From the NCBI GenBank assembly GCA_021414115.1, contig JAIOPD010000022.1, positions 1-34,496 on the forward strand: a DNA stretch of 34,496 nt. The letters are read 5' to 3'. The DNA comes from Planctomycetia bacterium. Its GTDB lineage: Bacteria; Planctomycetota; Planctomycetia; Pirellulales; UBA1268. Of this stretch, positions 1 to 34,496 are shown piece by piece; the first letter of the stretch is position 1; each line of letters begins with the position of its first letter. Position numbers and translations under genes: made by a program. The notes beneath the pieces are model-generated. The model saw only the letters and a program-made list of their open reading frames with translations, was not told the origin of the DNA and did not search any database.

Positions 1-1
1 C

Positions 2-241
2 GGTGTGCTTGTCATCAGCCAGTTCACCCTCGTTGCGGCCACGGCCAAGGGCAACCGGCCGAGCTTCATCCGCGCGGCGCGGCCCGAGGAGGCGGTGCCG
101 CTCTACGAGCGGTTTCTCGCCGAGCTCGAGCCGCTGGTGGGTCGCCGGCCGGAACGGGGCGTGTTTGCCGCCGACATGCGGGTGGCGCTCGTCAACGACG
201 GCCCGGTGACGATCGTGATCGACTCGCGGCGGCGTGAGTGA
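2..241 (+). CDS. dtd: D-aminoacyl-tRNA deacylase, C-terminal part (5' end cut by window)
   Basis: This enzyme hydrolyses D-amino acids wrongly attached to tRNA in the cytoplasm, as a proofreading step. The visible reading frame runs in from the window edge and gives about 79 residues, roughly the second half of the family's usual 145-150 residues. Both family signature motifs are visible: SQFTL near the start of the visible part and [10 protein letters not shown] near the end, which match the SQxxT and NxGPxT active-site motifs. The protein ends with SRRRE and TGA at 239-241. The start codon lies outside the window, so operon context upstream is unknown. Downstream is a 121-bp gap and then a tRNA gene. 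Identity is near certain; the partial state is due only to the window boundary. Confidence 0.93.
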
Positions 242-323
242 CGCTTCTCGCCAAGGGTGGCTAAGCCGGCGGCCACGGTGGAGCCCCCCCGCGATCGCCG
301 CCATGGCCGGGCTGCCGGGGGGC

Positions 324-351
324 CTGAAATCCGATGGGGGTGTGGTACACT
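324..351 (+). promoter_or_regulatory. Candidate sigma70-type promoter for tRNA-His (and possibly pspA)
   Basis: CTGAAA at 324-329 (4 of 6 matches to the -35 consensus) is separated by 16 bp from TACACT at 346-351 (4 of 6 matches to the -10 consensus). A TG dinucleotide at 343-344 gives an extended -10 (TGnTACACT). The predicted transcription start is about 357-359, just ahead of the tRNA 5' end. The call rests on position and consensus only. Confidence 0.45.
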
Positions 352-362
352 TTTCCCCGCAC

Positions 363-437
363 GGTGGTTGTAGCTCAGTTGGTTAGAGCATCGGTTTGTG
401 GTACCGAGGGTCGCGGGTTCGAGTCCCGTCAGCCACC
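363..437 (+). tRNA. tRNA-His (anticodon GTG)
   Basis: The cloverleaf can be folded by eye. The acceptor stem GTGGTTG (364-370) pairs with CAGCCAC (430-436) with one G-T wobble. The anticodon stem TCGGT/ACCGA closes the loop TTGTGGT, giving anticodon GTG for histidine. The T arm contains GGTTCGAGTCC. The extra G at 363 opposite C437 (discriminator C73) fits the G-1:C73 pair that marks bacterial tRNA-His for its synthetase. The CCA tail is not encoded. The gene sits 33 bp before the pspA-like start codon. Confidence 0.95.
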
Positions 438-470
438 CCTGTTTTCGATCCCTTTGCGGAGGCGCCGGTC

Positions 471-1220
471 ATGATCCTTGGCAAGCTCTGGAAGGCCCTT
501 GCGGCCCAGATGAACAAGGTCGCCAACTTTTTCTGGACGGCCGACCCGGTCGCCCAGCTGCAGTACGAATACGACAAGGCCGTCGACCAGATGAAAGAGG
601 GCCGTGAGGGGCTCGAGCAGTATCGCGCCCTCGTGGAGCGGGTCACGCGACAGGTCAACGGAGACCGGCAGCACGTGGCATCGCTCGAGGCGAAGATCAA
701 GGCCTATCTTCAGGCTGGTGAGCGGGAAACCGCCTCGAAGTTCGCGCTCGAGTTGCAAACGGCGAAGAAGCAGCTTGCCGAGAACGAGGGGCAGCTCAAG
801 CTTCACGAGACGGCCTACAACAACAATGTCACGAAAATCAAGCACGCCACGAAGAAGTTGTCGGATCTCAAGACCAAGATTCAAAAGTACGACGCCGACC
901 TCAAGCTCTCACGGGCGGAAGCCGAACTCGCCAAGCTCGCGCAGAGTTTCAACTTTGACGTCACCACCGACTTCGGCCAGATCGAGGATGTGATCCAGGA
1001 CAAGATCGGCCTCAACAGGGCGAAGGTCCGCGTGGCGGCCGACCTCTCGGGCGAAGGCCTCGAGAACATCAAGCAAGAAGCGGCCGTCGAGAAGGCCATG
1101 GCCGACAATGCGCTCCGCGAGTTCGAGATTGAAATGGGCATGGTCACGCCGGAGACGGCCGGCGTGAGGGCCGACGACAAGGAACTCGGATCCGAGCGGA
1201 TCACGCAGAAGTCCACCTGA
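471..1220 (+). CDS. pspA: PspA/IM30 (Vipp1)-family membrane-stress protein
   Basis: PspA/IM30 proteins are ESCRT-III-like helical proteins that polymerise on the cytoplasmic face of the inner membrane and stabilise it under stress. This one has 249 residues, close to the usual 220-250. It starts MILGKLWKALAAQMNK, an amphipathic helix of the type used for membrane binding, and continues as an almost unbroken Glu/Lys/Gln-rich coiled coil from about residue 30 to 215 with the family-typical DP.....Y.......L start (ADPVAQLQYEYDKAVDQM). The start ATG at 471 was chosen because GGAGG lies at 458-462, 8 nt upstream; an earlier in-frame ATG would lie inside the tRNA. It is first in a co-directional block with an AAA+ ATPase and ABC transporter genes. 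A pspF-type sigma54 activator is not seen. Family assignment is strong; the physiological role here is inferred. Confidence 0.9.
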   Translation: MILGKLWKALAAQMNKVANFFWTADPVAQLQYEYDKAVDQMKEGREGLEQYRALVERVTRQVNGDRQHVASLEAKIKAYLQAGERETASKFALELQTAKKQLAENEGQLKLHETAYNNNVTKIKHATKKLSDLKTKIQKYDADLKLSRAEAELAKLAQSFNFDVTTDFGQIEDVIQDKIGLNRAKVRVAADLSGEGLENIKQEAAVEKAMADNALREFEIEMGMVTPETAGVRADDKELGSERITQKST

Positions 1221-1260
1221 GCGACCGGCGCGACGCGTTGAGCCACCTCAGGAGACGATC

Positions 1261-3189
1261 GTGAGCACTCCCGCAGCATCCAGAGACACGCCGCGGCCGC
1301 CGGCCGTGCAGCCCGTGGTGGCTGGCCTCGGGACCGGACTGCCGACGGGAGGATCCGTCGCCCTGGCGGAATGGTGCCCGTCGTGGGCGGAGCGGCTCGG
1401 GGACGCCTATCTCTCGGGGACGAGCTGCGTGTTTCTCATGCACGGCAACGTCCGCGACCTGGTGCCGATCGCGGCGCCTGCCGTAAACGCGTCGGCCGAC
1501 GCAAATGCCTGGGGTACGGTGCCCGACTTCCTCGCCCGGGAGATGTTCGGCAGCTGGGACATCGTGCTCGCCTACGACGTCGGCAAGGGTCTGCGGCCGT
1601 TGGCTGGTCCCGATCCATCGCGACTGAGAACCATGGCGCAGTGGCTCACGGAGCGGCTCGGCAACGCGGCCACCTGGCCCCGCGATCCCGATCAGGCCAT
1701 CGCCGCGATCGACGCGATCCTGGAGCGCAATCTGATCGATCCGCCCGAGCAGCGAAAACGGATCGCCGTGGTTCTCGACTACGCACAGTATCTCGTGCCG
1801 GCAGGCGAAGCCGGAGCCCGCTCGGGGGCCGCACGGCTGGTGCGAATCCTTGGCTGGGCGACCAATCCGCTGCTCCGTCGTGTCAATGTCGCGATCGTGC
1901 TGCTCACCGACTCGCTCGCCGAGATGCATCCACGGGTGGTCGCCAATCCGGCCGTCACCGCCATCGAGGTGCCAATGCCCGAGGCCGATGAGCGGGAGCG
2001 ATTCGTGCTGGCGACCGCCGCAGCGGCGGGCATGCCTGCGGAGCACCTTGACGCCGTTCGTCGGGTCGCCGCGCTCTCCGGCGGCCTCACGCTCGAAAGC
2101 CTCCGGGCCGTGGTCACGCTCTCGGCTCGCGAACGGACGGCACCCGACGGGCCGGAGTTCACGGCCCGCAAGAAGGATCTCATCGAACGCTCGTGCCAGG
2201 GACTGATCGAGTTCATCCAGCCGCGGCTCACGCTCGACGCCGTGGCGGGGCATGCCGACGCCAAGAATCGCCTCGAGTCCGATGCGAAGGCGATCAAGCG
2301 CGGGCAGCTCGAGAGCGCGCCGATGGGATATCTCATCTGCGGTCCGGTTGGCACCGGCAAAAGCTTCATCGCCGAGTGTTACGCCGGCAGTGTGGGGATT
2401 CCCTGCGTGGTGCTCAAAAACTTCCGCAGCAAGTACGTGGGCGAAACCGAGGGCAATCTCGAGCATGCCCTCGGTGTGCTTCGCAGCCTCGGGCCGGTGG
2501 TCGTGATCATCGACGAGGCCGACGCGGCGCTTGGCAACCGGCAGAGCGACGGTGACTCGGGCACCAGCGCCCGCGTGTTCTCGATGATCGCCCGGCAGAT
2601 GGGCGATACACGGTATCGCGGCAAGATCGTCTGGATGCTGCTCACCAGCCGTCCCGACCTGCTCCCGATCGATCTCAAGCGGCAGGGACGTGCGGAGGTG
2701 CACATCCCGCTCTTTTATCCGCACGACCAGGCGGAGATGGACGCGATGTTCCGTGCGGAGGTGCACATCCCGCTCTTTTATCCGCACGACCAGGCGGAGA
2801 TGGACGCGATGTTCGCGGCGATGGCGCGGAAATGCCACGTGAAGCTCGCTCCGGGCCTGCCCGGCCCGATCGACCTGTCGCTGGGCCTCTCGGGCGCCGA
2901 CGTGGAGAGCCTCGTGCTCGCCGCCCGCCGCCAGGGTCTCGATCGGGCGGCTGACGCCGGCCAGCCCGCGACCGACACGATCTCCGCGGACGATCTCGCA
3001 GCCGCACTCGACGACTTCATGCCGAGCGCCCAGGGCCTCGAGAAGGAGATGCAGGAGATCGCCGCCGTGCTCGAGTGCACCGAGAAGCGGTTCCTGCCCG
3101 AACGCTGGAGGGAAAAAGTGGGTCAGCCGGGCGGCCGTTCCCACCTGCAGGAGAGGCTCGCGGCGATCCGCGAGGTGATTGGTTCTTGA
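1261..3189 (+). CDS. Two-domain AAA+ ATPase (Ycf46-like layout) with internal 21-residue tandem duplication
   Basis: This is a 642-residue AAA+ ATPase, expected to be cytoplasmic and to remodel a protein partner using ATP. The N-terminal half (about 20-300) looks like a degenerate AAA domain: it has the strand VVLDYAQYL and a sensor-like VAIVLLTDS segment but no Walker A motif. The C-terminal half is active-looking: Walker A GPVGTGKS at 361-368, Walker B VVVIIDEAD with D418/E419, and sensor 1 region WMLLTSRPD followed by KRQGR. Residues 477-497 and 498-518 are identical copies of a 21-residue unit starting RAEVHIPLF. The degenerate-plus-active layout resembles the Ycf46 family, which is inference from layout, not a search. 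The GTG start is preceded by AGGAGA at 1250-1255, and pspA ends 40 bp upstream. The ATPase probably acts on, or with, the PspA-like protein. Confidence 0.85.
   Translation: MSTPAASRDTPRPPAVQPVVAGLGTGLPTGGSVALAEWCPSWAERLGDAYLSGTSCVFLMHGNVRDLVPIAAPAVNASADANAWGTVPDFLAREMFGSWDIVLAYDVGKGLRPLAGPDPSRLRTMAQWLTERLGNAATWPRDPDQAIAAIDAILERNLIDPPEQRKRIAVVLDYAQYLVPAGEAGARSGAARLVRILGWATNPLLRRVNVAIVLLTDSLAEMHPRVVANPAVTAIEVPMPEADERERFVLATAAAAGMPAEHLDAVRRVAALSGGLTLESLRAVVTLSARERTAPDGPEFTARKKDLIERSCQGLIEFIQPRLTLDAVAGHADAKNRLESDAKAIKRGQLESAPMGYLICGPVGTGKSFIAECYAGSVGIPCVVLKNFRSKYVGETEGNLEHALGVLRSLGPVVVIIDEADAALGNRQSDGDSGTSARVFSMIARQMGDTRYRGKIVWMLLTSRPDLLPIDLKRQGRAEVHIPLFYPHDQAEMDAMFRAEVHIPLFYPHDQAEMDAMFAAMARKCHVKLAPGLPGPIDLSLGLSGADVESLVLAARRQGLDRAADAGQPATDTISADDLAAALDDFMPSAQGLEKEMQEIAAVLECTEKRFLPERWREKVGQPGGRSHLQERLAAIREVIGS
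2689..2814 (+). repeat. Perfect 63-bp in-frame tandem duplication inside the AAA+ gene
   Basis: Copy 1 is 2689-2751 and copy 2 is 2752-2814. They are identical base for base and keep the reading frame, adding 21 residues. The unit starts CGTGCGGAGGTGCACATCCC and ends GACGCGATGTTC. It begins at the Arg that follows sensor 1 (the position of the arginine-finger GR motif) and ends where the C-terminal lid domain should begin. Absence of any third-position change means the duplication is very recent or is an assembly artefact. Confidence 0.97.
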
Positions 3190-3221
3190 TTCACGCACGC
3201 AACCCCCAGGAGATCACAACG

Positions 3222-3515
3222 ATGGCAGGCAAGACCCCTTGGTTCGACGATTCCAGCGACACGCCGCTGATCGCGGAATATGCTCGCAAGCTCGATTCCT
3301 TCCTCGGCGCCATCTCCGATCAGGTCGTTGAAACGCATGAACTCGAGGAGCAGGAGAAGCGATTGGTGACGCTCATGAAGGAGGTCGAACCGCTGCTTTC
3401 GCCGGAGGCCCACGAGAAGGTGACTCGGCTGCTCTGCGAAGTCACGGCCTACGACCTCATGCACGCCCTGCACATGGCCGGTCGGGCACGCCCGAAGACG
3501 CAGTTCCGCGGTTAG
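3222..3515 (+). CDS. Small conserved-looking acidic protein of the PspA/AAA/ABC block, unknown function
   Basis: I do not recognise this 97-residue protein. It starts MAGKTPWFDDSSDTPLIAEY and is mainly predicted helix, rich in Glu, Leu and Lys in its middle (HELEEQEKRLVTLMKEVEPLL), with no membrane span or signal peptide. The ATG at 3222 was chosen because CAGGAG lies at 3207-3212; the frame is open further upstream, but that would overlap the AAA+ gene. It is 32 bp after the AAA+ stop and about 60 bp before the next gene, so it is probably co-transcribed with both. It may be an adaptor for the AAA+ ATPase or the PspA-like protein; this is inference from position only. Confidence 0.8.
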   Translation: MAGKTPWFDDSSDTPLIAEYARKLDSFLGAISDQVVETHELEEQEKRLVTLMKEVEPLLSPEAHEKVTRLLCEVTAYDLMHALHMAGRARPKTQFRG

Positions 3516-3577
3516 TCTGCCCCACGTCGTCGGTGGCACGCCGAGACGAGAGTCCCTTTCACATCCCGAGGCAAAGC

Positions 3578-5323
3578 ATGACCAGCCAACCCAAGGCTCC
3601 CTTTTGGCTCGCCGTCTGGGCCGTCATCTTCGGGCTCGTGGGCCTCGCCGCGTGGCGGGCAGGCATGCTCGAGCAGTTTGGCCTCGGCCGGCCCGGCGCG
3701 GCTGGACAGCGGCCTGTCGCAGGTGGCGGCGCGGATGTCGGGGGCGGTGCCGAGACGATGAGCGAGGCTCCGGACGTCGCGGTGCCTACGACCGTCAAGG
3801 AATACACGTTCAAGCCGGCCGAGAAGCTGCCGCCCGTGAAGGGCGTGAGTGGCTACAAGCCGCTCGAGGACGACACCGTCCGCTTCGCCCTCAACGTCTG
3901 GGCGGGCTGGGCGCCGATCATCCGGGCCAACGGCGGTTTCAAGCCGGGGAAGGTCTGGCAGACGCCGGCCGGAAAGCCGTTCAAGGTGGAGCTCGTCCTC
4001 ATCGACGACCCCGTGCAGATGCGCGACGCCTATGCCGCCGGCAACGTCCACATCGGCTGGGCGACCCTCGACATGCTGCCGCTCTTCGTCGACAGCTTCG
4101 CGAAGGATTCGCGAATCATGCCCCGCGTCTACCAGCAGGTCGACTTCTCCAACGGCGGCGACGGGATCGTCGTTCGTGAGTCGATCAAGACGGTCGCGGA
4201 TCTGGCGGGCAAAAAGCTTGTGATGGCGCAGAACTCCCCCAGCCAGTTCTTCGCGCTTAACATGATCGTCGCCGGCGGCCTGCAGCCCGCCGACGTGGAG
4301 ATGGTCTATGTCAACACCGCCTTCGAGGCGGCTGCCGCGTTCAGCCGTGACAAGAGCATCGCCGGCTGCGTGTCGTGGGCGCCCGACATCTACAACCTGG
4401 CCGACGCCAAGGGCAATCGGATGCTCGTCACGACCCAGACGGCCAACCGTCTGATCGCCGACCTCTGGTTCGCCCGGGCCGACTTCGCGAAGGATCACCC
4501 CGACAAGATCGAGGCGATCGTTCGGGGAATCTTCGACGCGATGGCGGAGCTCAAGAGCGAGACGGCACGGAAGGAGGTGGCGGAGTCGATGGCCGACGGC
4601 TACACGATCCCCGCCGCCGACGCCCTGTCGATGCTCGGCGACGCCCACAGCACCAACTGGGCCGAGAACTACCAGTTCTTTCTCAACCGGAACAACCCGG
4701 CCAACTTCGAGCGGATCTGGAAGCAGGCCTACATGCTGTACCGTCGTATCGGGGCGATTGCCAACAATCCGGTGCCCTTCGATCAGGTGATGGATTTCTC
4801 GGTGATCCAGAAGCTCGGCCGGGAGCCAAAGTACTCCGAGACCAAGGACGAATACACGGCCAGCCTCTCGCCGAAGACGGTGCAGCAGATCCGCGCGGAG
4901 AACGAGGAGATCCTCACCAACACGATCGTGATCCACTTCTTTCCCAACAGCGCAGAGCTGCGGAAGAAGGTGATCCGACGGATCGACGGCAAGGATGTCG
5001 AGGAGCCGTATGACGCCCGGGTGGACCTCGTGCTCGACGAGGCGGGAGCGCTGGCCAAGCAGTTTGGCAACGCGCGGATCGTCGTCGAGGGGCACACCGA
5101 CGGTTCCATGCGGGGCTCCGTCCCCGCCGCCATGGTGCGGGAACTGTCGCTCGAGCGGGCCCGTTCGGTGAAGGACGCGCTCGTGGAGAAGTTCAAGTTC
5201 GACGACGGCCGCTTCGCCGTCGACGGGCTGGGCTGGGACCGGCCGGCCGACGATGACCATCCCGACAACCACGCCCTCAACCGCCGCGTGGAAATCAAGG
5301 TGTACGCGGCGGAAAAGGAATGA
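3578..5323 (+). CDS. Membrane-anchored ABC substrate-binding protein fused to OmpA peptidoglycan-binding domain
   Basis: 581 residues. A hydrophobic segment at residues 9-27 (FWLAVWAVIFGLVGLAAW) acts as a signal anchor. A low-complexity Gly/Ala linker follows, then a type 2 periplasmic binding protein domain of the nitrate/sulfonate/taurine group (about 55-400, with FALNVWAGWAPIIRANGG and the segment TVADLAGKKLVMAQN). The C-terminus (about 445-581) is an OmpA-like domain with VVEGHTDGS, LSLERARSVKDAL and NRRVEIKV, which in this family binds diaminopimelate in peptidoglycan. I chose ATG 3578 because GAGG at 3568-3571 lies 6 nt upstream; an ATG at 3533 would add 15 residues. The permease gene overlaps its stop by 4 bp (ATGA). 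The protein should present ligand to the ABC permease while tethered to the cell wall. Ligand unknown. Confidence 0.88.
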   Translation: MTSQPKAPFWLAVWAVIFGLVGLAAWRAGMLEQFGLGRPGAAGQRPVAGGGADVGGGAETMSEAPDVAVPTTVKEYTFKPAEKLPPVKGVSGYKPLEDDTVRFALNVWAGWAPIIRANGGFKPGKVWQTPAGKPFKVELVLIDDPVQMRDAYAAGNVHIGWATLDMLPLFVDSFAKDSRIMPRVYQQVDFSNGGDGIVVRESIKTVADLAGKKLVMAQNSPSQFFALNMIVAGGLQPADVEMVYVNTAFEAAAAFSRDKSIAGCVSWAPDIYNLADAKGNRMLVTTQTANRLIADLWFARADFAKDHPDKIEAIVRGIFDAMAELKSETARKEVAESMADGYTIPAADALSMLGDAHSTNWAENYQFFLNRNNPANFERIWKQAYMLYRRIGAIANNPVPFDQVMDFSVIQKLGREPKYSETKDEYTASLSPKTVQQIRAENEEILTNTIVIHFFPNSAELRKKVIRRIDGKDVEEPYDARVDLVLDEAGALAKQFGNARIVVEGHTDGSMRGSVPAAMVRELSLERARSVKDALVEKFKFDDGRFAVDGLGWDRPADDDHPDNHALNRRVEIKVYAAEKE

Positions 5324-6243
5324 CCACGTCAGCCGAACCGTCGGCGTCGCACAGCCCGCCCCCCTTGGTCGCGGCCCAGCCGCTGCGGGGCGAGGCGACC
5401 ACGACGACGGTGTTGTTCTGGGGTGTGACCTGCGTCGCCTGCGTGTTGGCGCTGTGGTTCGTGGCGACCGCCGGCGAGGCGGAGAGCCGGATCATCAGTC
5501 CGGCCACGCTGCCCAGCCCCGGTGAGGTTCTCAACGCGGTGCCGGGCGTGTTCGGCGAGCGGCGACTCGTGGCCAACACGCTCGTAACCCTGCGGAGGGT
5601 CTGTCTGGGGTTCGGATTGTCTGCGCTGGTAGGCGTGCCGCTCGGGGTACTCGCCGCGTGCTTTCCGGCGGTGCGGGCGTTCGTGGCCCCGCTGACGATC
5701 TTTGGCCGCAACATCCCGGTGGCGGCGCTCATCCCGCTGACGTTCTTCTTTTTTGGGATTGGCGAGTTCCAGAAGATGATGTTTTTGTTCATCGCCAGCG
5801 CGGCCTTCGTGGTGAGCGACACGACGGCCGCCGTGCTCGAGGTACCGCAGCGCTACGTCGACACCGCGCTGACGCTCGGCGCTTCACGGCTGCAGATCAT
5901 TCTCAAGGTGCTCGTGCCCTTGGCGGCACCGGCGATCTTCAACTCGCTGCGGCTGCTGTTCGGCATCGCCTTCGGCTACGTGATGCTCGCGGAGGTCGTC
6001 AAACTCGGCGGCGACACGGGGGGGCTCGGCGACCTGATCAACGTGTCGCAGCGGCGGGGAGAGCGGGAGCCGATCCTGATCGTGCTGGTGGTGATCCCGC
6101 TGGTGGCCTACGCGATCGATCGGCTGCTGTGGTGGCTGCAGTGCGATCTCTTCCCGCACCGTTACGGCGGCCGGGGGCTCCTGCCGCGGTTCGTTCGCCG
6201 CCTGCTGCACGGGGCGGCGGGGCCAGCGGAGGCTCTGGCATGA
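5320..6243 (+). CDS. ABC transporter permease, nitrate/sulfonate/taurine (SsuC/TauC) type
   Basis: This 307-residue inner-membrane permease belongs to the binding-protein-dependent importer class (BPD_transp_1). About six membrane spans can be seen, starting with TTTVLFWGVTCVACVLALWF near residue 28. The cytoplasmic EAA loop that contacts the ATPase is recognisable in YVDTALTLGASRLQIILKVL followed by PLAAPAIFNSL. The start ATG overlaps the stop of the substrate-binding gene (ATGA at 5320-5323), and its own stop overlaps the next start in the same way, which indicates translational coupling of the three transporter genes. Substrate cannot be read from the sequence: this family spans nitrate, taurine, aliphatic sulfonates, thiamine precursors and others. 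Confidence 0.9.
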   Translation: MTTSAEPSASHSPPPLVAAQPLRGEATTTTVLFWGVTCVACVLALWFVATAGEAESRIISPATLPSPGEVLNAVPGVFGERRLVANTLVTLRRVCLGFGLSALVGVPLGVLAACFPAVRAFVAPLTIFGRNIPVAALIPLTFFFFGIGEFQKMMFLFIASAAFVVSDTTAAVLEVPQRYVDTALTLGASRLQIILKVLVPLAAPAIFNSLRLLFGIAFGYVMLAEVVKLGGDTGGLGDLINVSQRRGEREPILIVLVVIPLVAYAIDRLLWWLQCDLFPHRYGGRGLLPRFVRRLLHGAAGPAEALA

Positions 6244-7136
6244 GCGACGAGGTGCCACCGGCGCGTGTGAGTTCGCCCAGCCTGACGTCCGACCGGCCGG
6301 CGGCGGTCGATTTTCAGGGCGTGACGAAGATCTACGGACAGGGCACGCCGCGGGAGTACGTGGCGATTTCCGACGTGACCTTCACGATCCCTGACGTGGT
6401 GGACCACGGCGAGATCTCGTCGTTTCTCGGACCCAGCGGCTGCGGCAAGAGCACGGTGCTCAGGCTCGTGGCCGGCCTCGAGCCGCAGCATCCGCCGACG
6501 ATTGGCACGGTGACTGTGCTTGGCCGTCCGGTCGTCGGGCCTGGCGCCGACAGGGGCATGGTGTTTCAGGACTACACGAGCTTCGACAACCGCACGGTGC
6601 TCGACAACGTGATCTTCGGACTGGAATGCAGGGGTGTGCCGCGGCGGGAGCGGGAGTCCGAAGGACTCGACTGGATCGCGAAAGTGGGGCTCGATCCCCG
6701 ACGAGACTCGGGCAAATATCCGCATGAACTCTCGGGCGGGATGCGGCAGCGGGTGGCGATCGCCCGCACGCTCATCCTGCGACCGCGGGTGATCCTCATG
6801 GACGAGCCCTTTGGAGCGCTCGATCCGGCGACGCGGCTCGACATGCAGGATCTGCTGGTCAGGCTGTGGCGGGAGGTCCAGGCCACGGTGCTGTTCGTGA
6901 CGCACTCCGTCGAAGAGGCGGTGTATCTTGGTGATCGGGTGTTTGTGATGGCTACGACTCCGGGCCGGATCGTCGATGAGATCCGGCTGCCGGCCGCTTC
7001 GGCCCTCGCTCGGGAGACGCAGTCGGCGCCGTGGTTCCACGAGCAGGTCAACGCATTGCATGCCCGGATCGAGCAGGTGGAGGCCGCCGCGAAGCGGCCC
7101 GAAAATGGTGTCAGCCACCGCATTCAGGCAGGATAG
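6240..7136 (+). CDS. ABC transporter ATP-binding protein, nitrate/sulfonate/taurine (SsuB/TauB) type
   Basis: This 298-residue cytoplasmic ATPase powers the importer. All nucleotide-binding motifs are present: Walker A GPSGCGKS (64-71), Q-loop Gln110 in MVFQDYTS, signature LSGGMRQR (164-171), Walker B VILMDEP (184-190), D-loop GALD and the H-loop histidine in VTHSVEEAVYLGD. There is a short insertion between the first strands (IPDVVDHGEISSFLGP) compared with SsuB. The ATG at 6240 overlaps the permease stop by 4 bp. A C-terminal tail of roughly 60 residues beyond the core carries a helical region. It is the motor of the same transporter as the two preceding genes. Confidence 0.92.
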   Translation: MSDEVPPARVSSPSLTSDRPAAVDFQGVTKIYGQGTPREYVAISDVTFTIPDVVDHGEISSFLGPSGCGKSTVLRLVAGLEPQHPPTIGTVTVLGRPVVGPGADRGMVFQDYTSFDNRTVLDNVIFGLECRGVPRRERESEGLDWIAKVGLDPRRDSGKYPHELSGGMRQRVAIARTLILRPRVILMDEPFGALDPATRLDMQDLLVRLWREVQATVLFVTHSVEEAVYLGDRVFVMATTPGRIVDEIRLPAASALARETQSAPWFHEQVNALHARIEQVEAAAKRPENGVSHRIQAG

Positions 7137-7183
7137 GCAGCCCACGCCACACATTCCCAGGTTCGGTGTCAGGCACCATTCAC

Positions 7184-8026
7184 ATGTTCAGCCGATTTGG
7201 CGCATACCTGAAGACCGCGTTCCTGACGCGTTGGAACCTGCTGCTCTTCGGCGGCGGGGTGGCTGCGGCGTGCATCAGTGGGTTTCCCGGCATTCTGCTG
7301 CCACTGGTGGTCGCTGGCGAGGTCTATTACCTGGCGAGCATGCTGGCCAACGATCGCTTCCGCAGCGCCGTCGAGGCGCAGGATGCGAAGGCCAAGAGGG
7401 CCCTGGAGGCATCCGGGGCTCGCGAGGCCTATGAGCGAATCCGGAAGAATCTGCCCCCCGCCCTCCTCAAGCGGTTCGACCAACTCCGCGATCATTGCCT
7501 CAAACTCGTCGAGCTCGGCGGCAGCATGCGGGGGCCTGACGGCGGCGGACCCGACAAGAACGCCCTGGAGTCGCTCGACCGTCTGCTCTGGGGCTATCTG
7601 CGGATGATCTGGGGCGCATCGACGCTGTCCGACTTCCTTAACCATACCGACGACGGCGAGATCCGGGCACGAATCGCCGATCTCGAGCGTCGGCTGGCGA
7701 AACTGCCTCAGAACGACCCCGGCTCGGCGCAGATGCGGGCGGCGCTCGAAGACCACCTGCAGACGAGCCGCGAGCGGCTGGAGAACATCGAAGAGGCCCG
7801 CCGGAAGCTCGCTTTGGTCGCCGCCGAAGTCGAGCGACTGGAGGCCAAGATTGCCGCGCTCGCCGAAAGTTCTGTCGCGAAGCGGGATGTCAGCGACATC
7901 GCCCAGCGGGTCGACGAGGTGGCGGCGGGCATGCGGAAAACCGACGAAACGATGCGGCAGCTCCAGCTCCCTCCGGAGCTCGAAGACCTCGATGAACCCC
8001 CGCCGATGCTCCGCGAGGAGGCGTGA
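7184..8026 (+). CDS. Membrane-anchored coiled-coil protein closing the PspA/ABC block, unknown function
   Basis: I do not recognise a named family. The 280-residue protein starts MFSRFGAYLKTAFLTRWNLL and has a hydrophobic stretch at about residues 17-48 that could form two close membrane spans separated by a Gly/Pro turn (ISGFPGILLPLVVAGEVYYL). The rest is soluble and largely helical, with strong coiled-coil character at about 165-260 (Glu/Arg/Leu heptads such as RLENIEEARRKLALVAAEVERLEAKIAALAE, shown only in part by its two ends). The acidic C-terminus ends DEPPPMLREEA. The ATG at 7184 is favoured because the frame upstream lies over the ABC ATPase end. It follows the ATPase by 47 bp. By position and topology it could dock the PspA-like protein to the membrane, a role that PspB/PspC fill elsewhere; this is inference. 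Confidence 0.8.
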   Translation: MFSRFGAYLKTAFLTRWNLLLFGGGVAAACISGFPGILLPLVVAGEVYYLASMLANDRFRSAVEAQDAKAKRALEASGAREAYERIRKNLPPALLKRFDQLRDHCLKLVELGGSMRGPDGGGPDKNALESLDRLLWGYLRMIWGASTLSDFLNHTDDGEIRARIADLERRLAKLPQNDPGSAQMRAALEDHLQTSRERLENIEEARRKLALVAAEVERLEAKIAALAESSVAKRDVSDIAQRVDEVAAGMRKTDETMRQLQLPPELEDLDEPPPMLREEA

Positions 8027-8077
8027 GGCAGCGCGGTTGATCGCGTCGGTGTGGGCGGCGTCGCGGTCGCGAGGATC

Positions 8078-8200
8078 GGGTGCCCGGGAAGCCCGGAGCG
8101 CGAGCGACGGGTATACGGATGGCTCACCGTGGGCGTGGTGCGGAGCGGGTTGGGGTGGCGGCCGTATTCCCCGCGCTCGCGCTTGGGGCTTCCCGACGGG
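8078..8200. repeat. Composite inverted-repeat element, copy A (123 bp)
   Basis: The left arm is 8078-8117 and the right arm 8163-8200. The reverse complement of the right arm lines up with the left arm over about 38 bp with a few mismatches (shared core GGGAAGCCC..AGCGCGAGCG), so the transcript could fold into a long hairpin. The 51-bp centre resembles the centre of copy B at 9800-9922, which has exactly the same total length and arm spacing. No open reading frame or transposase is inside, so it is a non-autonomous repeat of unknown origin. Confidence 0.8.
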
Positions 8201-8231
8201 CGGCGGCGCGGTTGACTCACCGTAAGCGTCA

Positions 8232-8399
8232 GGCCCGGAGGGCCGGGTGAGCACCAGCCGACGGATGTCGGCCAAGCGAAAACCGGCAGGATGCCGGTTT
8301 TCGCGTGTCGACGCCAGGATGGCGTCGAGTCAGGCGCGGCGAACCTTGGCTTCGCCCCGCCTGGCCCAAGCGAAAACCGGCAGGATGCCGGTGTTTCGC
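8232..8399. repeat. Array of six adjacent hairpins, five with a GGA or GGAT loop
   Basis: The hairpins, in order, are as follows. First, 8232-8244: GGCCC, loop GGA, GGGCC. Second, 8257-8272: GCCGAC, loop GGAT, GTCGGC. Third, 8276-8304: 13-bp perfect stem around CCGGCA-GGA-TGCCGG. Fourth, 8308-8328: 9-bp perfect stem TCGACGCCA-GGA-TGGCGTCGA. Fifth, 8331-8363: 13-bp stem with one mismatch, CAGGCG...CGCCTG, loop CCTTGGC. Sixth, 8370-8399: near copy of the third with one bulged G. The third and sixth share a direct repeat of about 37 bp (8273-8309 and 8367-8404). The position between two convergent stop codons suits a bidirectional terminator or a REP-like cluster. Confidence 0.85.
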
Positions 8400-8405
8400 G
8401 TGTCT

Positions 8406-9548
8406 TCAGTCCAGCCAGTCGGCCTCGGCGAGCCGCTCGGGGGTGTACGTGTCGGTGACGTAGCTGATGTCCTTCGAGATCAGCGACTCGACCTCCAGCT
8501 TGAAGCCGTTGGCGAGCATCGTCTCGATCTCCTTCTGCCACGCTTTCTTGCCGGCGAACCACGGATAGGCGGCAATCTGCTTCGCCCGCTTGATGTCGGT
8601 GTCGTTGAGCTGGATCTGCACGCTCGGGGAGAGCTTGCAGCGGCCGTAGTCGCGGGACCGGATGCCGAGGAACTTGGCCTCGGGAATCGCCATCCGCTTC
8701 GACTCGTAGGCGAGGTTGATCGAGCCCTGCTTGAGGACGGAGTAGATGTAGTAGCCCCAGGGGTCGTTGTCGAGCAGGCAGTAGACGGGCAGCTTCAGTT
8801 CGTTGTGGAGCCGGGAAAGCATCCGCCGTACGCCCCGCGGCGGCTGGCCGCCGCCATGGGTGAGCAGGCAGTTGTGCTTTCGCCAGAACTTGTCCTCGTT
8901 GAACCGCCGCCAGACCGTGTCTTTCTCGACGTGGAGGATGAACTTGGCGTCACAGGTCTTGAACTTCACCACGTCGGCCTCGACGATCGACGGGATCGAA
9001 TAGCCGCCGGAGCCCATCCGCGAGCAGTCGATCTCGTCACCGGAGTCGATGAGTGTGATCGGGCCGACCATTCCACCGCGGTTGCTGGCGTAGACGTGGA
9101 GTTCTTCGCGAAGGCTCTCGAGCGTGACCTCGAGATCCTCGATGATTGGGTCGCACTCCTCCTGCGTGGCGAAGGTCTCCTCGCGGGTGCCGTCGATGGT
9201 GTGCTTGAGGAGGTAGTAAAGACCTCGGATGCTCGTGGTCTTCTGCTGATCGAGCAACTGCTTGCAGCCGGTGGCCACGAGCAGGGTCTGCATGTAGCTC
9301 TTGGCCTGCGAGAGATTGAAGAGCTGGCGGCGGTTGGTCTGGCCGCCCATCTCGATGATTTTTTGTGACTTGTTGAAGCGGACGTTCGAGAGGCTTCGGG
9401 TGGGGATGTCGAGGTAGGGATCGCGACGCTTCTCGGCGGCGGCCGCAACCTCGTCGGCGAGGCCGACGATCAGCTTGAGCGTCTTGAGATCGACCGCGGG
9501 CAACTTGCCGACAGCGGCCTTCGCAGGGTGTTTCGACTTCGTGGCCAT
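8406..9548 (-). CDS. top6A: DNA topoisomerase VI subunit A (Spo11 family)
   Basis: 380 residues, the usual size of archaeal Top6A. This subunit makes the transient double-strand break in type IIB topoisomerases. The active-site tyrosine is Tyr112 in TSIRGLYYLLKH (the winged-helix CAP domain). The TOPRIM metal site is present: Glu208 in FILHVEKDT and the DxD pair Asp260/Asp262 in YCLLDNDPWGYYIYS. The family-typical GGQPPRGVRRMLSRL segment lies between them. I chose the ATG at 9548 (MATKSKHPAK), because the extra 19 codons upstream look unlike protein and cover the promoter area. Subunit B, which carries the GHKL ATPase, is not adjacent in either direction, although bacterial and archaeal copies are commonly paired. 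No other topoisomerase gene is in the window. Confidence 0.93.
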   Translation of the reverse strand: MATKSKHPAKAAVGKLPAVDLKTLKLIVGLADEVAAAAEKRRDPYLDIPTRSLSNVRFNKSQKIIEMGGQTNRRQLFNLSQAKSYMQTLLVATGCKQLLDQQKTTSIRGLYYLLKHTIDGTREETFATQEECDPIIEDLEVTLESLREELHVYASNRGGMVGPITLIDSGDEIDCSRMGSGGYSIPSIVEADVVKFKTCDAKFILHVEKDTVWRRFNEDKFWRKHNCLLTHGGGQPPRGVRRMLSRLHNELKLPVYCLLDNDPWGYYIYSVLKQGSINLAYESKRMAIPEAKFLGIRSRDYGRCKLSPSVQIQLNDTDIKRAKQIAAYPWFAGKKAWQKEIETMLANGFKLEVESLISKDISYVTDTYTPERLAEADWLD

Positions 9549-9623
9549 GTCGGGTAGAGTGGGTGCAGGGAACCGGGCGGAAAACCGCCGAAATCCTACC
9601 TGCAATCACGGCCACCCGCACGC

Positions 9624-9722
9624 ATGTCGAAATACACCCTCTCCTACGCGCTTCTCGGCCTGTTGATTGCCCTGGGCGTGTATCTCGTCTGCCGCCCCGC
9701 CCGCCGGTTCGATCCCGACTGA
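9624..9722 (+). CDS. Possible 32-residue single-span membrane peptide
   Basis: The frame reads MSKYTLSYALLGLLIALGVY then LVCRPARRFDPD and stop TGA. Residues 6-23 are a continuous hydrophobic span of 18 residues, followed by the positive cluster RPARR, as in small bacterial inner-membrane peptides with a cytoplasmic C-terminus. It lies in the divergent gap 75 bp from the start of the topoisomerase gene. No good ribosome-binding site precedes it, and the repeats begin about 15 bp after its stop. The orderly hydrophobic-then-basic pattern argues for a real gene, but comparison with relatives is needed. Confidence 0.45.
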   Translation: MSKYTLSYALLGLLIALGVYLVCRPARRFDPD

Positions 9723-9736
9723 GGATCGCGGGGCGG

Positions 9737-9771
9737 ATTCCCCGCGCTGCCGCTTGGGGCTTCCTGACGGG
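9737..9771. repeat. Single arm of the dispersed GC-rich repeat
   Basis: This is a 35-bp match to the right arm of the composite element, with the core ATTCCCCGCGCTGCCGCTTG and GGGGCTTCCTGACGGG. One base change lies in the central GCGCTCGCGC part. It lies immediately after the small-peptide frame and 28 bp before the second composite element. Confidence 0.75.
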
Positions 9772-9799
9772 AGCGGAGTGGATCGGAAGGCGTGGCGTC

Positions 9800-9922
9800 G
9801 GGTGCCCGGGAAGCCCGGAGCGCAAGCGACGGGAAGACGCGTGACTCTCCTCGAACGTGCCGCGGAGCGAGTTCGGGTGGAGGACGTATTCCCCGCGCTT
9901 GCGCTTGGGGCTTCCTGGCGGG
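9800..9922. repeat. Composite inverted-repeat element, copy B (123 bp)
   Basis: The left arm is 9800-9833 and the right arm 9885-9922. Arm sizes, the 51-bp spacing and total length are identical to copy A at 8078-8200, with a partly conserved centre (CGGAGCG.GTT.GGGTGG.GG). It sits between the small-peptide frame and the 3' end of the aminotransferase gene on the other strand. The equal length and strong arm conservation suggest the two are copies of one mobile or replicated unit, not chance GC palindromes. Confidence 0.8.
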
Positions 9923-9974
9923 AGGCGTGGCTTTCGAGAAGCCGAGCCGGCGTTCCACCCAAGTCAGATGCGCT

Positions 9975-11276
9975 TTAGCACCGCACGTCGTCGGCCTTGC
10001 CGACGGCACGGCGAATGAAGTGCGGGGCGGGAAGGCTGCCGGTGGAGGCCGGGGCTTCCTGCTGCGGTTTCGCCGCGGGGGCGGTTTGCGTGGCGGCGCT
10101 GAAAAACTCGGCGATCCGTGCCACCACCGTCCGCTGCTCGGCCGTCTCGAGTTCCGGGAAGATTGGCAGGGCGAGCGTCTGCTCGGCGGCCCGCTCCGTC
10201 TCCGGGAGATCGCCCTTGGCCCAGCCGAGGTGCGCGAAGCACTTCTGCAGGTGGAGCGGCACAGGGTAATAGATTTCGGTGCCCACGCCGTGCTTGGCGA
10301 GATGGGCTCGGAGGGCGTCGCGGCTGTCGTCGAGCACGCGGATCACGAACTGGTTCCAGACGTGGCGGCCGCGGGGCTCGTCTCCGGGCACGGCGACCCG
10401 GCCGGCCAGGTCGTATTCGGCGAAGATCTCCTGGTAGCGTCCGGCGTTGACCTGCCGACCGGTCGTCCAGGAGTCGAGATGCGGGAGCTTCACACGGAGC
10501 ACGGCCGCCTGGATCGAATCGAGGCGACTGTTGATACCGATCACCTCGTGGTAATAGCGGGGCTCCATGCCATGGACACGCAGCAGACGGAGCGACTTGG
10601 CGACGTCGTCGCGGGTGGTGGTGAGGAATCCGCCGTCGCCCGCGCCGCCAAGATTTTTGGTCGGATAGAAGCTGAAGCAGCCGACGTCGCCGAGGCTGCC
10701 CGAGCAGCGGCCACGCCAGGTCGAGAGAATCGACTGCGCGGCGTCTTCCACGATCGGCAGGCCGGCCTTTGCGGCGATTGGCCCGATCGCATCCATGTCG
10801 GCCGTGCGTCCGAAGAGGTGCACGGGAACGATCGCCCGCGTCCGGCTGCTGATCTTCTTCTCGATGTCGCGCGGGTCGATGAGGTAGGTGACAGGATCGA
10901 TGTCGGCGAAGATTGGCACGGCGCCCAGGCGGGTCACGGCGCTGGCGGTGGCGAAGAAGGTGTAGCTCGGCACGATCACCTCGTCGCCGGCGCCGATGCC
11001 CAGGGCCATCAGTGCCAGAAGCAGCGCGTCGCTGCCCGAGGCGCACGAAATCACGTGTGGCACATCGAGCGACTTGGCGAGCTCAGCCTCGAGCTCGGCG
11101 ACGTCGGGGCCGAGCACGAACCTGCCCGAATCACAGACGCGGTTGATTGCCTCGCGAATCTGCTCGCGGAGGACGGCGTACTGGCGATCGAGGGCCAGCA
11201 GCGGCACCGCCGGCAGCAGGTCTCCAGCGGTCTCGGGTGTCGTGGTCGGGGATGCTTCCGTGCTGCGGCGAATCAT
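9975..11276 (-). CDS. DegT/DnrJ/EryC1/StrS-family PLP-dependent sugar aminotransferase
   Basis: 433 residues. These enzymes transaminate keto-sugar nucleotides using pyridoxal phosphate, usually for surface polysaccharide or antibiotic sugars. Visible marks are the N-terminal VPLLALDRQYAVLREQI, the cofactor-binding Asp178 in VEDAAQ, and the Schiff-base lysine Lys207 in FYPTKNLGGAGDGG. The C-terminal region has the typical VWNQFVIR and TEIYYPVPLHLQ. The start ATG at 11276 is internal to a longer open frame; the extra upstream residues overlap tex and are not protein-like. A tandem 15-bp repeat (11261-11287) doubles the start area, giving MIRRST after IRRSM. The C-terminal 45 residues (Ala/Pro/Gln-rich, ending KADDVRC) go beyond the family core. 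The substrate cannot be told; no other sugar-nucleotide genes are nearby. Confidence 0.9.
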   Translation of the reverse strand: MIRRSTEASPTTTPETAGDLLPAVPLLALDRQYAVLREQIREAINRVCDSGRFVLGPDVAELEAELAKSLDVPHVISCASGSDALLLALMALGIGAGDEVIVPSYTFFATASAVTRLGAVPIFADIDPVTYLIDPRDIEKKISSRTRAIVPVHLFGRTADMDAIGPIAAKAGLPIVEDAAQSILSTWRGRCSGSLGDVGCFSFYPTKNLGGAGDGGFLTTTRDDVAKSLRLLRVHGMEPRYYHEVIGINSRLDSIQAAVLRVKLPHLDSWTTGRQVNAGRYQEIFAEYDLAGRVAVPGDEPRGRHVWNQFVIRVLDDSRDALRAHLAKHGVGTEIYYPVPLHLQKCFAHLGWAKGDLPETERAAEQTLALPIFPELETAEQRTVVARIAEFFSAATQTAPAAKPQQEAPASTGSLPAPHFIRRAVGKADDVRC

Positions 11277-11287
11277 GCTGCGGCGAA
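11261..11287. repeat. 15-bp-period tandem repeat over the aminotransferase start codon
   Basis: The 12-mer TGCTGCGGCGAA occurs at 11261-11272 and again at 11276-11287, 15 bp apart. On the minus strand this doubles the sequence around the start codon, so an in-frame five-codon duplication may have created an alternative N-terminus. Confidence 0.6.
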
Positions 11288-11705
11288 CTCCGAGGGGACT
11301 GCGCTGGTGGGTGCGGATCGTGATGCGTGCGAACGGATCGACCCGCCAACGCTTCGTGATCGTCACGATCGTGCAGGTCTCTCCAGTGGATTCCGCCGTT
11401 TCGAGGGCGACGCGTGACGCGGCGGCCCTGGTGCCGCATCCCGCGAGACATGCGGGGAATAGGTGAGTTTGCAACGACGGGTCAAGGGCATGCCGGCCCC
11501 CGTGCCGCCGCGGCAAACACGGTAGTCTGGGCGAAGGGCGGAGGAGGGGGTTGTCGTAGCCGTTTGACATCGATCGGGCAGGCAACCTAGATTCCAGCTG
11601 TTTTCCAAGTCCATCGATCTCGCCCTCGTGCACGCGCGGGCGACGTGGACCGCGGAGGAGAGTTGCGCGGCCGGAGTGTTCGATCACCCTTGGTCCGCGA
11701 GTCGG
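11277..11705. other. 429-bp divergent intergenic region before tex
   Basis: No convincing gene is seen. Open frames exist on both strands but are compositionally random and Arg/Pro/Ser-rich. The region must carry the promoters for the aminotransferase (leftward) and tex (rightward); a candidate for tex is at 11564-11593. A GGAGGAGGGGG stretch at 11540-11550 is not followed by a sensible start. Confidence 0.6.
11564..11593 (+). promoter_or_regulatory. Candidate sigma70-type promoter for tex
   Basis: A perfect -35 hexamer TTGACA at 11564-11569 is followed after 18 bp by TAGATT at 11588-11593 (4 of 6 to the -10 consensus). The predicted start at about 11600 gives a leader of about 105 nt to the ATG at 11706. 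The perfect -35 in very GC-rich DNA is what makes it stand out. Confidence 0.45.
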
Positions 11706-14261
11706 ATGGCATCCACGGCGATTACTGCTGTCATCGACCTGGGAAAGATTGCCCAGCGGCTGGGCCTGCCCGTCGCGGGGGTGCAGTCGACCGTCGAACT
11801 CCTCGATGGCGGCAACACGGTTCCGTTCATCACGCGGTATCGCCGTGATCAGACCGGCGGTCTCGACGAGGAGGGTGTCCGCCGGATCGCGGAGTGCGTG
11901 ACCCGGGCGCGGCAACTGGCAGACCGGAAGCAGATGATCCTCCGGACCATCCAGGGCCAGGGGAAACTGACCCCGGAACTGGAGGCGGGGGTCGCCGCCG
12001 CCGAGAGCCTCAAACAACTCGAGGATCTCTACCTCCCGTTCAAGTCGCGCAAACTCTCACTGGCCGAGGTCGCCCGGCAGCGGAGGCTCGAGCCGCTGGC
12101 CCGCGAGATTCTGGCCGCCGACCCGGCCGCTGCCGATCTCGATACCCGCGCCGCGGACTTCGTCGATGCAGACGCTCAGGTGGCCGCCGTCGCCGACGTG
12201 CTGCTCGGCGTCGGCCACATCATTGCCCACGAGTTCAGCGAACGCGCCGACGTGCGGCAGCGACTGCGAGACATCCTCTACCGCGCGGCCCATCTCAAGA
12301 GTCAGCGGGTGGAGAGTGCCGGCAAGGCGCTCTCGAAGGACGAGAAGCATTACCGCGACTATTTCGACTACGGCGAGCACATTCAGCGGGTGCCTCCGCA
12401 CCGGTTGTTGGCGATCAACCGCGGCGAACGGGCGCGGCTGCTGAAGGTGCGGGTCGAGGGTCCGGCCGAGGAGATGCAGGCCGCGGCCGAGGAGCTGCTC
12501 GTGCCGGCAGGCCATCCGCACGCGGATTTTCTCCGGGCGTGTGCCCGCGATTCGCTCGCCCGACTGATCCTCCCGAGCCTCGAGCGGGAGGTTCGTCGGG
12601 AGATGACCGAGGTGTGCGAGTCGCACGCCGTGCAGGTCTTCGCCCGCAACCTCCGCAACCTGCTGCTCCAGTCGCCGGTGCCCGGCCGACGTGTGCTGGC
12701 CCTCGATCCTGGTTTCAAAAGCGGCTGCAAGGCTGTGGTAATCGACGAATGTGGCACGCCGCTGGAACACGCCGTGCTCCATGTCGTCGGCAAGGACGAG
12801 AAGCGGGCCGCCTCGGCTCAAAAGATCGTGGAACTGGTGAAGAGTCACTCGTGCGGCGTGATCGCCGTCGGCAACGGCACCGCCGGCCGGGAGACCGAGA
12901 CGCTCGTGGCCGAGTTGGTGACGGGCGAGCTCGCGGAACTCGACGTGGGCTACGCGATCGTCAACGAGGCCGGCGCTAGCGTCTACTCGACCAGCGCCTA
13001 TGGCCGTGAGGAACTGCCGACGCACGAGGCCTCGATCCGCGGTGCGATCTCCATCGGCCGCCGCCTGCAGGATCCGCTCTCGGAGCTCGTGAAGATCGAG
13101 CCGGCGAACATCGGCGTGGGCCTCTACCAGCACGACGTCAAGGCACGCCATCTCCATGCGTCGCTCGACCAGGTGGTGGAGAGCTGCGTCAACTACGTGG
13201 GCGTCGATGTCAACACGGCCAGCCCGGCGCTCCTGCGACGGGTGTCCGGCTTCAATCAGGCGACCGCCAAGAACTTCCACGAGTGGCGAACCAAAAACGG
13301 GCCTTTCATCTCGAGGCAGCAGTTTCTCGAGGTGCCCGGTTTCGGCGAGGCGGCGTTCGTGCAGGCCGTTGGGTTTCTGAAGATTCCGGGAGGCACGAAT
13401 CCACTCGATTCGACCTGGATCCATCCGGAAAGCTATGCCATCGCGGAGAAGGTGCTGGAGCGGCTCGGCGGCAGTCCGGCCGACCTGGCGAGTCGACAGG
13501 AGGCCGAGGCCCTCGCGGAAAAGGCCGCCGCGGTCGACCTCGTCGCCCTCTCCCAGGAGCTTGGCGTGGGCCGCCTCCTGCTGGCCGACATTCTCGAGCA
13601 GTTGGCCCGTCCGGGCCGCGATCCCCGCGAGGATCTGCCCAAGCCGTTTTTCAAGAAAGGCGTGCTCAAGCTCGAGGATCTGGCGGTGGGCATGGAGCTG
13701 CTGGGCTCCGTGCTCAACGTGGTCGACTTCGGGGCGTTCGTCGATATCGGGCTTCACGACAGCGGGATGGTGCACATCAGCCAGTTGTCGAGCCAGTTTG
13801 TCCGCGACCCGCACGACTTCGTCAGTGTCGGCCAGATCGTGCAGGTCTGGGTCCTGGAGCTCGACAAGGCCCGCCGCCGCGTGGCGCTCACGATGATTCC
13901 GCCCGCCGACCGCGAGCGGCAGCAGCGGCGGGAGGAGGCCCGCAAGGAGCAGAAGGCTCGGCGGGCAGAACAGCGGCAGTCCGCTCCTCCGGCCGCCGCG
14001 GCGTCTGGAGAGGCTGGGCAGCGGCCCGCACGGCCGGCCAAGGGCGGAGGTCGCCCCCCCCGACGGGATCGGCCGCCGCGGGAGCCGGAACCGCGGACCT
14101 ATGTGGCCGCCGGCCCGAAGAAGCCGGCGGCGCCGATCTCGAAGGCGATGCGAGAAGGCAAGGAGCCGCTCCGCACCTTCGGAGATCTCAAGCAGTTTTT
14201 CGAAACGAAAGACGCGGGCGAGAAGCCGGCCGACGGAGCGAATCCGGCCGGCGGATCATGA
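11706..14261 (+). CDS. tex: Tex-family RNA-binding transcription accessory protein
   Basis: 851 residues, somewhat longer than the usual 720-780. Tex is a cytoplasmic nucleic-acid-binding protein related to eukaryotic Spt6. Domains in order are: Tex N-terminal helical region (1-200, with NTVPFITRYRRDQTGGLDEE), YqgF-like RNase H-fold domain (about 325-450, RRVLALDPGFKSGCKAVV), helix-hairpin-helix pair (about 490-560, NYVGVDVNTASPALLRRVSG and FLEVPGFGEAAF), and S1 RNA-binding domain (about 655-730, GSVLNVVDFGAFVDIGLHDS). The extra length is a C-terminal tail rich in Arg, Ala, Pro and Lys (about 735-851), probably disordered and nucleic-acid binding. The ATG at 11706 matches the family start; upstream in-frame codons to a GTG at 11628 do not look like Tex. 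No clear Shine-Dalgarno is present. Its 3' end faces infA. Confidence 0.95.
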   Translation: MASTAITAVIDLGKIAQRLGLPVAGVQSTVELLDGGNTVPFITRYRRDQTGGLDEEGVRRIAECVTRARQLADRKQMILRTIQGQGKLTPELEAGVAAAESLKQLEDLYLPFKSRKLSLAEVARQRRLEPLAREILAADPAAADLDTRAADFVDADAQVAAVADVLLGVGHIIAHEFSERADVRQRLRDILYRAAHLKSQRVESAGKALSKDEKHYRDYFDYGEHIQRVPPHRLLAINRGERARLLKVRVEGPAEEMQAAAEELLVPAGHPHADFLRACARDSLARLILPSLEREVRREMTEVCESHAVQVFARNLRNLLLQSPVPGRRVLALDPGFKSGCKAVVIDECGTPLEHAVLHVVGKDEKRAASAQKIVELVKSHSCGVIAVGNGTAGRETETLVAELVTGELAELDVGYAIVNEAGASVYSTSAYGREELPTHEASIRGAISIGRRLQDPLSELVKIEPANIGVGLYQHDVKARHLHASLDQVVESCVNYVGVDVNTASPALLRRVSGFNQATAKNFHEWRTKNGPFISRQQFLEVPGFGEAAFVQAVGFLKIPGGTNPLDSTWIHPESYAIAEKVLERLGGSPADLASRQEAEALAEKAAAVDLVALSQELGVGRLLLADILEQLARPGRDPREDLPKPFFKKGVLKLEDLAVGMELLGSVLNVVDFGAFVDIGLHDSGMVHISQLSSQFVRDPHDFVSVGQIVQVWVLELDKARRRVALTMIPPADRERQQRREEARKEQKARRAEQRQSAPPAAAASGEAGQRPARPAKGGGRPPRRDRPPREPEPRTYVAAGPKKPAAPISKAMREGKEPLRTFGDLKQFFETKDAGEKPADGANPAGGS

Positions 14262-14369
14262 CCGCACCGTCCTGCCTCAACGGCGGGCCGGCCGGCATGT
14301 CGAGTCGATGACGAGATGCCCCGACTCCTGGCTGCACGGACCATGCCTGGTCGTGCGGCTGGTGATCGA

Positions 14370-14591
14370 TCACCTCTCGCGGAACGTGATCCGCCCCTTG
14401 GTGAGGTCATAGGGGGAGAGTTCGACCTTCACCTTGTCGCCGGGCACGATGCGGATGAAGTTCTTCCTCATCCGACCGGCGACGTGGGCGTTGACGATGT
14501 GTCCGCCCGTGATCTGCACGCGAAACCGCGTGTTGGCAAGAGCCTGCGTGACGACGCCCTCGACCTCGAGTGCCTGTTCTTTTTCCGCCAT
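14370..14591 (-). CDS. infA: Translation initiation factor IF-1
   Basis: 73 residues, near the usual 72. IF-1 is an S1/OB-fold protein that occupies the A site of the small ribosomal subunit during initiation. The sequence follows the family over its whole length: [14 protein letters not shown], then [20 protein letters not shown], then [20 protein letters not shown] and [13 protein letters not shown] is placed 6-7 nt before the ATG. It lies 70 bp downstream of prfB on the same strand, giving a small translation-factor pair, instead of the common position near secY and ribosomal protein genes. Confidence 0.97.
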
Positions 14592-14661
14592 GGATATCCT
14601 TGATGAACGGTCGGGAGTTGCTCGAAATGTAGCCCGCCGGGACCGCCCAGTCCAGCAGGCC

Positions 14662-15787
14662 TCACGCGTCGTCGTCGGCCGTGGGGGCCGATCCCGAGGC
14701 TTTCCAGCGGAGATACGCGTTGAAGAAGCCGTCGAGATTGCCGTCGAGCACGCTCTGAAAGTTGCCGACGTAATGGCCCGTGCGCTGGTCCTTCACCCGC
14801 TGGTCGGGGTGGAGGAAGTAGTTGCGGATCTGTGAACCGAAACCCGTCTTGGGCTGCTGCTTGTAGCGGGCGAGCTGCTCGGCCTCGCGCTTCTCCTCCT
14901 GGAGCCTCGCGATCCGTGCCCGGAGCATCTTGATGGCCGTGGCCCGGTTCTTGTGCTGGCTCCGTTCGCTTTGGCACTGCACCACGATGCCCGTGGGGAA
15001 GTGCGTCAATCGGATCGCACTCGACGTCTTGTTGACATGCTGCCCGCCGGCGCCGCTGGCCCGGAACACGTCTTCGCGGATGTCCTCGTCTTTGAGTTCG
15101 ACCTCCGTGTCGTCGTCGGCAATCTCAGGAGCGACGTCGACCGCCGCGAAACTCGTCTGCCGTTTGCCTTCGGCGTTGAAGGGACTGATGCGGACGAGCC
15201 GGTGGATGCCGGTTTCCCCTTTCAGGTAGCCATAGGCCTGGGGGCCCTTGATGGCGACCGTGGCGCTCTGGATACCGGCCACCGCGTCGTCCTGGCGGTC
15301 GAGCAGCTCGATCGCGTAGTCGTGCTTCGTCGCCCAGGCGGAATACATCCGCAGGAGCATCTCAGCCCAGTCGTTGGCGTCGGTGCCGCCGTCACGGGCG
15401 TGGATCGAGACCAGGGCGTCGCAGGAGTCGTGCGCCCCGGAGAGGAGCGACGCGAGCTCGAGCGCATCGACCATTTTCTCGAGACGGTCGGCCTCGGCGG
15501 CCAGTTCGGGCTCGAGCGAGACGTCTTCGCGGGCCAGTTCCTCCAGTGCCTCGAGGTCGGCGCCGGCGGCGACCGCCTCCTCGAGCGGCTTGAGGATGGA
15601 GTTGATTCCCTTGAGCTCGGCGACGGTGGCCTGCGCCTTCTCGGAGTTATTCCAGAAGTCGGCCTCGCTCATCGCTCCTTCGAGTTTCTGGGCCGATTGC
15701 CTGCGTCCGTCCCAGTCAAAGAGAGTCTCGGAGCTGGAGGAGACGGGCCCGGATCGATGCAGAGCGATTGAGAAGTGCGGTATCCAT
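14662..15787 (-). CDS. prfB: Peptide chain release factor 2, expressed through a programmed +1 frameshift
   Basis: RF2 recognises UGA and UAA stop codons. The gene is in two frames. Frame one starts at ATG 15787 and reads 23 codons ([20 protein letters not shown] then DSL) up to an in-frame TGA at 15718-15716. A +1 shift at CTT TGA C joins Leu23 to Asp of GACTGGGACGGA and continues to 14662, giving 374 residues against about 365 in E. coli. The joined N-terminus ([19 protein letters not shown]) matches the family layout. The stop-recognition tripeptide SPF falls at about 201-203 and the catalytic GGQ ([16 protein letters not shown]) at 247-249, matching E. coli numbering within a few residues. 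A start at an internal ATG (15672) would lose the first helix and is unlikely. infA follows 70 bp downstream. Confidence 0.95.
15715..15721 (-). promoter_or_regulatory. Programmed +1 frameshift site of prfB (CTT TGA C)
   Basis: On the minus strand CTT (15721-15719) is followed by TGA (15718-15716) and C (15715), the classic RF2 autoregulatory heptamer. Low RF2 makes ribosomes pause at UGA and slip +1 so that full-length RF2 is made. Upstream, the stimulatory Shine-Dalgarno-like AGGGGG seen in E. coli is absent; the sequence is CTCCGAGACTCT. Confidence 0.92.
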
Positions 15788-15843
15788 GCAGCGGATTCTA
15801 CGCGGCCCTTGCCCCGCGGAGAAGCCGAGTCTCCGGAGGCACG

Positions 15844-18009
15844 CTATCGCACGCGTCTGACGGTGGGCGTCGTTGCGGAGGACGCCATCGCGGCGAGCGC
15901 GGCCCGGCCTGCCGCGGTGTCGTCGTCGAGGATCGTGCCGATGCCTCGCCAGGCCGATTGGGAAATCGTCACCCCCGAGGGGTTCGAAAGCGCGACTCCG
16001 AAAGTCTCGTTGGCCTCCCGCAACCGGTCGCCTTTCACGGCCACTCGCAGCGTCATGGTCGTTTGGCCCGCCGCGAACCGCAGGGTGCCGCCGCCGCGAA
16101 CGTAGTCGCGGCCCGCGATGGCCGTTCCGTTGGCCGTCGCCCACGTGACCGTCACCGCCTGGGCGGATGCCGCCGAGAGCCTGACCGTGAACGTCATCCA
16201 GCGGGTGCCGTACGCCCCTTCGGCGATCGATGCGGAACCGATCGACACGACGGGCACTGGCGGCGGTGGCGGGGCCACGCTCCAGAGCGAGCCGTCGCCG
16301 GCCGCGACGACGGCCCGGTAGCGATGGGCGGCGGCGAGGGGCTCATCCATGCGGTGAAACTTCGCGAAATCACCCCAGGGAGCGGCGCCCGCCTGGCCCG
16401 TGAACTGAAAGTCGACGAACAGATCCATGCCCGCGGCGTCGAGGCCGCGGAGGTAGTCGCGCTCGATGTCGCCCATTCGCGGGTCGTTCGTCGCGGCGTA
16501 GAAGGCGGCCTGGTAGGCCGCGCCGCGGCCATCCAGATGGGGTCCACCCTCGTAGGCGACGAGCTGGATCGTCCGGCCGAGGCGGGCCGCCCACTCCTGC
16601 GCGAGCCGCTCGTGATTGGCCGTCCATGCCAGGCTCGTCGCCACGTTGGCCCGGGTGTCGGCGAGAACGCGATCGACGGTGGTCGCGGCCGTAGAGCCCG
16701 CCCGCTGCTCGTCGGTGGGCGTGATGTAGGGGGCGATGGCGATCGCGTCGAACGAGCCCCCCATCGCCTCCGCGATCTGGCCCGTCACCCAGTCGACGGC
16801 CGCCCAGCCGGCGGCGATGCGGACGAGCCGACTGGTCTGGCCGGCGAACACGACCGACCAGATGTCCATGTCGCGCTTCGCCTCGCGGCCCGCGATCTGC
16901 CACTGGGCGAGGTCTGGATCAAGCCCCGCGTTCTCGGGCAGCCGTGCCTGGTCGGCGATCCAGTGCGAGGCCTCGAAGCCCCAGCCGAAGTTCCAGACCT
17001 CATTGGCCCATTCGACGTGAACCCTGCGGCCCGGCTCGAGGTGGTCGCGGACATAGGTCGCGAAGTTCCGCACGAACGTGTCGTCCGCCTGGTAGGGCAT
17101 GTTGAACCACGGGTCGGCATCGAGGTCGTTGGCGAGCTGCACCATGTATTCGACCGACATGCCGTTGACGAGCGGTTCACTCACGGTGCCGCCGGGCCCG
17201 GAGCCCTGGCGGATGTCCTTGGCGTCGCGGCGGTCGGCCCAGGTGCGGATGTCGGACGAGTTGGTCTCCTGCATGCCCATGAAGCGGAGCGTGTGGAAGG
17301 GGGCAAGCCGCTCCAGGAAGAGCGGATGGAAGGGGGAGAAGGCAGCGGCCGGCGACCACTGCTGGCCGGCAAAACGCCGCCCCTGCCAGTCGGGCATCCA
17401 GACGTTGAAGTTACGAGCAGGATTCGCCGGATTCGTCGACTCGATGACCATGAAGATGCCATCGCCAGTCGGCGTGACCTGGAGATCGGCGAAGTTCCGG
17501 CCCGTAGCGGTCGTGCCGCTGGCGACCACGCGGGCGTCGAAGCCGAAGGTCACCACGCCGCTGCCGTCCCACTCCGCCCGGTACGTGCCCCCCGCATAGG
17601 CTCCGCCGAGGCCGCGAAACATGAGCGTGCCGGCCCGCTGCTGGATGACCTGCCCCGAGGCGTTGGTCCACGACGCGAGTCGCGTGACATTGCCGTCGGC
17701 ATCGAGCGACAACGGGGGCGTCGAGGGATCGTCCCACGTCGTGCCCCACGTGGCCGTGTTGAAGGCCTGCGCGATCCAGGGCCGCGAAGCCTTGAAGGCA
17801 TCGGTGAACGTCCAGGCGGGCGACCAGTCGACGACGTTCTCGAGGTTCATCCCGACGGCCATGTGGGCGTCGGCCGCCATCATTCCGCGGGCCTCGAGCT
17901 GCTCGACGCCCGCGGCGGTTGCGGAACGCCGCGCGGGCGATTGTGCCGAGCAAAATGCGGCGGCCGGGGCATTTTGAAACAGCGTACGAACCGAGTTACG
18001 GGCGTTCAT
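15844..18009 (-). CDS. Exported glycoside-hydrolase-like protein with C-terminal Calx-beta domain
   Basis: 721 residues. The N-terminus is the planctomycete export type: basic start MNARNSVRTLFQNA, then ATAAGVEQLEARGMMAADAH. The central region (about 60-590) has features of a clan A TIM-barrel glycosidase: VEWANEVWNFGWG with Asn-Glu (Glu337) as possible acid/base, and VAYEGGPHLDG with Glu487 as possible nucleophile. A Pro-rich linker (PPPPPVP) leads to one Calx-beta domain (about 606-705, ASIAEGAYGTRWMTFTVRLS and GTLRFAAGQTTMTLRV), ending in ILDDD. The ATG at 18009 is preceded by GGAGAGGG at 18021-18014. The catalytic residues are proposed from motif context only; a cellulose-binding or adhesive role is an alternative. 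Next on this strand, 56 bp downstream, is prfB. Confidence 0.75.
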   Translation of the reverse strand: MNARNSVRTLFQNAPAAAFCSAQSPARRSATAAGVEQLEARGMMAADAHMAVGMNLENVVDWSPAWTFTDAFKASRPWIAQAFNTATWGTTWDDPSTPPLSLDADGNVTRLASWTNASGQVIQQRAGTLMFRGLGGAYAGGTYRAEWDGSGVVTFGFDARVVASGTTATGRNFADLQVTPTGDGIFMVIESTNPANPARNFNVWMPDWQGRRFAGQQWSPAAAFSPFHPLFLERLAPFHTLRFMGMQETNSSDIRTWADRRDAKDIRQGSGPGGTVSEPLVNGMSVEYMVQLANDLDADPWFNMPYQADDTFVRNFATYVRDHLEPGRRVHVEWANEVWNFGWGFEASHWIADQARLPENAGLDPDLAQWQIAGREAKRDMDIWSVVFAGQTSRLVRIAAGWAAVDWVTGQIAEAMGGSFDAIAIAPYITPTDEQRAGSTAATTVDRVLADTRANVATSLAWTANHERLAQEWAARLGRTIQLVAYEGGPHLDGRGAAYQAAFYAATNDPRMGDIERDYLRGLDAAGMDLFVDFQFTGQAGAAPWGDFAKFHRMDEPLAAAHRYRAVVAAGDGSLWSVAPPPPPVPVVSIGSASIAEGAYGTRWMTFTVRLSAASAQAVTVTWATANGTAIAGRDYVRGGGTLRFAAGQTTMTLRVAVKGDRLREANETFGVALSNPSGVTISQSAWRGIGTILDDDTAAGRAALAAMASSATTPTVRRVR

Positions 18010-18183
18010 AAAACCCTCTCCGCTCGTCACGTCGCGGGAAAAACAGGATTTCAGCAGATCCGATTCCCTGAACCCTTTCCCCGCCGCCTGGCACTCAAGC
18101 AACTGGCGTGCCAGACTCGCGCGCCGCCGACGCCTGCGAATGACCTACCCGGCAAACCAATCCGACCCCGTTTCGATGTGAAC

Positions 18184-18220
18184 CGTATTCCCCGCGCTCG
18201 CGCTTGGGGCTTCCCGGCGG
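18184..18220. repeat. Single arm of the dispersed GC-rich repeat
   Basis: CGTATTCCCCGCGCTCGCGC continues with TTGGGGCTTCCCGGCGG, the same as the right arm of the composite element at 8163-8200 apart from a few bases at the end. It lies between the divergently placed exported protein start (18009) and the 3' end of dprA (18259). No left arm is found here. Confidence 0.75.
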
Positions 18221-18258
18221 AGAGCCGACGCCGGCGTTTCATGCGAGTCGCATGCCCC

Positions 18259-19395
18259 CTACGTGCGTTCGACCCGATTGCCGGGCAGGCGGCGGAGGAT
18301 GCGCCGCATCTCCAAGACGCCGATCGTTGAGAGCACCTGCGACGCGGCGAGGCCGCTGGCGGCCATGAGCTCGTCGATGTCGACCGTGGCGTGATCCCCG
18401 TGACCGTCGATCGCCGCGAGCACCTGTTGCTCAACATCACCGAGTTGCAGTTCCGCCGGCGATCTCACCTCCCGGCCGTCGGCAGTGGTCGTCGTTTCGA
18501 AGAGTGGTCCGAGTTCCTCGAGGATGTCGTCGACGCTCTCGACCAGCCGGGCCCCGTCGCGGATCAGCTTGTGGCAGCCGCGGGCCATTCGGCAGTCGAT
18601 CTGGCCCGGCACTGCGAAGACCTCGCGGCCCTGTTCGCCCGCGAGCCGCGCCGTGATCAGCGCCCCCGACCGATCGGCCGCCTCGACGACGACTGTGCCG
18701 AGCGACAGTCCCGACACGATCCGGTTGCGCTGGGGAAACGACCCGGCACGCGGTCCGGCAAAAGGCGGCGCCTCGCTCACCAGGGCGCCATGGGCGATGA
18801 CCTCCTTGGCGAGGTCGGCATGCTCGGGGGGGTAGATGTTGAGCACGCCCGTGCCAAGCACCGCGATCGTGCGGCCGCCGGCGTCGATCGCGCCGCGGTG
18901 GGCCGCGGCGTCGATGCCGCGGGCGAGTCCGCTGACGACGGTATAGCCGGCCCGCGCGAGGCCGCCGGCGAGTTGCCAGGCCACTCGGTTGCCGTAGGGC
19001 GTGGCATGGCGGGCGCCCACGACCGAGACGGCGAGGGCGTCGCACGGCTCGAAGCCACCGCGAACGAAGAGCACGCCTGGTGGGTCGTCGATCCGCGAGA
19101 GCAGCGGCGGATAGCCGTCCGCTCCCTCGACGAGCATGTCGATGCCACGGCTGCGGCAGACGTCGATCACCTCCTCGGCCGTGCGATCGGCCACGAGCGC
19201 CGGGATCCGCGCGGCGAGTGCGGGCCCGATCCCGCCGACCGTGGCGATCTCGCGGGAACTCGCCGCGAACACGGCCTGCGGCGAGCCGAACCGCTCGAGG
19301 AGCAACTGTCGGAGCCGGCCGCCGATGCCCGGCACGCACGAGAGTCGAACATGGGCGAGAAAGTCGTCGTCGATCGCCGGGCTGGAGGTGGACAT
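18259..19395 (-). CDS. dprA: DNA-processing protein DprA (Smf)
   Basis: 378 residues. DprA binds incoming single-stranded DNA in the cytoplasm and loads RecA during natural transformation. The order is: N-terminal helix-hairpin-helix region (LSCVPGIGGRLRQLLLERFG and IGPALAARI), Rossmann-fold core (VSVVGARHATPYGNRVAWQL, VVSGLARGIDAAAHRGAI, TIAVLGTGVLNIYPPEHADL, then FPQRNRIVSGLSLGTVVVEA), and a C-terminal winged-helix DprA_WH domain (about 315-378, VLAAIDGHGDHATVDIDELM). All are complete. Other competence genes are not in the window, so competence itself cannot be inferred; DprA is widespread in non-competent bacteria. The ferredoxin gene lies 123 bp upstream on the same strand. Confidence 0.95.
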   Translation of the reverse strand: MSTSSPAIDDDFLAHVRLSCVPGIGGRLRQLLLERFGSPQAVFAASSREIATVGGIGPALAARIPALVADRTAEEVIDVCRSRGIDMLVEGADGYPPLLSRIDDPPGVLFVRGGFEPCDALAVSVVGARHATPYGNRVAWQLAGGLARAGYTVVSGLARGIDAAAHRGAIDAGGRTIAVLGTGVLNIYPPEHADLAKEVIAHGALVSEAPPFAGPRAGSFPQRNRIVSGLSLGTVVVEAADRSGALITARLAGEQGREVFAVPGQIDCRMARGCHKLIRDGARLVESVDDILEELGPLFETTTTADGREVRSPAELQLGDVEQQVLAAIDGHGDHATVDIDELMAASGLAASQVLSTIGVLEMRRILRRLPGNRVERT

Positions 19396-19518
19396 CGGTG
19401 GGGCTCCGGGGGCATCGCGGGCAGAACGTGTACAGGCGTTCCGTTGTATGCGATGCGGCCTTCGCCGTCAAAACGACGGCCCGCGAATACCCGGAGCAGG
19501 CGGACAGGATCGACTGCG

Positions 19519-19914
19519 TCAGCCGGCCGCCACCTTGAGTTCCGCCAGATGCTGGGCCGTGTTCACGAGGCGGTCCCAGTTCTGTTCGACATACTCAGGC
19601 GGGCCGCCGATCTGCGCCACTACCTGGGCGACTTCTTCCGTGGGCACCATCTCGATCGCGTCCCAGGGGCAGACCTTCAGATCGTAGGGATTCGACTTCT
19701 TGCCCGGGATGTGCACGCACACCTCGCAGCCTACGCACCGCTCGATGTCGATCTCGCACCAGCTCTGAAGGTTGTGAAACTGGTCGTACTGCTGAACCTT
19801 GATGATGCAGTCGACGGGGCAGACCTCGAGGCACGACTCGCACCCGGTGCAGTTATCGGCGTTGATGACCGCAAGCTCCTTGGGAAGCTTCTTGCGGGGT
19901 CCGGCTTTGGCCAT
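19519..19914 (-). CDS. Ferredoxin-like protein with two Fe-S cluster motifs
   Basis: 131 residues, a cytoplasmic electron carrier. The first cluster motif is standard: C22TGC25ESC28LEVC32P, fitting a [4Fe-4S] cluster. The second, C60VGC63EVC66, lacks the usual nearby CP; the next Cys-Pro is C82, 15 residues later (after the VHIPGKKSNPYDLK insert). Additional cysteines are Cys36 and Cys53. This spacing resembles ferredoxins with an extended loop and could hold a [4Fe-4S] or be a [3Fe-4S] site. The C-terminal 45 residues (PTEEVAQVVAQIGGPPEYVE) are an extra helical tail. The partner enzyme is not evident; dprA downstream and the sulfotransferase upstream give no clue. Confidence 0.9.
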   Translation of the reverse strand: MAKAGPRKKLPKELAVINADNCTGCESCLEVCPVDCIIKVQQYDQFHNLQSWCEIDIERCVGCEVCVHIPGKKSNPYDLKVCPWDAIEMVPTEEVAQVVAQIGGPPEYVEQNWDRLVNTAQHLAELKVAAG

Positions 19915-20007
19915 GGTGGGTATGATCGGAGGGAAGAGGCGACATTCTGCAACGCACTCATCGTAGCCGGCTCGGGCCGGCCGTCAAAATCGGATCGGCC
20001 CCGGGAA

Positions 20008-20730
20008 TCAGGCCGCCCGGCGTAGGCCGGCGTCGGCGGAGCGCGGGCCGCCGTCCCGGACGGCTCGCGAGGCTCCCGCGTCGTAGTCGTAGCCAAACCG
20101 CTCGATGTCCTCCGCGAAATGGTCGCGGACGAGGGCCACGAGCCTCGGGCTGTAGTAGTCGCGATAGTCGCGGCGGGAACTGGCGTTCACGTGGCCGAGC
20201 GGGGCCACGAGGCCGATCCGCCGACAGACGTGGCTGAAGTCCGCAGCCACCGTCTCATAGCGGCCGAGGAAGTCGACCAGCAGTCGGCCTCGGGGATCGC
20301 AGAGCATCTGCGTCTGCGAGATCTTCCCGCGGCGGATCTCGTAGCGGAGGTAGGCCTCGAAGTCGGGCAGCCGTGTGGCGAATCGGCGGCGATGGCTGAC
20401 GTGGGTGGCGTGTTCCTCGGCGGTGCGGAGGAAGTGGAAATACGACACCATCAGATCCCAGGGATTTCGCACGAAGGCGAACTTGAAGAGCGACTCGAAC
20501 ACGTCGCCGGGGAGGTTCCGACGGAGCGTGTCGGCTGGTGTGTGGGGGCGGAACCTCCGCAGCCGATACGGTGCGTAGTGGTTGACCTTGATGCCGATTC
20601 GTTCGAGCCAGCGGTTGGCCCAGTAATGCTGGCTGTGGTCCGCATGGGGATAGAGCGCGCCGGCCACGCTCGAGCCCGCCGTCTTGGGCACGTGGATGAA
20701 GGCGAACTGGTGGCGGTACGAAATGAGCAT
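20008..20730 (-). CDS. Sulfotransferase family 2-type protein
   Basis: 240 residues. Members move sulfate from PAPS to carbohydrate or other acceptors. The 5'-phosphosulfate-binding loop is seen as FAFIHVPKTAGSSVAGAL (about 9-26), and the 3'-phosphate-binding strand as FAFVRNPWDLMVSYFHFLR (about 83-101). Both are the standard order of the Sulfotransfer_2 type. Arg/His-rich segments follow and the C-terminus has YRDYYSPRLVALVRDHFAED, typical of the family's last helix. I chose the ATG at 20730, because GAGG is 8 nt upstream and because the protein then begins a few residues before the P-loop; a longer open frame reaches 20808 and would overlap lysA. No glycosyltransferases are adjacent, so the acceptor is unknown. 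Confidence 0.85.
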   Translation of the reverse strand: MLISYRHQFAFIHVPKTAGSSVAGALYPHADHSQHYWANRWLERIGIKVNHYAPYRLRRFRPHTPADTLRRNLPGDVFESLFKFAFVRNPWDLMVSYFHFLRTAEEHATHVSHRRRFATRLPDFEAYLRYEIRRGKISQTQMLCDPRGRLLVDFLGRYETVAADFSHVCRRIGLVAPLGHVNASSRRDYRDYYSPRLVALVRDHFAEDIERFGYDYDAGASRAVRDGGPRSADAGLRRAA

Positions 20731-20798
20731 GCGGAAAGCCTCGGGGATCGCGGAGAGTCGCGAAACCCGCCGCCCCCCGCAAGGTCGGTTTCCCGCGA

Positions 20799-22112
20799 CT
20801 AAACGCACTCACCGCGGACGAGGTCCTCGGGCGTCTGCCGGGCGCGGACGAGCCTGTGCGTGCCGCCGTCGACGAGCACCTCGGCCGGCAGCGGCTTCGA
20901 GTTGTAGTTGCTCGCCATCACGAACCCGTAGGCGCCCGCGATCTCGATCACGAGCAGGTCGCCCACCGCCGCCGCGGGCAGGTTCCGCGTGGCCACGAAG
21001 CCGCCGTCGGTCTGTGTGAAGATGTCGCCCGACTCGCACAAGGGGCCGCCCACCGCCACCTCCTCGGCCGCGCCGCGTTCGGCTTCGCCTTGCGGGCAGA
21101 GGCTCATCGGATGGTACGAACCGTAGAGCACCGGCCGAGCGAGCGTGTTGAACCCAGCGTCGACCAGCAGGTATTTTCGCGAGCCCTGCTTTTTGATCGC
21201 GCGGATCTCCGTGACCACGGAGCCCGATTCCGCCGTGAGGTAGCGGCCGGGCTCGATTTCCAGCCGGATGCGGTGGCCGAACCGATCCTCGAGCCGCTTC
21301 CGCGTCGCATCCCAGAGGGTGAAGTAGCCGGAGAGGTCGGCATGCACCTCGCCCGGCTTGTAGGGCACCGGCAGTCCGCCGCCGGCGCTGACCATCGTGA
21401 GCGACCGGCCGACCTCGATCGCCACCCGTTCGAGCGCCTCGGCCACCTCGGCCAGATGCGCAAGATCCGTGCCGCTGCCGATGTGCATGTGGAGTCCGCT
21501 GACGGCGAGCCCGGCCCACTCCGCTCGCCGGAGCACGTCGGGGATCTCCTCGTGCCAGATGCCGTGCTTCGATCCTTCGCCGCCGGTGTTGGTCTTCTGA
21601 CTGTGGCCGTGGCCGAAGCCCGGGTTCACTCGCAGCGTGACGTTCGCCCCGGGCATCCGCTCGGCCAACTGCTCGAGCATGTCGGCGGAGCCGCAGTTGA
21701 CGTGGAGACCATGCTTCACGACCGCATCGAGGCTGTCGCGGTCGAAGATGTCGGCCGTATAGACGATCGGGTGCGCGGGCGGCAGGCCGTCGGGGCCGGG
21801 TTGATGGGCGGCATGGGCCGGGAAGCCGGCGGCGAGCGCCCGGTGGATCTCGCCGGTGCTGACGGCGTCGACGAGCACACCTTCCCGACGGACAAGGTCG
21901 AGGACCGCGAGATTGGAGCAGGCCTTCTGCGCGAACCGCACGGTGTCCCAGGCCGCAAGGTCACGGCATCGACGCCGGATCGTGTCGGCATCGTAGACGT
22001 AGAGCGGCGTGCCGTACTGCCGGGCGAGCGCGGCGACGCTCGCTCCGGCGATCTCGTGGCGGATGCCGACCGCGGCGGGAAGGGATGCAGAGACAGACGT
22101 CGGGGCAATCAT
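20799..22112 (-). CDS. lysA: Diaminopimelate decarboxylase
   Basis: 437 residues. The enzyme decarboxylates meso-diaminopimelate to L-lysine, the last step of lysine synthesis, in the cytoplasm with PLP. The protein follows the E. coli-type LysA closely: RFAQKACSNLAVLDLV with the PLP-binding lysine (about residue 63), LRVNPGFGHGHSQKTNTGGE, SGLHMHIGSGTDLAHL, SAGGGLPVPY, RLEIEPGRYLTAESG, GPLCESGDIFTQ with the catalytic cysteine, and GAYGFVMASNYNSKPLPAEV. No part is missing. It ends 68 bp before the sulfotransferase start. No lysine riboswitch can be recognised upstream (22113-22136 is only 24 bp from the next gene), which suggests co-transcription with the exported protein upstream. Confidence 0.96.
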   Translation of the reverse strand: MIAPTSVSASLPAAVGIRHEIAGASVAALARQYGTPLYVYDADTIRRRCRDLAAWDTVRFAQKACSNLAVLDLVRREGVLVDAVSTGEIHRALAAGFPAHAAHQPGPDGLPPAHPIVYTADIFDRDSLDAVVKHGLHVNCGSADMLEQLAERMPGANVTLRVNPGFGHGHSQKTNTGGEGSKHGIWHEEIPDVLRRAEWAGLAVSGLHMHIGSGTDLAHLAEVAEALERVAIEVGRSLTMVSAGGGLPVPYKPGEVHADLSGYFTLWDATRKRLEDRFGHRIRLEIEPGRYLTAESGSVVTEIRAIKKQGSRKYLLVDAGFNTLARPVLYGSYHPMSLCPQGEAERGAAEEVAVGGPLCESGDIFTQTDGGFVATRNLPAAAVGDLLVIEIAGAYGFVMASNYNSKPLPAEVLVDGGTHRLVRARQTPEDLVRGECV

Positions 22113-22136
22113 GAAGAGGGTTCAGCGAGAGGGGTA

Positions 22137-23849
22137 TCAGGGAACCAGGGCAGGGCCACCGTCGGCGGGCGCACGCTCGGCACGGGGGCGGGGCCGCTGC
22201 ATCGGGGGCGGGGCGGCCTGCTGCACCGCGGCACTGGCGGCGATCGTCTGGATCGCGCCGGCATCGGCCGAGAGGCGAAGCGTGACGCCGCGGGTGACCG
22301 GCTGCAACGAGAACCGCACCTGCGTGGCGTCCTTGGCTGCCGCCTGCTCGGCCACCTCGCCGAGCATCTCGCCCTGCGGATCCTCGGGGTTGAATGCCTT
22401 TGTCATCTTCGCCGCGTAGCCGATCAGGCTCGCGAGCGACAGCTCGACACCCGTGATCGGCTTCGAATCGGGAAGCGGCTTGCCGCCGGCTCCGATCGCG
22501 GCAGCCAGTCGTTGGGGCACGTTGTCACCCGCCAGGAGATAGGCATACTCCGGCAGCACCGCGAGCGTGAGCGTGACCGTGTCGCCAAGCTGCTTGGCGG
22601 CGGGCGTGCCCGACACGTCGACGGTGACCTCGTGGAGCCGGGCGTCGCCCTGCTTGCCGGCGTCGAACTTCACCGACACATTCGCCGGCAGGCGGTCTTT
22701 GGCGCCCAGTCGCACCTTGACTTGCTTCTCGAGCGCCGCGCCGTCCTTGATCCGCATGCCGACAGTCAACGCCGGCAGCGGGTGCTGCTCGTCGGCCGCG
22801 CTCGTGTCGAGCGTCATGCCCGCATCGACACTTCCGGTTTCGAGCATGGCGGTGACGATGTCGCTGGCGAGGCCGGCAAGCGTGCTCGCCACCGGATCGC
22901 TTCCCCCTGCCGCGAGGGCACCGAGGATGCCCGCCTCGATCACCGCGCGGGCGGACGCCGGCACCGCCTGGGCGTAATGGCCCCGCACCGCGGCTGGCTT
23001 GCCATCGGAGGTGGCGGGCGAGCCGACCGTCGCCGCCGTCTTCGCAGCTTCTGTCCACACATCGGCCGCCGCGGAGCCCGGCGTCATCACGGTTGTCACG
23101 TCGAGGAGCATGCGATTCTTCTCCTTGTCGACGGCGAACCCGAACAGCAACTGCTCGACGTCGTCGAGGTTGTCGATCGCGGCCGCCAGGGGGGCGGCAT
23201 CCATCGCCTGCCCTTGAGCCGCTGCGTTTTGAGCGGCTTCGTCGAGCAAGCCCTTGAGCCGCTGCCGCATCTCGTCCGGCATCCGGGACGGGAAGAGTTC
23301 GACGCCGAGCGAGTAATCTTTGACGACCGGACCGATCAGCGGCAGTGGATCATCGATCCCGGCCGTCGCTCCCTCCTGCGAGATGATCGCCCAGCCGTTC
23401 CGTTCGGAGATCTCGACGGGCGGGGCGCCGGGAGGCGCGATGCGGAGCACGCCATCCACTTTCTCGACCGGTCCGGTCATGCCCTTGAGCGCCTCGAGGA
23501 GCTTGCCGAGATCCTTGACGGGCACAAAGGCGTGCGCCGAGGGAAGCGGGCCTCCTTCCGTGGTCACGATCACGCCGATGGGCCGCTTCACATCGAGCCC
23601 TGCCAGTCCCTTCCCTTGCGTCGCCAAGAGCAGGAACGACTCCGCGAACCCGGCGAGCGTGGGGTTGCCTACCTGTTCGCCAACCCAACTGAGCTGGTCG
23701 CGGAGATCGGCATAGCCATCGCAGGCGACGACGGCGATCACTGTCGGCTGGTTCGCCGCGCGGCTCACCGTTCCACCGCAGAGCATGGCGACCGCGGCCA
23801 AAGCAGCGGCGATTCCGCGGATGGGAAGGGAACACAAGCAGGGTCGCAT
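22137..23849 (-). CDS. Large exported protein of unknown function
   Basis: I do not recognise a characterised family in this 570-residue protein. The signal peptide is clear: MRPCLCSLPIRGIAAALAAV continuing with AMLCGGTVSRAA, with cleavage likely after SRA. The mature part has a repeated alpha/beta style with GVIVTTEGGPLPSAHAFVPV near residue 90 and a segment ISERNGWAIISQEGA. Mature residues include no Cys pairs, HExxH or other catalytic motif. The C-terminal 35 residues are Pro/Arg-rich (PPPMQRPRPRAERAP). Similar large exported proteins without assigned function are common in planctomycetes. The divergent neighbour is the site-2-type protease; lysA lies 24 bp downstream. Confidence 0.8.
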   Translation of the reverse strand: MRPCLCSLPIRGIAAALAAVAMLCGGTVSRAANQPTVIAVVACDGYADLRDQLSWVGEQVGNPTLAGFAESFLLLATQGKGLAGLDVKRPIGVIVTTEGGPLPSAHAFVPVKDLGKLLEALKGMTGPVEKVDGVLRIAPPGAPPVEISERNGWAIISQEGATAGIDDPLPLIGPVVKDYSLGVELFPSRMPDEMRQRLKGLLDEAAQNAAAQGQAMDAAPLAAAIDNLDDVEQLLFGFAVDKEKNRMLLDVTTVMTPGSAAADVWTEAAKTAATVGSPATSDGKPAAVRGHYAQAVPASARAVIEAGILGALAAGGSDPVASTLAGLASDIVTAMLETGSVDAGMTLDTSAADEQHPLPALTVGMRIKDGAALEKQVKVRLGAKDRLPANVSVKFDAGKQGDARLHEVTVDVSGTPAAKQLGDTVTLTLAVLPEYAYLLAGDNVPQRLAAAIGAGGKPLPDSKPITGVELSLASLIGYAAKMTKAFNPEDPQGEMLGEVAEQAAAKDATQVRFSLQPVTRGVTLRLSADAGAIQTIAASAAVQQAAPPPMQRPRPRAERAPADGGPALVP

Positions 23850-23940
23850 CGGGAAACCTCTGTGCTGGGGGCGGTATGGAAGAGGACCGTCCGAATCGTA
23901 TCAGATGGGTCGCGAAATCTGTATTCTGACGTCTCTCCTG

Positions 23941-24840
23941 ATGCAGCCCGCCCCTCTCCATCACGACGCCGAACTCGAGACGCTGCTGCGGTCCCCCGGG
24001 TCGCCACGGATTCGGCTTCAAGCCCTGCTCTATCTGCTCACCGGCCTGACCACGTTCGCCGCCGGCGCCGTGGGCTGGCAGCCGCTGGTGCTGGGTGTGG
24101 ATGAGATCGGCGGCGAGATCGCCGCCCACTGGCCACGCGGCCTCGCCTACACGGCCGCCGTGATGGCGGTGCTGACGGCGCACGAGGCCGGACACTTCAT
24201 CGCGGCCCGGCTCCACGGCATTCCGGCCACGCTGCCATTCTTCATTCCCGTGCCCGTGCTCCTCACCGGCACGCTGGGGGCCGTGATCGGCATGGAAGGC
24301 GGCCGCGCCAATCGGCGGCAACTTTTTGACATCGCGCTGGCCGGTCCGCTGGCAGGGCTCGTGGTCGCGGTGCCGATCCTCGCCTGGGGCATGCTCACCG
24401 GGACGGCCGACGCGTCGAATCCCTTCGCGCTGGCGCCGCTGGCCCGCTGGGTACAGACGATCGTGCGGCCCGACCTGTCGCCGGATCTGACGGTGGCCCC
24501 CAACGCGCTCTTCATGGCGGGCTGGGTCGGTCTGCTCGTGACCGGCCTCAATATGGTTCCCATCAGCCAGCTCGACGGCGGCCACATCTGTCGCGCGGTG
24601 TTCGGTCACCGTGGCGACTGGGTGGCCCGTGGCGTGCTCCTGGCAGCGATCGCCGCGGTCGTGGCCTTCGGCCAATACAACTGGGTCGTGATGCTCGTGA
24701 TCGTGACCCTGATGGGCGTCGATCATCCGCCCATTCGCGACGATGGCCGGCCTCTTGGCGCCCTGCGAACGGCCCTGGGGATCGCCTCGTTCCTGATCCC
24801 GATCGTCACCTTCATGCCCGAGCCGCTGCGGCTGGAATGA
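23941..24840 (+). CDS. Site-2-type intramembrane metalloprotease (M50 family)
   Basis: 299 residues with several hydrophobic spans. The zinc-binding and catalytic motif HEAGH (His81, Glu82, His85 in LTAHEAGHFIAARLHGIPAT) is present, and the downstream motif NMVPISQLDGGHI supplies the third zinc ligand (Asp) in the LDGGH segment. The arrangement fits cytoplasmic-membrane site-2 proteases, which cut membrane-bound substrates such as anti-sigma factors. No PDZ domain is seen, so it belongs to the short, PDZ-free type. ATG 23941 was chosen because it begins just before the conserved part and avoids overlap with the divergent gene; codons upstream to 23785 are also open. No Shine-Dalgarno is obvious. 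The substrate is unknown, as no sigma/anti-sigma pair is nearby. Confidence 0.88.
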   Translation: MQPAPLHHDAELETLLRSPGSPRIRLQALLYLLTGLTTFAAGAVGWQPLVLGVDEIGGEIAAHWPRGLAYTAAVMAVLTAHEAGHFIAARLHGIPATLPFFIPVPVLLTGTLGAVIGMEGGRANRRQLFDIALAGPLAGLVVAVPILAWGMLTGTADASNPFALAPLARWVQTIVRPDLSPDLTVAPNALFMAGWVGLLVTGLNMVPISQLDGGHICRAVFGHRGDWVARGVLLAAIAAVVAFGQYNWVVMLVIVTLMGVDHPPIRDDGRPLGALRTALGIASFLIPIVTFMPEPLRLE

Positions 24841-24848
24841 CGTCAATT

Positions 24849-24866
24849 ACCGGGCGATTGCCCGGT
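24849..24866. terminator. Hairpin just after the protease gene, possible terminator
   Basis: ACCGGGC-GATT-GCCCGGT is a 7-bp perfect stem with a 4-base loop, starting 9 bp after the stop codon. It is not followed by a T tract (GGCGAACC follows), so it is only a weak intrinsic terminator candidate and may act with Rho or mainly protect the 3' end. Confidence 0.35.
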
Positions 24867-24954
24867 GGCGAACCGCAGGCTATTCCTTGACGTATCCACG
24901 GGTGGCGTCGTTCCCCGACACGCTCCCGCCCCCCCGCACTCTCCGAGCCATCGC

Positions 24955-26400
24955 ATGTCGGCCACTCGCCGCTCTCGAAAGACCTCTTCCGGCCGCGATC
25001 GGCTCCGGGTCGAGGTGCTCGAACCGCGGCAGGTGCTCGCCTCGACACTCGTCGTCGTAGGCTCCGACATCGGTGCCGCGAGCACGCCGCTCATCCGGCT
25101 GATGAATGCCGAGACCGGCGCGATCGTCGCCCAGACGCTCGCGTTCGAGCAGGCTTTTCGCGGAGGTGTCCGCGTGGCGATGGCCGACGTGGACGGCAAT
25201 GGAACGGCCGAGATCCTGGCCGCTCCGGGGCCGGGTCGTGTCGGCGAAATCCGGGTCTTCGAACAGCAGGTCACGGGCGGCGCGACATCGCTGCGCGAGC
25301 TCGCCAACTTTCGCACCCAGCCGTTCGGCCCCGGCTCTCGCGGCGGCATCGACGTTGCCGGTGGGGATGTCGACGGCGACGGCCGCGATGACATCGTCGC
25401 GGCGGTGTCGCGCGGTCCGGGTCTGGTGAACGTGTATCGTGCGCCAGCCTTCGGCGAACCGATCTCGAATACCCCCTTCCGCACGTTCAGTCCCTTCTCT
25501 CCGACCTTCATCGGCGGTGCCTCCGTGGCCGTCGCCGATCTGGGCACCTTCACCAACGGCAGCCTTGTTGATGCAGCGCGGCCCGATGGCAAGGTCGAGA
25601 TCGTCGTGGGCAGCGGCGCGGGCATGGCGGCGCAGGTGGCGGTGTACGACGTGTCGACCTCGGCGCCACGGGTCGTCGACACCATCGCCGCGTTCACGAC
25701 CGGGTTTCGCGGCGGCGTGACGGTGACCGCGGGCCGGTACGATGCCGATCAGATCGACGACCTCGTCGTGTCGTCGGCCGCCGGCGGCCCGGGCACCGAG
25801 GTGTACGACGGCCGTGTGGGGGCCGCGGCGAACCCGCGGCTGGCGAGTTTCGCGGCGTTCGCCGGACTCTCCCGGGAGCGGGCCGCGGCCTTCGTGGCCG
25901 GCATCGACCGCAACGGCGACGGGCGGATCGACGGCTTCGTCGGCACCCAGGCCACCGCCGGCAACGGGGTCGCGCTGGTGTCGCAGGCCGGTAGCCGGAC
26001 GCAGGTCTTTTCGAACGCCATGGGCCCGCTGCGGGTCGCGGCGTTGCGGACGAGCTTCAACGACTTCGTGAGCACGCTCTCCGGGATGCGATACCGGGTG
26101 CTGACCCCGGCCGCTGGCACGGCTCCCACGTCGGGCCAGACGGTCCGCACGCAGTACACCGGCTGGCTCGTCGATGGCACGAAGTTCGACAGTTCGCGCG
26201 ACCGGGGGCAGCCCTTCGAGTTCAGGCTCGGCGCGGGGCAGGTGATCGCGGGCTGGGACGAGATCATCGCGCAGATGAAGCCGGGCGAGCGACGGACGGT
26301 GATCATTCCGCCGAGTCTCGCGTATGGCGGCACTGCACGCCCCAACATCCCCGCCAACTCGACGCTCGTGTTCGACATGGAGTTGTTGTCGGCGACCTGA
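24955..26400 (+). CDS. Exported beta-propeller-like protein fused to FKBP-type peptidyl-prolyl isomerase
   Basis: 481 residues. A basic start (MSATRRSRKTSSGRDRLRVE) precedes the planctomycete export motif VLEPRQVLAS (21-30), which marks surface or secreted proteins. Residues about 35-360 contain FG-GAP/VCBS-like repeats with calcium-binding-type loops: DVDGNGTAEILAA, DVDGDGRDDIVAA, DADQIDDLVVSS and DRNGDGRIDGFVG. The C-terminus (about 375-481) is a complete FKBP domain: VRTQYTGWLVDGTKFDSSRD, PFEFRLGAGQVIAGWDEI, RRTVIIPPSLAYGG and LVFDMELL. The fusion is unusual, because FKBPs normally stand alone or after a short signal peptide. The ATG at 24955 was chosen over an upstream in-frame ATG because the motif then sits about 20 residues in. 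Likely role: extracytoplasmic folding helper on a surface-anchored scaffold; this is inference. Confidence 0.85.
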   Translation: MSATRRSRKTSSGRDRLRVEVLEPRQVLASTLVVVGSDIGAASTPLIRLMNAETGAIVAQTLAFEQAFRGGVRVAMADVDGNGTAEILAAPGPGRVGEIRVFEQQVTGGATSLRELANFRTQPFGPGSRGGIDVAGGDVDGDGRDDIVAAVSRGPGLVNVYRAPAFGEPISNTPFRTFSPFSPTFIGGASVAVADLGTFTNGSLVDAARPDGKVEIVVGSGAGMAAQVAVYDVSTSAPRVVDTIAAFTTGFRGGVTVTAGRYDADQIDDLVVSSAAGGPGTEVYDGRVGAAANPRLASFAAFAGLSRERAAAFVAGIDRNGDGRIDGFVGTQATAGNGVALVSQAGSRTQVFSNAMGPLRVAALRTSFNDFVSTLSGMRYRVLTPAAGTAPTSGQTVRTQYTGWLVDGTKFDSSRDRGQPFEFRLGAGQVIAGWDEIIAQMKPGERRTVIIPPSLAYGGTARPNIPANSTLVFDMELLSAT

Positions 26401-26436
26401 GCGTGAGGGTGTCGCGGAACGAGGCTGGGTGGAGGG

Positions 26437-26473
26437 CGTATTCCCCGCGCTCGCGCTTGGGGCTTCCTTGCGG
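26437..26473. repeat. Dispersed GC-rich repeat, right-arm copy with part of the spacer
   Basis: CGTATTCCCCGCGCTCGCGC then TTGGGGCTTCCTTGCGG matches the arms at 8163, 9885 and 18184. Upstream, GTCGCGGAACGAGGCTGGGT (from 26411) resembles the centre of composite copy B (GCCGCGGAGCGAGTTCGGGT), so this copy preserves half of the composite element. It lies between convergent genes. Confidence 0.75.
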
Positions 26474-26543
26474 AGAGATGCAGCCAAGCGCATGGAGATG
26501 GCTCCGCCGCTGCTCTGGAAGCCGGCCGCGCGAGCGGCTGAAA

Positions 26544-28409
26544 TCACGGCCGCCGGACGGTGACGGTGAGTTCACCCTCGTTGTCGGCGAGCTGCGTCCA
26601 GTCGTCGTCGCACCGCAGGAAGAGTTGGCCGTCCACGGGGGCGGTGAACGACGACCGTGCGGCCAAAGGAATCGGCGTGGTGAGCGCGAAATCGTGGAAG
26701 ATCGTCGCCACGAGCCTGCCGTGGCCGGCACCGTCACCGTCGGCACCGCCGTCGGCGGCAGCCTTGGCGGTCCGCCACGTGCCCGCGGCCTCGACGTCGT
26801 AGGTCGCGCCCTGCTCGACGATGATCCCGCCCGCCTGCCAGCCCCTGGCGGCCGCGACCTTGACCTTCGCGTCGGCGCCCACGGCGAGCGGGCGGAACTT
26901 CGCCTTCCAGGGCCAGGCGGTGAGGTCGGCGCGGTAGCCGTTGCCCACGGCCTCGAGGAACCGGTCGTACTCGAAGGCGATCTCGCGGGCGACGGGGCCG
27001 TAGACCGCGTCGAACGACGCCCCCGGCCGCTCCTCCATCAGGGCCACGGCGAGCGGCTTGAAGCGGTCGGCGTAGTTGGGGTTGTAGGCGAGGAGATGAC
27101 AGAGGGCCCATCGCCATGCGTAGTCCTGCCAGCCACCCGCCGGCTCACGGCCGGGCACGGCGATCTCGCCGAGCGATCGCTTCGGGGATGTGATGCGGAT
27201 GTAGCCCATCACCGCAGGTTCGATTTCGACGGCCGTGTCACCGTCGCGCCAGTAGTTGCCCAGTTCGGCCACTCCTTCGGCGAGCCACGTCGGGCCGGTG
27301 GATCCAAACGTGAGATGGCAGAAGCCGTGCACGCACTCGTGCTGGATCACGCCGTGGTCGGCGCACGAATAGAGCTCGGCCCGCCGCTGCGGACCGAGCG
27401 ACGAGTTGAAACACACCCCCTCGCGGCGGCGGATCTTCTCGATCCCCATCGGCTCCTTGAGCGTGCCCGCGGGCCAGACCGCGAGGTCGTCGACGATGAA
27501 GCCCTCGACAACGCCGGTGCTCTGGCGGCCGAAATACTTCTCCAGCAGGCCCACCATCCGCTCGAGCTTGTCGCGGATCACGGCCCATTCGCGGTCCGAC
27601 AGGTCGGTGAGGAACGCGAAGTGGGGCGAGCGGACGAGCCGCGGCTCCTTGAGCGGCAGGTCGGAGAGCGAGCGATACTTGTTTTCGAGCGCGTCGTCGC
27701 CGCGGTCGGCGACGGCCGCGGCCGCGCCGTTCTCGACGACGAGCGTCTTGGCGACCAGGTCGCCCGAGTCGAGCTTCGCCGCCTCCAGGCGGACCACCGT
27801 CGCGCCCGGCTCGATCCGCTTGAGGTCGGTGCTCAGGAGCCGTGCCTTGGCTCCATCCGCCAGCTTGACCGCCACGAGCGTCTTCTTCTTGAACGGCTGT
27901 CCGGCGGGCAGTTCGACCACGAGCCTGGTCTTGAGCGCCTTGCTCACCGGGGCGGTGACGTCGCAGGCCGTGACCTCCTTGGGCGTCGTCGGCTCCGTGC
28001 CGTCCCAGACCACGCCGACCGTCGCTGCGGCGGCGTCGATGAGCGTCACCTCGCCGACATCGCCGTCCACCGTGCCCTTGCCGCTGAGCCGGGCCTTGAA
28101 GCGGACGATCTGGCCGGGCTTGAGTTTGGCCGCATCGATCGCGCCGCCGACCTGCACCTCGGCCGGAAAGGCGAGGAGGCGTCCGTCGGCGAGCGGCACA
28201 CCCTGCTCGTCGGGCTTCTGCACGCGGACCTCGTGCCGCGTGCCCGCGACGTCGCGAACGGTGACCCGGCTGCCGGCCACCGACTCCACCGTGCCGGTGA
28301 GCGACACCTGCTCGACGATCCGCAGCTGCCCGCGGGCCTCGAAGGACAGGCCCGCGCAGGCGACCGACGCAATCACGCCCGCGAACAGACGCATTCGACC
28401 ACGGAGCAT
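26544..28409 (-). CDS. Exported gluzincin-like metalloprotease with lectin-like C-terminal domain
   Basis: 621 residues. A signal peptide ([20 protein letters not shown], likely cut after ARG) precedes an N-terminal all-beta region. The central part carries [20 protein letters not shown] then AEGVAE: His357, Glu358, His361 and Glu378 form a HExxH(16)E zinc site typical of gluzincins. The C-terminal 120 residues (about 500-621, with [28 protein letters not shown] and [20 protein letters not shown]) resemble PA-IL/LecA-like galactose-binding lectins. The ATG at 28409 is supported by AAGGGAG at 28425-28419. The protein should act outside the cytoplasm on a protein or glycoconjugate. The protease call rests on the motif and the lectin call is tentative. 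Confidence 0.75.
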
Positions 28410-28562
28410 GACGGGCAACTCCCTTTGCAAAAACCTTCCGCATCGTAGCCGACGGGCCGAGGCTCCGTTCAATCCGCGAGCCCCAGTCGCGTTCGTTGAC
28501 GATGTCCCGGGGCCGACCGACAATCGGGCAGCGGCCTCGAACATGCCCCGGTTGCCCAGCAC

Positions 28563-28567
28563 GGAGG
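28563..28567 (+). promoter_or_regulatory. Strong Shine-Dalgarno deciding the glyA start
   Basis: GGAGG lies 8 nt before a GTG at 28576. The in-frame ATG at 28543, 11 codons earlier, has no comparable site (upstream GCGGCCTCGAAC), so the GTG is the better start. Confidence 0.7.
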
Positions 28568-28575
28568 ATACCCAG

Positions 28576-29850
28576 GTGAACTCCCAGCCCAATTTCATCG
28601 AAAGCGAAGATCCCGAGGTCTGGTCCGCCATCGCCGCGGAGCAGGTGCGGCAGCAGGAAGGCCTCGAGATGATCGCCAGCGAAAACTTCACGAGCCCGGC
28701 CGTGATGCAGGCCGTCGGGAGCGTGTTGACGAACAAGTATGCCGAGGGCTATCCGGGCCACCGCTATTACGGCGGCTGCGAGTTCGTCGATAAGGTCGAA
28801 GACATCGCCCGCGAGCGGTTGAAGAGCTTGTTCGGGGCCGAGCACGTCAACGTCCAGCCTCACTCCGGCAGTCAGGCCAACGCTGCCGTCTATCTCTGCG
28901 CGATCCAGCCGGGCGACACCGTCCTCGCCTTCGATCTGGCCCACGGCGGCCACCTCACGCACGGCATGAAGCTCAACGCCTCGGGCATTCTCTACAAGTT
29001 CGTGCACTATGGCGTCCGCCGCGGCGACCACCTGCTCGACTTCGATCAGATCGCCACGCTGGCCCGCGAGCACAAGCCGAAACTGATCGTCGCCGGTGCC
29101 AGCGCCTATCCCCGCGAGATCCCGCACGGCCGGTTCGCGGAGATCGCCCGCGAGGTGGGGGCGAAACTGATGGTCGACATGGCCCACTACGCCGGCCTCG
29201 TCGCCGCGGGCATCCACGACAACCCGGTGCCCGTGGCCGACTTCGTGACGAGCACGACCCACAAGACGCTTCGCGGCCCACGGGGCGGCATCGCGATGTG
29301 CCGCGCGGAAAACGCCAAGGCCCTCGACCGGTCGGTCTTCCCCGGCCAGCAGGGCGGCCCGCTCATGCACGTGATCGCCGGCAAGGCGGTGGCCTTTCGT
29401 GAGGCGCTCGAGCCGGCCTTCAAGACCTACGCGACACAGGTCGTCGACAACGCACGGACCCTCGCCGAGGCCCTGGCCTCCGGCGGCGTGAAGCTCGTCA
29501 GTGGCGGCACCGACAACCACCTGATGCTCGTGGATGTCACGCCGCTCTCCATTGGCGGCAAGCTGGCCGAGGAGACGCTCGACCGCTGCGGCATCACCTG
29601 CAACAAAAACATGATCCCCTATGACGAGCGGAAGCCGATGGACCCCTCGGGCATCCGCCTCGGCACGCCGGCGCTCACCACCCGCGGCATGGGCCGCGAC
29701 GAGATGAAGCGGATCGCAGGGTGGATTCTGCAGGTCTTGAAGTCGCCGGGCGATGCGGCCGTGCTCGAGTCGACGCGGCGGGAAGTGGCCGCGCTCGCCG
29801 AGCAGTTCCCCGTCCCGGCGGCGAAGCTCGAAGAGGCGGTCGCGGGATGA
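28576..29850 (+). CDS. glyA: Serine hydroxymethyltransferase
   Basis: 424 residues from a GTG start; usual length 415-430. The cytoplasmic PLP enzyme interconverts serine and glycine with tetrahydrofolate, feeding one-carbon metabolism. Family signatures: [17 protein letters not shown] (30-46), [16 protein letters not shown] (52-67), [15 protein letters not shown] (92-106), and the PLP lysine Lys230 in [15 protein letters not shown]. The C-terminus has [20 protein letters not shown] then [10 protein letters not shown]. The next gene starts inside its last codons (ATGA at 29847-29850), so it is translationally coupled to the polyamine genes. This links one-carbon and putrescine genes in one transcript, possibly for coordinated growth-related expression; that is inference. 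Confidence 0.97.
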
Positions 29851-30719
29851 ACGGCCGCGGCAGCGTCGTGCGGATCGGACTGGTGCAGTCTGCCTGCTCG
29901 GCCTCGCGGGAAGACAATATCGCGCAGGCTCTCGCCGGCATCGCCGAGGCGGCCGCAGCCGGCGCGGAGGTGGTCTGCCTTCAGGAACTCTTCGCCGGCG
30001 AATACCCCTGTCAGTCCGAGGACCACGCCCGGTTCGCCGAGGCGGAAGTGGTGCCGGGATCGCTCACCGAGAAGCTTTCCGCGGCGGCCCGCAGGCATCG
30101 CGTCGTGCTTCTCGGGAGCGTGTTCGAGCGGCGGAGCGCCGGCCTGTTCCACAACACCGCGGTGGTCTTCGACGCCGACGGCTCGACAGCCGGCGTCTAT
30201 CGCAAGATGCACATCCCGGACGACCCGCACTACTACGAGAAGTTCTATTTCGCGCCGGGCGACACCGGGTTCATGAGCGTGCCCACGAGCCGGCTCGCCG
30301 TGGGGCCGCTGGTCTGCTGGGACCAGTGGTATCCCGAGGCCGCCAGGCTCACGGCGCTGGCGGGCGCGCAGGCGATCTTCTACCCCACGGCCATCGGCTG
30401 GCTGGATGGGGAGGAGTCGCTGCACCGCGAGCAGTATGACGCGTGGGACACGATGCTCCGCAGCCATGCGATCGCCAATGGGGTGTTCGTCGTGGCGGTC
30501 AACCGCACCGGCCGCGAGGGGCCGCTCCGCTTCTGGGGGGCGAGCGTCGTCTACGCCCCCAACGGCGAGGTCCTCCTGAAGGCAGGCCACGACGCCCCCG
30601 AGACGCTCGTCTGCGAGTGCGATCTTGACCGCATCGAGTGGTCGCGAACGCGGTGGCCCTTCTTTCGCGACCGGCGGATCGACGCCTACGGCCACCTGCT
30701 CGACCGCTGGGGGTCGTGA
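29847..30719 (+). CDS. aguB: N-carbamoylputrescine amidase (carbon-nitrogen hydrolase)
   Basis: 290 residues, of the nitrilase superfamily. The enzyme removes the carbamoyl group from N-carbamoylputrescine, giving putrescine, CO2 and ammonia. The catalytic triad is visible as Glu47 ([15 protein letters not shown]), Lys120 ([18 protein letters not shown]) and Cys157 ([16 protein letters not shown]). The motif [15 protein letters not shown] is characteristic of the plant- and bacterial-type amidase of this pathway. Its ATG overlaps glyA's stop (ATGA). The agmatine deiminase gene follows at 4 bp, confirming the pathway: agmatine to N-carbamoylputrescine to putrescine. Full length, no odd features. 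Confidence 0.95.
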
Positions 30720-30723
30720 CGGC

Positions 30724-31755
30724 ATGCCCGACTACCGGCTGCCGGCCGAGTGGGAGCCGCACGCCGCCACGTGGCTGGCGTGGCCCCACCGCCGCGCGAC
30801 GTTCCTGGGCCCCTTCGCCGCGATCCCGCCGGTCTACGCGCGGCTCGCGCGGCTCGTCGCTGCACACGAGCCGGTGCGGATCGTCGGCGCGCGCGACGTG
30901 CTCGCCGCACCGCGGGCGCTCTTGGCCGACGAGCCCAACGTCGCCTTCCTCGAACTGCCCACGAGCGACTCCTGGATCCGCGATACGGGGCCTGTGTTCA
31001 TGGTGCCGCGCGGGCGAACGGGCTCGCGGCCGGCCGCGGTCTGCTGGGACTGGAACGCATGGGGCGGAAAGTATCCGCCGTGGGATGCCGACGCGGGGGT
31101 GTCGCGGGGCATCGCGGAGCATCTCGGCATGGAGAGCCTCGTGCCGCACGTCGTGCTCGAGGGAGGCGCGATCGAGACCGACGGCGATGGCACGCTGCTT
31201 GCCAACGAACGGTGCGTGGTCGATCCGCGTCGGAATCCCGGCCTCGATCGCGACGCGATGGCGGCGGTCCTCGAGCGGTGGCTGTCGGTCGAGCGCGTGC
31301 TCTGGGTGGGAGGTGACCTCGCCGGCGACGACACCGACGGCCACATCGACCAGCTCGCGCGGTTCGTGGCCCCCGGCCGCGTGCTCGCGGCGCGGCAGCC
31401 CGAGGCGCTCGATCCCAACCACGCGGGGCTCGAGGCCAACCTGGCGATCTTGCGTCGTCACGTCGACGCCCGGGGCCGACGGCTCGAGGTCGTGCCCGTC
31501 GACATCCCGGCATGCTTCGCCTTCGAGGGCACGCAGCTGCCCGCGAGCCATCTGAACTTTTACGTCGCCAACGGTCTCGTCGTGGTGCCCGTCTTCGGCG
31601 GCGCGACCGACGAGCCGGCGCTGGCGACGATCGCCGGATGCTTCCCTGATCGCCGGATCGAGCCCTTCGACTGCCGCGAGCTCGTCCGCGGCCGCGGCGG
31701 CGTGCATTGCGTCACGCGGGAAGAACCGGCCATCACGCCGGACGAACCGGCTTAA
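30724..31755 (+). CDS. aguA: Agmatine deiminase
   Basis: 343 residues. It converts agmatine to N-carbamoylputrescine and ammonia, working with the amidase upstream. Visible marks are the start MPDYRLPAEWEPHAATWLAW, then SDSWIRDTGPVFMV, CWDWNAWGGKYPPWDADAG, VLEGGAIETDGDGTLL and DTDGHIDQLARFVAPGRVLA. The catalytic cysteine is Cys329 in GRGGVHCVTREEPA. This is the PAD_porph type, common in bacteria. It starts 4 bp after the amidase stop. No arginine decarboxylase is in the window, so agmatine must come from elsewhere in the genome or from outside. Confidence 0.95.
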   Translation: MPDYRLPAEWEPHAATWLAWPHRRATFLGPFAAIPPVYARLARLVAAHEPVRIVGARDVLAAPRALLADEPNVAFLELPTSDSWIRDTGPVFMVPRGRTGSRPAAVCWDWNAWGGKYPPWDADAGVSRGIAEHLGMESLVPHVVLEGGAIETDGDGTLLANERCVVDPRRNPGLDRDAMAAVLERWLSVERVLWVGGDLAGDDTDGHIDQLARFVAPGRVLAARQPEALDPNHAGLEANLAILRRHVDARGRRLEVVPVDIPACFAFEGTQLPASHLNFYVANGLVVVPVFGGATDEPALATIAGCFPDRRIEPFDCRELVRGRGGVHCVTREEPAITPDEPA

Positions 31756-31837
31756 AACAGGCTGATTTTCCCCCTTGCCCCGTCGGGGCCCGTGGGCGAC
31801 CATTTGCGGTAAGTTGCCCGTGTGAGGAGAGTTTCCG

Positions 31838-32320
31838 ATGCAGCAGATGGCAGATGCCGTGCAGGGGTTCGTGTCGCTGCTCGGCCGGCTCATGATCGCC
31901 GTCGTGTTCGCCAGCGCCGTCGTCAACAAGGTGACGCAGTTCTCCTCCACAGCCGCCTACATGGCGTCGGAGGGGGTGCCCAATCCGAAGTTCGCGCTCT
32001 TTGGTGCGATCGGACTGTTGCTCATCGGCGGCCTGTCATTGATCCTCGGCGCCTGGACGAGGATCGGCGCCATCTTTCTGTTCGTCTTCCTGATGGCGGC
32101 CACCTTCTATTTTCACGACTTCTGGAAGTTTGCCGATGCCGGCCAGCGGCAGCTGCAGACGATCCAGTTCATGAAAAACCTCGCAATCGGCGGCGGACTG
32201 CTCTCACTTGTCGCCTATGGCGGCGGGCCGTGGAGTATCGACGGCTGGATAGCGATCAAGCAGGAGGAGGCTGAGACCACGCCCAGGCCTCGCGCTGCGG
32301 CGAAGTCGCAGGGGGCGTAG
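31838..32320 (+). CDS. DoxX-family integral membrane protein
   Basis: 160 residues with four predicted spans: GRLMIAVVFASAVVNKVTQF (about 15-34), FGAIGLLLIGGLSLILGAW, GAIFLFVFLMAATFYFHDFW and MKNLAIGGGLLSLVAYGGGP. This layout is the standard of DoxX/DoxD and YphA-type proteins. Functions of this family are varied; some act in redox or thiosulfate reactions, but nothing here is specific. The C-terminal 20 residues are hydrophilic (EEAETTPRPRAAAKSQ). GGAG lies at 31824-31827, 10 nt before the ATG. The gene begins 82 bp after aguA and may form part of the same transcript. Confidence 0.85.
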   Translation: MQQMADAVQGFVSLLGRLMIAVVFASAVVNKVTQFSSTAAYMASEGVPNPKFALFGAIGLLLIGGLSLILGAWTRIGAIFLFVFLMAATFYFHDFWKFADAGQRQLQTIQFMKNLAIGGGLLSLVAYGGGPWSIDGWIAIKQEEAETTPRPRAAAKSQGA

Positions 32321-32353
32321 CTGCCGGCCGTCGCCGACCGAAAGGGGGATGAA

Positions 32354-33577
32354 ATGATCAGGACCGCGTCGATCCGTGCGATGGTGGCCTCGGCCCTCGC
32401 CGCGTGGTGCCTTCCCTGTCTTGCAGACGATGTGCCGAAGCCAGCCGGAGAAAAGAACATGCCCGCATCGCCCGCCGCCGCTGCGTTCGCCCCACCCACG
32501 GCGAAGCCCTTCGGCAGGCTGCCCGACGGCCGCGAGGCGCATCTCTACACGCTCGAGGTCCCGGGCGGCTGGAAGGCGACCGTCACTGACTACGGCGCCA
32601 TCCTCACGAGCTTCCTGGTGCCGCCCCGCGATGACGCGCAGGGCGGGCCGGTGGACGTGGTGCTCGGTTTCGACTCGCTCGAGGGCTACCTGAAGGGCCA
32701 TCCCTACTTCGGCGCGATCTGCGGCCGTTGTTCCAATCGAATCGCCGCAGGCACGTTCGAGCTCGACGGCAAGGCCTACACGCTGGCTACCAACAATGGG
32801 CCCAACCACCTGCACGGTGGCGTCGTCGGCTTCGACAAGAAACTCTGGAAGGGAACTCCGCGAATCACGCCGCGTGGCCCATGCGTCGCGTTCGAGATGG
32901 TGTCGCCCGACGGGGACGAGGGCTATCCCGGCCGCGTGCTGGCGCAGGCCAGTTACACGCTCACGCCCGTGGGCGAACTCGTGGTGGAGATGCGGGCGAC
33001 GACCGATGCCCCCACGATCGTCAACATGGTCCATCACACCTACTGGAACCTCGCCGGCCATGCCTCGGGGTCGATCCGCGATCACGAGCTGGCCGTGGCG
33101 GCCGATCGCTACCTGCCGGTCGACGCCGGCTCCATCCCGACCGGCACGTTCGCCCCGGTTGCGGACACGCCCTTCGACTTCCGTCCCGAGCGGAAGCCGT
33201 GGGGCCGCTGCGGTGCCGCGATCGAAACCCTGCCGCCAGACGCCGCGCCGGGCACGCCTCGCGGCGTCGATCACAACTATGTCGTCCGCGGCTGGAAGCC
33301 CGATGGCATCCTGCGGACCGCCGCGACGCTCCGCGATCCGGCGAGCGGCCGGATGCTCGAGCTGCTCTCCGACCAGCCAGGCGTGCAGGTCTACATGGGC
33401 AACTTCCTCGACGGTACGCTCACGGGCAAGGCCGGCGCGATCTACGCTCCCAACGGCGGCATCTGCCTCGAGACCCAGAAGTATCCCGACAGTATCCATC
33501 ATGCCGATTGGCCGAGCGTCCGACTCGATCCCGGCCAGACCGCCACGCACACGATGGTGCATCGCTTCACTCGCTGA
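32354..33577 (+). CDS. galM: Aldose 1-epimerase (mutarotase) with signal peptide
   Basis: 407 residues, with about 40 more at the N-terminus than cytoplasmic GalM. It interconverts alpha and beta anomers of glucose or galactose. Residues 1-24 (MIRTASIRAMVASALAAWCL, PCLAD) form a signal peptide, so the enzyme should act in the periplasm. The fold follows the family: VTDYGAILTSFLVPPRD, FDSLEGYLKGHPYFGAICGR, NRIAAGTFELDGKAYTLA, NHLHGG. Catalytic residues are present: His227/His228 in NMVHHTYWNLAGH and Glu373 in GICLETQKYPDSIHH. AAAGGGGGATGAA precedes the ATG, a strong ribosome-binding site. The cysteine in the signal peptide at about position 22 could also make it a lipoprotein, although a clean lipobox is not seen. 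Confidence 0.92.
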   Translation: MIRTASIRAMVASALAAWCLPCLADDVPKPAGEKNMPASPAAAAFAPPTAKPFGRLPDGREAHLYTLEVPGGWKATVTDYGAILTSFLVPPRDDAQGGPVDVVLGFDSLEGYLKGHPYFGAICGRCSNRIAAGTFELDGKAYTLATNNGPNHLHGGVVGFDKKLWKGTPRITPRGPCVAFEMVSPDGDEGYPGRVLAQASYTLTPVGELVVEMRATTDAPTIVNMVHHTYWNLAGHASGSIRDHELAVAADRYLPVDAGSIPTGTFAPVADTPFDFRPERKPWGRCGAAIETLPPDAAPGTPRGVDHNYVVRGWKPDGILRTAATLRDPASGRMLELLSDQPGVQVYMGNFLDGTLTGKAGAIYAPNGGICLETQKYPDSIHHADWPSVRLDPGQTATHTMVHRFTR

Positions 33578-33628
33578 CACCGACCAACGCCCAGAGTTTC
33601 TCCGCTCACCCCAGGGTCGCCACTTCCC

Positions 33629-34432
33629 ATGGTCTTTCCCGTTGGCGACGACAACTCCGATCGCCGCACATTCCCGTTCGTGACGATCGCCCTGATCGCG
33701 GCCAACGTCTTCGTATTTGTCGTGCTCCAGGGCATGGGGAGCAACGAGGCCTTCACGATGGCCTACGTGCAGGTGCCCAAGGAGATCATCACCGGCCAGG
33801 ACATCGAGCTGGAGCCGTCGCTGCGGACGATCCACACGCCCCAGGGCGACATCCAGGTCACCGACCCGGGCCTGCGGAAGACGCCGATCCCCCCGTGGAT
33901 GACTCTCTTCACCGCCATCTTCATGCACGGCAGTATCATGCATCTGCTCGGCAACATGTGGTTTCTGTGGATCTTCGGCGACAACATCGAAGACGACATG
34001 GGCCACGTGAAATACCTGATCTTCTACCTGGCCACAGGCATCATCGCGTCGCTGACGTTCGTGGCGCTCAACAGTTCCGGCGAGGCCGCGCTCACGCCCT
34101 GCCTCGGAGCGTCGGGGGCTATTTCGGGAGTGCTCGGCGGCTATCTCGTCCTCCATGCCCAGCGGCGGGTGAGCGTGATCCTGCTGCGGATGATGGTCGA
34201 CGTGCCGGGCTACGTGGCCGTGGGGATCTGGTTTTTGTTCCAGATCGTCAGCGGCTTCTTGGACCAGAGCGGAAGCGGTGGCGGCGTCGCCTACTCGGCC
34301 CACATCGCCGGCTTCGTGGCGGGCATGGTTCTCGCCAAGCCGATGAGCATGGCAGCCGTGCGGGCCGAGGCCGATCCGATGATCGTGCTCCGCCGGCCGA
34401 CGCTCGACGATCAGCTTCGTCGCCGCGGGTGA
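33629..34432 (+). CDS. Rhomboid-family intramembrane serine protease
   Basis: 267 residues. The enzyme cuts membrane-spanning segments of proteins inside the bilayer. Spans include TIALIAANVFVFVVLQGM (about 19-36) and four or five more. The catalytic pair is clear: Ser162 in CLGASGAISGVLGGYL and His225 in AYSAHIAGFVAGMVLA. The structural motif FMHGSIMHLLGNMWFLWIFG precedes them. Between the first and second span lies a long extra loop (about 37-90), usual in longer bacterial rhomboids. The ATG at 33629 lies about 50 bp after the epimerase gene. The C-terminal tail (about 235-267) is soluble. The substrate is unknown. All catalytic residues are intact. Confidence 0.93.
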   Translation: MVFPVGDDNSDRRTFPFVTIALIAANVFVFVVLQGMGSNEAFTMAYVQVPKEIITGQDIELEPSLRTIHTPQGDIQVTDPGLRKTPIPPWMTLFTAIFMHGSIMHLLGNMWFLWIFGDNIEDDMGHVKYLIFYLATGIIASLTFVALNSSGEAALTPCLGASGAISGVLGGYLVLHAQRRVSVILLRMMVDVPGYVAVGIWFLFQIVSGFLDQSGSGGGVAYSAHIAGFVAGMVLAKPMSMAAVRAEADPMIVLRRPTLDDQLRRRG

Positions 34433-34445
34433 CCGCGAGCCGGGC

Positions 34446-34496
34446 TCAGCGCCAACGATACGCCGAGAGCCCCTTGAGATCCCGGACGAGAAGCTG
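34446..34496 (-). CDS. Possible C-terminal end of a minus-strand gene cut by the window
   Basis: Read on the minus strand from the window edge, the sequence gives QLLVRDLKGLSAYRWR and TGA (34448-34446). The mixed residue content (Lys, Tyr, Trp) is unlike the Arg/Pro-rich shadow frames elsewhere in this DNA, and the gene would converge with the rhomboid gene. Sixteen residues are too few to name a family. Confidence 0.3.
   Translation of the reverse strand, partial: QLLVRDLKGLSAYRWR

Follow-up and report, generated by a model that had tools for sequence, protein, structure and literature searches.

A planctomycete example of a PspA-AAA+ operon type with a putative wall-tethered nutrient receptor

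What would a PspA/IM30 protein do in a gene block that also codes for an AAA+ ATPase, a solute receptor with a peptidoglycan-binding domain and an ABC import pair, and has such a block been described before? We pursued these questions in a 34,496-nucleotide stretch of DNA from a Planctomycetia bacterium (GenBank: JAIOPD010000022.1; hereinafter the window), where seven plus-strand genes between positions 471 and 8026 code, in order, for PspA/IM30, the AAA+ ATPase, a 97-residue protein, the receptor, the permease, the ABC ATPase and a coiled-coil protein (Table 1). Judged by its sequence, the block appears to couple a PspA/AAA+ remodeller to a wall-tethered nutrient receptor.

Table 1. Features of the gene block and its flanks in the window
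Feature	Position	Strand	Basis or remark
tRNA-His, flank, outside the unit	364..439	+	31 bp upstream of pspA
PspA/IM30 (ESCRT-III superfamily) protein, 249 aa	471..1220	+	PF04012
AAA+ ATPase, 642 aa	1261..3189	+	PF00004 at 358-483
Perfect 63-bp tandem duplication (21 aa) within the AAA+ gene	2689..2814	+	alignment
Small acidic helical protein, 97 aa	3222..3515	+	adjoins AAA+ gene, conserved there
Inner-membrane-anchored solute-binding (NMT1/TauA-like) + OmpA protein	3578..5323	+	start inferred; frame open from GTG 3533
ABC importer permease (TauC/SsuC/NtrB type)	5320..6243	+	PF00528
ABC importer ATPase (TauB/NtrC-D type)	6240..7136	+	PF00005
TM-anchored helical/coiled-coil protein	7184..8026	+	2 hydrophobic segments
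Topoisomerase VI subunit A gene, convergent flank	8406..9548	-	adjoins operon in 13/20 family regions

Gene products of the block

The original prediction of seven co-directional genes with small or overlapping gaps agrees with the junctions: there are 4-bp overlaps (ATGA) between the receptor and permease genes and between the permease and ATPase genes, and the remaining intergenic gaps span 17-62 bp, varying with the choice of start codon. From the gene gaps alone we assume a single transcript; a sigma-70 scan retrieved no promoter-like site.

By sequence family, the first product is a PspA/IM30 (ESCRT-III superfamily) member: it matches PspA_IM30 (PF04012) at 48.8 bits (cut-off 33.9), and its family profile recovers the Vipp1/PspA structures 7o3w (1.7e-6) and 6zvr (1.9e-5). 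The AAA+ ATPase matches the AAA domain (PF00004) at 74.9 bits (cut-off 21.2) in its C-terminal domain, which holds the Walker A (GPVGTGKS, 361) and Walker B (VIIDEAD, 415) motifs, and its N-terminal ~310 residues have no P-loop. The same layout is seen across the family, with one GxxxxGK[ST] motif per protein in 19/19 AAA+ homologues and none in the N-terminal half. PDB chains closest to the AAA domain are of the VCP/Cdc48 type, and at the profile level an MIT domain is not among the Pfam matches up to E=1. The 63-bp duplication in this gene is missing both from 18 other aligned AAA+ homologues and from a second pspA-AAA copy in the same bin, and is either a mutation private to this sequence or an error of assembly. 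This second copy (contig C29; 91% DNA identity), which ends at the contig edge, could be a paralogue or else the version of another strain within the bin.

The 97-residue protein is, as had been claimed, acidic (net charge -5), and its AF2 model has a pLDDT of 88.6. It has no Pfam match at cut-off, and fold searches of the PDB gave nothing significant (Z ≤2.7, E ≥3); matches of its family to the Pfam profiles VPS28 (3/57 members) and TerB (1/57), at E 0.003-0.009, were treated as chance.

In the receptor (P0004), the two domains that the original prediction had assigned to it, one for ligand and one for peptidoglycan, were both recovered above cut-off in one chain (NMT1, 33.7 bits, cut-off 20.5; OmpA, 39.4 bits, cut-off 27.2). 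From our reading of the upstream sequence, the probable start of the protein is ATG 3578, not GTG 3533; it has one N-terminal hydrophobic segment (residues 22-40 in the longer, GTG reading). Positions D523 and R542 of the OmpA part, which align with Acinetobacter Omp38, are present in 26/26 aligned receptor homologues. The permease (BPD_transp_1, PF00528; 63.5 bits, cut-off 26.4) and the ATPase (ABC_tran, PF00005; 91.5 bits, cut-off 25) complete an import pair. The best NCBIfam matches of the permease (SaoP, TauC and NtrB) all lie under their own cut-offs, those of the ATPase lie under the equivalog cut-offs, and the scores stay below the taurine/sulfonate equivalog level (TauB 202 vs 357 bits, TauC 90 vs 342, TauA 44.8 vs 490).

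The last protein, predicted to be membrane-anchored and helical, indeed has two hydrophobic segments (20-38 and 38-56 of P0007, in a translation that begins one codon before the ATG) ahead of a helical part, and its AF2 model is all helical (pLDDT 80.5). Comparisons of this protein with PspA yielded no link: profile-profile comparison gave a probability of 1.2%, Pfam searches over 30 family members gave no PspA link, with Snf7 not among the matches at E 0.01, and PspA/Vipp1 is not among the 50 matches listed by either fold search. In the PDB fold search, designed bundles, a T4SS stalk and BAR domains rank highest (Z ~7-10, a range common for helical models); the best Foldseek E is 0.17. Its best PDB profile match, the coiled coil of a pneumococcal surface protein, was discarded as resembling PspA in name only.

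Comparison with known systems

Whether this set had already been described was a question raised with the original prediction, and the answer is yes. Ravi et al. 2024 (PMC11237479) describe, in their operon section, a single operon (example OGG56892.1) with PspA, TM-bearing Snf7 homologues, an AAA+ ATPase with an inactive N-terminal copy, an ABC ATPase and permease, and a PBPB-OmpA protein; the transporter is present in only some of these systems. By the gene content described there, the block in the window is a planctomycete example of this kind of operon, and the architecture, having been reported in 2024, is hence not new. Common to both are PspA, the ABC ATPase, the permease and the union of solute-binding and OmpA domains in one protein. 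Where the published AAA+ has an inactive N-terminal AAA copy, that of the window has an N-terminal half lacking a P-loop; and where the published operon has a Snf7 homologue with a TM segment, the window has a TM-bearing helical partner without a profile link to PspA. The 97-residue protein, a VWA partner and receptor loci devoid of ABC genes (see below) are seen here and not in that operon section; the words 'vWA' and 'Willebrand' are absent from the main text of PMC11237479. Literature searches found no published experiment on any member.

The block shares PspA/IM30 with the classical psp operon (pspFABC; E. coli PspA); unlike the latter, it has AAA+, receptor and ABC genes instead. The predicted absence of PspB and PspC partners held for the whole, 95%-complete genome (0 matches; in control genomes the same search matched PspC in 7/14 and PspB in 1/14), whereas the accompanying claim of an import machine in their stead goes too far, given that PspA-AAA+ pairs also occur without a transporter and that some loci without ABC genes keep the receptor-OmpA protein. 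In having an ESCRT-III superfamily protein adjoining an AAA+ ATPase, the block resembles ESCRT-III/Vps4 (Cdv) systems, although, in contrast to Vps4, no MIT domain is seen in its AAA+ at the Pfam profile level, and VCP/Cdc48-type chains are the nearest PDB matches of the AAA domain. The receptor lobes, permease and ATPase match the class of TauABC/SsuABC/NrtABCD-type importers; however, they score under the equivalog cut-offs, and the receptor also has an OmpA domain and, at its N terminus, a TM segment. The same TM segment and C-terminal OmpA domain recall MotB/PomB stators, from which the receptor differs by its intervening solute-binding domain and by the absence of a MotA-like partner from the seven-gene set. 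A role of the operon in defence is unsupported, the PADLOC matches being generic coiled-coil, AAA or OmpA matches.

Distribution, gene orders and variant loci

All seven genes occur in the window's order in 17/20 family regions, the other 3 being cut by contig ends. A genome-wide scan for loci similar to the window's own receptor family gave 53 uncut loci, of which 49 have all seven genes, 50 the 97-residue protein, 52 the coiled-coil protein and all 53 the permease with the ABC ATPase. Across 294 genomes of the phylum, the receptor co-occurs with the AAA+ in 25/30 cases and with the coiled coil in 23/30, and the coiled coil with the AAA+ in 33/35 (Fisher p 7e-17 or lower, ignoring the relatedness of the genomes, and with only the best 4 and the best 8 candidates per genome scored in two of the searches). 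Six of the seven genes recur, mostly in another order, in a second, Acidobacteria-labelled phylum, where the receptor is found in 22/247 genomes: profiles place PspA, receptor, permease, ATPase, coiled coil and AAA+ together in 10/22 receptor loci, Pfam recognises PspA in two further ones, and the 97-residue protein is present in only 1/22. The profiles for L053-L268 were rebuilt with members from L088-L119, the scores at those loci not being independent, and several loci share one genome or duplicate one region (e.g., L249 and L187).

The original prediction of one conserved gene set is thus upheld in several gene arrangements and in genomes far removed from close kin, and recurrence in the second phylum rules out confinement to this genome or its nearest kin. 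The spread is patchy (30/294 and 22/247 genomes; 0/20 same-order and same-class genomes among those listed), which speaks against a core envelope function and suggests loss or horizontal transfer. Such patchiness might also be expected of unrelated neighbours brought together by chance or block transfer; yet the same partners stand in at least three gene orders across two phyla, which disfavours passive linkage and led us to reject a chance neighbourhood, so that this explanation is highly improbable.

In some loci the PspA/AAA+/receptor set stands without adjoining ABC genes. Loci L116, L210 and L259 combine receptor and coiled coil with AAA+ and PspA (which Pfam at E 0.01 did not recognise in L116) and have no ABC gene in 13-14 kb, and L207 and L208 have PspA-coiled coil-AAA+ without a receptor. 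These loci bear on the view that the block is in the first place an ABC import operon, with PspA and AAA+ as an assembly or quality-control chaperone for a wall-tethered importer. The universal presence of permease and ATPase in the 53 scan loci favours it, as do the chaperone-like roles for PspA partners and the link to solute transport proposed in PMC11237479; however, those loci had been picked by receptor similarity, and of four genomes with transporter-less loci, in three the only permease, encoded on a different contig, is 27-30% identical, and the fourth has none. We regard this view as unlikely. In some lineages a VWA-domain protein, probably periplasmic, is a recurrent eighth member.

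A candidate remodeller under a putative wall-bound receptor

Recurrence of the gene set, at least three gene orders, the OmpA residues D523/R542, the single Walker A motif and the published combination together support the explanation that we favour and consider probable: a Ravi-type operon for an ESCRT-III/Vps4-like PspA-AAA+ remodeller, which a receptor clamped to peptidoglycan would position or control and for which the ABC importer is a usual and dispensable companion. Counting against it are the missing link between the coiled-coil protein and PspA/Snf7, the AAA+ with no MIT match, the patchy spread of the set and the rarity of the 97-residue protein in the second phylum. Going beyond sequence and gene order, we infer the following steps. 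PspA would polymerise on the inner membrane from the cytosolic side, and the polymer would be disassembled or remodelled by an AAA+ ring whose ATPase motifs are confined to the C-terminal domain, as ESCRT-III is by Vps4. The TM coiled-coil protein could tether both to the membrane, with the 97-residue protein as a putative adaptor of AAA+ or PspA. The receptor would bridge inner membrane and wall through its TM helix, solute-binding lobes and OmpA clamp on peptidoglycan. At sites of wall attachment it would place or regulate the remodeller and, in loci with the ABC pair, would also pass a small, probably anionic solute on to that pair.

More tentatively, and short of even chances, the core might be a wall-to-membrane repair device of PspA, AAA+ and TM coiled coil under the clamped receptor, joined in some lineages by the periplasmic VWA (metal-ion adhesion site) protein, with the importer as an accessory clearing or converting the sensed ligand. 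It is quite unlikely, in our estimate, that the clamped receptor is instead a mechanical or solute sensor of MotB-like topology that recruits PspA upon a change in ligand or in the spacing between inner membrane and wall, transport being secondary: the TM-linker-OmpA layout, the match of its OmpA part to MotB/PomB chains in the PDB and the retention of the receptor in some ABC-less loci point that way, but there is no sign of signalling across the membrane, and among five scanned transporter-less receptors only those of L116 and L206 pass the Pfam solute-binding cut-off, those of L210, L212 and L223 falling below it.

According to Ravi et al. (PMC11237479), it is unknown how assembly is managed by those PspA homologues that have no AAA ATPase linked to them. 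With an operon in which PspA is accompanied by a dedicated AAA+ and a wall-bound receptor, the disassembly of PspA polymers can be addressed in vitro, and variants that lack the transporter or carry the VWA protein show which parts to test first. If the reading as a repair device is true, the family would represent an ESCRT-like remodeller of bacteria that has its own sensor outside the cytoplasm.

The seven-gene block and its flanks

The window is the entire contig C3 of a 4.35-Mb draft genome that is 95% complete. The predicted run of seven co-directional genes with small or overlapping gaps was borne out: 4-base overlaps join the receptor to the permease gene and the permease to the ATPase gene, the remaining intergenic gaps measure 17–62 bp, and five products exceed the curated Pfam cut-offs (PspA_IM30; AAA; NMT1 and OmpA in the single receptor-OmpA protein; ABC permease; ABC ATPase). 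The 97-aa protein and the last, coiled-coil protein match no Pfam family at its cut-off.

Features of the window with their coordinates
Feature	Position	Strand	Remark
tRNA-His	364-439		directly upstream of pspA
Seven-gene block	471-8026	+	all seven genes on the same strand
Perfect 63-bp tandem duplication in the AAA+ gene	2689-2814		immediately follows the conserved KRQG motif
Topoisomerase VI subunit A gene	8406-9548		convergent, downstream of the block

Among related loci, tRNA-His recurs in 13 of the 30 scanned, at variable distance. The topoisomerase VI A gene adjoins the operon in 13/20 family regions, and at locus L035 it is co-directional with it, not convergent; subunit B matches lie on contig C114. 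A second pspA-AAA copy (L057; 91% DNA identity) on another contig of the same genome (C29:2-2837), ending at the contig end, may be a strain variant or a paralogue.

The window fits the operon described by Ravi et al., 2024 (PMC11237479); literature searches recovered no further description of it, and the passages on ESCRT systems in PMC11188069 do not describe it. PspA itself is an ESCRT-III superfamily protein (PMC8281802).

Conservation, gene orders and reduced loci

A search with the AAA+ gene across 40 genomes, including its own, gave matches above 850 bits in 19 of 21 other genus members and in 2/3 genomes from other genera of the family, and above 400 bits in only 2/15 genomes of the same order. 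We fetched 20 of the 21 family regions (all save a 5-kb contig of genome G006) and five others; 17 of these 20 carry the complete seven-gene set arranged as in the window (order A), the other three being cut by contig ends. Of 294 genomes of the phylum, 30 encode the receptor-OmpA protein (own genome counted; E<=1e-30), 53 the AAA+ protein (E<=1e-50) and 35 the coiled-coil protein (E<=1e-10). The receptor co-occurs with the AAA+ protein in 25/30 receptor genomes (Fisher p 7e-17) and with the coiled-coil protein in 23/30 (p 1e-19), while 33/35 coiled-coil genomes also encode the AAA+ protein (p 2e-27), all three values being uncorrected for relatedness. The AAA+ protein is distributed more widely than the operon, since 28 of its 53 genomes lack the receptor at E<=1e-30.

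Scanning the receptor alignment against an 84,980-species collection retrieved 392 relatives; the analysis continued with the 80 top-scoring ones, a set biased to the window's closest relatives. The exact window order is present in 50 of these best 80 loci and another complete order (PspA-receptor-permease-ATPase-coiled coil-AAA+-small) in three. Where at least 3.3 kb precedes and at least 2.8 kb follows the receptor (53 of the best 80), all seven genes occur in 49 loci, the exceptions being L140, L156, L171 and L196. By MAG label the 80 are mostly planctomycetes (Pirellulales, Phycisphaerae and others), together with Acidobacteria (L187, L192, L193, L195), a deltaproteobacterium (L185) and a myxobacterium (L198).

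The gene set, for which a search in planctomycetes and other genomes had been proposed, recurs beyond close relatives: in the phylum of L187's genome, the receptor is encoded in 22/247 genomes (E<=1e-50), and profiles detect PspA, receptor, permease, ATPase, coiled coil and AAA+ together in 10 of these 22 loci. Individually, permease and ATPase are present in 20/22, the coiled coil in 19/22, AAA+ in 16/22, PspA in 12/22 by clear profile match with one more weak, and the 97-aa protein in one (L249); a Pfam search supplies PspA for two further loci, L263 and L264.

Two other orders were recovered: PspA-receptor-permease-ATPase-coiled coil-AAA+ (order B; e.g., L096, L100, L110, L187, L250) and permease-ATPase-coiled coil-AAA+-PspA-receptor (order C; L103, L248). 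At three loci no ABC genes were found by profile within 13–14 kb, leaving PspA-receptor-coiled coil-AAA+ (L116), PspA-AAA+-coiled coil-receptor (L210) and coiled coil-AAA+-PspA-receptor (L259). L212 and L223 (12 kb each) hold the receptor and coiled coil only, L207 and L208 hold PspA, coiled coil and AAA+ without the receptor, and L206 is truncated by contig ends. A genome-wide permease check covered the genomes of L116, L210, L212 and L223: the best matches elsewhere in the first three genomes reach 64–77 bits (27–30% identity), against 153–312 bits for three positive controls, and the L223 genome yielded no match elsewhere. The genomes of L116, L207, L208, L210, L212 and L223 are 79–91% complete, and the gene absences are therefore provisional. 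More distant receptor-OmpA proteins at L114, L115 and L117-L119 lack clear AAA+ or coiled-coil neighbours; L117 carries two in tandem, each beside a weak PspA-like match (13–16 bits).

A VWA protein as a recurrent neighbour

A VWA-domain protein is encoded at 17/170 scanned loci, several of which share a genome, and at 0/56 loci of the window's family. Its gene lies between the small-protein and receptor genes at L159, L160, L162-L164, L174 and L178, immediately precedes the receptor at L190 and immediately follows it at L094, L095, L098 and L248. At L110, L116 and L193 it adjoins PspA, at L259 it is in the vicinity, and at L117 it is on the opposite strand. Seven of eight proteins scanned exceed a Pfam VWA cut-off, L110 falling below. 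All eight keep a DxSxS motif, seven have a hydrophobic N-terminal segment counted from the first Met, and in four this is followed by a lipobox-like Cys. This probably periplasmic protein thus recurs next to either the receptor-OmpA or the PspA gene. The main text of PMC11237479 contains neither 'vWA' nor 'Willebrand'.

Component proteins and a proposed mechanism

Each of 19/19 AAA+ homologues has a single Walker A, in the C-terminal half, and the closest PDB matches of the AAA domain are VCP/Cdc48-type chains. The 63-bp duplication, found neither in 18 other aligned homologues nor in the C29 copy, is either a recent mutation or an assembly fault. Homologue matches from several genomes were each reported with one in-frame stop (TGA in G317, G309, G152, G212 and G048; TAG in G066 and G043); these may simply reflect a match extended past the stop codon, or else genuine recoding or a frameshift.

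The receptor has a hydrophobic segment at residues 22–40, and its OmpA domain aligns to Omp38, with D523 and R542 kept in 26/26 homologues; the corresponding Omp38 residues bind diaminopimelate. Its solute-binding lobes are related to TauA/SsuA (PDB 6ssy, 2x26). The permease resembles TauC/NtrB and the ATPase TauB, both far under the equivalog cut-offs. The coiled-coil protein (all-helical model, pLDDT 80.5) has no secure relative by profile-profile, Pfam, PDB-profile or fold comparison, and the confident helical model of the 97-aa protein (pLDDT 88.6) gave no significant match in PDB fold searches.

We hold it highly probable that the seven genes form one system. The pairing of PspA with its own AAA+ protein suggests a polymer plus a disassembly motor, the receptor would be the only one of the seven able to report on the wall or periplasm, and the ABC pair appears usual yet dispensable; we lean towards this explanation as a whole, in which a reporting receptor and a dispensable importer would accompany a PspA polymer and its AAA+ motor.
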